From contig NZ_CP015101.1 of the NCBI RefSeq assembly GCF_002214465.1, positions 1,371,013 through 1,435,012 on the forward strand: DNA of 64,000 nucleotides, read 5' to 3'. Below, one piece after another: positions 1 to 64,000 of the stretch; the first letter of the stretch is position 1; each line of letters starts with the position of its first letter. The DNA is from Thermococcus barossii. Lineage in GTDB: Archaea > Methanobacteriota_B > Thermococci > Thermococcales > Thermococcaceae. Position numbers and translations under genes: made by a program. Under the pieces are notes generated by a model. That model had not been told where the DNA came from. It saw nothing but the letters and a program-made list of their open reading frames with translations, and searched no databases.

Positions 1-12
1 GAGGAGTAAAAC

Positions 13-885
13 ATGAAGGAATGGGAAACAATCTCGTTGGGCAGGGATTTGAGTCCCGAAGAAATAGAGAAAGCCACAGAAGAAGCTCTCAACGAGGCCA
101 CAAGTGACATCGAACTCCCAGAAAACTTTAAACCATCAAAATCGGATTTGAGCGGGGTGGGAAAAATGAAGCGCGCTGTGGTGCTGTTCTCGGGTGGGCT
201 TGATTCGACGGCCTGTCTCTACTGGGCAAAGAGGAACTACGATGAGGTCATAATGCTCACAGTCAACTACGGAAGCAATGAGGAGAGAGTCACGAACAAA
301 GTTGCCGAGTTCTTTTCGAAGGAGCTGGACGTCTCGCTGAAGGTGGTACGGCTTGATTTCCTCGAGGAGTTCTCAAAGCTCCGCGGGACAACCCTAGTGG
401 GCGGCGAGACTCCAAGGGTTACCGCGGAGGAGCTTGAGGACATGAGTGTCGCCCAGGAGACTGCCAAGAGCGTCTGGGTTCCAGCTAGAAATGTCGTTCT
501 GATAAGCGTCGCCGCATCGCTCCTCGATGCGCTCGGCGGTGGGGACATAATAGTCGGCTTCAATGCGGAGGAAGGGGCCACTTTCCCGGACAACACGCCT
601 GAGTTCGTCGAGAGAATGAACGAAATGCTGAAACATGGCACCATGGCCGATGTGAAGGTCGTCGCCCCGCTGATAGAGCTCGACAAAAGGGGAATAGCGA
701 AACTCCTGAAGGAGCTGGGCGCCAAGTACGAATACTCCAACTCCTGCTACATGCCGAAGGGCTTCACAGAGGACGGGAAGCCTATACACTGCGGCGAGTG
801 CGAGAGCTGCGTCAGACGCCATAGAGGCTTGATGGAAGCTCTCGGGGAAGACAGGACGGTTTATGCCGTGAAGCCCGAGATATGA
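13..885 (+). CDS. queC: 7-cyano-7-deazaguanine synthase QueC
   Basis: QueC turns 7-carboxy-7-deazaguanine into preQ0 with ATP and ammonia; in archaea preQ0 feeds archaeosine synthesis in tRNA. The PP-loop SGGLDST lies just after an internal Met at position 166, and the C-terminal zinc site is visible as NSCYM followed by HCGECESC. The core from 166 is about 239 residues, close to the family's usual length. The longer start at 13 has GAGGAG six bases upstream and adds 51 acidic residues with gene-like codon use; the internal ATG at 166 also has a purine-rich GGGGTGGG upstream. A TAA at 7-9 may end an upstream gene. Function is secure, the start is not. Confidence 0.93.
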
Positions 886-940
886 CCGCCCTCTTCTAAT
901 TTCTTCGCGGGTAAAGGGTTACTCTCAAATCACCGCAAGA

Positions 941-950
941 TTTATAAATT
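941..950 (+). promoter_or_regulatory. TATA box for tRNA-Phe/tRNA-Gly
   Basis: TTTATAAATT preceded by a purine-rich BRE-like stretch, 36 bases before the first base of tRNA-Phe. tRNA-Gly lies only 12 bases after tRNA-Phe and shows no TATA of its own, so both are probably made from this promoter. Confidence 0.7.
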
Positions 951-976
951 CGCCCTCTACCCTATCCATTGGGCGT

Positions 977-1053
977 GGGGCGGTAGCTCAGCCTGGGAGA
1001 GCGCCGGACTGAAGATCCGGGTGTCGGGGGTTCAAATCCCCCTCGCCCCACCA
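977..1053 (+). tRNA. tRNA-Phe (GAA)
   Basis: Cloverleaf with a GGGGCGG acceptor strand closing on TCGCCCC, a T arm of five G-C pairs around TTCAAAT, and anticodon GAA at 1011-1013 in the loop CTGAAGA. The 3' CCA is encoded. No intron. Confidence 0.97.
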
Positions 1054-1065
1054 CTTTCTCTCAAC

Positions 1066-1143
1066 GCGGTGGTAGTCTAGCCTGGTCTAGGACACCGGCC
1101 TTCCAAGCCGGTGACCCGGGTTCGAATCCCGGCCACCGCACCA
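1066..1143 (+). tRNA. tRNA-Gly (TCC)
   Basis: Cloverleaf with acceptor GCGGTGG pairing with CCACCGC, anticodon TCC at 1102-1104 in the loop CTTCCAA, discriminator A and an encoded CCA. It follows tRNA-Phe after 12 bases and is probably cotranscribed with it. Confidence 0.97.
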
Positions 1144-1228
1144 CAACCCGCTTCTCGGATCGTCCGCATATTCCAATGGTTCAACGCTATAGGAGGTTTC
1201 TGACTGCCCATATCTGTCCACTAAACGT

Positions 1229-1236
1229 TATAAAGG
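1229..1236 (+). promoter_or_regulatory. TATA box for the AOR maturase gene
   Basis: GTTATAAAGG about 40 bases before the TTG start at 1270. This gives an expected transcript start near 1255 and a leader that includes the AGGTGGG ribosome binding site. Confidence 0.55.
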
Positions 1237-1269
1237 CCACCGGTTTACTTCGTCTTTAGGTGGGCTACG

Positions 1270-2397
1270 TTGGAGAAAGACGCTCATAGGTTCGAGCTTA
1301 ACGGTGCTTTCGTTCTAATTCCCAAAAAACCCGATTTGAAGTATCTGTACATCGAGATAACCAACCGCTGCAACCTCCGGTGCGAGATGTGCTTCAAGCA
1401 GTATTGGGAGGATCCGGAGGGCGATATGGACTGGGAGCTGTTTCTGAAGATTCTCGACGATGCCGAGGAGCTACCCGAGCTGGAGATGATATACTTCGGG
1501 GGCATAGGTGAACCAACAGTTCATCCGCGTTTCATGGATATGGCAAGGGAGGTTAAGAAGAGGGGGTTTGCGCTGGGAATAAGTACCAACGGCTTTCTTC
1601 TCACGGACAAACGCATAGAGGAGCTCGTTGAGCTCGGTCTCGACTTGATATACTTTTCGGTGGATTCGGTGCCCACCCAACCGGTGGACATAGGCCACAT
1701 AAAGCCCGACGTGACGGGTTCCAGAATCAGGAAGATCCAGGAAGTCAAGAAGAGGCTCAACAGTGACGTTCCGCACATAGGGGTTGAGGTGGTGGTTACC
1801 AAGGAGAACTACAAAGAACTAGTGGATATAGTCCACTACGTTGGATCCCTGGGCGTGGATACCGTCCTCATCTCAAACCTGATTCCAATAACGAAGGAGC
1901 ACGCGGAGCTGATAGTCTACGACGGGAGCGTTGACATGAAGCCGATAATAGACAAGCTTGAGGCTGTATACCACGGGTACATTTACAAACTCGCGGAGTT
2001 TTCCCTGAGAACGGAGAGGCACTGCGAGTTCGTGGAGAAGAACGTAGCCGTCATACGGTGGGACGGCGAGGTGGCCCCGTGCTACCGCTTCCTCCACACC
2101 TATCCAGAGATAGTCTTCGGAAGGGAGAAGAGGGTGATAGCGTACTCCTTTGGAAACGTCAAGGAAAAGAGCCTGAAGGATATATGGACCAGCAGGGATT
2201 ACTCGTGGTTCCGCTTCGTCGTCAAGAACTCGCTGTATCCGAGCTGTGCCGACTGTCCTCTGAACGAGTCCTGTTCCTTCGTGTGGGATACCGAGTCAGA
2301 CTGCTGGAGCAACAAGCCGAGCTGTGCCGACTGCCTCTGGTCGAGGCGTATAGTGCTCTGCCCGATACCAGAGAAGGGCATGAAAGGATATTGGTGA
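1270..2397 (+). CDS. cmo: Tungsten-cofactor oxidoreductase radical SAM maturase (Cmo-like, SPASM)
   Basis: A 375-residue radical SAM protein. Cys34, Cys38 and Cys41 form CNLRCEMC, which binds the SAM-reducing 4Fe-4S cluster, and the C-terminal third is a Cys-rich SPASM-type region (APCYRF, CADCPLNESC, SCADC) for auxiliary clusters. Proteins of this kind sit next to tungsten aldehyde oxidoreductases in Thermococcales, and the aor gene follows after 189 bases on the same strand. Maturation of the bis-pterin tungsten cofactor or of AOR itself is inferred from that linkage. The start is TTG with AGGTGGG just upstream; the next in-frame Met lies inside the Cys motif and would destroy it. Confidence 0.85.
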   Translation: MEKDAHRFELNGAFVLIPKKPDLKYLYIEITNRCNLRCEMCFKQYWEDPEGDMDWELFLKILDDAEELPELEMIYFGGIGEPTVHPRFMDMAREVKKRGFALGISTNGFLLTDKRIEELVELGLDLIYFSVDSVPTQPVDIGHIKPDVTGSRIRKIQEVKKRLNSDVPHIGVEVVVTKENYKELVDIVHYVGSLGVDTVLISNLIPITKEHAELIVYDGSVDMKPIIDKLEAVYHGYIYKLAEFSLRTERHCEFVEKNVAVIRWDGEVAPCYRFLHTYPEIVFGREKRVIAYSFGNVKEKSLKDIWTSRDYSWFRFVVKNSLYPSCADCPLNESCSFVWDTESDCWSNKPSCADCLWSRRIVLCPIPEKGMKGYW

Positions 2398-2527
2398 AGT
2401 TAAATTCATAGCTTTATCACATTTTTCCTTCTGGTTAACAAACTTTTAAGTTCGAAAAAATCCGCCCCAATGTTTGTTAAACTAATGTGCTTATCATGAC
2501 ATCAATGTTGCATTTTTTTGCTTTCGT

Positions 2528-2538
2528 CAAATTTATTA
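2528..2538 (+). promoter_or_regulatory. Probable TATA box for aor
   Basis: CAAATTTATTAG in an AT-rich 189-base gap, about 55 bases before the aor ATG. The gap also has T-rich runs that could end the cmo transcript. I see no recognisable operator. Confidence 0.4.
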
Positions 2539-2586
2539 GCATCAATGTACAAAAATGCTTCCAAGAACTGCTGGAGGCTTCGAAAT

Positions 2587-4404
2587 ATGTTTGCGTACTG
2601 GGGAAAAATTTTGAGAGTGAACCTGACGGACGGGACCATTAAAGAAGAGCACTTTGACGAGAACTTCGCAAAGAAGTGGCTGGGCACGAGGGGCTTCGGA
2701 ATCTACTTCCTCCTGAAGGAGATGGACCCAACCGTTGACCCGCTGAGCCCGGAGAATAAGATTATCTACACCACCGGGCCACTAACCGGTACGACGGCCC
2801 CGACCGGTGGAAGGTACATGGTAATAACCAAGAGCCCGCTGACCGGTTACATAGCCATGGCGAACTCGGGCGGATTCTTCGGTGCTGAACTCAAGTTCGC
2901 CGGCTGGGACGCCATCATAGTGGAGGGAGCGTCCGACCACCCGGTTTACCTCTACATAAACGACGAGAGCGTCGAGCTCAGGGACGCAAGCCACCTCTGG
3001 GGCAAGACCTCTACCGAGACCGAGGAGGCCCTGAAGGAGGAAATCGGGGACAAGCGCATAAGGGCGGCCCTAATTGGTCCGGCTGGAGAGAACCTCGTCA
3101 GGTTCGCCGCGGTTATGAACGACGAGCACAGGGCAGCCGGTAGGGGCGGTGTCGGTGCTGTAATGGGAAGCAAGAAGCTGAAGGCGATAGTCGTTCGCGG
3201 CCACAAGCGCGTTGAAGTGGCCGACAGGGCGAAGTTCACAAGCGTCGTCAAGGAGAAGACCGACAAGCTGAGAAACGACCCCGTTGCCGGCGGTGGACTA
3301 CCTAAGTACGGAACCGCTGTTCTCGTTAACATAATCAACCAGAACGGTCTCTATCCGACAAAGAACTTCCAGTACAGCCAGTTTGAGTACGCTGAGGAGC
3401 AGAGCGGTGAGGCGATGACGGCCAAGTACCTGATAAGGAACAAGCCGTGCTACGCCTGTCCGATAGGCTGTGGAAGGGTGAACAAGCTCCCGACCACAGG
3501 AGTCACAGAGGGGCCGGAGTACGAGAGCATCTGGGCGCTCGGAGCACACAACGGCATTAACGACCTCGCGAGCATCATCGAGGCCAACCACTGGGCCGAC
3601 GAGTACGGTATGGACACCATAAGCCTCGGCGGAACCCTTGCGACTGCGATGGAGCTCTACGAGAAAGGCCTGCTCAAGCAGGAGGACCTCGGCGAGGAGG
3701 CGCCGCCCTTCAGGTGGGGCAACACGGAGGTTCTCCACTACTACATAGAGAAGATTGCCAAGAGGGAGGGCTTCGGTGACAAGCTCGCTGAGGGCGGCTA
3801 CCGGCTGGCCGAGATGTACGGTGGAACCGAGTACTTCATGGGCGTCAAGAAGCAGGAGCTTCCTGCATATGACCCAAGGGGAGCAGAGGGACACGGTCTC
3901 GGCTACGCCACCAACAACCGTGGCGGCTGCCACATCAAGCAGTACATGATAAGCCCTGAGATTCTCGGCTACCCGTACAAGATGGACCCGCACGACATCG
4001 GCGACGAGAAGATAAAGCTGGTCATCCTGTTCCAGGACCTCACAGCTCTCATCGACGCCGCTGGACTGTGTGTCTTCACAACCTTCGGTCTCGGCGCCGA
4101 CGACTACCGCGACATGATAAACGCCGCCACCGGCTGGGACTTCTCAACCGAGGAGTATCTCAAGGTGGGAGAGCGCATCTGGAACGCCGAGAGGCTCTTC
4201 AACCTCAGGGCCGGCCTCGACCCGCTCAAGGAGGACACCCTGCCGAAGAGACTGCTTGAGGAGCCGGTCAGGAACGGGCCGAACAAGGGTCATGTCGTCA
4301 GGCTGCACCTGATGCTTCCGAAGTACTACAAGTTCCGCGGCTGGACCGAGGACGGAAAGATAACCGAGGAGAAGGCAAAAGAACTCGGCCTGGACGAGTT
4401 CTGA
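2587..4404 (+). CDS. aor: Tungsten-containing aldehyde:ferredoxin oxidoreductase
   Basis: AOR oxidises aldehydes from peptide and sugar fermentation to acids and passes electrons to ferredoxin in the cytoplasm. Taking the ATG at 2587 (GGAGG ten bases upstream) gives 605 residues, the length of Pyrococcus furiosus AOR. Cys288, Cys291 and Cys295 (CYACPIGC) have exactly the positions of the P. furiosus 4Fe-4S ligands, and Cys495 supplies the fourth. Pterin-binding stretches such as GRGGVGAVMGSKKLKA and DPRGAEGHG are present. The 23 codons upstream that remain open are rich in rare codons and are not part of the protein. Partners nearby: the cmo maturase upstream, moaA at 52.7 kb and the ferredoxins at 11.2-11.8 kb. 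Confidence 0.96.
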   Translation: MFAYWGKILRVNLTDGTIKEEHFDENFAKKWLGTRGFGIYFLLKEMDPTVDPLSPENKIIYTTGPLTGTTAPTGGRYMVITKSPLTGYIAMANSGGFFGAELKFAGWDAIIVEGASDHPVYLYINDESVELRDASHLWGKTSTETEEALKEEIGDKRIRAALIGPAGENLVRFAAVMNDEHRAAGRGGVGAVMGSKKLKAIVVRGHKRVEVADRAKFTSVVKEKTDKLRNDPVAGGGLPKYGTAVLVNIINQNGLYPTKNFQYSQFEYAEEQSGEAMTAKYLIRNKPCYACPIGCGRVNKLPTTGVTEGPEYESIWALGAHNGINDLASIIEANHWADEYGMDTISLGGTLATAMELYEKGLLKQEDLGEEAPPFRWGNTEVLHYYIEKIAKREGFGDKLAEGGYRLAEMYGGTEYFMGVKKQELPAYDPRGAEGHGLGYATNNRGGCHIKQYMISPEILGYPYKMDPHDIGDEKIKLVILFQDLTALIDAAGLCVFTTFGLGADDYRDMINAATGWDFSTEEYLKVGERIWNAERLFNLRAGLDPLKEDTLPKRLLEEPVRNGPNKGHVVRLHLMLPKYYKFRGWTEDGKITEEKAKELGLDEF

Positions 4405-4603
4405 AGCTTAGGTTTGTCTTTTCCTTTTCCATGCTTATTTTGCCCAGCTATCGAATGCGCAAGTTACAGGACCGCACATATCAACCTTTTGTTGCAATCA
4501 TCGCAATCACAACTTACGATTTATTGTGTCTATGATTTACGAAAAAGCCAAAAAATATTCCTCAATCGAGATAATGCGCAAGAATACGTTTTAAGATCAA
4601 AAA

Positions 4604-4612
4604 GTTTATATT
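4604..4612 (+). promoter_or_regulatory. TATA box of the subtilisin gene
   Basis: AAAAGTTTATATT with a good BRE, about 90 bases before the ATG. The leader that follows holds a small perfect hairpin, GGGTA-TTG-TACCC at 4641-4653, and then the GAGGTG ribosome binding site. The 292-base AT-rich gap 4405-4696 has no convincing gene; an 88-codon open frame there lacks a ribosome binding site and has poor codon use. Confidence 0.6.
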
Positions 4613-4669
4613 GCCACTGCCCTATATGGGACTCTGATGAAGGGTATTGTACCCGGATGCTGAAATTAA

Positions 4670-6670
<2,001 letters not shown>

Positions 6671-6714
6671 ACCTTTTAACCCCTCTTTCTTTTGTTTGTG
6701 AGGTGGTGGTTGAA

Positions 6715-8481
6715 ATGGGGAAGTTTCTATCTATAATACTGCTCACGCTCATGCTCTTATCAGCCGTACCGGTTCATGCCGGCTCTCAAATCAAGCCTTA
6801 CGTCTACGAACCTACCGTCCCGGACACAGCCTTTGCCATTTTGGCTTTCTATCGTGTTGGAGAATATGAAAAGGTTCTGGAGGGTTGCGAGTGGCTCATG
6901 CAGATAAGGACACCCTTTGACTCCTGGGGTTTTGCCAACGGGGAGGAACACGAGGCCAAGTACACGGCCATGGCGATGCTCGCGTTGATGAGGGGCGAAA
7001 ACATCGCCCGCGGCAGGTACGGCCAGACCCTCAACAGTGCCGCCTACTGGCTGATATACAAGCAGAACCCTGACGGCTCCTGGAACGACTACACCGACAC
7101 GGCACTGGCGTTAATAGCTCTCAGGGAGTTCGTTGATGGGGGCTACATCAACGAGACCCTCGTGGGCTTCAGGAAGCAGGTGGAAGAGGCCATAAACCGC
7201 GCCCAGGGCTGGCTGATGGGAACCGAGCCCAAGACAGATACGGAGCGGATATTTGGGTACATGGCGCTCGGTGAAAGGGAGAAGCTCAGGGAGATGGAAG
7301 TGGAAGGCGAGATGAAAGCCTACCGCGCCTTTGCCCTCGCCTACCTCGGCGAGAAGGTTGAGCTGGGCGGGGACTTTGACTCCACAGTCGCCGTGGCAAT
7401 GGCACTCTACGCGACGGGAGATGAGAAATACCGCGAGGAACTGCTCAAGAGGGAGCACTTCGGCTTCTGGGGCGTTCTCCACTACCGCGTCCTCGATCTT
7501 TTGAGCGTTTCCAGAATCCAGGGCTTTGAGGAGCTCCGCCCTATAGCCTGCCCGTACCTCTCCAAGATAAACCCCACCGACGACTGGGAGAAGATAATCC
7601 TCGCCGACTACCGCCTTCTCTGCAACGAGACCCCCGAGTTGCCCTCCAGCATCTCCGGTCTTCTTCCCTGGCAGGTGGCGGAGCTCGCGAGGGTTAAGGC
7701 CCTCATGGGCTTGGACTACGACGACGAGGTGGACTACCTCATTTCAACCGAGAAGGACGGCGTCTGGAGGGATTTCTACAACACCGAATACGTTGTGGAG
7801 GTTTTCAGGTTCCTCAACGTAAGCTACAACTACTCCCCCCCGCTGGACTACCTCAGTAGGAACCTGACATGGATGTGCGAAACTACTGACCCGAAAACCG
7901 GGAACCCAGTCTATTACAACGTGCCGACCTACTACTTCGCCCACGCGGTTATAGTTTTCAGCGAATTTGGAATGGACAGGGAGCTCAATGAGGTCCTAAG
8001 CCTGCTTGCGGAGAGGCAGTATCCCAACGGAGCGTTTCCGTACACCCAGGGTTCTATAGCCGGAATCACTTCGACGGCCAGGGTAGCCTGGGCGCTTCAG
8101 GAAGCGGGGCTTGAGGACTCTGCGGTTTACAAGAGGGCGGTCTCCTTCCTTCGGGGTCTGCTCTACGCGGAGATTCCAGCACCCGTGAGTGAGGGTGAAA
8201 CGGCGAAACTGGCCAACGCCACCTTCCTGCTCGTGGAGAACGGTTCTTACATCGGCAACGCAACGGGGGAGGCGGTGGTTACGGGCTTGGACGGCTACGT
8301 CGTCATTTACCCGTCGAAGAACCCCCTGACAATAACCGCCTACGGGGTCAATGGTTTCCGCGCCGCCGAACCTGAGAGGACGGAAGAGAAGACGTCCTAT
8401 CTCTACATTGGGGTCGGAGTCCTGCTGATTAGCCTGGCCGGAATCGTGGTCCTGAGAGGCAGGAGAAAAGGGAAGAAGTAA
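6715..8481 (+). CDS. Secreted, membrane-anchored alpha/alpha-toroid (prenyltransferase/squalene-oxidase repeat) protein
   Basis: 588 residues: signal peptide (MGKFLSIILLTLMLLS, cleavage near AGS), a long helical body with repeats of the type PDTAFAILAFYR, HEAKYTAMAMLAL, NPDGSWNDYTDTALALIAL and YPNGAFPYTQGSI, then a C-terminal membrane span (IGVGVLLISLAGIVVL) ending in RGRRKGKK. The PDGSWND-type repeats resemble the alpha/alpha-toroid fold of terpene cyclases and protein prenyltransferases. I see no DxDD or zinc-binding active site, so it is probably a binding or structural cell-surface protein. The ATG at 6715 has GAGGTGG upstream. Its position 44 bases after the subtilisin suggests joint expression. 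Specific function unknown. Confidence 0.75.
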   Translation: MGKFLSIILLTLMLLSAVPVHAGSQIKPYVYEPTVPDTAFAILAFYRVGEYEKVLEGCEWLMQIRTPFDSWGFANGEEHEAKYTAMAMLALMRGENIARGRYGQTLNSAAYWLIYKQNPDGSWNDYTDTALALIALREFVDGGYINETLVGFRKQVEEAINRAQGWLMGTEPKTDTERIFGYMALGEREKLREMEVEGEMKAYRAFALAYLGEKVELGGDFDSTVAVAMALYATGDEKYREELLKREHFGFWGVLHYRVLDLLSVSRIQGFEELRPIACPYLSKINPTDDWEKIILADYRLLCNETPELPSSISGLLPWQVAELARVKALMGLDYDDEVDYLISTEKDGVWRDFYNTEYVVEVFRFLNVSYNYSPPLDYLSRNLTWMCETTDPKTGNPVYYNVPTYYFAHAVIVFSEFGMDRELNEVLSLLAERQYPNGAFPYTQGSIAGITSTARVAWALQEAGLEDSAVYKRAVSFLRGLLYAEIPAPVSEGETAKLANATFLLVENGSYIGNATGEAVVTGLDGYVVIYPSKNPLTITAYGVNGFRAAEPERTEEKTSYLYIGVGVLLISLAGIVVLRGRRKGKK

Positions 8482-8500
8482 TTCCCTTCTTTTTTGATTT
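8482..8500 (+). terminator. T-rich terminator between convergent genes
   Basis: CCCTTCTTTTTTGATTTTC directly after the toroid gene's stop. Thermococcales RNA polymerase stops at such U-rich tracts. The region lies between two convergent stops. Confidence 0.5.
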
Positions 8501-9556
8501 TCAGGTGGTCGAGGCTTCCTCGTCGTTGTAGAGCTCGTCGCCGACGGTGATCCTCTCCTCAAAGCCCTTCGAACCCTCGAGCGTCTGGATCCTGAACATG
8601 TAGCTCTTGTACCAGTTGTAGGTCGGCCTGACCTTGACAGGCAGGAGCTTCCAGGCGCGCGTCTCCTCCTCGTAGCCCCAGTTCACGTACTCGTTGAAGT
8701 TTCTGATGATGTCGGTGATAACAACATTGAACTCGTTGAGGAGCAACCTCTGGATCTCGCGCCACTTGTCGAGGGAGCTCTCGCGCCTCGTTATGCCGAA
8801 GTAGCCGGCGCAGCCGGGCCCTTTAAGCGTCGCTATCCCCCTGCCGACGAAGGCCCTTATGGCCTCAACGGTCTCGGGCGGGTCGGTTATGAAGGTGTCG
8901 AACTTGTGGAGCGCGTAGTCCGGGAGCGGCTCCCTGAGATCGAAGGTGAACATCTCGATGTTCTCGTAGCCGAGTTCATCCGCCGTCTTCTCGATGAACT
9001 TGACGAGCCTCTCATCAATGTCGAGGACAGCTATTCTCTTCGGCAGGCCAGAGAGCATGAGGGCTATGCTGGTAAGGTCGTCGTCGCCGAGAACGAAGAC
9101 CTCCTTGTTTTCAAGGTCTCCCCTCGTGTGCATCAGGGCTATCCTGGCGACGGTCGTCTCTGGCGTAACGTAGGCCTGGTCGAAGTCGTGCTTCGGCTGC
9201 GGGCGGTCCTTCACTATCTCCTTGAACTGCTCGAGCAGGTCGCTGAAGGCATCTAATTCGACCGTCTTACCCTCGCAGTGGGAGCAGGTGTAGTCCTTCC
9301 TCGCCCCGATTCCGTATTTCTCCACCAGCTTCCTGCCGCTCTGGGTGAGGACGACGTTCGGACCGTCGAATGCCACGTAACCCATCTCGTGGAGCGCCGT
9401 TATGACCGCCACAACCAGCGGAAGCGGCTCCTCGCTGAGGTCAACTATCCTCCAGACGTCACCGCTCGCCTGGATGGCGCTCAGAACGTTCTCGACGGTT
9501 CTCTCGTAAACGGGAATGCTCGTCTTCTCCCTGACCTTCTCCACTATCTCCTTCAT
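8501..9556 (-). CDS. bpsA: N4-bis(aminopropyl)spermidine synthase
   Basis: BpsA adds two aminopropyl groups from decarboxylated SAM to spermidine, giving the quaternary branched polyamine that protects nucleic acids at high temperature. The ATG at 9556 gives 351 residues, as in T. kodakarensis BpsA. Visible are a winged-helix-like N-terminus, a CSHC zinc-like pair at residues 91-94, the SAM-binding GDDD at 157-160 with Asp159 at the catalytic position I recall for the Thermococcus enzyme, and TDPPE further on. GGAGGTG precedes the ATG at about seven bases. The 47 codons upstream that remain open cross the promoter region and are not coding. Confidence 0.95.
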   Translation of the reverse strand: MKEIVEKVREKTSIPVYERTVENVLSAIQASGDVWRIVDLSEEPLPLVVAVITALHEMGYVAFDGPNVVLTQSGRKLVEKYGIGARKDYTCSHCEGKTVELDAFSDLLEQFKEIVKDRPQPKHDFDQAYVTPETTVARIALMHTRGDLENKEVFVLGDDDLTSIALMLSGLPKRIAVLDIDERLVKFIEKTADELGYENIEMFTFDLREPLPDYALHKFDTFITDPPETVEAIRAFVGRGIATLKGPGCAGYFGITRRESSLDKWREIQRLLLNEFNVVITDIIRNFNEYVNWGYEEETRAWKLLPVKVRPTYNWYKSYMFRIQTLEGSKGFEERITVGDELYNDEEASTT

Positions 9557-9665
9557 CACAAGCACCTCCAGAAGGATTTTTTGTTCGTAAACGGGGTTGG
9601 TGTGGGTCTCTTTTAAGGTTTTTCCCGGCGGCAGGTTTAAGAGGTAGGACTTCCATCGTGCCCCG

Positions 9666-10406
9666 ATGATGCGGCAGGTGGGAAACGACTTCGTCAAGCG
9701 CTACCGCCTCGAGTACAACCTCGAGGCCCTTGAAGGGGTGAGGGAGAAAATCGGGGAGAGGGCATACTCCCGGCTGAGGGCGCTGGTGGAATACCGTCTT
9801 AGCGGGAAGGACTTCGACCGCTCGCCGATCGGAGTTAAGATAGCCCTCGCCTTTTCCGCCGGCTCCGACAGCACGGCGACGTTGAGGATACTCCGCTGGG
9901 CCGGCTTCGACGTCGTGCCCGTAACGGTCAGGCTCCCCCAGATGAGTGAGAGCGTGATTGAGAGGGCCAGCTCCGAGGGAGCGGTTTTCGTTGAAGTGCC
10001 CGGCTACCTAGACGTGATAACCAAGCAGATGGACAAGGGCGCCCCAATATGTGGTAAATGCCACGCGATGGTTATGACGGCCGTTGGGCGCTACGCACGG
10101 GAGAACGGGATAGGGATCCTCGCCAGCGGCGACCTCCTTAGCTCGGGGCTGATATCGATCTACGAGACCGATGGGCTGGTGACCCTCAACCTTCCCGCAT
10201 TCCTTGCCCTCGACAAGGCCGAGATAATCGAGCTGATTGGAGGAAAGTACGATCTCAGGTTCGGCTGTCTGCTCCTGTGGGAGACCTTCAGGAGGGCACC
10301 GAGCGTAAAGCGGTTTGCAATACAGCGGGTCCTCCGGGAGCTGAGGGCGAGGTCATTAACGCCCGAGATGGCCGAGGCGCTGATACTGGACGTGCTGTCC
10401 AGGTAG
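9666..10406 (+). CDS. PP-loop ATPase superfamily protein, unassigned
   Basis: 246 residues with a clear PP-loop, AFSAGSDSTATL near residue 61, and a single Cys pair, ICGKCH, near residue 119. PP-loop enzymes adenylate a carbonyl or phosphate before amidation or thiolation, often on tRNA bases. This one lacks the QueC four-Cys zinc site and the ThiI or TtuA Cys sets, so I cannot name the substrate. It is transcribed away from bpsA; the 109-base shared gap has TATA-like TTTTAAGG and GTTTAAGAGG stretches. The start is ATG at 9666 or the adjacent ATG at 9669; the leader is short and has little ribosome binding site, so the message may be leaderless. Confidence 0.7.
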   Translation: MMRQVGNDFVKRYRLEYNLEALEGVREKIGERAYSRLRALVEYRLSGKDFDRSPIGVKIALAFSAGSDSTATLRILRWAGFDVVPVTVRLPQMSESVIERASSEGAVFVEVPGYLDVITKQMDKGAPICGKCHAMVMTAVGRYARENGIGILASGDLLSSGLISIYETDGLVTLNLPAFLALDKAEIIELIGGKYDLRFGCLLLWETFRRAPSVKRFAIQRVLRELRARSLTPEMAEALILDVLSR

Positions 10407-10468
10407 TTACTCATTTCTGGCCCAAAAGGTTTAAATGTGTCTCCTAAAATTCGAGTTCGGTGATGTGA

Positions 10469-10996
10469 ATGGTAACGGAAGTGGATGTCTTGGCGAAGAT
10501 GAAGGATATCATAGACGATGACCTCGTCAAAACGGTTGAAGTTAGGGAAGACGGGACGCTCTTTATAGAGCTGTCAAGGGAAGTGGACGATTCCACGCTG
10601 ATAAAACTCCAGACCGAGCTTGGAAAACTGGAAGGGATAAAGGCGATAGAAATCAAGCAACCAAAGAAAAGAGAGGTTCCCGAAGGGGACGTTCAAATCA
10701 GCGAGGAAACGATACTTGAGAAACTCAAGGAGGTCATAGACCCTGAAATCGGCATCGACGTGGTGAACTTAGGCCTCATCTACGAGTTGAGGGTAAATCC
10801 GGACAACACGGTCTACGTCAAGATGACGATGACGACCCCTGGCTGTCCGCTCACCATGTGGATTCTCCGGGCTGTGGAGGACAAGATTCTTGAGATTCCG
10901 GGGGTTAGAGACGCCGAGATAGAGCTCACCTTTGACCCGCCGTGGACTCCCGACAGAATCAGTCCGGAGTACAAGAAGAGGTTGGGCCTTTACTGA
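10469..10996 (+). CDS. MIP18-family (DUF59) iron-sulfur cluster assembly protein
   Basis: 175 residues. The C-terminal 100 are a MIP18/DUF59 domain: DPEIGIDVVNLGLIYE, then MTMTTPGCPLTMW with the conserved Cys, and FDPPWTPDRISPE at the end. Members work in Fe-S cluster assembly or transfer, alone or with SufB/ApbC-type partners. The N-terminal 70 residues are a charged alpha/beta segment I do not recognise. The ATG at 10469 has GGTGAT upstream. The ferredoxin genes 230 bases downstream make an Fe-S role fit, but they have their own promoters. Confidence 0.85.
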   Translation: MVTEVDVLAKMKDIIDDDLVKTVEVREDGTLFIELSREVDDSTLIKLQTELGKLEGIKAIEIKQPKKREVPEGDVQISEETILEKLKEVIDPEIGIDVVNLGLIYELRVNPDNTVYVKMTMTTPGCPLTMWILRAVEDKILEIPGVRDAEIELTFDPPWTPDRISPEYKKRLGLY

Positions 10997-11183
10997 TTTC
11001 TCCCTTCCTAAGCCCCACTTCACGGCAGGATGGGGTCGGTTGCTTTTCTTCTCCGTTTTGATGGTTTCCCCATTCCATGAATAAACGTTTTTGTTTATAG
11101 TTGTCGGCAGATTTGTTTAATTTCAGCAAGTTGCTTTATGTTGTTCAGAAAACTCTTTCTGTTTATCATGATTCATGCGAAAA

Positions 11184-11192
11184 ATTTATATT
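11184..11192 (+). promoter_or_regulatory. TATA box of ferredoxin gene 1
   Basis: GAAAAATTTATATTT, a strong BRE plus TATA about 40 bases before the GTG start. The 228-base gap 10997-11224 also has T-rich stretches that would end transcription from the DUF59 gene. Confidence 0.65.
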
Positions 11193-11224
11193 TCAAACTT
11201 TACAATTGTAGAGAGGTGATTCCC

Positions 11225-11434
11225 GTGGCAAAGTGGAGGGTCTGGATAGATGAAGAGTACTGCGTTGGGGATGCTGTCTGTGTGAGCTTCTGTCCAGAGG
11301 TCTTCGAGCTGGACGAAGAAACGGGAAAGGCCAGAACTAAGGTTGACATCATAGGGGAAGACCTCTATGATTGCGTCAAAGAAGCCCTTGAGGCATGTAC
11401 CGCGGCATGCATATACATGGAACAGATTGAATAA
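11225..11434 (+). CDS. 4Fe-4S ferredoxin with Asp-type cluster ligand (copy 1)
   Basis: A 69-residue single-cluster ferredoxin, a cytoplasmic electron carrier between oxidoreductases such as AOR, the 2-oxoacid oxidoreductases and Nfn. The motif is CVGDAVCVSFCP, where Asp replaces the second Cys as in P. furiosus ferredoxin, followed by YDC and CTAAC. I chose the GTG at 11225 because MAKWRVWID then aligns with other Thermococcales ferredoxins and GAGAGGTG lies at the right distance. Compared with copy 2, the cluster region is less canonical (CTAAC in place of CPVSC), so its potential or partner may differ. Confidence 0.92.
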   Translation: MAKWRVWIDEEYCVGDAVCVSFCPEVFELDEETGKARTKVDIIGEDLYDCVKEALEACTAACIYMEQIE

Positions 11435-11552
11435 ATCCCATTTACTTTTCTCCCTGTGATTGCGGCCATCCTTAAGCAATCCTGTAATCAAATGGTCATC
11501 AGAGTCCCCATATTTCTCATTGGGCATTTCTCCACACTCCAGACCATCGAAA

Positions 11553-11562
11553 AGTTTATATT
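11553..11562 (+). promoter_or_regulatory. TATA box of ferredoxin gene 2
   Basis: GAAAAGTTTATATTC, nearly identical to the box of ferredoxin 1, about 35 bases before the ATG. Separate strong promoters mean the two ferredoxins can be expressed independently. Confidence 0.65.
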
Positions 11563-11588
11563 CACCGGGGTTCATCTAAAACCGGTGA

Positions 11589-11798
<210 letters not shown>

Positions 11799-11862
11799 AG
11801 CCTCTTCTTTTTCCCTTCATTGCATATTGCTTTTCTGAAAGGTTCGAAAATAGAATAGAGGG

Positions 11863-13035
11863 TCACTCCAGACCGAGTCCGAACTTCTCCGCCTGCTCCA
11901 GAACGTATTCCCTTATTTCCCTCGCCTTCGGAAGCTCGGCAACGATCTCGCCGTTCTCGATGAGCGGTTTGAGGAGCGGCTCGACCTTCGCCCCGCAGAC
12001 AGGGCACTTTTCCAGCTTTTTATCCGCTGGAATCCTGTGGTAGTGGCCGTTCTCACAGCGGTAAATCTGCTTCCTCCCGCTCAGCTTGCCGCGCTTGGTT
12101 ACTGGCTTCCCTTCGATCTCGACTATGTCAAGGGAGAAGTCCACGGGTTTCGCGCTCGCTATTGCTGAGCCAACGCCAAAGGCATCGGCTACGTCAACTA
12201 TCTCCCTTATGCTATCCTCGTTCAGGCCACCGCTCACGAAGATTTTAACCCAGTCGTAGCCCCTCAGGTCGAGCTCCCAGCGAACCTCCTCTATGATGCG
12301 CCTGAAGTTGCCCCTCCTTGAGCCAGGGGTGTCGAGCCTGACGGCGGTGAGCCTCTCTCCCAAAGCTTCAGCCGCCATTAAGGCCTCGAACTTCTCGTCG
12401 CACAGCGTGTCAACGAGAGCCGTTCTCGGAACCTCGGGCTCGACTACCTCGTCGAAGTACTTCCAGGCCTTGACCTGGTCGCCAACCGTGAGGATCAGCG
12501 CGTGTGGCATCGTCCCGACGGGCTTTTCTCCCATCATCTCCGCGCCGAGGACGCCGCTTACCCCGTCACAGCCACCTATGAAGGCCGAACGGTCTATCAT
12601 CGGGGCGATGGCAGGGTGCATGTGCCTTATGCCGAAGGAGTAGACCGGCTTGAAGTTGGCCGCTATCTTCACCCTCAGCGCCGCAGTCGCTACGCCGCTC
12701 GCCTGGCTGAGCATGCCGAGCAGGGCGGTCTCATAAACTCCAAACTCCTCGTAGTAGCCCTCGATCTGAAGAACCGGCTCGTAGGGGTGGAATATCGTGC
12801 CTTCTCTCATCGCGTAGACGTTCACCGGCAGGCCTTCAAGGAGCTTGGCAACCTCCTCGATTCCCGCCAGAACACCCCACTTCCAGCCTTTCGGCAGGCC
12901 TGTGGTCGTGACGTCCGCCAAAACCTTCCTGTGAATGCCTTTCTCGACGAGTATCTTCCGCGTCCTGATGAAGTAAACGTCGGTGGTCTTTCCGGCTTTT
13001 ATATCATCCTCGTGGGCAATGTAGAAATCCCTCAT
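11863..13035 (-). CDS. pncB: Nicotinate phosphoribosyltransferase
   Basis: Makes nicotinate mononucleotide from nicotinate and PRPP in NAD salvage. The 390 residues include the type II PRTase features LADVTTTGLPKGW, YSFGIRHMHPAIAP, VRLDTPGSRRGN and the phosphate-binding IFVSGGLNEDSI and FGVGSAI. A small zinc ribbon (YRCENGH, CPVCGAK) lies near the C-terminus. The ATG at 13035 has GGTGGGG five bases upstream and is preferred over the ATG at 13053, which lies before that site. prs at 47 kb makes its PRPP cosubstrate. It is convergent with ferredoxin 2. Confidence 0.93.
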   Translation of the reverse strand: MRDFYIAHEDDIKAGKTTDVYFIRTRKILVEKGIHRKVLADVTTTGLPKGWKWGVLAGIEEVAKLLEGLPVNVYAMREGTIFHPYEPVLQIEGYYEEFGVYETALLGMLSQASGVATAALRVKIAANFKPVYSFGIRHMHPAIAPMIDRSAFIGGCDGVSGVLGAEMMGEKPVGTMPHALILTVGDQVKAWKYFDEVVEPEVPRTALVDTLCDEKFEALMAAEALGERLTAVRLDTPGSRRGNFRRIIEEVRWELDLRGYDWVKIFVSGGLNEDSIREIVDVADAFGVGSAIASAKPVDFSLDIVEIEGKPVTKRGKLSGRKQIYRCENGHYHRIPADKKLEKCPVCGAKVEPLLKPLIENGEIVAELPKAREIREYVLEQAEKFGLGLE

Positions 13036-13120
13036 CTTCCCCACCTGAAACAACTTTTCCTCTCCTGGATTTAAGGCTTTTCTGAGTAAAGTTTATCGGG
13101 AAAACTGCAAATCAATAAAC

Positions 13121-13918
13121 ATGGTGACCCTGAAACCCCTAAACGAACTCGTCTCCCTGAAGGGGAGAAGGGCACTCATCACGGGCGCGGCATCTGGAAT
13201 AGGTCGCGCGACGGCGTTAAGATTTGCAGAGGCCGGGGCGGATTTAGAACTCGTGGATCTCAACGAGTCCGGGCTGGAGGAGACGAAGGCCCTTGCGGAG
13301 GAGTTCGGGGTGAGCGTTAACATCCACCGCGTTGACCTCTCCAGGAAAATCGAGATAGACGCGCTCTGGAAGGAATTAGAGGGCATCGAGCCGGACATAC
13401 TCGTCAACAACGCCGGTGTCTACTGGTTCAGGGACTTCACGGAGGTTGATGAGGGCTTCTACGAAAAGGTCATGGAGATAAACCTCCACTCCGTCTTCTG
13501 GATGTGCCAGCACTTCGTCAGGGCGCGAAAGGATAAAGGCGGCGTCATCATCAACGTCAGCTCGATAGAGGCTTTCCTGCCCTTCGCGAAGGGCCTTGCC
13601 CACTACGACGCGGCCAAGCTCGGCGTCGTTGCGCTAACGAGGGCGATAGCGAGGGACTACGGGAAGAAAATCAGGGCAAATGTTATAGTCCCCGGCGGAA
13701 TAGAGACCGAGGGTGTAAAGAGGCTCAAGAAGGAGGCGATAATGAAGTTCGACATGGAGAAGATAGGCATATCCTTCAACTTCAACGCGCGCCTTCCGAT
13801 GGGCCGCTTCGGCCAGCCGGACGAGGTGGCGAGGGTGATGCTCTTCCTCGCGAGCGACCTTGCCAGCTATATCAACGGAGCCGTGATCCCCGTGGACGGG
13901 GGATTCCTGTCAACATGA
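13121..13918 (+). CDS. Short-chain dehydrogenase/reductase (SDR)
   Basis: 265 residues with the classical SDR set: TGAASGIG cofactor loop near residue 21, NNAG, catalytic Ser in NVSSIEAF and Tyr-Lys in HYDAAK, and PVDGGFLS at the end. An acidic residue (LVDLNES) follows the second strand, which usually means NAD(H) preference over NADP(H). The substrate cannot be read from sequence; sugars, polyols and ketoacyl groups are all possible. It stands alone between the pncB promoter and the DUF257-like gene. Confidence 0.88.
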   Translation: MVTLKPLNELVSLKGRRALITGAASGIGRATALRFAEAGADLELVDLNESGLEETKALAEEFGVSVNIHRVDLSRKIEIDALWKELEGIEPDILVNNAGVYWFRDFTEVDEGFYEKVMEINLHSVFWMCQHFVRARKDKGGVIINVSSIEAFLPFAKGLAHYDAAKLGVVALTRAIARDYGKKIRANVIVPGGIETEGVKRLKKEAIMKFDMEKIGISFNFNARLPMGRFGQPDEVARVMLFLASDLASYINGAVIPVDGGFLST

Positions 13919-13982
13919 GCAGTTAGAGCATTGTACCAGTATATTATTAACCTACCCTCCCAATATTTCTCTGGTGAGTGTG

Positions 13983-14678
13983 ATGGAAATGGATTTTAAC
14001 ATCGGCGAGGTAATCCCGGGCGGAATTCTTCTGGTCTCTTACGGTCAGTACAGCCTTGGATGGAAGATAGGCGTCGAGTACCTGAAGAGAGAAGTGGATA
14101 AGGGTGCCTTTGGTATAATCCTGAACACCACCGTGCCCGTCAGGAAGTTATTCGAAAGGGCCAGGTCAGCCGGGTTCGACATTGTAGATGCAGGGAAAAA
14201 TGGCCGGCTGGCTGTGATAGACTTGTTCAACGAGGAGACTGGTCTTGACTTTGTATATCCCATCGAGACCATAGACAGAACCCTCATAATCCCCCGAGTT
14301 GAAAAGGTGATGGACGAGATACGAGAGGAGTATCACCTCAATGGCAGGGAGGTTGTCGGAACCATAGCGACTCTCGACGGCCTCTACGAGCTTTTTGGGG
14401 AGAAGTTTCTGAAGAACTTGATACTCCAGTACCTTGTTCGGTCTGAGAGACTGCTCAGGGACGGCTACAATCACCGGGCCATATTCATAGTCAACAGGGA
14501 CACGATACCGAAGGAACTCCACGCCTGGATAGTCAGCGTGAGCGATTACGTGATTCTGACGGAGGGTATAATGGACAGAGCGAGCCTGATAGAGAACACG
14601 GTTCTCCTGAAGAGCCTAGCTCCGGGGTTCACCCAGAGAATGTTCCAGACCACCGTGCCGGCGGAAAGGCTAAGATGA
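13983..14678 (+). CDS. DUF257-like (degenerate KaiC/RecA-fold) protein
   Basis: 231 residues of a Thermococcales-restricted type that I place, with some doubt, in DUF257. The layout is RecA/KaiC-like: GGILLVSYGQYSLGWKIG stands where Walker A would be but lacks GxxxxGKS, then FGIILNTT, VIDLFNEET, a charged alpha/beta core and YVILTEG. ATP hydrolysis is therefore unlikely. I chose the ATG at 13983, with GGTGAG four bases upstream; a GTG at 13974 lies before it. Function unknown. It is convergent with the UPF0282 gene, with two bases between the stops. Confidence 0.6.
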   Translation: MEMDFNIGEVIPGGILLVSYGQYSLGWKIGVEYLKREVDKGAFGIILNTTVPVRKLFERARSAGFDIVDAGKNGRLAVIDLFNEETGLDFVYPIETIDRTLIIPRVEKVMDEIREEYHLNGREVVGTIATLDGLYELFGEKFLKNLILQYLVRSERLLRDGYNHRAIFIVNRDTIPKELHAWIVSVSDYVILTEGIMDRASLIENTVLLKSLAPGFTQRMFQTTVPAERLR

Positions 14679-14680
14679 GT

Positions 14681-15577
14681 TCAGAGACTGAAGGGAAGTC
14701 CCACGTCCTCTCCCCTCTCCCTTTTGTGAAGCTCCCTCCTGTAGGCTTCTAGTGGCCTGTCCTCGACCCTCAAGTAGGCGGCAAAGGTCTTGGGCCTCTC
14801 CTCCAGCTCGTCGAAGAAGCGCGGGTAGTTTTTGTCCCTCACTATGTGGTGGTCGAGGATTATCTCCGCCCCAGTTTCGCGGATTATCTCGTTGAGGTTT
14901 TTAATGCCCGTCTCCCAGCTCCCCTCAGCGCGCTTACCGAGGTATGTTGGCGGGCCGCCGGTTATGAGCAGGTCCGGGACCTTCTCGATTATCCACTCCA
15001 CCGCTTTTCTGTTGAGGAGCTGAATATCGCTCGCGTGAATGAACCTCGTTCCGTCATCTATGAGCGTCATCACAACGAAGCCGAGCCTTGAGCCCTCGCT
15101 CCCGTGGGGAACCGCCGGTGAGAACTCAAGCCTAACCCCACCAAGGTCAAATTTCCTCCCGTCCGCGAACTCTATCTTCTCTGCTATCGGCTCGGCGTTT
15201 TTGAGGAAGGCCCAGGCGCGCTTTCTCTGGCTGAAGTTGATGTTTTCTTTAGGGTGCTTGATGAAGAGGAGCTTTCCGGAGTAGATTTCTTTAGCATACT
15301 CCTCGCTCGAGCTCTCGTAGAGCCCCTCGAAGAAGGGGGTGTGATGGTCGTAGTGGTAGTGGGAAATCGTGACCACGTCGGCCCTTCTTGCGTAGCCCTG
15401 GAGCTTCCTCCTCATCGTGTGGAGTGCTTCTATTTCGATCTTCGCCGGCGGCAGGCCATAGCGCTTCGGCCCAAGGGCTACACCGGGGTCGATAAGAACT
15501 TTTATTCCCCCGGCTTCCACGAACGTTGCCAGGCTCCTCACGCCGAGGCTTTCGGAGGCGAGTGGAACGATTCTCAT
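14681..15577 (-). CDS. UPF0282 family metallo-beta-lactamase-fold hydrolase
   Basis: 298 residues of the metallo-beta-lactamase fold. The metal motif is SHYHYDHHTPF, with further ligands in VPHGSEG, FIHASDIQLL and ILDHHIVRD. It matches the archaeal UPF0282 family, whose substrate is not established; a nuclease or phosphodiesterase-like activity is possible. The ATG at 15577 is preceded by GGGGGGAG; an upstream ATG at 15589 overlaps that site. Its promoter shares the gap 15578-15635 with the sRNA on the other strand; CCTTAATAAGG near 15608 can serve as TATA in both directions. Confidence 0.85.
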   Translation of the reverse strand: MRIVPLASESLGVRSLATFVEAGGIKVLIDPGVALGPKRYGLPPAKIEIEALHTMRRKLQGYARRADVVTISHYHYDHHTPFFEGLYESSSEEYAKEIYSGKLLFIKHPKENINFSQRKRAWAFLKNAEPIAEKIEFADGRKFDLGGVRLEFSPAVPHGSEGSRLGFVVMTLIDDGTRFIHASDIQLLNRKAVEWIIEKVPDLLITGGPPTYLGKRAEGSWETGIKNLNEIIRETGAEIILDHHIVRDKNYPRFFDELEERPKTFAAYLRVEDRPLEAYRRELHKRERGEDVGLPFSL

Positions 15578-15635
15578 GGCTCCCCCCATGAACTTTCGGA
15601 CTAAACCTTAATAAGCCATACCCGTTAGTGAAGGT

Positions 15636-15700
15636 TGACCGATGATGAGTGTCATCCCTCCCGAGGAGACGATGAGGACATTATCCCCACCTGAGGTGGT
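15636..15700 (+). ncRNA. C/D box sRNA guiding 2'-O-methylation of 23S rRNA
   Basis: Box C ATGATGA at 15642-15648, a 12-base guide, D' CCGA at 15661-15664, C' ACGATGA at 15669-15675, a 15-base guide and box D CTGA at 15691-15694, with ACC/GGT able to pair at the ends. The D' guide (15650-15659, TGTCATCCCT) equals plus-strand 41818-41827 and the D guide (15681-15689, TTATCCCCA) equals 41797-41805; both lie in the minus-strand 23S gene, so both pair with 23S RNA. Predicted methylated bases pair with 15656 and 15686, that is G opposite 41824 and 41802. A TATA-like CCTTAATAAG sits about 28 bases upstream. Box D overlaps the ribosome binding site of the next gene. Confidence 0.85.
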
Positions 15701-15703
15701 CTC

Positions 15704-16168
15704 ATGTTTGGATTTTTCAGACGAAAGAAAAAGGAAAAATACGGGCCGCTCGTCTACCTGAGTGAGCCGACGATACTCTACCATACCCACACCGAGAGGG
15801 TTATCCTCGAGCTCCTCGAGGAGAAGCTCGGCTCCAATAACTTCGTGGTTCCCTCCGACTACGGTCTCAGGACAACCGACCACATGATTCCAGATGCCGA
15901 GATATTCGTGGCCATAGCGATAGTCGGGAAGTTCACCTCCCTCGTCGTCAGGGAGATTGAGATGGCCAAAAAGCACGGAAAGAAAATCTACACCCTCGAC
16001 GTGGCCAGAAAGGGTGATGAGATACTTTACCTCTTCGAGGAGGGAATCCCCAAGAGGATAGAGTGGCTAACGCCGGAGGAAACTCAGGAACTCTACGCGG
16101 CCTTCCGCGGCGAGGACTTCTCGGGATTCATGAAGTTCTTCTTCGGCGACAGAAAAAGACAGTGGTGA
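15704..16168 (+). CDS. Hypothetical protein, Rossmann-like
   Basis: 154 residues that I do not recognise. A basic N-terminus (FRRKKKEK) is followed by alternating strands and helices: PLVYLSEPTILY, ERVILELLEEKLG, NNFVVPSDYG, AEIFVAIAIVG and KKIYTLDVAR. This resembles a nucleotide- or nucleoside-transferase-like Rossmann fold, but no catalytic motif is evident. The ATG has GAGGTGG at 15694-15699, which overlaps box D of the sRNA just upstream, so the sRNA lies in this gene's 5' leader. It is convergent with the Nfn large subunit gene. Confidence 0.65.
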   Translation: MFGFFRRKKKEKYGPLVYLSEPTILYHTHTERVILELLEEKLGSNNFVVPSDYGLRTTDHMIPDAEIFVAIAIVGKFTSLVVREIEMAKKHGKKIYTLDVARKGDEILYLFEEGIPKRIEWLTPEETQELYAAFRGEDFSGFMKFFFGDRKRQW

Positions 16169-16181
16169 AAAAAGAAAGAAC

Positions 16182-17621
<1,440 letters not shown>

Positions 17622-18464
17622 TCAGACCACCCCCTTGGACTCAAGGTAGTGCTTCTTTGCAATCTCCTGCTCGCGAACGAAGCGGGAGTCGCGCCTTATG
17701 ACGTCGTCCCAGTCCACTTTATGGGCGTCAAACATCGGGCCATCACGGCAGGCGAACTTTATCTCGCCGTCGTAGAGTATCCTGCAGGAACCGCACATAC
17801 CGGTTCCGTCCACCATTATCTGCCTTACCGTGACGATTGTTGGGATTCCGTACTCCTTCGTAAGCTCAGCCAGCTTCTTGAGCGACCCCAGCTTCCCTCC
17901 GCCGAAGACTATGTCCACCTTATCCTTCTCGATGAGCTCCTTCAGAACGTCCAGGTAGTGCCCCTTGATTCCGCGCGAGCCGTCCTCTGTGGTGAGGTAG
18001 TGCTCGTCCGCGACGGGCTTCGCCAGAAACTTCTCCGGGTAGGAGTGGGCTTTGTCCTCGAAGGTCTGGATGGAGATTGTGTAGTTGCCCGCCTCCTTCA
18101 TGGCCTTGAGCGTGGCGTAGTTCTCCGCTTGGCCGCAGACTGCGTCGGAGACGAAGACGACGTTTCCGTAGTGCTTGACCTCGATCGGCGTTCCGAGAGG
18201 TCCTGCAACGGCGTAGAGGGAGTCTCCAATGTCGAAGTTGTCCCAGAGGTCGAAGGTGGTCTTCCCGTGCCTCCTGATGAACATGCCTATCCTTCCGGTC
18301 TCCCTGTCGGCATAGTAGATGGACATTGGAATCCTTTCACCCTTTTTGTGTATCAGCAAAACCACAAACTGGCCGGGCTTCCAGGCTCTTGCCACGTGCG
18401 GTGCCTCGACCTCCATGAAGAAATCCCTAACGTCGAGTTCTTCCTTTGCGGTAATTCGGTACAT
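17622..18464 (-). CDS. Nfn/SudB-type small subunit, atypical nucleotide site (Xfn-like)
   Basis: 280 residues, a ferredoxin-reductase-type FAD/2Fe-2S protein. KPGQFVVLLIHKKGERIPMS and GPLGTPIEV mark the FAD domain, and GTGMCGSCR with FACRDGP supplies the 2Fe-2S Cys ligands. Where canonical NfnS has GGVGxAPLYP for NAD(H), this protein has FVSDAVCGQAENYA, so the NAD site looks rebuilt. The ATG at 18464 has AGGAGGT upstream. The upstream gap carries a TATA box and several GTT/AAC half-sites. It is the first gene of the pair and is coupled to the large subunit. Confidence 0.88.
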   Translation of the reverse strand: MYRITAKEELDVRDFFMEVEAPHVARAWKPGQFVVLLIHKKGERIPMSIYYADRETGRIGMFIRRHGKTTFDLWDNFDIGDSLYAVAGPLGTPIEVKHYGNVVFVSDAVCGQAENYATLKAMKEAGNYTISIQTFEDKAHSYPEKFLAKPVADEHYLTTEDGSRGIKGHYLDVLKELIEKDKVDIVFGGGKLGSLKKLAELTKEYGIPTIVTVRQIMVDGTGMCGSCRILYDGEIKFACRDGPMFDAHKVDWDDVIRRDSRFVREQEIAKKHYLESKGVV

Positions 18465-18485
18465 GGATGAAACCTCCTGTGCAAA

Positions 18486-18556
18486 TGAACAGTTTTGTTC
18501 ACCTTTAGTTCTGAACTTCGGGTTTATAACAGTTTTTTGAACCAAAGGTTTAGAAC
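18486..18556 (-). promoter_or_regulatory. Promoter and operator cluster of the Nfn-type operon
   Basis: On the minus strand a TATA (TTATAAACC, near 18521-18530) lies about 60 bases before the NfnS start. Around it are TGAACA-GTTT-TGTTCA (18486-18501), GTTCTGAAC (18508-18516) and GAACC-AAA-GGTT (about 18539-18550). GTTnnnAAC is the half-palindrome bound by the sulfur-responsive regulator SurR in P. furiosus, so redox or sulfur control is possible; the assignment to SurR is inference. Confidence 0.5.
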
Positions 18557-18668
18557 TCTTTTTCGCCCAAAAAAAGCCCGAAACAACCTTCTTTAAAGCC
18601 CGGGAAGAGCTTCTTATGCTTTGGGAAGCCTTTTTAGTATGAGCGCGTAACCCCGAGGGGTGATGCAG

Positions 18669-19454
18669 ATGGTGAAGATACCGAAGAGCCACCCGCGATA
18701 CTGGAGCCTCTACTACAGGGAGAAGATCATCGAGGGGATGGAGAAGGGGATGACGGCAAAGGCAGGGCTGATAGCCCACGGCCGCGGTGAAGCCTTTGAC
18801 TACCTGATAGGGGAAAAAACCATAGAGCCGGCTGAAAGGGCCATGAGAGCCGCGGTCGCGAGGCTTCTCCTGGCGAAGCACCCAGTTATCTCAGTCAACG
18901 GTAACGTCGCGGCCCTTGTTCCAAAGGAGACGATAGAGCTGGCAAAAGCTCTAAACGCCAAGCTCGAGATAAACCTCTTCTACCGCACGGAGGAGCGCGT
19001 TAAAGCCATAGCGGAGGAGCTGAGGAAGCACGACCCTGAGGTAGAGCTCCTCGGCATAAATCCCACCAAGAGAATCCCGGGCCTTGAGCACGAGCGCGGG
19101 AAGGTGGACGAGGAGGGGATATGGAAGGCCGACGTCGTTGTCGTCCCGCTGGAGGACGGCGACAGGACCGAGGCCCTCGTGAGGATGGGCAAGTTTGTAA
19201 TAACCGTTGACCTCAACCCGCTCTCCCGCTCGGCGAGGATGGCGGACATAACCATCGTCGATAACATAGTCCGCGCGTATCCGAGGATGACCGAGCTGGC
19301 GAGGGAGATGAAGGACTACAGCAGGGAAGAGCTCCTCGCGATACTGGAGGAGTACGACAACGGAAGAACCCTGAGCGACGTGCTCCTTCACATCAGGGAT
19401 AGGCTAACCCGGCTTGCAGGCGAAGGAATCTGGAGAAGGAAGAGCCTGGAGTGA
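18669..19454 (+). CDS. 4-phosphopantoate--beta-alanine ligase (phosphopantothenate synthetase)
   Basis: The archaeal enzyme that joins 4-phosphopantoate and beta-alanine with ATP, replacing bacterial PanC in CoA synthesis. It has 261 residues and opens [17 protein letters not shown], with [25 protein letters not shown]-type, [14 protein letters not shown] and [11 protein letters not shown] segments as in the T. kodakarensis enzyme. I chose the ATG at 18669, seven bases after GGGGTG; a GTG at 18660 and an ATG at 18663 lie too close to that site. It is divergent from the Nfn pair and convergent with the HTH gene, whose stop is two bases away. Confidence 0.93.
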
Positions 19455-19456
19455 GC

Positions 19457-20188
19457 TCACAACTCCCTCTCAGTTTTTTCAACGAGTCTCCTGAGACCGG
19501 TTATGAGCTCCGCCTCGCTTGAGGCGTGGGAGATCACCAGAGGTACTCTCTCGCGCTCGGCCAGCTTCACCGCGAGCTCATCGAGCTTCTTGACCCCGTG
19601 GAGGACCACCACGGCCGGCTTGAGGCCCTGAACGCGGACCGCTATCATCGGACTCCTCCCGGTGGTGACCTTGGTGAATATCAGCGCCCGCTCCGTCGTC
19701 CAGCCGTAGAGCTTGAGGAACTCCTCGCTGCTCATCTCAAGGATTGCCTTTATGCTGTCCACGACCGTGTAGCCGTATATGCGCCTGTCTATGAGGTGCA
19801 TGTTGGCCACTACGTCCCCTTTCACGGCCCCGACCAGGTCCCTGATCGTTAGGGGCAACGCGAACTCCCTGATGTCCAGTATCGCGCTCGTCGGAAGCTC
19901 GCTGCCGATGGTCTTGCTGAAGGCCTTGATGACGTTTCCCCCGCGGCGTTCGTCGATCTCCAGCAGTGCCTCCACGAACTTTCTTATGGTCGATGCACCG
20001 GGGCTCTTCCTCCTGCCGCCTTCGTAGTCGCTTATGACAGAAGAAGAGACGCCGAGGTATTCGGCGAGCTCGGTCTGGCTGATTCCGAAGATCTCGCGCC
20101 ATTTGCGCATGGTTTTGCCAGGATCAGAGGAGAGGGTTATTTCCCCTGCTATTCTCTTGGCTAGGGCTTCTTTCTCCTTTTCAAGCAT
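19457..20188 (-). CDS. HTH (XRE/Cro-type) transcriptional regulator
   Basis: 243 residues. The N-terminal domain is an XRE helix-turn-helix: TMRKWREIFGISQTELAEYL, VSSSVISDYEGGRR, SPGASTIRKFVEALL (residues about 25-70). The remaining 170 residues form an alpha/beta domain with VVDSIKAILEMSSEEFLKLYGWT and AVRVQGLKPAVVVLHG, which may sense a ligand; this is the architecture of the COG1709-type archaeal regulators. The promoter region shared with dphB holds CGATTG and TTATAAGCC repeats, which could be an own operator. Target genes are unknown. Confidence 0.8.
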   Translation of the reverse strand: MLEKEKEALAKRIAGEITLSSDPGKTMRKWREIFGISQTELAEYLGVSSSVISDYEGGRRKSPGASTIRKFVEALLEIDERRGGNVIKAFSKTIGSELPTSAILDIREFALPLTIRDLVGAVKGDVVANMHLIDRRIYGYTVVDSIKAILEMSSEEFLKLYGWTTERALIFTKVTTGRSPMIAVRVQGLKPAVVVLHGVKKLDELAVKLAERERVPLVISHASSEAELITGLRRLVEKTEREL

Positions 20189-20291
20189 GTTGGTAAAATA
20201 TTCGTCAATCGTTATAAGCCTTTCGGCGATTGCCTAATACCATAGCCCGCAAGCTTAAAAACTCCCCGCCCTACGCTTCCCGGTGAGGCTC

Positions 20292-21086
20292 ATGGCGATT
20301 TACTTCATAGGACTTGGCCTTTACGACGAGAGAGACATCACGCTGAAGGGTCTGGAGACGGCAAGGAAGTGTGACCTTGTCTTTGCCGAGTTCTACACGT
20401 CACTGCTCGCGGGGACCACCCTCGATAAAATCGAGAAGCTGATAGGAAAGCCTATCAGACGACTGAGCAGGGAGGAGGTTGAGCTGCACTTCGAGCGCAT
20501 AGTGCTGAGCGAGGCCAAGGAGAGGGATGTGGCCTTCCTCACCGCCGGAGACCCGATGGTTGCAACGACTCACGCGGATCTGCGCATAAGGGCCAAGGAA
20601 CTGGGAATCGAGAGCTACGTCATCCACGCCCCGAGCATATATTCCGCTATAGCGATAACGGGGCTCCAGATATACAAGTTCGGCAAGAGCGCTACCGTCG
20701 CCTATCCGGAGAAGAACTGGTTCCCTACGAGCCATTACGACGTCATAAGGGAAAACCGCGAGAGGGGCCTGCACACGATGCTCTTCCTCGACATAAAGGC
20801 CGAGCAGAACCGCTACATGACGGCCAATGAGGCGATGGAAATACTCCTCCAGGTGGAGGATATGAAGAAAGAAAACGTCTTCACCCCGGACACGCTCGTC
20901 GTGGTTCTGGCCAGGGCCGGTTCGCTGAACCCCACGCTCAAAGCCGGCTATGTAAAGGACATGCTCAAGGAGGACTTCGGGGGACAGCCGCACGTGATGG
21001 TTGTTCCGGGCAGGCTACACATAGTGGAGGCCGAGTACCTCGTGGCCTTCGCGGGGGCGCCGAGGGAGATACTGGCGAAAGTTTAG
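20292..21086 (+). CDS. dphB: Diphthine synthase
   Basis: A SAM-dependent methyltransferase of diphthamide synthesis on elongation factor 2. It has 264 residues of the tetrapyrrole-methylase fold: YFIGLGLYDERDITLKG at the start, FLTAGDPMVATTHADL, HAPSIYSAIAITGLQIYKFGK and the C-terminal PGRLHIVEAEYL. The ATG at 20292 has GGTGAGG upstream; the GTG at 20283 is part of that site. The gene is divergent from the HTH regulator and is followed after about 40 bases by tRNA-Val. Confidence 0.95.
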   Translation: MAIYFIGLGLYDERDITLKGLETARKCDLVFAEFYTSLLAGTTLDKIEKLIGKPIRRLSREEVELHFERIVLSEAKERDVAFLTAGDPMVATTHADLRIRAKELGIESYVIHAPSIYSAIAITGLQIYKFGKSATVAYPEKNWFPTSHYDVIRENRERGLHTMLFLDIKAEQNRYMTANEAMEILLQVEDMKKENVFTPDTLVVVLARAGSLNPTLKAGYVKDMLKEDFGGQPHVMVVPGRLHIVEAEYLVAFAGAPREILAKV

Positions 21087-21090
21087 CGAA

Positions 21091-21101
21091 AGCTTTATAT
21101 T
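21091..21101 (+). promoter_or_regulatory. TATA box of tRNA-Val
   Basis: GAAAGCTTTATATTTC directly after the dphB stop, 36 bases before the first tRNA base. Confidence 0.6.
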
Positions 21102-21128
21102 TCTCCCTCCTCCCACTAATTCCGGGAA

Positions 21129-21206
21129 GGGCCCGTGGTCTAGCCTGGTTATGACGCCGCCCTCACACGGCGGAGGTCCGGGGTTCGAACCCCCGCGGGC
21201 CCACCA
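21129..21206 (+). tRNA. tRNA-Val (CAC)
   Basis: Acceptor GGGCCCG pairs with CGGGCCC; the anticodon stem CCGCC/GGCGG encloses the loop CTCACAC with anticodon CAC; discriminator A and CCA are encoded. No intron. Confidence 0.96.
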
Positions 21207-21552
21207 GAAAACGACCTTTCTGGCGAGAGGTTGATCAGGACACACAATCCCTCTTGATTCGTAGCTCCATTTAGGTCCAAAGGGACTATCGATTTGGGAA
21301 ATTCATTTTGGAAGCGCTAAGAACGTGAACCTCTATCCAAGCTCCTCCCCGACAGCAACTCATGCTTTGACATTCTTCGCCCGAGAAGAGCAAAAGTCGT
21401 TTGTTTTTCATAATTTGCCCTCAAATTGGCAATCACAGTGTTCCACTTTCCAAGGAGTCAAAAAGGAGCAATCCACCGGACAAGCCAAAGAGCATTATTC
21501 CTGAACCCAAGGCCACTCTGGGATTATGAGCAGGTAATCCCCATCCCCGGTG
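21207..21552. other. 346-base stretch without recognisable gene between two tRNA genes
   Basis: This gap between tRNA-Val and the convergent tRNA-Arg is richer in A+T than its surroundings and much longer than other gaps. The longest notable frame is a 41-codon minus-strand ORF (about 21284-21409) with no ribosome binding site. I see no repeat of the tRNA 3' end that would mark an attachment site. It may be a decayed gene or an insertion remnant. Confidence 0.4.
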
Positions 21553-21630
21553 TGGCGGGCCGGGCGGGATTTGAACCCGCGACCTTCGGCTCCGGAGGCC
21601 GACGCCCTGTCCCGACTAGGCCACCGGCCC
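21553..21630 (-). tRNA. tRNA-Arg (CCG)
   Basis: On the minus strand, acceptor GGGCCGG pairs with CCGGCCC; the anticodon stem TCGGC/GCCGA holds the loop CTCCGGA with anticodon CCG; discriminator G with CCA encoded at 21553-21555. A TATA-like TTTTTAAATTC (about 21655-21665) lies upstream on its strand. Confidence 0.95.
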
Positions 21631-21717
21631 ACACCCATAGGTATTCCCGGAGTGAATTTAAAAACCTAATCACTCTTGAGAATGAACCCAAGTGTGCATT
21701 GGAGTATCGAAAAGCGC

Positions 21718-21754
21718 AAAAACTTTTTATCCTGGGCACCCTACTTAAGATAGG
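21718..21754 (+). promoter_or_regulatory. Promoter and possible operator of the BlaI-like operon
   Basis: TATA-like AAAAACTTTTTATCC at 21718-21732 is followed by CCTACTTAAGATAGG at 21740-21754, with CCTA/TAGG arms around a TTAA core. It lies at the expected transcript start, 18 bases before the repressor ATG, where an autoregulatory operator would be expected. GGAGAAGGAGG then serves as ribosome binding site. Confidence 0.45.
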
Positions 21755-21771
21755 AGAAGGAGGAATGAACC

Positions 21772-22137
21772 ATGGAACCGCACGAATTCAAGCTCACCGA
21801 AGAGGGTATAAAGGCTGTTCTCCCACCCCTCGAAGCCGAGATAATGGAGCACATGTGGAAGGTTCAGGTCGCCACCGCAGGCCAGGTCTACGAGTACATG
21901 AAGGTGAAGCATCCGGACATAAGGCGCTCCACCATAAGCATCCTCATGAACCGCCTGTGCGAGCGCGGCCTTCTCAAGAGGAGCGTCGAGAAGGGCAGGG
22001 GCGGGATGAGATACGTCTATTCCATAACGACAACCAGGGAGGAGTTCGAAGAGAAGGTCGTTCAGAGCATCCTCGATGCACTGATGACAAACTTCAAGGA
22101 GGCGACCTACGCGTACCTGTCCAGAATTAAAAAGTGA
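21772..22137 (+). CDS. BlaI/MecI/CopY-type winged-helix repressor
   Basis: 121 residues. PPLEAEIMEHMWKVQVATAGQVYEYM, then DIRRSTISILMNRLCERGLLKR and GGMRYVYSITTTREEFEEKVV match the winged helix and dimerisation tail of BlaI/MecI repressors (residues about 17-85 for DNA binding). In bacteria these are cleaved or released through a membrane metalloprotease (BlaR1/MecR1). Here an M48-type membrane protease gene follows after six bases, so a protease-linked repressor system is plausible. No beta-lactam link is implied. The ATG has GGAGAAGGAGG upstream. Confidence 0.82.
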   Translation: MEPHEFKLTEEGIKAVLPPLEAEIMEHMWKVQVATAGQVYEYMKVKHPDIRRSTISILMNRLCERGLLKRSVEKGRGGMRYVYSITTTREEFEEKVVQSILDALMTNFKEATYAYLSRIKK

Positions 22138-22143
22138 TGAAAG

Positions 22144-22929
22144 ATGCTGTTCATCATCATGGCCCTTGAGGTTTTACTGGCGGTGATGGCCCTAAAGGAG
22201 CTTGGCCTCAAGATAGCAGCGGCCGCCTTCGGCTCCATATTGCTCCTCTACTTCTGGGTATCCACAAGGGAGGTCAAGGGCAACTACGTGACCCTCCAGA
22301 GAAGCGAGATGCCCTGGCTCTACGACGGCATAGCAGAGATGGCCAGAAAAGCCGGGATCCCAATGCCCAGGATATACATTCTGGACGACTACATACCGAA
22401 CGCGTACTCCTTCAAAAACACCATAGTGCTCTCCCTCGGCCTCTTCGAGGTGCTCGACAGGGAGGAGATTCTTGCCGTTGCCGCCCACGAGCTCGGCCAC
22501 ATAAAGAACGGTGACACAAAGGTGTTCCCAGTACTGGCGTACGGCAGGTACCTCATGATGGTTTTCACCGGAATCCTGATACTCCTCGCACACAGGCCGA
22601 GCGTTACGCTGGCGGCACTGCTCCTCTACGGCCTCTACGAGGTCGCCAGGGCAAACTTCCTTAAGGGCAGGGAATTCCTGGCAGACGAGTCGGCTCTCAG
22701 ACTCCTGGACGTGCCCATGAGCCTAAAGCACGCCCTTGAGGAGCTCAAGTACTACGAGGACCTGAGGGCCGATGTAAGGCTGAGCGCCGTGCCCAGCATA
22801 GAGCCCAGCATAGAGAGGCGCCAGAAGGTTCCGAGGATAGAAACCCACCCGAGCTACGATGAGAGGATATTCAGGATACTCGTTGAAATTCACGGCAACA
22901 ATATGTTCAACCAGCGCATGATGCAGTGA
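22144..22929 (+). CDS. Membrane M48-family zinc metalloprotease (HtpX-like)
   Basis: 261 residues. Two N-terminal membrane segments (LFIIMALEVLLAVMAL, IAAAAFGSILLLYFW) precede the protease domain with the zinc motif HELGHIKNGDT near residue 119; a further span, LMMVFTGILILLAH, follows, and the third ligand region is FLADESALRL. The C-terminal HPSYDERI is typical of HtpX-like M48 proteins. The gene starts six bases after the BlaI-like stop and is followed after six bases by the dCMP deaminase gene, so all three are probably one operon. It could degrade damaged membrane proteins, regulate the neighbouring repressor, or both. Confidence 0.87.
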   Translation: MLFIIMALEVLLAVMALKELGLKIAAAAFGSILLLYFWVSTREVKGNYVTLQRSEMPWLYDGIAEMARKAGIPMPRIYILDDYIPNAYSFKNTIVLSLGLFEVLDREEILAVAAHELGHIKNGDTKVFPVLAYGRYLMMVFTGILILLAHRPSVTLAALLLYGLYEVARANFLKGREFLADESALRLLDVPMSLKHALEELKYYEDLRADVRLSAVPSIEPSIERRQKVPRIETHPSYDERIFRILVEIHGNNMFNQRMMQ

Positions 22930-22935
22930 TGCCCC

Positions 22936-23472
22936 ATGGCGGTGGAGATAGTACTGGACAAGGAAAGGGCCGAGAGAATAAAGCGCATACGTCCGACCAA
23001 GGACGAGTACTTCATGCTCATAGCCAAGCTCGTTTCACTGAGGGCGACCTGTCCTCGCCTCAGGGTGGGCGCGGTTGCCGTGAAGGACGGCTACATCCTC
23101 GCCACCGGCTACAACGGGGCCCCGAGGGGCATGGAGCACTGCATTGACGTGGGCTGTCTCATCGTTGATGGCCACTGCCACAGGGCGGTTCACGCGGAGC
23201 AGAACGTCATAGCCATGGCGGCAAGGAAGGGCATAAGCCTCGAGGGAGCGACGCTCTACGTCACCCACTTCCCCTGCGACACCTGCTTCAAGCTGGTGAT
23301 AAACGCCGGCATAAGGGAGATAGTTTACGAGGAGATGTACCCCAACGAGGCGACGGAAATCCTCCTGAGGGAGGCACAGGAGAAGGAAATAGTCAGGATA
23401 AGGCAGTTCAGGCTCCCAAAGGAGAGGGTGAAGGCATTTCTGGAGGAGCTCTTCGGGGAGTTCGTGGATTAG
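22936..23472 (+). CDS. dCMP deaminase family protein
   Basis: 178 residues of the zinc cytidine/deoxycytidylate deaminase fold: LRVGAVAVKDGYILATGYNGAP, then HAEQN with the catalytic Glu and PCDTC with the zinc Cys pair; an extra Cys/His set (HCIDVGCL, GHCHRAVHAE) binds a structural zinc as in ComEB-like dCMP deaminases. It probably makes dUMP for thymidylate synthesis. It is the last gene of the BlaI-M48 cluster, and its stop overlaps the convergent DUF2304 stop by two to three bases. Confidence 0.9.
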   Translation: MAVEIVLDKERAERIKRIRPTKDEYFMLIAKLVSLRATCPRLRVGAVAVKDGYILATGYNGAPRGMEHCIDVGCLIVDGHCHRAVHAEQNVIAMAARKGISLEGATLYVTHFPCDTCFKLVINAGIREIVYEEMYPNEATEILLREAQEKEIVRIRQFRLPKERVKAFLEELFGEFVD

Positions 23473-23834
23473 AGTTTTTCCTCGATTTTCTCCAGCTTCT
23501 CGTTTATCTCCTCCAGCTCTATGGCCACCTTTCTCGTCAGCTCGGTTATCTCCCTCTCCGTCCTGTCCACCGCCACATAGACCTTGAGAATTAACAGGTA
23601 GGAGAGACCTATTCCCACCACAAAGAGGGCATCGAGACCCCTGCCAAGTCCGAGCAGCTGCTTTATCGCCATTGCAATCTCTATCGGAAATATCGCTATG
23701 AGGAGCATCACCACGAGGAGGGACTCCCAAAAGAGGAAATCGCCCCACTCGAACTCCTTCTTCCCGTACTTGCCCATCACGTACAGCATCAGGGCCAGCA
23801 CGACCACTATGGCTATGTACTGAACGGCGTACAT
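23469..23834 (-). CDS. DUF2304 small membrane protein
   Basis: 121 residues: three hydrophobic spans (VQYIAIVVVLALMLYVMG, LFWESLLVVMLLIAIFPI, LFVVGIGLSYLLILKVYV) and a charged coiled-coil tail (EREITELTRKVAIELEEINEKLEKIEEKL region). DUF2304 proteins usually accompany polyprenyl-phosphate glycosyltransferases, and the GT2 fusion gene ends five bases upstream. I chose the ATG at 23834 with GAGGTG upstream; the ATG at 23840 lies within one base of that site. A role as membrane partner of the glycosyltransferase is inferred. Confidence 0.8.
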   Translation of the reverse strand: MYAVQYIAIVVVLALMLYVMGKYGKKEFEWGDFLFWESLLVVMLLIAIFPIEIAMAIKQLLGLGRGLDALFVVGIGLSYLLILKVYVAVDRTEREITELTRKVAIELEEINEKLEKIEEKL

Positions 23835-23839
23835 CCCCA

Positions 23840-25162
23840 TCACCTCAGCTTGTCGAACAGCAGGTTGAGGGCTATCTTAACTCCCTCCAATACGTTCGTT
23901 CCCTTCTTCATCGAGTACTCGGTATAAACGGCCCGAATGGGCACTTCAACGATGCGGCACCGATTTTTGGCCGCTTCAATTATAATCTCACTCGAAACCG
24001 CATAGCGGTCGCAGGTTATCCTTATCCTGGCCGCGCAGTCCCGGCTAAAGCATCTCAGCCCGCTCTGGCTGTCGCTCACGTACTTCCCGGCAAAGACGGC
24101 TGTTATCGCATCGAGAACGAAGTTTCCAAAGCGCTTTACGAACGGCATCTGGCTGGTGTCTCCCTTCAGCCTCGAACCGACGGCAAAGTCTGCCAACCCC
24201 TCGGCGACGGGCTTCATGACGCGCAGGGCGTCGCTCACGAGGTGCTGGCCGTCGGCGTCGAACGTCAGTATAAGCCTAGCATTCCGCCTGAGGGCGTATG
24301 CGATTCCTGTTCCGAGAGCACCGCCCAGTCCCCTGTTGACCAGGTGCGTGAGAACGTGAACACCCTTCGAGCGGGCTATCTCCCTCGTTCTGTCTCTGGA
24401 GCCATCGTTGACGACAACTATTTCCTCCCGCCGGAAGTACCGGAGAAGATCGTCCAAGACGCCCCCCAGGGTCTTCTCCTCGTTGTAGGCCGGCACTACG
24501 ACGTAGGTGTTCAGAATGTTCTCCAGGAGGGACAGGAGACCCTTCATATCCTGCACTTCGAAGTCGGGCGTGGAATCCACCGAGAAGCTCATCCTTCCGG
24601 CGGTATGGCCGGTTATCATGACGCTCAGCGCTCCGATTTCCCTGGCCGGTAGGATGTCGTAGCCGTGGTCGCCAACGACCAGAACCCTGGTGGGTTCAAC
24701 GCCAAAGGCACCTATTATTCGTTCCAGCTGACCGGCCTTCGGTTTGAGCTCCTCAGGGGAGACGTCGTCCCGCGTCGAGACCAGTGAAAAATACTCAGAA
24801 ATGCCATGCATCTCCAGAGCCTTCATGGTCGCCTCACGGGAGCTTCTTGTCATTATCGCCATCTCAACACCCCTATCCCGCAGGAAATTCAGAACGTCAA
24901 GAACTCCATCGAAGAGGAAGCTGTCCCTTATCCTTTCGACCTCAAGCTCGACCAAGATGGAATAAAGCTCCCCGAAGTCCCTTCCGGTCTCTCTTGAGAG
25001 CCTCAGCAGGTTCTCGTACATGGGGGTCAGGTCGCCGAGGGTTTCCTCGGGTATCCCCATCTCGGAGAGCCTTGATTTGAGCTCCTCCTTCAATTCCGGA
25101 AAGGGTTTGGGCGCACCGACCAGCGTCCCGTCGAGGTCAAAAACTACGAGCCTCACGTCCAT
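23840..25162 (-). CDS. HAD phosphatase-GT2 glycosyltransferase fusion
   Basis: 440 residues in two domains. Residues 1-215 form a HAD hydrolase: FDLDGTLVG near residue 8, MTRSSREA and VVGDHGYDILPAREIGA. From about 218 a GT2 domain of the dolichyl-phosphate mannose/glucose synthase type begins: VVPAYNEEKTLGGVLDDLL, VVNDGSRDRT, NRGLGGALGTG, FDADGQH with the metal-binding DAD and DSQSGLRCFS. It probably loads a sugar from a nucleotide onto a polyprenyl phosphate. What the HAD part dephosphorylates is unclear. The ATG at 25162 (GGTGG five bases upstream) is better than the GTG at 25171. Forms an operon with DUF2304 and is divergent from the GT4 gene. Confidence 0.88.
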   Translation of the reverse strand: MDVRLVVFDLDGTLVGAPKPFPELKEELKSRLSEMGIPEETLGDLTPMYENLLRLSRETGRDFGELYSILVELEVERIRDSFLFDGVLDVLNFLRDRGVEMAIMTRSSREATMKALEMHGISEYFSLVSTRDDVSPEELKPKAGQLERIIGAFGVEPTRVLVVGDHGYDILPAREIGALSVMITGHTAGRMSFSVDSTPDFEVQDMKGLLSLLENILNTYVVVPAYNEEKTLGGVLDDLLRYFRREEIVVVNDGSRDRTREIARSKGVHVLTHLVNRGLGGALGTGIAYALRRNARLILTFDADGQHLVSDALRVMKPVAEGLADFAVGSRLKGDTSQMPFVKRFGNFVLDAITAVFAGKYVSDSQSGLRCFSRDCAARIRITCDRYAVSSEIIIEAAKNRCRIVEVPIRAVYTEYSMKKGTNVLEGVKIALNLLFDKLR

Positions 25163-25218
25163 GGTGTCCACCGAAGGGTTTATTTTTGGCCAGTCCTAAG
25201 GAATCAGGGTGTCCAAAT

Positions 25219-26127
25219 ATGATAGCGACCGCTCCGCTTATAGGTTTAACCCTGACGCTCATCCTAACCCCATATATAGCCGCGAGGATGAAAAAAGCCG
25301 GAATCGTCGGGAGAGACATTCACAAGGTGAATCAGCCGGAAGTTGCGGAAATGGGGGGCCTGGCCGTTCTCCTGTCACTCCCCGTGGCCCTGGCACCCTT
25401 CGTGAGCGGGGAAATCGCGAGGATTCTCATGGTCTTCCTGCTCTTCGGGGTCGTTGGAATCGTGGATGACCTGGCGAACCTGAGACAGCTTCACAAGGTC
25501 GTTCTCTCACTTATAGTCTCGGTTCCGGTGGCCTTCTTCAACATCGCCCCGGAGGTTAACGTATTCGGCTACGCCCTCAATCTCGGCATCCTGTATCCCC
25601 TCTTCGCGGTACTCTTCGTCACCGGCTCGGCAAACCTGGTGAACCTGCTGGCCGGCTTCAACGGCCTGGAGATGGGGACGTCCGCCATAATCCTCGGTGT
25701 TCTGGCGGCTATAACAGATGGAGAGGCGAGGCTAGTTGCCCTCGCCGGCCTGGGGGCGGTTCTCGGATTTCTCTGGTGGAACAGATACCCCGCAAGGGTT
25801 TTTCCGGGTGACACCGGAACTCTCAGCGTTGGGGCACTCGTAGGCCTCGTGGCGATTGCCGGAAAGGTCGAGGCGTACGCGGCGCTGCTCCTGATTCCCC
25901 ACTTTCTGGACTTCACGATAAAGGCAACTAGAGTTCGCTTTGGAGTGAGGAGGCACGGGAGAACGATGGTCCTGCCGGACGGGACCCTTCAGGCACCCCC
26001 GTATCCCAGCTTTCTGGGAATGATAATGAGAAGGGTCAAAGTGACTGAGCCCAAACTGGTCGCGGTTGTGTGGCTGATAGAGCTCACTCTTGGCCTTCTC
26101 GTCTGGGTTCTTCATCAATCACTTTGA
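25219..26127 (+). CDS. GT4-family polyprenyl-phosphate N-acetylaminosugar-1-phosphate transferase (AglH-like)
   Basis: 302 residues with about ten membrane spans, of the MraY/WecA/Alg7 type, which transfers HexNAc-1-phosphate from UDP-sugar to dolichyl phosphate in the first step of N-glycan assembly. Key motifs are GVVGIVDDLANL with the metal-binding DD, NLVNLLAGFNGLEMG and VFPGDTGTLSVGAL, plus a His/Arg-rich cytoplasmic loop near the end (VRRHGRTMVLPDGT). The ATG at 25219 is used; AGGGTG lies upstream. It faces the HAD-GT2/DUF2304 pair, so the three probably serve the same lipid-linked glycan. The 3' end overlaps cas6 by 44 bases on the opposite strand. Confidence 0.88.
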   Translation: MIATAPLIGLTLTLILTPYIAARMKKAGIVGRDIHKVNQPEVAEMGGLAVLLSLPVALAPFVSGEIARILMVFLLFGVVGIVDDLANLRQLHKVVLSLIVSVPVAFFNIAPEVNVFGYALNLGILYPLFAVLFVTGSANLVNLLAGFNGLEMGTSAIILGVLAAITDGEARLVALAGLGAVLGFLWWNRYPARVFPGDTGTLSVGALVGLVAIAGKVEAYAALLLIPHFLDFTIKATRVRFGVRRHGRTMVLPDGTLQAPPYPSFLGMIMRRVKVTEPKLVAVVWLIELTLGLLVWVLHQSL

Positions 26128-26833
26128 CCATTCCAAAGCCGTAGCGGGTCTTTTCACCGAAGCCGTTTTCATAGCCGAAGCGGGCTATCTCCAGGGAGCC
26201 ATGGTAGCGGAATATCATGAGGGAGCCGCGGTAGTAGGTGTCCCTTACCAGTATCCTGACGGGTTTGAACTTTATCACCTCTATCGTGAAGTCCCTCTCC
26301 TCCGGCATAGAGCCCATTATTGCCGAGTAGCGCATAAGCATGACCTTGCGGAGCTTGTCGAAGAAGGCCTCCTCGCTTGGATACAGGTCCCAGATCTTCA
26401 TCTTGTTGCCGCTCAGCTTGACCGTTCTTACCATTATCGGGCTGAGCGTTGAAAAGAGCGCCCCATCCCGTATTCTGGGCTCCTTCAAGATTTTGATGTC
26501 GTCCGCTATGAAGGCCGCATCGCCCAGCTGGAGAACCGGGCTGTCAATGAAGCCTTCAACCACGGCCTTTATCAGCTCGCTGGAGGAAGACGAGACGTAA
26601 AGGGAAACGTCATCGGAGAGCACCTTTATTCCCTTATCGGGGATAAGTTCACGCTTCCTGACCATGATACGGGAGAAGGTGAAGTAATCAACGTGACTCA
26701 CCTCAGCCTCCCGGGCTATCTCGGGCGAAACTATGGCCATTTTCTCAAGAAGCTGGGTGTAAACGTCATAGTTATAGTTGAACGGGAGAATCGTGCCCTC
26801 CTTTGCGGGCCTGAACTTTATCTCAACTCTCAT
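26084..26833 (-). CDS. cas6: Cas6-family CRISPR RNA-binding protein, probably non-catalytic
   Basis: 249 residues with the Cas6 double RRM-like layout: MRVEIKFRPAKE start, PFNYNYDVYTQLLE, LSPIMVRTV, VIKFKPVRI and the C-terminal G-rich loop GFGEKTRYGFGMVKV. The region that in P. furiosus Cas6 carries Tyr31, His46 and Lys52 reads LLEKMAIVSPEIAREAEVSH here, and in my alignment none of the three is kept; one His lies four residues further on. Non-catalytic Cas6 relatives are known in Pyrococcus. No repeat array or other cas gene is in the window. It overlaps the AglH-like 3' end and is divergent from PAN. Confidence 0.85.
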   Translation of the reverse strand: MRVEIKFRPAKEGTILPFNYNYDVYTQLLEKMAIVSPEIAREAEVSHVDYFTFSRIMVRKRELIPDKGIKVLSDDVSLYVSSSSSELIKAVVEGFIDSPVLQLGDAAFIADDIKILKEPRIRDGALFSTLSPIMVRTVKLSGNKMKIWDLYPSEEAFFDKLRKVMLMRYSAIMGSMPEERDFTIEVIKFKPVRILVRDTYYRGSLMIFRYHGSLEIARFGYENGFGEKTRYGFGMVKVIDEEPRREGQE

Positions 26834-26849
26834 TACATCCCACCCCTTG

Positions 26850-26866
26850 CTATAACCCCTTTATAG
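26850..26866 (-). promoter_or_regulatory. Inverted repeat over the cas6 TATA
   Basis: CTATAA-CCCCT-TTATAG, a perfect six-base inverted repeat 17 bases before the cas6 ATG; the minus-strand ACTATAAAGG within it can act as TATA box. A protein bound here would block cas6. Chance AT symmetry cannot be excluded. Confidence 0.4.
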
Positions 26867-26960
26867 TTGGTACTCGAAGTTAATAAGAATTTCGCAAATA
26901 AACCATGGTTCCATTACTTCAAAATTAAGTCAGGAAAAATCCGCACGTTCCGTACCAAAG

Positions 26961-26970
26961 GTATATAAAG
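26961..26970 (+). promoter_or_regulatory. TATA box of the PAN gene
   Basis: AAAGGTATATAAAG, a near-consensus box 84-92 bases before the PAN ATG, giving a leader of about 60 bases with AGAGGTG in front of the start. Confidence 0.65.
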
Positions 26971-27052
26971 CCGGGTGCCCCAAAGCATGCATGGAAAGGA
27001 TAGAGTTAAAAAGACCCTTCTACACAGTTTGAAACGTGAGAGGTGAAAGGTT

Positions 27053-28249
27053 ATGAGCGTTGAAGACGTCGGAGTTAAACCATCGGACGAGTACGATGAT
27101 TACATCATGTATCTCAAAAGGAGGATTAGACAGCTTGAACTCCAGGTGAGAACCCTGGAGGCCGATAAAGAGAGGCTGGAGAGGGAGCTTTCCCGTCTCA
27201 GGATGGAGATGTCCAGACTGAGGCAGCCCCCTGCCTTCGCGGGCACGCTCCTCGAACTGCTTGACGAGGACAGGGCGATAGTCCAGAACTACAACGGCCC
27301 GCGCTTCGTTGTAAGAATAGCCCCCTGGATAGAGCGGGAAAACCTGAGACCAGGGGCAAGGGTTGCCCTTGACCAGAGAACGATGGCCGTCGTGGAGGTC
27401 CTCCCCAGCGAGAAGGATCCGAGCGTTCTCGGCTTCGAGGTCATCGAGAGGCCTGAGGTCAGCTACAAGGACGTCGGAGGTCTGGACAAACAGCTTCAGG
27501 AGCTGAGAGAGGCAGTGGAGCTCCCACTCAGGCACCCGGAGCTCTTCGAGAAGGTCGGAATCGAACCGCCAAAGGGTGTTCTCCTCTATGGCCCTCCCGG
27601 CTGTGGAAAGACCCTCATGGCAAAGGCCCTCGCTCACGAGGTCAACGCCACCTTCATAAAGGTCGTCGGCAGCGAGCTGGTGAGGAAGTTCATCGGCGAG
27701 GGCGCCCGCTTGGTTCACGAGCTGTTCGAACTCGCCAAGGAGAAGGCCCCGACGATAATATTCATAGACGAGATAGACGCCATCGGAGCGAAGAGGATGG
27801 ACGAAACCACCGGCGGCGAGAGGGAAGTGAACAGGACCCTCATGCAACTTCTCGCCGAGATGGACGGCTTTGACCCGAGCGGTAACGTCAAGGTTATCGC
27901 TGCAACCAACAGGCCCGACATTCTTGACCCGGCCTTACTGAGGCCTGGAAGGTTTGACAGGCTAATAGAGGTTCCGCTTCCGGATTTCAGGGGCAGGCTG
28001 GAGATACTCAAGGTGCACACGAGGAAGATGAACCTCAGAGACGTTGACCTGCGCATCATAGCAGAGATGACCGAAGGAGCGAGCGGTGCCGATTTGAAGG
28101 CCATAGCGACCGAGGCGGGAATGTTCGCCATAAGGGCGAGGCGCGAGTACGTCACCCAGGATGACTTCCTCAAGGCAATAGAGAAGGTCTTCAGCTCGGA
28201 GCAGAAGCTGGCCCAGCAGATAGCCATGCACGAGGTCATGTACGGCTGA
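27053..28249 (+). CDS. pan: Proteasome-activating nucleotidase (PAN)
   Basis: A hexameric AAA+ ATPase that unfolds substrates for the 20S proteasome. It has 398 residues: N-terminal coiled coil (residues about 15-60), OB domain, then the AAA domain with Walker A GPPGCGKT at 180-187, Walker [31 protein letters not shown] and a C-terminal HbYX-type ending (MYG) that docks into the proteasome alpha ring. AGAGGTG precedes the ATG. The 3' end overlaps the convergent MFS gene by 14 bases. Confidence 0.97.
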
Positions 28250-29360
28250 TTTCCTTTCTTTCCAGCTTTTCTTCCACCCGGATTATTCCCCACGCCAGCA
28301 GGTACATGGCGGGTATCGAGAGAAAGGCCCTCCCGTAACCGAAACCGTCGATGAGGAGCCCTGTCAGGTACGGACCCACCGTTGCACCGAAGAATCCAAC
28401 CATGTTGACGAAGCCCATGACGGAGCCGAGATTTTCTCCGGTTGCTTTTTCCGAGGTGTACGCTGTGACTACGGCGCCCACTGAGTAAAACGTTAACCCG
28501 AGGGGGATTATCACACAGGGAGAAGCCGTGAGGGCCAGGAGAAGGGTCAGGAGGGCGTTGAGCCCGAAGACCACGGCGATGCTTTCCCTTCCTATTCTGT
28601 CGTACAGCCGGCCGCCGAATAGAGAGCCGGCTATCCCTATAACGGAAAGGAGGGAGAACAGCAGGGATGCCATCTCAAAAGAAACGCCGGAACTCACGAG
28701 GAAAGAAACCAGAAACGTGAGGAGACCAAAGAAAGCCGCTAGAACTATGAAGTTCGCGGCGCTGAGAAGGAAAACGTTCTTCGGGATTGAGAACCTAACC
28801 CCGGAGGGCCTGGAGACCTCCCCCCTGACGGCGAAGGCCAGGGCAACGCCAATTACGAGGCTCATGGCCGAGAGCACAAGAAAGGCGTACCTCCACTCAA
28901 GATTCACCGCCACCGGGACGGCTATCAGAGGAGCCAACCCGCTCCCCACCGGAGGGCCCACCATGAAGACGCCCAGTGCGGAGCCCTTCCTCTCCCTGTA
29001 AACATCGCTTATAAGCGCGGTGGCCGGGGCGTAGTACAGACCGGAGAAGATGCCGTACAGCGCCCGGACCGCGAGAAGCTCCCAGTAATGACGTGCGAAA
29101 ATTATGAGGGCCGATGAGAGGGAGTAGCCGATTATGCTCAGGACGAGGAGCCTCTTCCTGCCAAAGCGGTCCCCGATATAACCAGCGGGGACCTGCGTTA
29201 AGGCGTAGGGAAGCAGGAGGGCCGTCATTAGAAGTCCTGCCTCGGCGTTGTTTATCCCGAACTCCGCCTTTATCATGGGGATGAGGGGCGGGATGGCCAT
29301 CCTGTGGGCGTAGTTGAAGACCCAGCCGAGGCTCACCAGGGCAAGGAGCTTCTTCCTCAT
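28236..29360 (-). CDS. MFS transporter
   Basis: 374 residues, about 12 membrane spans. The MFS signature between spans 2 and 3 is [15 protein letters not shown], and its repeat in the second half is [13 protein letters not shown]. The first half carries [20 protein letters not shown]. The substrate cannot be read from sequence; the composition resembles drug or sugar exporters of archaea. The start at 29360 has little ribosome binding site; a TATA-like GGCTTTTAAAC (29381-29392 region) about 25-30 bases upstream suggests a leaderless message. Confidence 0.85.
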
Positions 29361-29413
29361 GCTCTTCGATAAGCAGTTTAACGTTTAAAAGCCTGTTGGA
29401 CAGGAACGGCCAA

Positions 29414-29424
29414 CTACCTTTATA
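29414..29424 (+). promoter_or_regulatory. TATA box of rio2
   Basis: ACCTTTATAAATCC about 40 bases before the rio2 ATG. Between it and the MFS promoter lies GTTGG...CCAAC (29394-29413), a five-base inverted repeat of unknown meaning. Confidence 0.55.
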
Positions 29425-29458
29425 AATCCCTGCCGGAAACCGACCTCAGGGAAGGGAG

Positions 29459-30385
29459 ATGGTGAGCAAGCTGCTGGCACTTGAGGCCTACCCCAACCTA
29501 CGTGACCTGGACTTCAGGATACTCAGAGGGGTAGAGCTGAACATGCGTCACCACAGGTGGGTCCCGCTGGAGGACATAGCCAGGTTCGCGAGGGTTGACG
29601 TGGAAACCGCATCCTTCAGGCTGGGCAAGCTCGATGACATGTCCCTGGTCAGACGGAGGAGCGATATAGGCTACATCGGTTACCAGCTCACAATACACGG
29701 TTACGATGTTCTGGCGATAAGGGCCCTGGCCAGGAAGGGAGTGGTTGAGGCCATAAGCACCGCCCAGATAGGCGTTGGAAAGGACGCCGACGTTTATGTT
29801 GGGGTGACACCCTCTGGCGAGAAGGTGGCAGTCAAGTTCAACCGCATCGGTGGAAGAACCGCATCGAGAAAAGCGGCCTATCACGGGCACGTATTCCAGG
29901 ACAAGAGACACACGAGCTGGCTCTACGTATCGAGGCTCATAGCGAAGAAGGAGTACGAGGCGCTGACCCTGCTCAGCCCGATAGCCAGGGTTCCGAGGCC
30001 GATAGCGTGGAACCGGCACGTGGTCGTTATGGAGTTCATAGACGGAACCGAACTGGCGGAGCTGAAGGATACCGACCTGACGAAGGGGGAGGCCGGTGAG
30101 ATACTCGACCGCGTTCTGGAGGAGTACCTCAAAATAGTCCGCTTTGGCATAGTTCATTCCGACATGAGCGAGTTCAACGTCGTTCTGACCAGCGACGGAG
30201 GGGTTCTGATAATTGACTGGGCCCAGTACGTTACAACAGCCCGTCCCGAAAGCTACGAGCTTCTCAAAAGGGACCTCACGGTTCTCCTCAACGCGTTCAG
30301 GAGAAGGTGGCGCGTGGAGAGAAGATTTGAAGATATCTGGCCGGCATTTGAAGAGGCCTGGCTTGAGAGCAGAGGTGAGGGATGA
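29459..30385 (+). CDS. rio2: RIO2 serine protein kinase/ATPase
   Basis: 308 residues. The N-terminal winged helix typical of Rio2 (residues 1-90: DLDFRILRGVELNMRHHRWV, LVRRRSDIGYIGYQLT) precedes the RIO kinase domain, with GVGKDADVYVG as P-loop, VAVKFNR Lys, catalytic HSDMSEFNV and metal-binding IIDWAQ. Rio2 acts in late maturation of the small ribosomal subunit. The next gene overlaps it by four bases (ATGA), so they are translationally coupled. Confidence 0.95.
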   Translation: MVSKLLALEAYPNLRDLDFRILRGVELNMRHHRWVPLEDIARFARVDVETASFRLGKLDDMSLVRRRSDIGYIGYQLTIHGYDVLAIRALARKGVVEAISTAQIGVGKDADVYVGVTPSGEKVAVKFNRIGGRTASRKAAYHGHVFQDKRHTSWLYVSRLIAKKEYEALTLLSPIARVPRPIAWNRHVVVMEFIDGTELAELKDTDLTKGEAGEILDRVLEEYLKIVRFGIVHSDMSEFNVVLTSDGGVLIIDWAQYVTTARPESYELLKRDLTVLLNAFRRRWRVERRFEDIWPAFEEAWLESRGEG

Positions 30386-30876
30386 TGGTGATAAAATACG
30401 AACCGCTGAACAGACGTGAGAGGATTATGAGGCTCTTCCGGGAGGCCCTAGAGGCGGAGAACGCCAGAGACCTCGAAACCGCCAAGCGGAAACTCGACGA
30501 GATAATGGAGCTCGCGAGGGAGGAAGAGCCGGAGTTCTACTTCGAGGCCTGCTTCAGACTCGCGGAGATTTTCCTCCAGGAGGACAACTACCGCGGAGCG
30601 GTCAAGTGCGCCTTAAGGGGCATACACAGGGCCCCGAACGAGGATCTGTACCGGCTCGGGGTGAAGAGGCTCGGAGACGTTCTGTTCATAATGAAGGAAG
30701 AGAAAAGGCTCGGCGACATCGCCGAAGGAATGGACGTTACGCTGGGCCTGGTGAAGGACGATGAGGAGCTCCACCGCTTCGTTCAAGCCCTCGTGAGGAT
30801 AGCGAGGGGAGAAAAGGTCGAGGAGCGGTTTTCGCTGGAAGAGTTCAACGAGATAATCGGGCTCCTCAAAGGATAG
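30382..30876 (+). CDS. TPR-like helical protein coupled to rio2
   Basis: 164 residues, all helical and charged, with TPR-like units (MRLFREALEAENARDLETAKRK, FEACFRLAEIFLQEDNYRGAVKCAL, LYRLGVKRLGDVLFIMKEEKR). No catalytic motif. It starts inside the rio2 stop, which suggests a role with Rio2, for example as a scaffold in ribosome maturation; this is inference from position only. Either of two adjacent ATGs (30382, 30385) can start it. Its end overlaps the convergent radical SAM gene by 11 bases. Confidence 0.7.
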   Translation: MMVIKYEPLNRRERIMRLFREALEAENARDLETAKRKLDEIMELAREEEPEFYFEACFRLAEIFLQEDNYRGAVKCALRGIHRAPNEDLYRLGVKRLGDVLFIMKEEKRLGDIAEGMDVTLGLVKDDEELHRFVQALVRIARGEKVEERFSLEEFNEIIGLLKG

Positions 30877-31813
30877 AGTCCAGAACGCGCCTCACGTAGT
30901 CCCTGCCAGGACTTTCTGGGAAGTTGTAGGGCTCTTTCTTTGGTCTTTCGTTGTAATATGGCCTGTTGCAGCCGGGACAGCCGTGGGTGGCGAAAGCTTC
31001 CGGAGGAACGAGTTCGGCGAGTTCGTACCTCCCGAGTCCAAATCCCACCAGGGAGCCATTCCCGTCAAACTCGAAATCTCCCGGTTCTGCAAGCCCTTCT
31101 TTTATGAGGTAATGGGCCAACTGAATCCTCCTGTACCTCTCAACGGTCGGAGGCTTCGAGTTCTCAAGGCGGGTTCCCCTTATGGGGGTGAAGGCAAAGA
31201 GGGAAACCCAGGCCCCCATTGAGTACGCCCTCCAGATGGTCTCGACTGCCTCCCTGTCGGTCTCGCCGAGGCCTATTATAAGGTGCACGAGAGCTCTCCC
31301 CTCACCAAACACCCCGATGACGTCTTCCGTGAAACGCCACATCTCTCCCCACGAGTAGAGGGAGTCCTTTATCTCCGGGTAGAGCCTTTCGCTGGCCACA
31401 TCCAGGCCGACGCCAATGTAGTCAACGCCCCTCGATTTGAACTCCTCAAGTACATCCCTGCCCACAGGGGTTATCGAAACCGAGACCGGAAGGCCCAGCG
31501 GCTGGAAAAGGTCGAGGAGCTCGACAACATCGGAAACCAGACCTGGATAGTCAACAGTCTGGAGGCATATCCTCGCAAAGCGGCCCGAGGGCAGGGCCTC
31601 AACGACCTCCTCCACCTCGAAAGCTGGCCAGGTTATTCGGGAGAGCTTCTTCAGGTCCGCCCTGCTCTCCCTCGCCTGGGGACAGAAGGCGCAGTTGTTG
31701 CGACAGCGGCCCTCATGGTAGGTCATGAGGTACGCGGTGGTTGGTCTGGCAAGCATTCTGGCCCTTATCAGTCCCATAGCTATCGCCGTTCCGTAGGAGA
31801 CCCTGACGAGCAT
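30866..31813 (-). CDS. Radical SAM protein, biotin-synthase/LipS-like
   Basis: 315 residues. The radical SAM motif CRNNCAFC near residue 37 is followed by PQARES, RICLQTVDYPG, VSVSITPVGRD, GVGLDVASERLYPEI and LIIGLGETDREAVETI, as in BioB-like archaeal enzymes; a C-terminal HGCPGCNRPYYNERP could bind a second cluster. T. kodakarensis makes lipoate with two such proteins, LipS1 and LipS2; this could be one of them, but I cannot decide which, and a partner is not in the window. The start at 31813 follows the MFS stop by two bases, so the two genes are coupled. Confidence 0.75.
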   Translation of the reverse strand: MLVRVSYGTAIAMGLIRARMLARPTTAYLMTYHEGRCRNNCAFCPQARESRADLKKLSRITWPAFEVEEVVEALPSGRFARICLQTVDYPGLVSDVVELLDLFQPLGLPVSVSITPVGRDVLEEFKSRGVDYIGVGLDVASERLYPEIKDSLYSWGEMWRFTEDVIGVFGEGRALVHLIIGLGETDREAVETIWRAYSMGAWVSLFAFTPIRGTRLENSKPPTVERYRRIQLAHYLIKEGLAEPGDFEFDGNGSLVGFGLGRYELAELVPPEAFATHGCPGCNRPYYNERPKKEPYNFPESPGRDYVRRVLDSIL

Positions 31814-31815
31814 CT

Positions 31816-33000
31816 CTACCCCCCACCCGGCTCACTTCCAGAGCTTAAAAACCTTGGGAACTGAACCGAGAGCAGGGCCAGGAAGGCTATCCAGGGGAGA
31901 AGCGGAAAGACGGCGCCGTAGCCCGAAGCTTTGGCCACGTAACCGAGGAGAACCGGACCGATGAGGAAACCGAGGTCGAAGAACATCGTGTATATGCCCG
32001 AGCCAAAGGAGCGTATCCTCTCGGGGAGGTAGGCCAGGGCCATCATCTGGAGCGACGGAACGGCCAGGCCGAAGCCGGCTCCGATTATCGCGGCGCTGAC
32101 GTAGGCCCCGGGAGGGAAGAGGCGAGCGTTGAGAATAACGTAGGCCGCTATGATTAGAGAAAGACCCAAAGAGGCTACTTTGACGGGGCCCCTGAGGTCG
32201 GCCTGCCTTCCCCCTATGACCCTTGTAAAGAGGGAGGAGGCGCCCATTATGCTGGCGTAAGTCCCGAAGGCGGCCGTTCCAAGGCCCGAGACCTTGTAGA
32301 TGGCAGGCAAAAACGTGTTGAGGCCGCTGTAGGCGAGGCTCATGAAGAGCAGGCCAAGGGATGCGAAGACGAAGAAGGGGCTGAGGAGCTGCCGGTAGCT
32401 GGCCCTCTCCTCATTCTTCCTCCGCCTGGGCAGGTGCTTGCCCACGTGGCGGTAGGCGTTGAGGACGAGAAGCGTGGAGACTAGCGAAAGAAAGGCCGCG
32501 ACTGAAAAGGCTACGGTGAAGCCCGAGAAGTCGGTTATGTAGCCCCCCAAAGCGGGACCGATGAGATTGCCGAGCGAGAACATCGTGCCCCTCCAGCCAA
32601 GGGTCTCGCCAACGCGGCCCTTAGGCGCGAGGTCTATGGCCGTGGAGAGGTTCGGCGGGAAGAATATGCCCATCGCGAACCCGTGAAGCCCCCTGCCGAG
32701 GGCGAAGAGCCAGAGCTGGGATGTGTAGTAGGAGAGCACGTAGAGAACCCCGGCGACGATGCCCAGAACCGTCCCGGCCACCATCAGGTGGAACCTCAGC
32801 CCCCTGTCGCCGAGGAAGCCGCCGAGGGGCTTCGTCACGAGGGCCACAACCGCGGAGACCGCGGCGACTATTCCAACCAGGAACGGGTCGGCGCCGAGGG
32901 ATATCGCGAAGGGCGATATGAGAGGACCGACTAGGGCTATTCCAAGAAAGAAGAAGAACGTCGCGAAGTGCAGGTACCAGATGTCCCTGGTAGCGCCCAC
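31816..33000 (-). CDS. MFS transporter
   Basis: 394 residues with 12 predicted spans. The signature PLGGFLGDRGLRFHLMVAG lies after span 2, the second-half copy is GGRQADLRGPVKVAS, and RGLHGFAMGIFFPPNLSTA is the span 4 region seen in drug:H+ antiporters. Substrate unknown. Its first base overlaps the asparaginase stop, and the radical SAM gene follows after two bases, so asparaginase, transporter and radical SAM enzyme look like one operon. Confidence 0.85.
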   Translation of the reverse strand: MGATRDIWYLHFATFFFFLGIALVGPLISPFAISLGADPFLVGIVAAVSAVVALVTKPLGGFLGDRGLRFHLMVAGTVLGIVAGVLYVLSYYTSQLWLFALGRGLHGFAMGIFFPPNLSTAIDLAPKGRVGETLGWRGTMFSLGNLIGPALGGYITDFSGFTVAFSVAAFLSLVSTLLVLNAYRHVGKHLPRRRKNEERASYRQLLSPFFVFASLGLLFMSLAYSGLNTFLPAIYKVSGLGTAAFGTYASIMGASSLFTRVIGGRQADLRGPVKVASLGLSLIIAAYVILNARLFPPGAYVSAAIIGAGFGLAVPSLQMMALAYLPERIRSFGSGIYTMFFDLGFLIGPVLLGYVAKASGYGAVFPLLPWIAFLALLSVQFPRFLSSGSEPGGG

Positions 33001-33920
33001 TAAACACCAGCCTCCGGTTCCTCCATGCCGTCCCTCATGAAGGCGTAGCTCATGTGCTTGGTGTTCTTTGCGAAACCGACGTTGCCCCTGGAGTCAACCA
33101 TTATGATGCCCATGGTATCGGGGCCAAAGTACCTGGTTGCGATGCTTATCGCGGCTTCGCTCGCGCTCTGGGCGTCCATGCCCAATCTAACGAAGTCGGT
33201 GGCGCTTTTGGCTAACGCCAGCTTTATCGCGACCTCGCCAAGGCCAGTGCAGGAAGCCCCGGCAACCTCGTTGGCGTAAGTGCCGCTGCCGATTATGGGG
33301 GTGTCACCGACCCTTCCGAACATCTTGAGGAAAACTCCCCCGGTTGATGTCCCTGCAACCACCTCCTCGCCGTCAAAAGCGACCGCTCCGACCGTGCTCC
33401 TGAGGACTTCGGGGTACTCCTTGATGAGCTCGTTGAGTTTCTTCCAGTGCCTCGTTTCGCCCCTCTCGATGAGCTTCTTCCTCAGCTCCCCCCACTGCTT
33501 CCGCCGCTCTTCGGTAACCGGGTCGTACTCCTCGAAGCCGAGAAGCCTTGCGAACTTCACGGCACCATCCCCGATTAAAAGCACGTGGTCGGTCTTCTCC
33601 ATCACCTTCCTCGCGACGCTTATCGGGTTCCGGACCCCCCAGATTCCGGCAACGGCTCCAGCATCGAGGGTCTTTCCGCGCATTATCGCCGCGTCCATCT
33701 CCACCTTCCCGTCGAGGGTAAGGACCGAACCCGTTCCCGCGTTGAAGAGCGGGTTATCTTCGAGGGCCTTTACCGCTTCCTCGACCGCATCCAGGGCAGA
33801 ACCGCGCCTGAGTTCACGCCATCCTGCCAGAACCGCCTCCCTGACACCGTTGATAACCTTCGGGATGCGCTCCTCCTTTCTTATGGTGCCGGCACCGCCG
33901 TGAACTATTATCGCGACCAT
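33000..33920 (-). CDS. Plant-type L-asparaginase/isoaspartyl peptidase (Ntn hydrolase)
   Basis: 306 residues. The proenzyme would cleave itself before Thr in RSTVGAVAFDGE to expose the catalytic Thr. N-terminal IIVHGGAGT, NPLFNAGTGSVLT and MDAAIM, and after the nucleophile GVGDTPIIGSGTYA and SCTGLGE, are family hallmarks. It hydrolyses L-asparagine or beta-aspartyl dipeptides; the latter would repair isoaspartate arising at high temperature. The ATG at 33920 has GGTGG upstream; a second ATG at 33929 lies before that site. Confidence 0.94.
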   Translation of the reverse strand: MVAIIVHGGAGTIRKEERIPKVINGVREAVLAGWRELRRGSALDAVEEAVKALEDNPLFNAGTGSVLTLDGKVEMDAAIMRGKTLDAGAVAGIWGVRNPISVARKVMEKTDHVLLIGDGAVKFARLLGFEEYDPVTEERRKQWGELRKKLIERGETRHWKKLNELIKEYPEVLRSTVGAVAFDGEEVVAGTSTGGVFLKMFGRVGDTPIIGSGTYANEVAGASCTGLGEVAIKLALAKSATDFVRLGMDAQSASEAAISIATRYFGPDTMGIIMVDSRGNVGFAKNTKHMSYAFMRDGMEEPEAGV

Positions 33921-33986
33921 GAGAACCACCGTAATAAAAAGCCCTCGAACGGTTAAAAGGGTTGTGGAAACGAAAAGACAGGAACC

Positions 33987-34901
33987 TCAGCTTAGCGCCA
34001 TGTTGATTATCGTCTCGCCGATGTTCTCAAGGTACTCGAGAATCCTGCGGTAGCTCTCAAGCGCGATTGACTGACGGTAGTCGATGGAACGTATCTCCTC
34101 CTTCAGCTCGAGCATGAGCCTGTCTATCTTGCCCAGGTCCCTCTCCTCTATCTGTGCCATCATCCCTTCGAACTTCTCCTTCAGGTAGGTCACGTTTATC
34201 TCGCTGGGGTTCTCGGCTATGCGCGTTATGTGATCCCCTATGCGCTCGATGTTCCTGACTATGAAGAGTATGCCGAGCAGGTCAAAGGTTCTCCTGATTA
34301 TGCCGCTCTCCTCTGTAACACCGCGCTTGCTGAGCAGTCTGTTCACCGCCCGGATTATGAGAAAGTAGAACCTGTCCAGCTCGTTCTCAAGGTCGTTTAT
34401 GTCGCGCAGAATCTCGGCGTCACCGGGGTTCTGAATGAGGAGCTCAAGGTCACCGAGCATAGAGATTATGAGGGAGCGTATCCTGTTGAGGAGCTCCGCG
34501 AGGTTAACCTCCTCCTCGTCGAGCAGGCTCTTGGCGACCATGCGCTGGGGCTCATCGAGTATTATCTCGACCCCCGGAAGGCTCTGGAGAACCTTCCTTA
34601 TCTTGACCTTGTATATGGGCATCTCCTCGACGAGGTGAATCTCAAGGACGTCGTAGCCCTGGATGTAGGCAGAGATAACGAGCCTGACCGCCATATCGGG
34701 CGAGTACTCCTTCGAGATGTCCAGAATCTTCTTCTCGCTTACCTCCCTTGGCTCCTTGGGGAAGATTGTTATGCTGCCGTCCGGGTTTATGAGGAGCGGA
34801 ACGACGTCGCCCTGGGCAAGCCCGTGCTCCCTGACCCACTTCTTGGGAAGTGAGATTATGTATGAACTCCTGCCGGTAAATTGTATCTTCCGGAACTCCA
34901 T
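33987..34901 (-). CDS. AbrB-PhoU phosphate-type regulator
   Basis: 304 residues. The N-terminal 45 are a SpoVT/AbrB swapped-hairpin DNA-binding domain (FTGRSSYIISLPKKWVREHGLAQGDVV); the rest holds two PhoU-like helical repeats (DLENELDRFYFLIIRAVNRLL, VRNIERIGDHITRIAENP). Such fusions control phosphate uptake genes in archaea; no phosphate transporter lies in the window. The ATG at 34901 (GGTGAT upstream) gives the standard N-terminus. Its promoter is divergent from the MFS gene at 34990. Confidence 0.87.
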   Translation of the reverse strand: MEFRKIQFTGRSSYIISLPKKWVREHGLAQGDVVPLLINPDGSITIFPKEPREVSEKKILDISKEYSPDMAVRLVISAYIQGYDVLEIHLVEEMPIYKVKIRKVLQSLPGVEIILDEPQRMVAKSLLDEEEVNLAELLNRIRSLIISMLGDLELLIQNPGDAEILRDINDLENELDRFYFLIIRAVNRLLSKRGVTEESGIIRRTFDLLGILFIVRNIERIGDHITRIAENPSEINVTYLKEKFEGMMAQIEERDLGKIDRLMLELKEEIRSIDYRQSIALESYRRILEYLENIGETIINMALS

Positions 34902-34960
34902 AGATATCACCGTCAATATATAGACAAGCGAGGCCATATAAAAGGCTTCAGTTCGATATA

Positions 34961-34968
34961 CTTATAAA
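34961..34968 (+). promoter_or_regulatory. TATA box of a leaderless MFS message
   Basis: ACTTATAAACG ends about 22 bases before the ATG at 34990, the usual TATA-to-transcript-start distance. No Shine-Dalgarno-like stretch is present in CTAAGATTGACATTGGCAC, so transcription probably begins at or near the ATG. Confidence 0.55.
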
Positions 34969-34989
34969 CGCTAAGATTGACATTGGCAC

Positions 34990-36156
34990 ATGTTCCAGGG
35001 CTACGGCAGGGACGCGAAGATACTCATAGCGGCGAACGCAGCGGGTCAGCTCTTCCTCCAGTTCTCCATATTCATTATGCCGTTCTATCTGGCCGTTCTC
35101 GGCTACGACATGGCACAGATGGGGACGTTCTTCTCGATACAGACGTTTACCGGCGGGCTGTTCTTCCTGGTAGCAGGCCAGGTTTCACTTAGGCTTGGCT
35201 ACAGAAAAACCCTCATCATCTCCGCCCTCCTGGGGCTGGCCGGGAGACTCCTCCAGGTGGCGGCGGTAAACGACTACGTCCTCGCCCTTGGGTTTTTCCT
35301 TGTCGGCGCCAACATGGGTATGAGACAGCCAAACTTTACCGCCCTTCTCAGTGAGGAGGTCGGAGAGGGGCAGAGGCACCACGCCTTCTCGATAAGCTTT
35401 GGCCTAGGAACAATATTCAACGCCCTCGGAGTCCTGATAGCGGGCTTTGCACCCGATTTCTTCACCGGACTGGGGCTGAGTGAGGGGACCGCTTACCGGC
35501 TGGTCGTCTCGCTTGCGCTCCTCCAGTTCGCCCTCGTGATCCCGGCGCTACTCACAATAAGCGACGTCCCGGTCAGGAACCCGAAGATAAACTGGAACCG
35601 TGAGCTGGTCGTGAAGATACTCAAGTTTTCCCTGCCGAGTGCTCTGATAGGCTTCGGTGCCGGAATAACGATACCCTACATGAGCCTCTACTTCAAGCTC
35701 CAGTTCGGACAGACGCTCGCGGCTATAAGCGGGGTATTCTTCCTCCAGCAGCTGGCGATGGGCCTGGGCTCCTTCGGCCTTCCGAGGCTGGTTCACAGGA
35801 TAGGGCCGGTGAGGGTCATAACGTCCTTCCAGAGCATGGCGGCCTTTCTCTTCGCTATATTCCCCTCGATAGAGACCTTCTTGCTGGCGGCGGCCCTCTA
35901 CATAATCCGCTCGATCCTCATGAACATCGTGTGGCCCATAAACGACTCCTTCATGATGGGATTCTTCTCGACGGAGGAGAAGGCGACCGCGGCGGGAATC
36001 AGAAGAGCCTTCTCCACCTTTATGCGCGGCGGCGGGAACTACGTCGGCGGTCTGCTCTTTGGGATGTCCCTGAGTTATCCCTTCTACGCAACGGCGACGC
36101 TCTACGTGATAGCGACGGCGATATTCTACGCCTTCTTCATAAAGCACAACGAGTGA
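34990..36156 (+). CDS. MFS transporter
   Basis: 388 residues, 12 spans. The loop after span 2 is QVSLRLGYRKTLIIS, a weaker version of the MFS signature, and the middle holds AFSISFGLGTIFNALGVLIAG and LVHRIGPVRVITSF. Substrate unknown; close to permeases annotated as multidrug or sugar transporters. It is the third MFS gene within 8 kb. Lies head to head with the AbrB-PhoU regulator and tail to tail with iorB. Confidence 0.85.
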   Translation: MFQGYGRDAKILIAANAAGQLFLQFSIFIMPFYLAVLGYDMAQMGTFFSIQTFTGGLFFLVAGQVSLRLGYRKTLIISALLGLAGRLLQVAAVNDYVLALGFFLVGANMGMRQPNFTALLSEEVGEGQRHHAFSISFGLGTIFNALGVLIAGFAPDFFTGLGLSEGTAYRLVVSLALLQFALVIPALLTISDVPVRNPKINWNRELVVKILKFSLPSALIGFGAGITIPYMSLYFKLQFGQTLAAISGVFFLQQLAMGLGSFGLPRLVHRIGPVRVITSFQSMAAFLFAIFPSIETFLLAAALYIIRSILMNIVWPINDSFMMGFFSTEEKATAAGIRRAFSTFMRGGGNYVGGLLFGMSLSYPFYATATLYVIATAIFYAFFIKHNE

Positions 36157-36166
36157 AAAGAAAAGC

Positions 36167-36751
36167 TCAGCCCTTCGCGAGTTCGATTCCCCGCTCCAGG
36201 GCCCTGAAGTTGACCTCCCAGAGCTTCTCCCTCAGGGTGAGTCTTATGCCCTCGTAGAGGGACTCCTTCCTGAGCGGTAGGAGGCCATTTCCATAGGCGT
36301 ATCCGAGCATTAAAACTCCAAGCGTTCTGGGGTTTATCCTATCCGCCTCGCGCTGAAAGTTCATCATGTGAACCGGGCAGATTTTTGCCATGGCTTCCTC
36401 GATTTCATTGAGTTCCGGATAGCGCTCCTTGCCGACGAGGGTCGTTGCGGTATGTATGGGATAGGCGTTGATGACGGCCACGCTGTTTTTACCCAGAAAG
36501 CGGGCGTTCCTTAGTGCCTCGGCCGGCTCGAGGGCCAGCATGAGATTGGCCTTGCCCTCCTCGATGAGGGGCGAGTAGACCTCCTCCCCAAAGCGCAGGT
36601 AGCTCAGAACGCTCCCGTAGCGCTGGCTCATTCCAAGGGTCTCTCCTATGCGGACGTTGTAGCCCTCGTGCATCGCCGCGTTCCCGACTATGCGCGAGAG
36701 CGTTAAACCGCCCTGACCGCCGACTCCGGTGATTATGAGGTTGAACTCCAT
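36167..36751 (-). CDS. iorB: Indolepyruvate:ferredoxin oxidoreductase beta-type subunit (IorB-like), lone
   Basis: 194 residues of the 2-oxoacid oxidoreductase gamma/IorB fold: IITGVGGQGGLTLSRIVGNAA at the N-terminus, GETLGMSQRYGSVLSYLRFG, LALEPAEALRNA and GVLMLGYAYGNG. In IOR it pairs with the TPP- and Fe-S-carrying IorA in aromatic amino acid breakdown. No iorA is adjacent, so it either assembles with a distant alpha subunit or has another partner. The ATG at 36751 has GGTGG upstream. Promoter: GGTTTTTATCC on the minus strand. Confidence 0.85.
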   Translation of the reverse strand: MEFNLIITGVGGQGGLTLSRIVGNAAMHEGYNVRIGETLGMSQRYGSVLSYLRFGEEVYSPLIEEGKANLMLALEPAEALRNARFLGKNSVAVINAYPIHTATTLVGKERYPELNEIEEAMAKICPVHMMNFQREADRINPRTLGVLMLGYAYGNGLLPLRKESLYEGIRLTLREKLWEVNFRALERGIELAKG

Positions 36752-36873
36752 GGGCACCACCGAAATGCATTGGAGGGAGCGGATAAAAACCTGTTGTCAA
36801 GAACATTCGACTGGCTGGATTAAAGCCCGAAAATACCACAGGAAAATGGCGAAAAGATTTGTAAGAACTCAAA

Positions 36874-38454
36874 TCAGCCTTCTAAGCGAAGGCGCTTAAC
36901 AACGAACTCCTTATCGAGCGAGGCAAGGAACGGGGCCAGTCTCGGACCGCGATCCTTTCCAATGAAGAGGTTGTAGAGTGCTCTGAACCACTCCTTGCTG
37001 GGTATCCCACGCTTCTTGGCGGCATCGTAGAGCGCGTTGTTGAGTTCATCAACGGTGAACTTCTCGCGGCCCTCGAGCCACTCCGCGACCTCGAGCATGG
37101 CCTCCCCGACCTCGGGCTTCAGCTCAATCTCCGGGGGCTTTTCCAGGATGCTGAACTTCACGTTGTCGGGAGCGTACTTCTCAACCCAGTTTCTAGCGAG
37201 CCTTATGCGAAGCCTTATGCGCTCAACGTCCTCACCGCTCAGCTCCCCAGGAACGTGCCCCTGCTCCTGGAGGACGCGGATTATGCCATTTTCGTCCAGG
37301 TGTGGCATCTGGACGAGTGTAACGAGGAACCTGAAGGGGGCCTGAGCGGTCAGCCTCTCCGGAACCCTCGGCATCGAAAGCTCGTAGGTTCTCTTCAGCT
37401 CGGCCTCCTCCTCGGGGTTCTTTGCACTCTCCAGACCAAAGTAAATCCTCTCCACCCTGTCAAACTCGTCGTAGAGGTTGAGAAGGCCGAGGCCGAGGTC
37501 TATCTTGAGCTCCTTGTTGGGCCTCGCCTTGGCGTAGATGAAGCGGATTATTCCTGGCTCGAGAACCTCGTAAAGGTCGCTCAGGAGTATAACGTTGCCC
37601 TTTGAACCACTCATCTTGCCCTTCTGCCCCTTGATTCCGACGAACTCGTACATCAAGTCTATGGGTGCAGGCCAGCCAAAGACCTTCTCAACGATCTCCC
37701 TGCCAGTGTCGTATGAGCCGCCTGCCGCTAGGTGGTCCTTCCCTGCGGGCTCGAAGTCCACCTTGAAATGGGCCCAGCGCATCGGCCAGTCAACTCTCCA
37801 CCTTAGCTTGACGTTGCCCTCCCTTATGTCGGTCTCGCCCTCGCTCCCGCAGTAGGGACAGCGGTAGGAAACCTTCCATTCACCGTCCCAGGAGACGAAT
37901 TCGGCCTCCCTCCTGCACCTCGGGCAGTAAACCATAACCGGCTGCCAGTCTTCCTCCAGAGGGGGTTGCTTCGCTCTCTCGCGGTACTTGTCGAGTATGG
38001 CCTTTATCTCGCCGCGCTTGGTAAGAGCCGTCCTTATCTCCTCAGCGTATTCCCCTGACTTGTACAGCTCGTAGGCATGGAGAAAGTCCACCTCAATTCC
38101 AAGTTTCTCCACCTCACTCTCAAAGAGCTCCATGAAGTGCTCGGCGTAGCTCCCGTGGCAGCCCCAGGGATCGGGAACCTCACGAACCGGCTTCGTGAGG
38201 TGCTCCTTCCACTCCGCTGGAACGTTCTTCGGCACCTTCCTGAAGCGGTCGTAGTCGTCCCACATGTGAATGTGGCGAACCTTCTTCCCCCTGTCCCTCA
38301 AAGCGTGGCCCACTATGTAGGCCGTGAAGAACTCGCGGAAGTTGCCTATGTGAACGTAACCGCTCGGCGTTATCCCGCTCTCGACGACGTACTCCTCCTT
38401 ATCACCACGTTCACGAATTATCTTTTCAGCCATGTAATCCGCCCAGTGAACCAT
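36874..38454 (-). CDS. lysS: Lysyl-tRNA synthetase, class I
   Basis: Charges tRNA-Lys; archaea of this group use the class I enzyme, unlike most bacteria. 526 residues, with the HIGH-like [11 protein letters not shown] near residue 30, zinc-binding [11 protein letters not shown] and [10 protein letters not shown], and the KMSKS-type KMSGSKGN. The C-terminal helical bundle binds the anticodon stem. GGTGGTG precedes the ATG at 38454; the GTG at 38463 lies inside it. Upstream, AAGCTTAAGCTT (38491-38502) is a perfect palindrome overlapping the likely TATA. Confidence 0.95.
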
Positions 38455-38526
38455 TCTCACCACCGGGCTTAGCTCTGCGGAGGGGCTTTTAAGCTTAAGC
38501 TTGCGTCAAAACAACTTGAAGAGGGA

Positions 38527-38537
38527 AAATTTTATAA
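38527..38537 (+). promoter_or_regulatory. TATA box of the 38.6-kb hypothetical gene
   Basis: AAAATTTTATAAG about 50 bases before the ATG, followed by an AGGAGG ribosome binding site. Confidence 0.55.
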
Positions 38538-38582
38538 GTTACGATAGTAAAACTACTTCCCGAAGTAACAGGAGGTATTCCC

Positions 38583-39467
38583 ATGGAACTGGAACCGTTG
38601 AGGATTCAGGTCTTCTTCCCGGCCTCGCTGGAGATCCAGGAGGAGCTGCTCAAGGCCGGCTTCAAGGTGCCCCACGACAGGGAGAGCGGAAAGAAAACAC
38701 CCATCCCGGTGGTCGTCAGCTCGCGGGGGGAACGGCGGGTTCGCAGGGGCCGCCTTCTAAAGGCGAGGGACTTCAAAAGCGACGGCAAGTTTGCAGTAGT
38801 GCCCGGCGAGAGGGCATACCTGCAACTCGAACCCACTGAAAGGGGCTTTCTAGTAATCAGACCGAAGCCCATTGATTACCACTTAGAAGAGATGGGATTT
38901 ACCTCGATCCCACCAAGGGTCTGGGGAACGTGGGCGAGCTTTTCGCTGCCGTTCTCTGCATACGAACGGCTCTTGGACTTCCTCACTGAATTCCGGAACG
39001 GCGAAGGAAACGGATTTTACACTGCCTCCCGGGGCTCGGGAGGAAGGATAGAGGTCTACGCCTACAAGGGGAGGAGGGGAAAAGACCTCGGAATCCCGGT
39101 TTTCGGATACTCCCTTGGGCTTCACGGGCTGACGCTTGCGGAGGGGTATTTCAGGGAAAAGGCCGAGGAAAACGGCGTCCCTGAGGAGAGGCTCCGCTAC
39201 CTGAAGCTCGGCCTGAAGAAGAGGAGGGAAACAAAAGCGGGTCTCAAGGTCGGACTCGTGTGGGAGAACGGAAGGCCGGTCGAGATAACGCTCAAGCTCT
39301 CGACAACGGAGCCAAGGGTCAAAATTCAGGGACTTTATGGCGAGCTTGTTGGAAAATCCAGGGGAGAGCTGACAAGAACGGATGACTGGTACATTGTAGT
39401 CCATGCGAGTGATTTCATCACGGCGCTGGAGACCGCTGGAGGGGCTTTCGGGGGCAACTCATATTAA
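38583..39467 (+). CDS. Hypothetical soluble protein
   Basis: 294 residues, basic, no membrane span or signal. I do not recognise a family. The sequence is beta-rich at the start (RIQVFFPASLEIQEELL, PIPVVVSSRGERRVRRG) and end (GLKVGLVWENGRPVEITLKL, DDWYIVVHASD), with a Gly/Arg-rich middle (SRGSGGRIEVYAYKGRRGKD) that could contact nucleic acid. It has a clear promoter and an AGGAGG site, so it is surely a gene. The dolichol-kinase-like gene follows after 32 bases and may be cotranscribed. Confidence 0.7.
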   Translation: MELEPLRIQVFFPASLEIQEELLKAGFKVPHDRESGKKTPIPVVVSSRGERRVRRGRLLKARDFKSDGKFAVVPGERAYLQLEPTERGFLVIRPKPIDYHLEEMGFTSIPPRVWGTWASFSLPFSAYERLLDFLTEFRNGEGNGFYTASRGSGGRIEVYAYKGRRGKDLGIPVFGYSLGLHGLTLAEGYFREKAEENGVPEERLRYLKLGLKKRRETKAGLKVGLVWENGRPVEITLKLSTTEPRVKIQGLYGELVGKSRGELTRTDDWYIVVHASDFITALETAGGAFGGNSY

Positions 39468-39499
39468 CCCCAACCCCCTCTCATTTTTTGGTGGAAAGC

Positions 39500-40111
39500 A
39501 TGCTCCCTGGCTGGATCATCTACGCAGCCATCGCCGCTACATTTATACTTCTGGCTATAAGCCTCACCAAAAAACTCGGCGAAGAGTACGCCTGGGTGAA
39601 CAGGAAGATAATTCATTTCAGCATCGTCCCGGCGGTTCTGATGTTCTACTACGGCCTGATCCCTGCGGAGGTCTTCAGCGCGGCGGCATTCATCTTCGGA
39701 GTCTTTCAGCTCTGGCCACATCTGAAGAGAAGGGAGTTCTCATGGTACCAGATAGAGCACAACTACGGCGAGGTGTTCTTCGCGTTTTCGGCCTCGGTGA
39801 TACCTCTGATCCTGCCGAAGGAGTACGCAACGGCCCTTTTGCTTGCCATGGCGATAAGCGACGGCGTCACCGGGATAATCAGGCACTTCTACTTCAAACG
39901 TCACGGCTTCAACGTGAAACTGAGGAAGCACTGGACGGGAAGCCTAGGCTACATAATAACCGCGGCAATAATAGCGTTCATCTTCCTCGACGCGAGTGCA
40001 ATGGGAAAAATAGGCTGGGCGGCCCTTCTGATGCTCGCGGAATACCAGCCCTGGCTCGATGATAATTTGGCGGTCCCACTGGTCGGGAGCGTTCTGTTCC
40101 TCCTCTACTGA
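39500..40111 (+). CDS. Polyprenol/dolichol kinase-like membrane protein
   Basis: 203 residues with about six spans. The motif ISDGVTGIIRHFYFKRHGFN followed by LRKHWTGSLGYII matches the SEC59/DGK1/VTE5 and CDP-archaeol-synthase-like group, where an acidic residue and a Lys-rich loop bind the nucleotide. A CTP-dependent polyprenol or geranylgeraniol kinase is the likely activity. The ATG at 39500 has GGTGG upstream. It could supply lipid phosphate to the glycan cluster at 23.5-26 kb, which is inference. The 3' end overlaps DUF366 by seven bases. Confidence 0.68.
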   Translation: MLPGWIIYAAIAATFILLAISLTKKLGEEYAWVNRKIIHFSIVPAVLMFYYGLIPAEVFSAAAFIFGVFQLWPHLKRREFSWYQIEHNYGEVFFAFSASVIPLILPKEYATALLLAMAISDGVTGIIRHFYFKRHGFNVKLRKHWTGSLGYIITAAIIAFIFLDASAMGKIGWAALLMLAEYQPWLDDNLAVPLVGSVLFLLY

Positions 40112-40671
40112 GCCCATCTTACCTTGAGGCTGTCCTTCTTCACCTTTTTGAACTCCTCCACGAGGGCCTTTCCGGTCTTCTCCATGAACCCCTCAACGTC
40201 CATTATACCGAGCTCCTTCAGGCCGATGGCATCTACACCCTTAGGAATTCCCCTAGCTTCAACGTTTATCCCGATGTGGATTTTGATACTGACCGGGGAG
40301 ACAGTAGCTATCGAAATGCTGAGCTTTTTTCCGTTGACGTAGATGTCGTCGCCCTTTCTGGTGGTTTTCACGCCGTATTCAGCCAGAACCTCGCAGAGCC
40401 TTGCTATGAAGAGCTTCTGGAGCGTTGAAGCGAAGAGAGTGTTCACCAAATCGAAGACCTCGATTATGTAGTGCACCATGTCGTCGCTCCTGATTTCCTT
40501 GCTCTGGCGGAGGTCTTCGATGTCAATCATTTCCTCAACCTTCACATCACATTTGCCCCTGAAGACGACGAGTGAGTTGCCAAGTATTCCGAAGTTCCCG
40601 TAGGCCCAGTGGCTTTGGATTGCCGAACCGTCGTAGTCTATGCGTTTCGCCTTAACAATCATCAGCTCCAT
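40105..40671 (-). CDS. DUF366 family protein
   Basis: 188 residues matching the archaeal DUF366 type: MELMIVKAKRIDYDGSAIQSHWAY at the start, FRGKCDVKVEEMIDIEDL, SDDMVHYIIEVFD and IHIGINVEARGIP. The family has a lipoate-ligase-like alpha/beta outline and no assigned function. The ATG at 40671 has GGGTGG upstream and begins one base after the stop of the MDP-1-like phosphatase, so the two are coupled. Confidence 0.78.
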   Translation of the reverse strand: MELMIVKAKRIDYDGSAIQSHWAYGNFGILGNSLVVFRGKCDVKVEEMIDIEDLRQSKEIRSDDMVHYIIEVFDLVNTLFASTLQKLFIARLCEVLAEYGVKTTRKGDDIYVNGKKLSISIATVSPVSIKIHIGINVEARGIPKGVDAIGLKELGIMDVEGFMEKTGKALVEEFKKVKKDSLKVRWAQ

Positions 40672-40672
40672 G

Positions 40673-41152
40673 CTACCACCCCATCCTTTCAAGGAGTTTC
40701 CTCAGCTCCTCAAAGCTTTTTGCATCGACCCACATGTGGATGAACTTGAGATTTGGGAGGGCCTTTCGCACGTCCTCGACGTGAAGGGTTCTGTCATCCA
40801 CGTAGATAACCCCATCCACGTCATAGCCGATTGATTGGAGTTCCCATATTGTCCTCTTAATCATATCGGCCTTGTCTGGATGGCCTTCAATCTTCGGGAA
40901 CAGGAAGTAGTCCCAGAGACTAAAGCCTTCAAGGATTGGTCTGACACGCTCTTCAATGTTCCAGCTCCCTATGCTCAGAATGAACCTGCCACTCGCCCAC
41001 TCGAGGAACTCTCTCACGCCGGGAAAGAGACGGAGTTTTTGCCCGTTGGAATCAACCAGATAATCGTCGTGAAACTCGTACGGCGGCGTAAGCTGGGACG
41101 CATCCTCGTGATCCCACAGCGTGCCGTCTAGGTCGAGAACCAAAAGCTTCAT
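40673..41152 (-). CDS. HAD phosphatase, MDP-1-like
   Basis: 159 residues. The HAD motifs are LLVLDLDGTLWDHED at the start, ILSIGSWN (motif II) and VIYVDDRTLHVEDV (motif IV); DLDGTLWD is typical of magnesium-dependent phosphatase-1, which acts on protein tyrosine phosphate or on glycated fructosamine phosphates. The ATG at 41152 is used. It lies just downstream of the rRNA operon on the same strand, and its own promoter overlaps the putative rRNA terminator. Confidence 0.82.
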   Translation of the reverse strand: MKLLVLDLDGTLWDHEDASQLTPPYEFHDDYLVDSNGQKLRLFPGVREFLEWASGRFILSIGSWNIEERVRPILEGFSLWDYFLFPKIEGHPDKADMIKRTIWELQSIGYDVDGVIYVDDRTLHVEDVRKALPNLKFIHMWVDAKSFEELRKLLERMGW

Positions 41153-41161
41153 CAAACCACC

Positions 41162-41182
41162 AAAAAAGCTCCGCTAACGGAG
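41162..41182 (-). terminator. Hairpin plus T6 terminator after the rRNA operon
   Basis: On the minus strand CTCCG-TTAG-CGGAG (41182-41169) is followed by C and six T (41167-41162). The 23S gene ends about 125 bases before it. A TATA-like CCGTTAAAAC at 41184-41192 just upstream may serve the phosphatase gene whose ATG is ten bases downstream. Confidence 0.5.
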
Positions 41183-41264
41183 TTTTAACGGTTGTGGAAA
41201 AGCATCTTTACCGAGGTTCAACACTGCGATGAAACAAACCAAGCAGAAACGAGATTTAGGGCCA

Positions 41265-41307
41265 GGACCGTGCACAGGCCGATTGACCTATCAAATGCCC
41301 AGCCCCC

Positions 41308-41308
<1 letters not shown>
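41265..41308 (-). other. 23S processing stem, 3' arm
   Basis: GGACCGTGCACAGG... at 41265-41288 is a perfect 24-base complement of 44370-44393, and after a bulge (41289-41294) 41295-41307 pairs with 44351-44363. The two form a bulge-helix-bulge stem around 23S RNA, the substrate of the splicing endonuclease EndA encoded at 61.8 kb. Confidence 0.9.
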
Positions 41309-44346
<3,038 letters not shown>

Positions 44347-44393
44347 CTCAGGGGGCTGGGCATTTTTTGGGTCAATCGGCCTGTGCACGGTCC
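44347..44393 (-). other. 23S processing stem, 5' arm
   Basis: GGTCAATCGG...GGTCC (44370-44393) and GGGGGCTGGGCAT (44351-44363), with the intervening T-run as bulge, pair with 41265-41307 across the 23S gene. Confidence 0.9.
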
Positions 44394-44463
44394 TCATCGT
44401 GACCCCTGTTCGGGGCCTAGGACCCTTCCACCCCGAGCCGTGCTCGGGATGTGCACCTCTTCG

Positions 44464-44540
44464 TGGTGGACCGGCCGGGATTCGAACCCGGGGCCTTCGG
44501 CTTGCAAAGCCGACGCTCTCCCAGGCTGAGCTACCGGCCC
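44464..44540 (-). tRNA. tRNA-Ala (TGC) in the rRNA spacer
   Basis: On the minus strand, acceptor GGGCCGG pairs with CCGGTCC; loop TTTGCAA carries anticodon TGC; discriminator A and CCA encoded at 44464-44467. It lies between the 16S and 23S processing stems, the usual euryarchaeal arrangement. Confidence 0.97.
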
Positions 44541-44546
44541 ACGGAT

Positions 44547-44582
44547 GGCAGGCCCGACATCCCTTAGACCCCCCGGACGGAT
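44547..44582 (-). other. 16S processing stem, 3' arm
   Basis: GGCAGGCCCGACATCCC (44547-44563) pairs with 46149-46165, and after a bulge CCCCGGACGGAT (44571-44582) pairs with 46130-46141. This gives the bulge-helix-bulge that releases pre-16S RNA. Confidence 0.9.
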
Positions 44583-44593
44583 TTTCCGGCGAT

Positions 44594-46079
<1,486 letters not shown>

Positions 46080-46080
46080 T

Positions 46081-46461
46081 GAGCAAGGAGTACGGCCGGT
46101 GGGACTTCCCTCAAGGGGAAGTACCAAATATCCGTCCGGGGTTTAGTCGGGATGTCGGGCCTGCCTTACCCCCGAGGGGTCCGCCTTTCGGCGTTTCCTC
46201 GGGAGCGCACCTTTTTGTGACCCGGGCTGGAGGGCGGGGTTCATGAGTGGGTGCTTTGCACCCTGTCCCCCCGACGCCGCCGTCTTGGCGCCCGGGTTTG
46301 TCGCGCCCTGTTCGGGCGCTCCACCCAATAGGGATGAACCCCCACAGTGAAAAATTTTTGCAAAACCTCTCTCCGGCAATATTTTTGAAAAAGAAACTGT
46401 CAAAAAGCTCCGATAAAATGCACAATTTTAGACATAAAAACGGCAAAAGATTTTTGCACGA
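46081..46461 (-). promoter_or_regulatory. rRNA operon leader and promoter region
   Basis: 381 bases without a protein gene. 46130-46165 is the 5' arm of the 16S processing stem. 46166-46330 is GC-rich leader with hairpin potential (CCCCGAGGGG, CGCCTTTCGGCG). 46340-46440 is AT-rich and on the minus strand offers TATA-like CAAAAATATTGCC and GCAAAAATTTTTCAC; one of these should be the operon promoter, but I cannot choose from sequence alone. Confidence 0.6.
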
Positions 46462-46743
46462 TCAGAGGAGGAAAAACATGAGAAGCAGAAACCCCGAGAT
46501 CACCGAAACCGCGGTCCCCATGGCGAGTGCATCATCGTGACTCAGGCCAAGGCCCCCACCAACGACCCACCCAACGTAACCGCCAAGACCCACAATGGGG
46601 AGGGAGAGCATGAAGGGCAGCCAACGTCCCCTCAGCGGTATCAACCTACCCACCAGGAGAACAAAATCCAGCGCGGCAATGAACGTCATGAGGATGAATC
46701 CCCCTGTATAAAGCACAAACCTCTCTTTCATCCTCCACACCAT
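46462..46743 (-). CDS. Small membrane protein
   Basis: 93 residues with three hydrophobic spans: FVLYTGGFILMTFIAALDFVLLVG, FMLSLPIVGLGGYVGWVVGGGLG and AMGTAVSVISGFLLLMFFLL. Family not recognised. The ATG at 46743 overlaps the end of the frameshifted membrane gene upstream by 16 bases; a second in-frame ATG lies at 46731. It is the last gene before the rRNA promoter. Confidence 0.6.
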   Translation of the reverse strand: MVWRMKERFVLYTGGFILMTFIAALDFVLLVGRLIPLRGRWLPFMLSLPIVGLGGYVGWVVGGGLGLSHDDALAMGTAVSVISGFLLLMFFLL

Positions 46744-47025
46744 CCACGAACCCCAGGAATGGTCATGAAGAAAACAAGAACGGAGAAAAGACCAACCAAG
46801 AGGGCCAGCTTTCTGGAGGCGCCTTCATCCAGTCCGCTGGCGATGAGGAGACGTTTCGTTAGCGGAAGGAGAATCAGGAGCGAAAGGACGATTGAAATTC
46901 CGGAACCGAAAGAAGGGTTCGTGCCGGCAAGTCCAAGCACCAGAAAATAGGTCAGCAGGATAAATCCAGCCCCAAAAAAACGTCAGAAAGGTCAAGAGAG
47001 CGGCGAGGGGAGACACCCGAACCAT
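46728..47025 (-). pseudogene. Small membrane protein gene with a frameshift at a T7 run
   Basis: The ATG at 47025, with GGAGGT upstream, opens MVRVSPLAALLTFLTFF, but at the minus-strand T7 run (46974-46980) the frame goes into a non-membrane tail. Removing one T continues as GAGFILLTYFLVLGLAGTN, then IVLSLLILLPLTKRLL and LLVGLFSVLVFFMTIP, a coherent four-span protein of about 98 residues ending at 46728. It may be a sequencing error, a real mutation, or a gene read by slippage at the homopolymer. Confidence 0.7.
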
Positions 47026-47034
47026 AGTACCTCC

Positions 47035-47874
47035 TCACAGCTTTAGTATATCGGGCACTATGCTGATATTTGACACCGGAGTGGGAATGGTGTTCGTCAC
47101 GGCCAGCTCATCCACGGCTTTGGTCACCCTCTCTATCGCCCCTTCCGCGAAAACCCCGTGAGTGGCCGCGACGAAGACCTTCTCCGCGCCCATCTCCCTG
47201 AGCAGGTTCGCGGCCTTTATCATCGTCCCGCCGGTGCTTATGATGTCATCCACGATGAGCACGTTCTTGCCACTGACATCAACGTCCACCGGCTTCATCT
47301 GAACCTCGGTTGGAGAGATTCTCGTCTTCTGGAAGTGGCTGTACTCAAGGCCAAGTTTTTCAGCAACGGCCCTGGCCCTCATCAGCGCTCCCTTGTCAGG
47401 AGCCAGAACGAGACCATCCCCCAGCTTTTCCCTGAAGTAATCGGCAATTGCCCTTGCCGGGGAGAGGTTGACCGCCTTTCCCGGGAAGAACCTTAGTGTC
47501 TCGGGGTTGTGGAGGTCAAAGACGTAGAGTTCGTCGTAGTAAACGGCGAGGGTTCTCATTACCGCCCTCACACTCACGGGCTCGCCGTCCTTCGTGACCC
47601 TGTCCTGCCTGCTGTAGGCAAAGTACGGAACGACCGCCCTGAGCCTCTGAACCCCGCTCTCACGCAGAGCATCGGCGAGGAGAATGAGCTCAACTATGTG
47701 TTCATCCTGGGGTGCGAAGGTTGAGCTCACGACGGTGACGTCCCGCGAGGAGCCGAGGACACGGACGTACTTCTCCCCGTCGGGGAACCTCTTTATCTCA
47801 ACATCGAGGACCTCACCGCCGAGGGCCTTTATCTCGTCCTCAAGATGCCTGCCACCGCTTCCAATCACGAACAT
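47035..47874 (-). CDS. prs: Ribose-phosphate pyrophosphokinase
   Basis: Makes PRPP from ribose 5-phosphate and ATP. 279 residues: [52 protein letters not shown], the flexible [10 protein letters not shown] and the PRPP-binding [11 protein letters not shown]. The length equals other archaeal Prs of the short type. The ATG at 47874 has GGGGTGATG upstream; two ATG/GTG codons before it lie in that site. PRPP serves pncB at 11.9 kb. Confidence 0.95.
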
Positions 47875-47928
47875 GAGCATCACCCCTTTGCCGTTGAAAT
47901 GTTCAAGTCACGGCTTATAAACCCACCG

Positions 47929-48633
47929 TCATACCAGAAGGACGGCAATAACTCCCGCGAGGAATATGCCGTCGAAGGTTCCCGCGCCGCCGATGCTCAC
48001 CATCGGCGCACCCAGGTTCTTAATTTTATTCCAGTTCATCAGGTCGGCCCCTATGAGGACCCCCATCGTTCCGCTGACGTAGGCCACGAGGTTAGGATTC
48101 CCGTCGCCGAGGAGCCAGCCAAGGATTATGGCTATCAGCGGGGGGAGGAATACTGGCATCGCTATGCCAAGGCCCCTTACCGGTCGGGCAAAGGCGTGGC
48201 TAAAGAGGGCCGCTACAAGGGTCGCAAGCAGGGTATTGAAGAGCAGCCCGAACTGTCCGAAGTAGATGAGCCTGAAGACCTCGTACAGGACGATGCTCAG
48301 GGGAACCAGCGCCCCGCCGACGTTTATCGCTATTATCACCCTCCTCTCCGCCCAGTCGAAGTAGGGGACAGGATAGGAGATTCCGAAGAAGCGGACCTCA
48401 CCCAGGGCGAGGACTGGCTCGTAGGAGACTTCTTCGGCTATGGGGATGTTGATGAAGCTTCCAAGGAGGGCGAAGAGAAAGAGAGCGTAAGCGACCTCCG
48501 GCGGCATTCCGAGCTTCTCAAAGGCGGCCATGACCACGCTCGAAAAGACTATGAAAACCGCCAGGAAGATGAAGAATATAAGAAGCAGCACGGGGAGCGA
48601 AACTGGCGGGATTATGAAGCGTCTCTTATTCAT
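47929..48633 (-). CDS. DUF1614 membrane protein
   Basis: 234 residues with about seven spans, matching DUF1614: VSLPVLLLIFFIFLAVFIVFSS, GSFINIPIAEE, NVGGALVPLSIVLYEV, GTMGVLIGADLMNWNKI and SIGGAGTFDGIFLAGVIAVLL. Function unknown; Gly-rich ends of spans recall transporters. The ATG at 48633 has GGTGGTGGAGG upstream and lies within the end of the ASCH gene (eight-base overlap), so the two are coupled. Confidence 0.8.
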   Translation of the reverse strand: MNKRRFIIPPVSLPVLLLIFFIFLAVFIVFSSVVMAAFEKLGMPPEVAYALFLFALLGSFINIPIAEEVSYEPVLALGEVRFFGISYPVPYFDWAERRVIIAINVGGALVPLSIVLYEVFRLIYFGQFGLLFNTLLATLVAALFSHAFARPVRGLGIAMPVFLPPLIAIILGWLLGDGNPNLVAYVSGTMGVLIGADLMNWNKIKNLGAPMVSIGGAGTFDGIFLAGVIAVLLV

Positions 48634-49003
48634 CCTCCACCACCACGTTGGCCCAGACCTGGGCGCCCCTTGCAACGCGAACCTTCCTCGGTCCCTCGAA
48701 CTTCTTCGCGTTGCGGAAGACCCAGGCGTAGAGGGGTTTTCCCCCCGAGTACTCCCTCAGGAAATCAGCGTCAACAAGGTGCTTGTCTCCATGCCGGGCC
48801 AGTTCCTCCGGGGTGAACGGACCGAGGACGTCAACGAGTTCGGCGCTGCCAACGGCCTTGCCCCCGCTGAGAATGAGAACCTCGCCCCTAACCTTAGTTC
48901 GAGATTTCCGAATCTCCCAGGTCTTTTTTCCCTCCACGATGAGGGTCGCGAACGGTTCGCGAACTATCAGACCCTTCTTGGAGTTTGAATTCCCGGCACA
49001 CAT
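48626..49003 (-). CDS. ASCH domain protein
   Basis: 125 residues. LIVREPFATLIVEGKKTWEIRKSRTKVRGEV, with its GKKTWEIR, is the ASCH beta-barrel signature, followed by LILSGGKAVGSAELVDVLGP and LYAWVFRNAKKFEGP. ASCH proteins bind RNA or modified nucleosides, and some are nucleases. The ATG at 49003 has no ribosome binding site, but minus-strand TTTTATATAC (49026-49035) lies about 25 bases upstream, so the message is probably leaderless. Confidence 0.83.
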   Translation of the reverse strand: MCAGNSNSKKGLIVREPFATLIVEGKKTWEIRKSRTKVRGEVLILSGGKAVGSAELVDVLGPFTPEELARHGDKHLVDADFLREYSGGKPLYAWVFRNAKKFEGPRKVRVARGAQVWANVVVEDE

Positions 49004-49137
49004 CAGTATGGTGACGAAAGCGAAGTATATAAAATCTACGCCGGGCTTTCGGAAGCTACCGGGCCGATTTCCAAAGAGAACCGTCAATGAAAAACTTTAA
49101 GTCCACCTCACCGAACCCACGAGAGGAGGTATCACCG

Positions 49138-49773
49138 ATGAAGATTATCTGGTACGGACACGCGTGCTTTTGGGTCGAGACGAAGGGTGTGAGACTGCTC
49201 ATCGACCCGTATCCCGATGTTGACGACGACAAAATCGGGGAAGTGGACTACATACTGATAACCCACGAGCACGTTGACCACTACGGCAAGGTTGAACTGC
49301 TCTCAAGGCTCCGCGATGCCACCGTCATAGGACCGAAGCCGGTCTACATGATGGCCATCAGCGACGGGATAACGAAGGTAAGGGAGATAGAGGAGGGCCA
49401 GACGATAGAACTCGAAAACGGCGTCAAGGTCACGGCCGTCTACATGGAGCATCCATCGAGCCAGTATCCCGTAGGCTACATCGTGGAGGGCGACAAGACC
49501 CTCTTCCACACCGGCGATACCTATTCAACGCCAACCCTCCAGAAACTCAGGGGCAAGATAGACGTGCTCCTGGTGCCCATCAGCGGCCGCTCGACGGCAA
49601 ACGAGCGGGAGGCGGCACAGATAATCGAGGACATAAGGCCACGAATAGTCATCCCCATGCACTACGGTATCTACGGCACGGGAAGCGTCGAAAAGCTCCA
49701 GGACGAGCTGAAGAGGAAGCGCATATGGGTGATGGTTAAGCCCATGGAACTCTACGAGGAGCTCACCATCTAG
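49138..49773 (+). CDS. UPF0173 metallo-beta-lactamase-fold hydrolase
   Basis: 211 residues: [10 protein letters not shown], the metal motif THEHVDHYG near residue 42, [28 protein letters not shown] and [10 protein letters not shown], all as in UPF0173. Substrate not established. The ATG at 49138 follows GAGGAGG by seven bases. The radB gene follows after 11 bases, so these form one operon. Confidence 0.9.
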
Positions 49774-49784
49774 CGGTGGGGTCG

Positions 49785-50468
49785 ATGCTCACCACTGGGG
49801 TAAAATCACTCGACGAGCTTCTCGGAGGGGGAGTTGCGGAGGGGGTTCTGACTCAGATTTACGGAAGCTTCGCCACGGGGAAGACAACGCTCGCGATCCA
49901 GGTGGGCCTTCTCAGCCGGGGAAAGGTGGCATACGTTGATACCGAGGGGGGCTTTTCTCCCGAGAGGCTGAGTCAAATGGCCGATGCGAGGGGTCTGGAT
50001 GCCGGGGAGGCGCTCCAGAGGTTCATCCTTTTCACCCCCTCCGACTTCAAGGAGCAGAGGCGCACCATTGGGGGCCTGAAGAAGGTAGTTGATGACTCTT
50101 TTTCCCTTGTGGTGGTGGACTCTATAACCGCGCATTACAGGGCAGAGGAGCAGAGGAGGAATCTCACGGGCGAGCTCGCGAAGCAACTCCAGGTTCTCCT
50201 GTGGATAGCACGAAAAAAGCACATTCCCGTGATAGTCATCAACCAGGTTCACTTCGACAGCAGGGCCGAGAGGATGAAACCCGTCGCCGAGCACACCCTC
50301 AACTACAGGACAAAGGATATCCTGCGCCTCGACAAGCTCAACACGCCCGGACTGAGGGTGGCAATCCTGGAAAGGCACAGGTTCAGACCGGAGGGCGGAA
50401 TGGTCTACTTCAGGATAACCGAGAAGGGGATTGAAGAGGTGCTGGGCGACGGAGAGAAAAGCGAGTAA
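49785..50468 (+). CDS. radB: DNA repair and recombination protein RadB
   Basis: A RadA paralog of Euryarchaeota that modulates RadA and binds Hef/Hjc partners. 227 residues: LTTGVKSLDELLGGGVAEG, Walker A GSFATGKTT, LVVVDSITAHYR (Walker B) and IPVIVINQVHFDSR. It lacks the N-terminal helix-hairpin-helix domain of RadA, as expected. The ATG at 49785 has GGTGGGG upstream. Convergent with fau-1. Confidence 0.95.
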   Translation: MLTTGVKSLDELLGGGVAEGVLTQIYGSFATGKTTLAIQVGLLSRGKVAYVDTEGGFSPERLSQMADARGLDAGEALQRFILFTPSDFKEQRRTIGGLKKVVDDSFSLVVVDSITAHYRAEEQRRNLTGELAKQLQVLLWIARKKHIPVIVINQVHFDSRAERMKPVAEHTLNYRTKDILRLDKLNTPGLRVAILERHRFRPEGGMVYFRITEKGIEEVLGDGEKSE

Positions 50469-50482
50469 AGAGGGAAAGGGCC

Positions 50483-51898
50483 TCAAACCCTCTCATAAAC
50501 TTCCTGAACTATTCTAAGAACCGCCCTGTAGAGCTTCTCGGTAATGATGCCTTCCTCGTAATGCTCAGTCAGCTTGTCCTTGTCTATTATCTCCTTCTTC
50601 CCGTCCGGCCACTTAACGATGTCCACCTCAAGGTCTATGTAGCGCGCCCTGTCGGGATAAATCTCCACCGGCGTGTTGATGTTGTAGTACTCGCCCTTGA
50701 GGTTGCCGTTTCTGTCGTAGTAGCGGTGCACAAACCACCACTTGCCGGCCTCTATCTCCGTTATGACGTAGTCGCCGAACTCTATGGGAATGTCCAGGCC
50801 GTCATAGAACTTTCCTGGCTTTAAGTGGCGCTTGAAGGTTATCCTTAGCGGATTCATGGAGACCTCGGTTATCTCACCGGGCCCTATCTTTATCCTCTGC
50901 CCGTCGGGCTTGTAGTGCTCAAGGCTGAAGAGCCACCCCTTCTTGGGCCCCTTGTTGGCTATCAATGCCTCCCAGAAGCCACTCTTTACCTTCTCCCTCT
51001 GGCCCGGAACCTTCGAGAGTATTCCCTCCGCTATCTCCACCGCGAAGCTCAGCTCGGGGTCGTAGGCCTTGAGCTGGTGGTGTCCCTCAACGGTCGGGAT
51101 TACTCTGTTCCGTATCTCGTCGAGCTTTCTCTTTGCGCCCCCTCCAAACTCAACCTCGTAGATGTTCCTTCCCTCGATTATGAGGGATGGGGCCGTGTAG
51201 GAGTCGGCCTTCTTCAGCCTGTCGGCCAGCTTTGAGAGCTTTATTATCTCGTCCCGGAGGGTGTTCCAGTCTTTATAAGCAGCCGCCGTCCTCCAGAGGA
51301 TTCCCCACTCGCCGAGGTCTATGCTCAGGCCCAGGATGCGGAGCCTTTCGCGCTCGCTCTGCTCCCGTATCTTCCTCGATATCTTGACGTGCCTCTGCGC
51401 ACCTATCGGCTTGGGAATGAGCACCGCGTAGTCTCCCGGAATCGTAAGCGTGACGCTCAGCTGGGGAAGGAGGTTGTGCTTCTTGACCTGAACCAGAACC
51501 TCATCACCCTCCATGGCGCGCGGCAGTTCGCTGGCGACCACGGTTCCTATGGCGCTCCCGATGTCTATGTAAACGTAGCGCTCGTCCCTCTTGACTACCA
51601 TCCCCTTGTAAATCCCGTAGAGCTGGTAGGGGAGCTTCCTAAAGAAAACGTCAATGAGCTCGTCCTCAAGGACCGCCTTAACCTCCTCAACCTTCGTCCC
51701 AACGAGGATTACCCCGTGGTGGTCTTTCTTGTCGTAAACATCGACGTCAAACTCGTCGTAGGTCTTTTCGAGGTTGAAGCGCTCGACGATTCTGTTGCTG
51801 GGCTGTGCAATACCGAAGCCCCTGTCGAGGAACAGCTTTGTAAGGGCCGTTGAGTAAATGCCTCTAACCCGAACTGAAACTCCTGTGTCTGTAGACAC
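50483..51898 (-). CDS. FAU-1 RNA-binding protein (RNase E/G-like, DUF402)
   Basis: 471 residues from the GTG at 51898. The N-terminal half resembles the S1/RNase E/G region ([33 protein letters not shown]), and the C-terminal half is DUF402, [39 protein letters not shown]-1 of P. furiosus binds AU-rich RNA and has been linked to 5S rRNA processing. GTGs at 51907 and 51904 are alternative starts, but GGGGTGG at 51901-51907 is the likely ribosome binding site. It overlaps the coiled-coil gene upstream by about 35 bases. Confidence 0.88.
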
Positions 51899-52610
51899 CT
51901 TCACCACCCCTCATCTTCTTTTCCACCACTCCGATGAGCGTGAGCCCCTCGAGTATGCCCTCGGCGTCCTCGACGCCGCTGAGCTTCTCAACGTTTCTCG
52001 CCTCGACCCAGAGCAGTCCCCTGGAGTGCCAGTCTCTTAACGCATCCTCAACCTTGTGCACATCACCTGGATGAGTGTAAAGCCTGAGCAGGAAAACCTT
52101 CAGGGTTTCAAGCTCCGCCTCAAGTTTCTTAACTTTTCTGAGCTCCTCCATTATACCAACGGGTACCTTTTTCTCATTTTCGCCCCCCGCCAGGAGGCTC
52201 AGGCCCTCGACCTCCCGGAGCATCTCGCCGAGCGCCTTCCTGACGGCGTAGTCGTAGACCCTGTGGAACTGGACGAGCCTGTCCAGGGCCGTTGACAGCT
52301 TTATCCTCGTGTCGTAGTCGTGTTCTTTGGAGAGGAGCGAGAGTATCTCCTCAAGGCGGAACTTCATCTGATACTCATTGCGGTACAGCTCCTTCGCCTG
52401 CTCCTCCATGTGGCCGCCGAAGCTCCCCATCTCACGGTACAGGGACGACGCTATATCGAGCTTCTCCCTGGATATGTTGTAAAGAGCCTTCATCTTCTCC
52501 AGAAGGGCCTCGCCGTCCCGTTCCTCATAGATGGCCGGGAACTGCCGCTCAAAAGTGGAGTGAAGGGACTCAAGGTGTGAAAGTCGGTCCTTAACCTCCT
52601 CAACGTTCAT
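51864..52610 (-). CDS. Hypothetical coiled-coil protein coupled to fau-1
   Basis: 248 residues, mostly helical and charged, with heptad-rich stretches ([41 protein letters not shown]) and a C-terminal part with a small winged-helix look ([31 protein letters not shown]). Family not recognised. Its end lies inside the fau-1 start, so joint translation and a common RNA role are plausible. No clear metal or catalytic residues. Confidence 0.65.
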
Positions 52611-52737
52611 GCGGAAAACCCCCTGGGCTTAATCTTGCCCCTCCCCCTACTTGTAGTTTTCGATGGAGGGGAGTTAAACAGAAACACTTACCCAAAACCT
52701 TTTTTTAAGCCAAAAAACTAATCACCCCGGTGGTTGA

Positions 52738-53664
52738 ATGACCCTCTACGACCGCTTTGGAAGGCCAGTCACAAACCTCCGCATCTCGCTCACCCGGGAC
52801 TGCAACTTCCGGTGCTTCTTCTGTCACCGCGAGGGGCAGCACTTTAACGCGAGCCTTGAGCTGACGCCTGGAGAGATAGAGAGGCTCGTCAGGATAGCCT
52901 CCCGCTTAGGGATAAAAAAGATAAAGCTCACGGGCGGCGAACCTACCGTAAGGAGTGATATAATCGAGATAGTCAGGCGAATCAAGCCGTACGTGAAGGA
53001 TTTGAGCATGACGACCAACGGAAGTCGCTTAAAGGAGCTGGCAAAGCCCCTCGCCAAGGCGGGCCTCGACAGGGTTAACGTATCGCTCCACAGCCTAAGG
53101 CCGGAGGTTTACAGGAAGATCACCGGCGTTGACATGCTCGACGTCGTCATAGAGGGAATCGAGGAGGCCGTCAAGTACCTCAGCCCGGTTAAGCTCAACA
53201 TGACGGTCATGAGGGGCCTCAACGACGCTGAAATATGGGAGATGGTTAATTTCGCGGCAAAGACCGGGGTGATACTCCAGCTCATCGAGCTGGAAGCGCC
53301 GAGGGAATTCACGGAGACGAGATTCTTCAGGAAGTACTTCTACCCTCTAAAGCCGGTTGAGAGGGAGCTTGAAAGCAAAGCCGTTGAGATACGCGAGAGA
53401 CGGATGCACAGGCGGAAGAAGTACTTCATCCCGACGGACTACGGCATGGCCGAGGTTGAGGTGGTCAGGGCGATGCACAACACCGTTTTCTGCGCCAACT
53501 GCACGCGCCTAAGGGTTACCTCGGACGGTAAGTTCAAGACCTGCCTGCTGAGGAAGAACGACCTGATAGACTTCGCCTCGGCGCTGAGAGACGGAGCGAG
53601 CGATGGGGAGCTCGTCGAGATATTCAGGGAAGCCGTTCTCATGCGCGAGCCCTACTGGAAGTGA
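52738..53664 (+). CDS. moaA: GTP 3',8-cyclase MoaA
   Basis: Starts molybdopterin/tungstopterin synthesis by rearranging GTP. 308 residues; Cys22, Cys26 and Cys29 (CNFRCFFC) bind the SAM cluster and the C-terminal CANCTRLRV with a later Cys in FKTCLLR binds the second cluster. LTGGEPTVR and NVSLHSL are typical. The C-terminal GG of bacterial MoaA is replaced by PYWK. It supports AOR at 2.6 kb. TATA-like CCTTTTTTTAAG lies about 45 bases upstream, and GGTGG before the ATG. Confidence 0.93.
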
Positions 53665-54714
<1,050 letters not shown>

Positions 54715-54750
54715 ATCCTTATTAACCCCAACCGCGTTATCCTATTCTTG

Positions 54751-55062
54751 ATGGAAAGCCACAATGAACTGGAACAGATACTAAGCGTTCTTCATGCCCA
54801 CGCTCAAGAACTCCGAAAGTTTGGGGTTAGGCACCTCTGGCTCTTCGGCTCCTATGTGAGGGGAGATGCGAGAAAAGACAGTGACCTAGATGTCCTAGTG
54901 GAGTTTGAGCCGGGGAAGAAGAGTTTCGACAGCTACATGGAGCTCAAGTTTTTCCTTGAGGAGCTCCTCGGAGTCGAGGTTGACCTGATAACCGTTGAGG
55001 CCCTCAAGCCTAAAGTCAAGGAGTACGTTTGGAGAGAGGCGGTGAGCGTTGAGGGACTATAA
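54751..55062 (+). CDS. MNT-type nucleotidyltransferase (antitoxin of a HEPN-MNT pair)
   Basis: 103 residues of the minimal nucleotidyltransferase fold: LWLFGSYVRGDARKDSDLDVLVEF contains GSx10DxD with the two metal-binding Asp residues, and VDLITVEALKP the third acidic strand. In HEPN-MNT systems MNT AMPylates and silences the HEPN RNase. The partner follows and overlaps by 14 bases, but it is frameshifted. The ATG at 54751 is preceded by a TTG at 54748; there is little ribosome binding site. Confidence 0.88.
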   Translation: MESHNELEQILSVLHAHAQELRKFGVRHLWLFGSYVRGDARKDSDLDVLVEFEPGKKSFDSYMELKFFLEELLGVEVDLITVEALKPKVKEYVWREAVSVEGL

Positions 55063-55385
55063 ACTGTACATCGAAGACATCCTCGAAGCAATAACCCCGA
55101 ATTGAAGAATACACCTCGAGAATGAGTCTAGAGGAGTTCAGGGGCAACAGAATGGTTCTCGATGCAGTTGTAAGGGATCTTGAAATAATCGGCGAAGCCT
55201 GCAGGGCAATTCCGGAGGAAATCCGCGAGAAGCATCCAGAGGTAGAATGGCGCAAGATAATCGGCCTCAGGAACATTCTCATCCATCAGTATTTTGGCGT
55301 GGACGTTGAGCTCATCTGGGACGTGGTGAGGAACAAGCTCCCGGAGTTAAAGGAGAAGATGGAAAAACTGCTGAAAGAACTATGA
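55049..55385 (+). pseudogene. HEPN-domain toxin gene disrupted by a one-base frameshift
   Basis: From the TTG at 55049, [16 protein letters not shown] is the typical HEPN start, but the frame then reaches a TGA at 55102. Dropping one C from the run 55095-55098 gives [14 protein letters not shown] and continues into the rest of the HEPN protein, including [15 protein letters not shown], the RNase motif RNILIH (Rx4H) and the final LLKEL at 55385. The intact reading would be about 112 residues. The open part from an ATG at 55122 (87 codons) keeps the RNase motif and might still be made. Sequencing error is possible. Confidence 0.8.
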
Positions 55386-56867
55386 TTTCCCCAAAAAGTC
55401 GAAGAGCGTCGCCTGCTTGCCCTTCTTCTTGGGCTTGTCTATCTTCTCACCGCTTTCCTCGACGGACTCGATTTCCTCCTCGGCCTTCTGGAGCTCTTCC
55501 TCGCTTATCTCTTCCGCTGTCTCCTCTTCGGCTCCCTCACCCTCTTCGGGTTCGGCTTCCTTCTCGGACTCCCTCTCGGCGGCAACCCTCACGTGCTCCT
55601 CAAGCTCCCCGCGCTCCTTGAGCTTCTTCTCGATGTTCATGCTCTTGCCCCATATGGTTCTGGCCTTCTCCCCATCTCCCACTATGAACTCGACTTCCTT
55701 GAGGTCAAGGTCGAGGTAGACGACGAAATGGGCCGCCATGTCGGGGTTGTACTCGAATATCGCCTTCAGGACGTTGAGGGTCTCCAGGGCTTCGAGCTTC
55801 GCCATGTGCATCTCCTTCATTATCTTCCTGAGCACCGAGTCCCTCAGAGAGCGCTCCTCTTTGCTCTCGGTGAGGAGCTTTATCGTCTTCGGCGGATAAA
55901 TCCTCACGAAGCCCTTCCTCTTGACCCCGGCAACGGCAACCCCGGCAGTCATCATATCGGTAGCGTACTTCCAGAGGCCATAGTTCCCGGTTCTCTGGGC
56001 CCTGCCGAGGTATATGTCCGCCCTGCTGAGTGCCTCGTAGGCCCTCGCTATGTCCTCGGGCTTGTAGTAGACGTAGGGCAGGTTTTCATCTATCCACTGG
56101 AGGAGTTCGTGGGGGAACATGTCAACTCCGAGAACCACCATCTTGGCGCGCTTGGCGTTGTCTGTTGCGAAGAGCTGGGCAAGGGCCTGGAAAACGCTTT
56201 TCTCAGTATCACGGTAGGCCAGAACGTCGGCGGCATCCTCTACCCCGCCGGACACAACCGTCTGGAGGTCGTTTATCGCGGCCCTCAAATCACCGTTGGC
56301 GCGCTTGGCTATCTCATAGAGAACCTCCTTTGGAACCGTGAGACCCTCCGCGTGGAGTATCCTCACGAGGCCCTTTATGATGTCCCTCTGAGTCAGGCGC
56401 TTGTACTCGACTATCTGCGCCTTGTTCCTTACCTCCCTCGGCACCTCCCAGTAGTGGTTGGCGCTCATGATTATCGGATTTCTGGCCCTGTCTATGAGCT
56501 TCGCTATCTCCCTCGCTCCGCTCGGCTCCATGTTGTCGGCCTCGTCGAGGAATATCAGCTTTCTCCTCTTCCCGAGGATATCGAGCGTGTAAGCTGCCTG
56601 GACGTAGCGCTCCACCTTCTCAAAGGTTCTCTCGTCGCTCGCGTTCAGCTCGATAATCTCGAAGCCGTACTCCCTCGCGATGGCGTAGACAGTGGCCGTC
56701 TTGCCTGTTCCCGGCGGGCCTGCCAGGATAAGGGCCTTCTTCTTCGGCGGATTTCCGTGGAGCCACGCCTCTATCCACGCCCTCACCTGCCCCAGGGCCT
56801 TTGTCTGGTTTATCATCTCGCTGAGCCTTCTCGGCCGGTACTTTTCAACCCAGGGCACTTCCGTCAT
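55380..56867 (-). CDS. rfcL: Replication factor C large subunit
   Basis: The clamp-loader large subunit, which opens PCNA with RfcS. 495 residues: [16 protein letters not shown], Walker A GPPGTGKT near residue 51, FLDEADNM and a charged tail rich in Glu/Lys ending in the PCNA-binding box [10 protein letters not shown]. The ATG at 56867 is my choice; an ATG at 56873 overlaps the rfcS stop by one base (TGATG). It follows rfcS directly, so the subunits are coexpressed. The stop overlaps the HEPN end by a few bases on the opposite strand. Confidence 0.95.
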
Positions 56868-56872
56868 GGCCA

Positions 56873-59473
56873 TCACTTACCCATCAGGGTGAACTGAGCC
56901 AGCAGAGCTTCGAGCTGTATCATCTCGTTCGCGCCTTCAACGAGCCTGAAGTTGTACTCGCCTATCTTGTCGGCCAGGGCCACCTTCCTGTCCTCTGGTA
57001 TGGTCAGGTTGAAGACCTCCTTGTGCATCTGAATGAGAACATCTTCACCGCTGAGACCCTGCTTGAGAAGTATCTCCCTGAGCTTCTCCCTCGCCTTCAA
57101 GAAGTTGCCCTCCAAAGCGAGCTGCATCATCTGCCTCACATCCTCCGGGCGGGCCCTGCTGGCAACGAGGAAGACGTTCTCATCGGTTATCTTTGTATCA
57201 AGGGCGGCAGCAGCTTGAAGGACGTTTATTGCCCTCCTGAGGTCCCCCTCTGCAACGTAGAGAAGAGCCTGAAGTCCCTCATCGGTCAGTTCAAGCCCTT
57301 CGTTCTCGGCTATGAACTCTATGCGCCTCGCTATGTCCTCGTCGCGAAGCGGTCTGAAGCGGAAGATGGCACACCTCGACTGTATGGGTTCAATTATCTT
57401 GCTGCTGTAATTACAGCTCAAGATAAAGCGGACGTTGTTCGAGAACATCTCCATCGTTCTCCTCAGGGCCTGTTGGGCATCTTGGGTTAGGGCATCGGCC
57501 TCATCGAGAAAGATTATCTTGAAGCTCGCACCGCCGATGGGTTTGGTTCTCGCGAACTCCTTAACCTTCTCGCGGATGACGTTTATTCCACGCTCATCGC
57601 TCGCGTTCAGCTCAAGGAAGTTGTGCCTCCAGCCCTCGCCGAAGAGCTCGCGAGCGAGGGCCAGAGCGGCGGTCGTGTTGTGGAGAACCGTCGGGAGGTT
57701 CCCACCGATGAAGTTGTGGTAGCCGGGAACGTGCAGGTCGTAGATCACAAAATCTCCCCTGAGCCTCTCGACCTCAACTATCTCGTCCCACACGAGCTCG
57801 TTCTGGGCGAGGAAGATCAGGTAGGCCACTCCCCTCTTGAGCTTCTCATCATTCAGTATGCCCCTGAGGAGTTCTAGCTCCGCCTTCCTGATCTCTTCAA
57901 GGGCCTCTATCTTCTCCGTGTTGCCCTCAAGGATTATCCTGACGCTTGAGTTCCACGTCCCAACGAGCCTTCCAATCTCCGCATAGCCGGAGTACTTCCT
58001 GGCAAAGAGGCGCATTGCCTCTACCGTCTCCTCAAGGTCAATGCCGAGTGCCTTTGCTATTTTCAGGTAGTTTCTCAGGCTCGGCTTCCTCTTGCCCCTC
58101 ACGTACTCGAGGATTCTATCAGCCCTTATCCCGGTCTTCTCCGCTATCTCCTTCCTCCTCTCCGCGACCTGATTCCAGTCTATCAGAATGCTCCTCGACA
58201 GGGCTTTCTCCAGCTTCTCAAGCTCATCGAGGCGGTGGTAGATTTCCTTCATGAGCTCCCAGGATATTTTCCTGGCTTTCTCAGGGCTCCAGCGGGCTTT
58301 GTCCTCTGAGAACCTCAGCTTGAGCCTGTCCCTGACGTAGGAAATCAGCTCCCTGTCAGCGTAGAGGGAACCGACGTTAGGGTTGGGGTTCCGTATGAGC
58401 GCCTCTGCTTTCCTTCTCTTCTCTTCAATCGAGAATCCAACCTCAGCCAGGAAGCGCGACACGTTGTTCGAGCCGGATATGATGACGTAGTAGTAGGGAC
58501 GTTTCTTCACGCGCCTTTCCTTGACCTTGGCCGTGATTCCCAGCCCGGCGAGGGCGTAGGAAATCTGCTCCGCCATCTCCCTGCTGGCGGTGGAGAGGAC
58601 TATACCCCCCCTCTCAACGCCGGCGTCGCAGTCGAAGTAGGCCCTCAGGAAGGAGCGTAGGCCCCTCCACCCCAGGTGGGGTATGTAAACCCTCTCGGCC
58701 TTTCTGCCAGCGAGGCCGAGGCCTTTGACGAGCTCCTTGGCCATCTTTGAGTTCACATAGACGTCGGGCGCGCGGTTTCTGTGGAGTCTCTCCTTGATTT
58801 TTGCCTCTGGAAAGAGCCTCTCCGTAAGCTCCATGAAGCGCTTTCTAAGCTTTGCGTCCGTGTTCGTGAAGGTTATGACGTTGCTCTGCGCGTCGGCGTG
58901 GCCGTCGCCTATGAAGTATCCGAGCCACTCGGCGAGCGGGTCCTCTTCGAGAACTGCGGGGAGGAAGCGCGGGACGGCGAGCCTGTCGCCAGGTTCCAGC
59001 TCCTCCGCTTTTACCCACTCGATTCTGCCGTTTTTTCTGTTAACGAGGAGGGGGTGGTAGGGCGTTACCTTGAGCTCCCTCCCGAGCCCCGTCCTTATCC
59101 TGACAAGCTCGTTCGTCTTATCCTTGTAAACGTACTCCACGGGAAGTTCCCTAAGTCTGCCCTCCTCGTCAATGCCAAGAACCTTAAGGCCCTTAACCGG
59201 GGTTGGCCCGAACCTGCCGTTGCCAATCCTCTCAACGAGCTCCCCGATCTTCGTCAGCTCGCCGTTGGCGATGACCTTCGCGTCCCCCGTGAGGCACTTC
59301 CCAACGCCCGGAGGGCCCGCAAACAGGAGATGGGGCATGGAACCGGTTTTAACGTAGTGCTTGAGGCGCTTGACTATGTGATCCTGCCCCACTATGTCAT
59401 CGAGCTTCTGGGGCCTGTACTTCTCAACCCAGGGCTTTTCAAGGATTTTAACCTCCTTAACTTCCTCCGGCAT
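56873..59473 (-). CDS. rfcS: Replication factor C small subunit with intein
   Basis: 866 residues as translated. Residues 1-59 (opening with [25 protein letters not shown] and ending GPPGVGK) and 600-866 ([26 protein letters not shown] Arg finger in [10 protein letters not shown]) join to a 326-residue clamp-loader subunit after removal of a 540-residue intein. The intein splits the Walker A motif after Lys, the same site as other Thermococcales RFC inteins. The ATG at 59473 has GGGTGAT upstream; 49 open codons before it run into the divergent promoter of kbl. Confidence 0.96.
57677..59296 (-). mobile_element. Intein with LAGLIDADG homing endonuclease in rfcS
   Basis: 540 residues. Block A is [13 protein letters not shown] with the splice Cys, block B is [12 protein letters not shown] with the TxxH, and blocks F and G are [15 protein letters not shown] and TVLHN, followed by extein Thr. 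The endonuclease halves are [11 protein letters not shown] and [12 protein letters not shown], so both LAGLIDADG acidic residues are present and homing is probably still possible. A small HTH-like segment ([13 protein letters not shown]) sits in the second half. Confidence 0.95.
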
Positions 59474-59537
59474 AGCTATCACCCTACCTAGAGGCTTATG
59501 AGCCTTTGGGGTATTAAGCCTTTTGCCATGTGCAAAA

Positions 59538-59546
59538 CTTTTATAC
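59538..59546 (+). promoter_or_regulatory. TATA box of kbl
   Basis: GCAAAACTTTTATACC about 33 bases before the ATG; the minus-strand promoter of rfcS (GGCTTAATACC) occupies the other half of this 103-base gap. Confidence 0.6.
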
Positions 59547-59576
59547 CTCGATGTCCAAGAATCACCGGTGGTTCTC

Positions 59577-60764
59577 ATGGCGAAGCTTGACTGGATTAGG
59601 GAAGAGCTCAAGGAGCTCAAGGAAAAGGGCCTTTATGTAACCATCAGGAAGCTTGAAAGCGCCCAGGGCCCCTGGGTCGTCGTCGATGGAAAGCGCGTTC
59701 TCAACATGTGTTCGAACAACTACCTCGGCCTGGCCGCCCATCCCAAGATAAAGGAGGCCGCCATAAGGGCAATCCTCGACTACGGCGTCGGTGCCGGTGC
59801 CGTTAGAACCATAGCCGGTACCATGGAGCTCCACGTTGAACTGGAGGAGAAGTTAGCCAAGTTCAAGAAGAGGGAAGCCGCGATACTCTTCCAGAGCGGC
59901 TACAACGCCAATCTCGGTGCCCTAAGTGCCCTGCTAACCAAGAAGGACAACGGTGTCTTCATCAGTGAGGAACTCAACCACGCGAGCATTATAGACGGAA
60001 TGCGCCTCAGCGGCGCGCCGAAGGTTATCTACAAGCACCTCGACATGGAGGATCTTGAGAAGAAGCTCAAGGAGAACAAGGACAAGGAGAAGAAGATAAT
60101 AGTCAGCGACGGTGTCTTCTCGATGGACGGCGACCTCGCTCCTGTTCCGGAGATGGCCGAATTGGCGGAACAGTACGATGCCATGCTCTACATAGACGAC
60201 GCCCACGGCGAGGGTGTCCTCGGAGACAGCGGAAGGGGTATCGTTGACCACTTCAAGCTCCACGACAAGGTTGACTTCGAGATGGGTACGCTCAGCAAGG
60301 CCTTCGGTGTTATAGGCGGCTACGTCGCCGGCCCGGAGGAGGCAATCGAGTACCTCCGCCAGAGGGGAAGGCCGTTCCTCTTCTCAAGCGCACCCAACCC
60401 GCCCGACGTTGCCGCGGCCATAGCTGCCGTCGAGATACTTCAGCACAGTGACGAGCTTGTTAAAAAGCTCTGGGACAACACCCACTTCCTCCAGAACGGA
60501 TTGAGGGAGCTTGGCTACGACCTCGGCAACACCAAGCACCCGATTACACCGGTCATGCTCTACGACGAGAAGACCGCCCAGGAGTTCTCAAGGAGACTTT
60601 ACGACGAGTACAACATCTTCGCGCAGGCGATAGTTTATCCGACCGTCCCGCTCGGAACGGCAAGAATAAGGCTTGAGCCCTCCGCTGCCCACAGCAAGGA
60701 GGACCTCCAGTACGTTCTCGACGCCTTCGAAGATCTCGGGAAGAAGACTGGATTTTTGAAGTGA
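59577..60764 (+). CDS. kbl: Glycine C-acetyltransferase / 2-amino-3-ketobutyrate CoA ligase
   Basis: A PLP enzyme of the alpha-oxoamine synthase family; with threonine dehydrogenase it splits threonine to glycine and acetyl-CoA. 395 residues: [47 protein letters not shown] and the PLP Lys in [14 protein letters not shown]. BioF-like or serine palmitoyltransferase-like roles cannot be ruled out, but this protein next to the rfc genes is known in Thermococcus. The ATG at 59577 has GGTGG upstream. Confidence 0.92.
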
Positions 60765-60948
60765 TGTTACCCCCTTGTTTTCCAACTTTTCTCCAGAGAT
60801 GGTTCTTTATTCGAATGTTATGTTCCCTTTATGTTGAAAATTTAGAACTTACGGCGTTTGATAATTTCGAAACACTGCCGAAAAATATAATTTGTTGGAA
60901 AGAAAACAATGTATTGTAGAATAACCGGGTTATCAGCGGTGGTGGCCG

Positions 60949-61761
60949 ATGGCGATAATCATCGCGGTGCTTGCGGAGGTTGCATTCATAAGCCTGTTCC
61001 TCATAACCATCGGCCGCAGAAGAAAATTTATCTCCCACTATCCCGAGCTCAAGAGGTTCTATGACTACGCAATGCTCTCCTTCTTGGTGGGCGTCCTGGG
61101 TAAGTCTGTTTTCCTGCTCCTTGACCTAAGGAGCAACGGACTCCTTCTTCTGACTTCAGAGCAGGTGAATTTGGTGAACGCCGTAGGAAACCTCCTGGCA
61201 CTCTTGGCCGCGGTAATATTCATTGCGGGATGGTGGAGCCTACTCACCGTCCTCACGGAGAGGTACGAACTCGTCCCCGTGATAGAGTTCACGGGAAAGG
61301 AAGAAGGGGAACCCCTCAAGCCCGGTCTGTACCTGTGCAATTTACCCAACTGTTACCCCGTGATAGCGAAACTTCTGCGCGGAAGGGCAGGGCTCATAGT
61401 GTCCAGACACCCTCCGGAGGTCGTCAGGGAACGTCTGAACATCGAAAAGACTCCAATATTGTGGCTGAGCACTGTTAGGGACAAAAACGCCGTCTCTCCC
61501 ACCCGGCTTGAGTTCCTTCTCCAGACGATGGTTGACTTCATAAGGAAGACCGACGATCCAAAGATAATCTTCCTCGATGGAGTCGAGTATCTCATCCTGG
61601 AGAACGGTTTCGCCCCGGTTTTCAAGTTCCTCACGACCCTGAAGGACTACACAACGATATACAACACCGTGGTGATAGTTCCCCTGAACGAAGAGGCCCT
61701 TGACGAGAGAATTGTGAATCTCATGCATCGTGAGTTTGAGATGCTAAGGCTTCAGCCCTAA
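60949..61761 (+). CDS. DUF835 membrane protein
   Basis: 270 residues. Three N-terminal spans (IIIAVLAEVAFISLFLITIG, YAMLSFLVGVLGKSVFLLLDL, LVNAVGNLLALLAAVIFIAGWW) are followed by a cytoplasmic DUF835 domain: PGLYLCNLPNCYPVIAKLL, GLIVSRHPPEVVRERL, ILWLSTV, IIFLDGVEYLILENGFAPVFKFL and VIVPLNEEALDERIV. DUF835 has a P-loop-like outline without Walker A and is common in Thermococcales; function unknown. TATA-like AAAAATATAATTTG lies upstream at about 60884. The stop overlaps endA by four bases. Confidence 0.8.
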   Translation: MAIIIAVLAEVAFISLFLITIGRRRKFISHYPELKRFYDYAMLSFLVGVLGKSVFLLLDLRSNGLLLLTSEQVNLVNAVGNLLALLAAVIFIAGWWSLLTVLTERYELVPVIEFTGKEEGEPLKPGLYLCNLPNCYPVIAKLLRGRAGLIVSRHPPEVVRERLNIEKTPILWLSTVRDKNAVSPTRLEFLLQTMVDFIRKTDDPKIIFLDGVEYLILENGFAPVFKFLTTLKDYTTIYNTVVIVPLNEEALDERIVNLMHREFEMLRLQP

Positions 61762-62288
61762 AACTTCACCCACTCAATCCTGTAGTAGACGACGTCGTTG
61801 TCCTCATCAACCACAGCCATTACCATGTTCTTCCTGACACCGTGGGCGACCCTAACTCTGGCTGTGATGTCGTTTGGACTGAAGCGGAGGTTCTCCGGGA
61901 CGACCCAGACTAACCACTGGGAGTGCTCGTCCATTCCACGCCTGTAAACCCTGAAGTGGGAGCCGAACTTGAGGGCAGACTTCACCGTGTAGCCCCTGTC
62001 GCGCAGGTCGGTGTAGACGAGGAGCTTTATGTCGAACTGGTCGTCGCGCTTCCTGCCGAGATCCACCAGCTCCCGGAAGGAGAGCTCCCTGTCACCGTCG
62101 AAGACCCGTATCTTTCCTTTCTCCATCAGGTAGGCGGCCTCTATGAGAGACAGGAAGAGCTTCCCGTTCACGACCTCTCCAAAATAGCGCTTGTTGTAGA
62201 ACTGGTTTATCGCCTTCTCGCGCTCGCTGAAGACCCTGTCGCCGCTGAGCTGAAAGACTATGGGTTCCTTCAATTCCTCCCACCCCAC
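61758..62288 (-). CDS. endA: tRNA-splicing endonuclease EndA
   Basis: Cuts bulge-helix-bulge motifs in pre-tRNA and pre-rRNA. 176 residues, the homodimer/tetramer class: YTDLRDRGYTVKSALKFGSHFRVYRRG carries the catalytic Tyr, HSQWLVWVV the His and RVAHGVRKNMVMAVVD the Lys. The BHB stems of the 16S and 23S genes in this window are its expected substrates. The start is uncertain: GTG at 62288 gives the full N-terminus, while a TTG at 62273 right after GGGTGGGAGG is the alternative. Overlaps the upstream rimI end by 19 bases, so the two are coupled. Confidence 0.93.
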   Translation of the reverse strand: MGWEELKEPIVFQLSGDRVFSEREKAINQFYNKRYFGEVVNGKLFLSLIEAAYLMEKGKIRVFDGDRELSFRELVDLGRKRDDQFDIKLLVYTDLRDRGYTVKSALKFGSHFRVYRRGMDEHSQWLVWVVPENLRFSPNDITARVRVAHGVRKNMVMAVVDEDNDVVYYRIEWVKF

Positions 62289-62773
62289 TCCTCAGCGGGC
62301 ATGAGCATGTAGTATGCATCCTCACCGTCGGCGTAGTAGCCGATTATGCGCTTTATCTTCCTGAAGCCAAAGCGTTCGTAGAGCTTTATGGCCCCTTCGT
62401 TGCTCACACGAACCTCCAGGCCGATGTAGCGGGCGCCCTTCTTTATGAGCCTTTCGATTACCTCGCTCAGCAGGGCCGAACCTATGCCGCTTCCCCTGTA
62501 GGCGGGATCAACGGCGATGCTCATTATGTGGCCTTCCAAGTCGGGCCTCAGGTAGGCCATGACGTAGCCGATTACCCTTCCCCGGTACTCGGCCACCAGG
62601 AAAGTATCAGGGTTGTTCTCAAGGAACACCAGAAAAACGCCACGGGGGTACTGCTCCCTGAACGAGAGCCGCTCTATCCTGACGACATCGGGTATGTCGA
62701 AGAGCTTCGCAGGTCTTATGACGACCATTGCCAGCGGAATCCTTCCGCCGGCTTCCCTCACGGACACGCTCAT
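62270..62773 (-). CDS. rimI: RimI/Ard1-type N-terminal acetyltransferase
   Basis: 167 residues of the GNAT fold: VIRPAKLFDIPDVVRIERLSF, YVMAYLRPDLEGHIMSIAVDPAYRGSGIGSALL with the acetyl-CoA loop, LEVRVSNEGAIKLYERFGF. It is the archaeal protein N-terminal acetyltransferase type. The ATG at 62773 has no ribosome binding site, but a minus-strand TATA (TCTTAAAAGC, 62793-62803) lies about 25 bases upstream, so the message is probably leaderless; a Met at 62728 is less likely. It precedes endA in the same operon. Confidence 0.9.
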   Translation of the reverse strand: MSVSVREAGGRIPLAMVVIRPAKLFDIPDVVRIERLSFREQYPRGVFLVFLENNPDTFLVAEYRGRVIGYVMAYLRPDLEGHIMSIAVDPAYRGSGIGSALLSEVIERLIKKGARYIGLEVRVSNEGAIKLYERFGFRKIKRIIGYYADGEDAYYMLMPAEEWGGRN

Positions 62774-62821
62774 GTTATAACCTACGCACCAAAGCTTTTA
62801 AGACTTGAGGAGAACTCCGTC

Positions 62822-62837
62822 GGGGGTGGCCACCCCC
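62822..62837 (+). repeat. Perfect 16-base GC palindrome before the sRNA
   Basis: GGGGGTGGCCACCCCC, directly before box C of the sRNA. It may be the base of the sRNA precursor, a promoter-proximal hairpin or a protein site. Confidence 0.55.
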
Positions 62838-62896
62838 CGTGATGAGCACTCTCGAACCTGACGGCGGGATGATGACCGGATTCCTGGCTGATTCTC
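62833..62896 (+). ncRNA. C/D box sRNA guiding 23S methylation
   Basis: Box C GTGATGA at 62839-62845, a 12-base guide, D' CTGA at 62858-62861, C' ATGATGA at 62869-62875, a 12-base guide and box D CTGA at 62888-62891. Spacing and boxes are those of a model Thermococcales sRNA. The D guide shares ten bases (CGGATTCCTG, 62877-62886) with 41934-41943, so it pairs with 23S RNA, with the predicted methylated G opposite 41940. I found no target for the D' guide (GCACTCTCGAAC) in the rRNAs or tRNAs here. A TATA-like AGCTTTTAAGAC at about 62790 may be shared with rimI. Confidence 0.85.
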
Positions 62897-62912
62897 CCCC
62901 CTACTTTCCGGA

Positions 62913-62924
62913 GTAAAGTTTAAA
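62913..62924 (+). promoter_or_regulatory. TATA box of herA
   Basis: GTAAAGTTTAAAGCC about 40 bases before the herA ATG; GGTGAT is the ribosome binding site. Confidence 0.5.
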
Positions 62925-62959
62925 GCCCCCGAAAACCAAGTCAACCGATAGGTGATGTT

Positions 62960-64000
62960 ATGCGCATAGCCGAAGACCTCAACGATCCGGTTGGAATCGT
63001 GACCGGTGAAGCCACTGTTAACTCATTCCAGTTCTACGCTCATCCCGATAGCGACCTCAAGTTTGGGGACTTCGTCGTTGCAAGACTGTGCAAGGAGGCA
63101 AAGGAAAGGGACTGCCGCTGGGGGGAGGACGTCGAGTGGATTATCGGCACCATCAGGGGAATAAAGAACATCAACTGGCTCCTCAGCGAGGGGAAGAGCA
63201 CCTTCGCCTCCCTCGACCTTGACCTCAGGGAGTACGGTGAGAGCATAGGGGAAAACGAGGCCCTCATAGTCACCGTCCACGTGCTGGGGAAGGTGGAGTT
63301 CAGGGGTGAGAGGGCCGAGATAGTTCCGAACCGCGTCCCAGTCCCCAACGGAAACAGGGTCTACATAGCCAGCTCCGACCTCCTCAGGGCCATTTACTAC
63401 GGTGGAGACGGCTTCATTGAGGTTGGAACCCTCCTCCTGAGGGAGGACGTGCCGATATACCTCAACGCCGACGAGCTGGTTTCGCGGCACTTCGCGGTTC
63501 TGGCGGTGACCGGAGCGGGCAAGAGCAACACCGTGTCGGTAATGCTCTGGAAGATGGTTGAGGAGCTGAGGGGTACCGTGATAGTTCTCGATCCCCACGG
63601 GGATTACATGCGCCTGAGCCTTCCGGGAACGGGGACGAGGTACGTCAACCTGATAGAGGCGAGGATACAGCCCGAAACGATGGACGGGGAGGAGCTGGCT
63701 GACCTCATGGAGATACAGAGCAACGCCACGATACAGCGCTCCTACCTCCTGCGCGCATGGGACACGGTTCTCCACGAGAACCCCAACCTGGGGGGAAGGG
63801 AGATAGTCAAGGCTGTCCTCGACCTCCTCCAGAACTGGGTGGCCAACGCTGGGGGAAGTTACTGGGACCCCCACGCGAACAAGTACCGCGACCTCGGCGA
63901 GATAAAGGCAACGGAGAGGGAGACCATAACGAGGCTCACCATGAAGATATCCCGCTTCCTCAGGAACTACGGCCACCTGCTCTCGGGGGAGGACATAGTG
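62960..64000 (+). CDS. herA: DNA double-strand break repair helicase HerA (5' part)
   Basis: The first 347 residues; the gene runs past the window edge. HerA is a hexameric FtsK/HAS-like translocase that works with nuclease NurA and Mre11-Rad50 in end resection. The N-terminal HAS barrel ([23 protein letters not shown]) is followed by the Walker [15 protein letters not shown] and Walker B-like [13 protein letters not shown]. The ATG at 62960 has GGTGAT nine bases upstream. Mre11, rad50 and nurA are expected beyond the edge. Confidence 0.95.

Follow-up and report, generated by a model that had tools for sequence, protein, structure and literature searches.

A C/D box guide RNA gene as a probable attachment site for integrative elements in Thermococcales

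The C/D box double-guide RNA sR55 is probably produced from the 5′ leader of a protein-coding gene, and the first ~15–20 bp of sR55 very probably serve as the attachment site of integrative elements. The site is empty in the window, the whole 64,000-nt stretch of Thermococcus barossii DNA analyzed here. tRNA and tmRNA genes are the classic targets of integration. A 2021 review of archaeal tyrosine recombinases names tRNA genes as integration sites, together with intergenic sites and a small number of protein genes, and does not mention sRNA or snoRNA (PMC8371274). Our search of the openly accessible full-text literature found no published report of a guide-RNA gene as an integration site, and within the literature searched this use of such a gene appears to be new.

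The sR55 guide RNA and its 23S rRNA targets

A covariance-model match at window positions 15638–15696 (+ strand) identifies the RNA as sR55 (Rfam RF01307), scoring 63.3 bits over the full model length where the curated cut-off is 35 bits. The RNA was found in 85 of 94 Thermococcales genomes, whereas 14 control genomes all lack it. Boxes C, D′, C′ and D follow one another in order, with a guide directly 5′ of D′ and of D, and a preliminary description of this DNA had placed the boxes correctly; the D′ box reads CCGA:

15638–15640, +, 5′ strand of the sR55 terminal stem, ACC
15641–15648, +, box C, GATGATGA
15650–15659, +, D′ guide, TGTCATCCCT, forming 10 bp with 23S positions 41827–41818; its +5 base faces G41824
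15661–15664, +, D′ box CCGA, an imperfect CTGA
15670–15675, +, C′ box CGATGA
15681–15689, +, D guide, TTATCCCCA, forming 9 bp with 23S positions 41805–41797; its +5 base faces G41802
15691–15694, +, box D CTGA
41314–44343, −, 23S rRNA gene
41818–41827, −, 23S target of the D′ guide, AGGGATGACA here and TGGGATGACA in other clades
41797–41805, −, 23S target of the D guide, TGGGGATAA

The box order, both guides and the terminal stem agree with RF01307, the score lies far over the cut-off, and there is no essential difference from the family, the C′/D′ loop being shorter here than in Pyrococcus. sR55 itself is already catalogued in Rfam, and the finding of a C/D sRNA at this position is thus true and largely known; a literature search on the name sR55 returned no match. 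The window holds two other Rfam matches, the C/D RNA sR5 at 62836–62892 (+) and the H/ACA RNA Pab19 at 46216–46319 (−), which precedes the 16S gene.

The same description had read the RNA as carrying two guides for neighboring 23S sites, and this reading is borne out by the Rfam match and by the two pairings themselves. The 10-base and 9-base matches are real, each is the best 23S site of its guide, and 0 of 1,500 shuffles of both guides gave runs of at least 10 and at least 9 bp within 100 nt, in agreement with the earlier judgment that the pair was unlikely to arise by chance. The predicted target residues G41824 and G41802 are spaced 22 nt apart, and we take the second to correspond approximately to E. 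coli position 2446 on the basis of the GGGGAUAAC motif; a length difference complicates the E. coli numbering of the first. Paired neighboring targets are the usual pattern of archaeal double guides (PMC7994747).

We compared guide–target pairing in the 20 genomes with both sR55 and 23S sequences. The top-ranked rRNA site of the D′ guide is the same one in all 20, with 10–11 bp in 19 and 9 bp in G077, and position 2 of this guide tracks the rRNA in 19 of 20 genomes, with T where the rRNA has A and A where it has T; G077 (g4), the exception to this covariation, has rRNA of the A form. Pairing by the D guide extends over 9 bp outside Pyrococcus; in Pyrococcus and in G012 it shrinks to 6–7 bp, and this site is outranked there by others in the rRNA. 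The D′ target is therefore strongly supported, and support for the D target is good in Thermococcus but weak in Pyrococcus. Conservation of boxes and guides across relatives, proposed earlier as a check, accordingly holds for the D′ guide through its covariation with rRNA and for the D guide outside Pyrococcus, and is weak for the D guide within Pyrococcus. From the anatomy of sR55, its conservation and the D′ covariation, we infer that sR55 directs 2′-O-methylation at both predicted 23S residues, adjoining the peptidyl-transferase center, and that its probable source is the 5′ leader of the deoxyribosyltransferase-like gene that follows it, on a shared transcript with one promoter for both. 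In G076 and G077 (g4; L135), a 201-nt stretch of 23S is identical to that of the window's genus and breaks the D′ guide match; this stretch looks like the product of rRNA gene transfer or conversion.

An empty site in the window and occupied sites in relatives

The DNA 5′ of sR55 differs sharply among close relatives, as noticed during a comparison of upstream promoter conservation, and integration at sR55 explains these differences. The interval between sR55 and a divergent MBL-fold gene spans 50–60 bp in G000, G071 and G030 and 12–47 kb in other Thermococcus genomes. In the window the two lie ~50 bp apart, and since the window thus holds an empty site, a role in integration is not visible from the window alone:

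14681–15589, −, divergent MBL-fold gene (PRK04286 family), the left neighbor that marks the empty site
15601–15615, +, native BRE/TATA-like promoter CTAAACCTTAATAAG of sR55 and the following gene, which stays on the attL side after integration
15639–15657, +, attB core, empty here: CCGATGATGAGTGTC at 15639–15653, extending to ...ATCC at 15657

On the MBL side of several long intervals, promoter CTAAACCTTAATAAG leads into CCGATGATGAGTGTC(ATCC), after which foreign DNA begins, and on the opposite side stands a complete sR55 with foreign DNA 5′ of it. The same or nearly the same CTAAACCTTAATAAG precedes attL in G042, G036, G054, G057 and G067. Direct measurement gave identical att cores of 26 nt in G021, 22 nt in G076, 18 nt in G043, 17 nt in G005, 15 nt in G036 and 13 nt in G015, and the outer att pair of G042 shares 11 nt, with more identity beyond a single mismatch on the left. 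The distance from core to core ranges from 12.3 to 46.6 kb, the longest comprising two elements in tandem (G042), and the measured elements span about 12–45 kb. These intervals thus combine direct-repeat att cores at both ends with an empty site in relatives, as in a site-specific integrative element.

In a genome-wide scan, most of the 94 genomes have a single copy of the 15-nt core CCGATGANGAGTGTC, the one at sR55, and a reversed-pattern control gave 0 matches. Extra copies occur in 13 genomes. For 12 of them, an additional core is located at an element with an integrase gene, and the remaining genome, G056, contains sR55 twice in full. An integrase gene adjoins a second, truncated sR55 core in 14 genomes, nine of them from a blind flank test and five found before it, and several such copies keep the native promoter. 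The blind test covered the flanks of eleven further integrase genes and revealed an sR55 core upstream of nine, reaching Pyrococcus (G005), g4 (G076, G081) and g5 (G089), with the promoter seen at empty sister loci preceding several of them. attL was not found at G062, where the contig starts.

We rejected the reading of every long MBL–sR55 interval as an element. Intervals of 1.2–1.4 kb often hold a shared native-looking gene or element-end remnants, and these intervals were left out of the element count, as were G018 and G020. In the latter two genomes (L158, L159, L167, L168), a 24–34 kb interval contains a chromosomal-looking cluster of transporter and sugar-metabolism-like genes with no integrase, perhaps captured cargo or the result of rearrangement. 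Other upstream types, each distinct, occur at L013, L026, L031, L056, L074, L039 and L042; some of these belong to the G036 and G015 elements, and types with no recognized integrase may be other or decayed elements.

The integrase, its elements and a second sRNA target

The integrase is encoded by an intact ORF of ~450 aa, located ~230–270 nt inside attL in most elements and at the sR55 end in G043, with homologs in 15 of 94 genomes across four genera. Foldseek comparison of the integrase model returned archaeal XerA, Cre and Tn1549 Int, with probabilities of 0.97–1.00 over the first 14 hits at E-values of ~3e-3 and low global TM-scores. GAR.SE, K, RK.xD, LLGR and HY are conserved in most members, and the model and these columns together display the catalytic-domain fold and R-K-R-(H/R)-Y residues of a tyrosine recombinase. 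Against Pfam Phage_integrase, the best member scored 26.3 bits, below the cut-off of 27.1, and most members gave no match. Searches of plasmid, phage and IMG/VR collections found no integrase relative, and we rejected a known plasmid or virus as the identity of the element on this ground. The integrase ORF is intact inside attL, and the enzyme is therefore not of the suicidal SSV type, in which attP lies within the integrase gene and integration splits it.

A second C/D-like sRNA gene shows the same pattern. In G049 the integrase sits behind GGGCGATGAAGAGATTCAT|TATTGAC, the start of a gene we call sRNA-B (GCGATGAAGAGATTCATCCCTCCTGA...), which is found in about half of the genomes, often just 5′ of another MBL-fold gene (loci L081, L089, L205–L216, L237 and L238). 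None of the sRNA-B loci scanned reached the cut-off of an Rfam family. In G068, a 4.4-kb remnant lies between two sRNA-B cores, with a truncated integrase relative at attL. Repeats at the element ends resemble the left half of the element's own target, AACCGATGAC for sR55 and GGCGATGAAT for sRNA-B, and the GGCGATGAAT copies of the G068 sRNA-B element likewise match their own target. Element ends were also considered as a structured RNA or a second C/D RNA, a reading rejected after RNAalifold found no consensus pairs across 25 ends; the AACCGATGAC repeats are better read as putative DNA binding sites, each resembling the core in its left half. We consider it likely that C/D sRNA genes constitute a class of attachment site in hyperthermophilic archaea, with a divergent tyrosine-recombinase family that takes box C and the start of the D′ guide as its core, specialization on at least two sRNA genes, promoter takeover, and mobile defense islands coupled to an rRNA-modification gene.

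Variation upstream of sR55 could in principle stem from ordinary rearrangement or from a DDE transposon with target duplication, with no integrase that takes the sRNA gene as its attachment site, and several intervals indeed have no integrase and carry only end-like remnants. We judge this origin to be highly improbable, because sR55-derived cores lie on both sides and are exact over 13–26 nt in six of seven measured pairs, the native promoter is restricted to the attL side, and a tyrosine recombinase occupies a near-constant position inside attL in most cases. The tandem insertion in G042 and the repetition of the pattern at a second C/D sRNA argue further against it, and the target duplications of DDE transposons are usually shorter and not bound to one gene.

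Site-specific integration by the tyrosine recombinase best explains these features. From the attL and attR junctions, the fold and adjacency of the integrase and the empty sister sites, we infer that this integrase family uses as its core the first ~15–20 bp of sR55, comprising the stem, box C and the start of the D′ guide, and would recombine DNA bearing CCGATGATGAGTGTCATCC. The core contains a GATGA-TGAGTG-TCATC inverted repeat that appears to be a dyad of the type used by tyrosine recombinases. After recombination at the core, the integrase would lie next to attL, where the native promoter and a truncated piece of sR55 stay behind, and at attR a complete sR55 would be rebuilt with bases brought by the element, whose end also supplies a new promoter-like sequence, much as tRNA-targeting integrases rebuild tRNA genes. 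The short core and the tractable host genus make sR55 a potential landing site for genetic tools.

Tyrosine recombinases of tRNA genes (SSV1, pTN3, pT26-2 and PYG1; PMC8371274) likewise use a conserved non-coding RNA gene as attB, rebuild the target from element bases while leaving a fragment at the other end, and lie beside one att site. In contrast to these systems, the target here is a C/D box sRNA gene, its 5′ part is replaced together with the putative promoter of the target and the downstream gene, and the integrase remains intact inside attL and is barely recognized by Pfam.

Element cargo includes type I restriction-modification, AbiEi/AbiEii, a Prim-Pol protein and a helicase/PLD/methylase cluster (L169–L171, L160, L172), and by this predicted gene content the elements are mobile defense islands. 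The sR55 att cores give exact ends for these islands of defense genes in Thermococcales. At its sR55-side end, the element carries a conserved BRE/TATA-like sequence AAAAnnTTnTTAA ~120 nt 5′ of sR55, a putative promoter that would replace the native promoter of sR55 and of the next gene. This arrangement points to mobile elements swapping the promoter that serves a guide RNA for rRNA methylation and the mRNA linked to it.

Overlap of box D with the ribosome binding site of the downstream gene

The 3′ end of sR55 runs into the translation signals of the following gene:

15693–15698, +, ribosome binding site GAGGTG of the gene starting at 15704; GA is common to box D, and GGT forms the 3′ side of the terminal stem of the k-turn
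15704–16168, +, gene for a 154-aa protein with a predicted nucleoside 2′-deoxyribosyltransferase-like fold, ATG at 15704

GAGGTG is complementary to the 16S 3′ end ...ATCACCTCCT. That box D and the ribosome binding site share bases had been noted before, and the overlap proves to be true and kept in 78 of 82 sRNA-bearing loci of six genera. The start codon follows the first base of box D by 13–15 nt in 78 of the 82, and CTGAGGTG (or CCGAGGTG) is found in 81. Box C varies across loci as GATGA(T/A/G)GA, and all four loci with box D CCGA have box C GATGAGGA, a compensating change that converts the U-U/G-U pair to G-C and preserves the box C–box D pairing of the k-turn.

The 154-aa protein, which occurs in 84 of the 94 Thermococcales genomes, matched no Pfam or NCBIfam family. 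Its structural model (pLDDT 82) is most similar in Foldseek to nucleoside 2′-deoxyribosyltransferases, with probabilities of 0.92–1.00 over the first 19 hits and a best E-value of 5e-3, and with this predicted fold we rejected an RNA-modification enzyme as the product of the gene. Distant homologs occur in other orders of the same class, and the readable upstream stretches of seven of them contain no obvious C/D element.

Four genomes uncouple the two genes. A flavodoxin-like gene separates sR55 from its usual partner in G075, G079 and G084 (g4; L044, L071, L073), and the two are on separate contigs in G001. All four genomes keep sR55, and the partner gene there is served by a ribosome binding site of its own; in the g4 trio it retains (C)TGAGGTGA where no complete sRNA stands, which looks like the trace of a decayed sRNA copy. 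With four genomes of two lineages uncoupled, linkage of sR55 to the gene is therefore usual and not essential, and control of the gene through sR55 is not obligatory.

We lean towards a passive overlap, in which CTGAGGTG doubles as box D plus stem and as ribosome binding site, and bases and promoter are shared without regulation. CTGA followed by a stem starting with GG already makes a ribosome binding site, archaeal C/D sRNA genes commonly overlap ORF ends (~7% at the 5′ side; PMC7994747), 11 snoRNAs of T. kodakarensis are located in 5′ UTRs (PMC4247193), and the uncoupled lineages survive. Retention of the overlap in nearly all species of six genera, even where upstream DNA has been replaced, nonetheless exceeds casual expectation. 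This retention and the fixed spacing to the start codon would suit a working switch, a reading we hold only tentatively, in which L7Ae bound to the k-turn, or sRNA 3′ processing inside GAGGTG, would hide or destroy the ribosome binding site, such that each transcript would become either guide RNP or mRNA and the downstream enzyme would be tied to C/D RNP supply.

Base changes in the terminal stem bear on the switch from both sides. All ten linked loci in which the 5′ stem base changed to G kept the 3′ U within GAGGUG and did not change it to C, and the unlinked locus L072 changed the 3′ stem base to C, restoring a G-C pair; however, two of three unlinked loci with the 5′ G likewise kept U. GGT is required by the k-turn stem as well, and its invariance therefore does not prove regulation. 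Precedents for a switch come from mRNAs with 5′-UTR k-turns that are repressed by L7Ae (PMC5539422) and from a C/D sRNA that overlaps a 5′ end and lowers reporter output, as cited from Tripp 2017 in PMC7994747. Against it, in G001 and the G075/G079/G084 clade the gene leader retains its own ribosome binding site without the sRNA, and the RNA fold of the leader is ordinary (z = −1.1). Control of the 15704 gene by L7Ae/Nop5 or by processing, as the preliminary description suggested, is thus a possible and plausible hypothesis and a fair lead, and the conserved overlap of box D and ribosome binding site offers an easy test case for translation control by a C/D RNP.

Cis-regulation by some 5′-UTR snoRNAs of T. 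kodakarensis has already been proposed by the authors of that study (PMC4247193). L7Ae autoregulation similarly places a k-turn near the ribosome binding site of an archaeal leader (PMC5539422), whereas here the k-turn is part of a guide RNA and control is putative. The P. abyssi RNA sRkB (PMC3124441) is, like sR55, an RNA of the L7Ae-binding type (K-turn) at an ORF start in Thermococcales, and differs from sR55 in that it is not a C/D guide.
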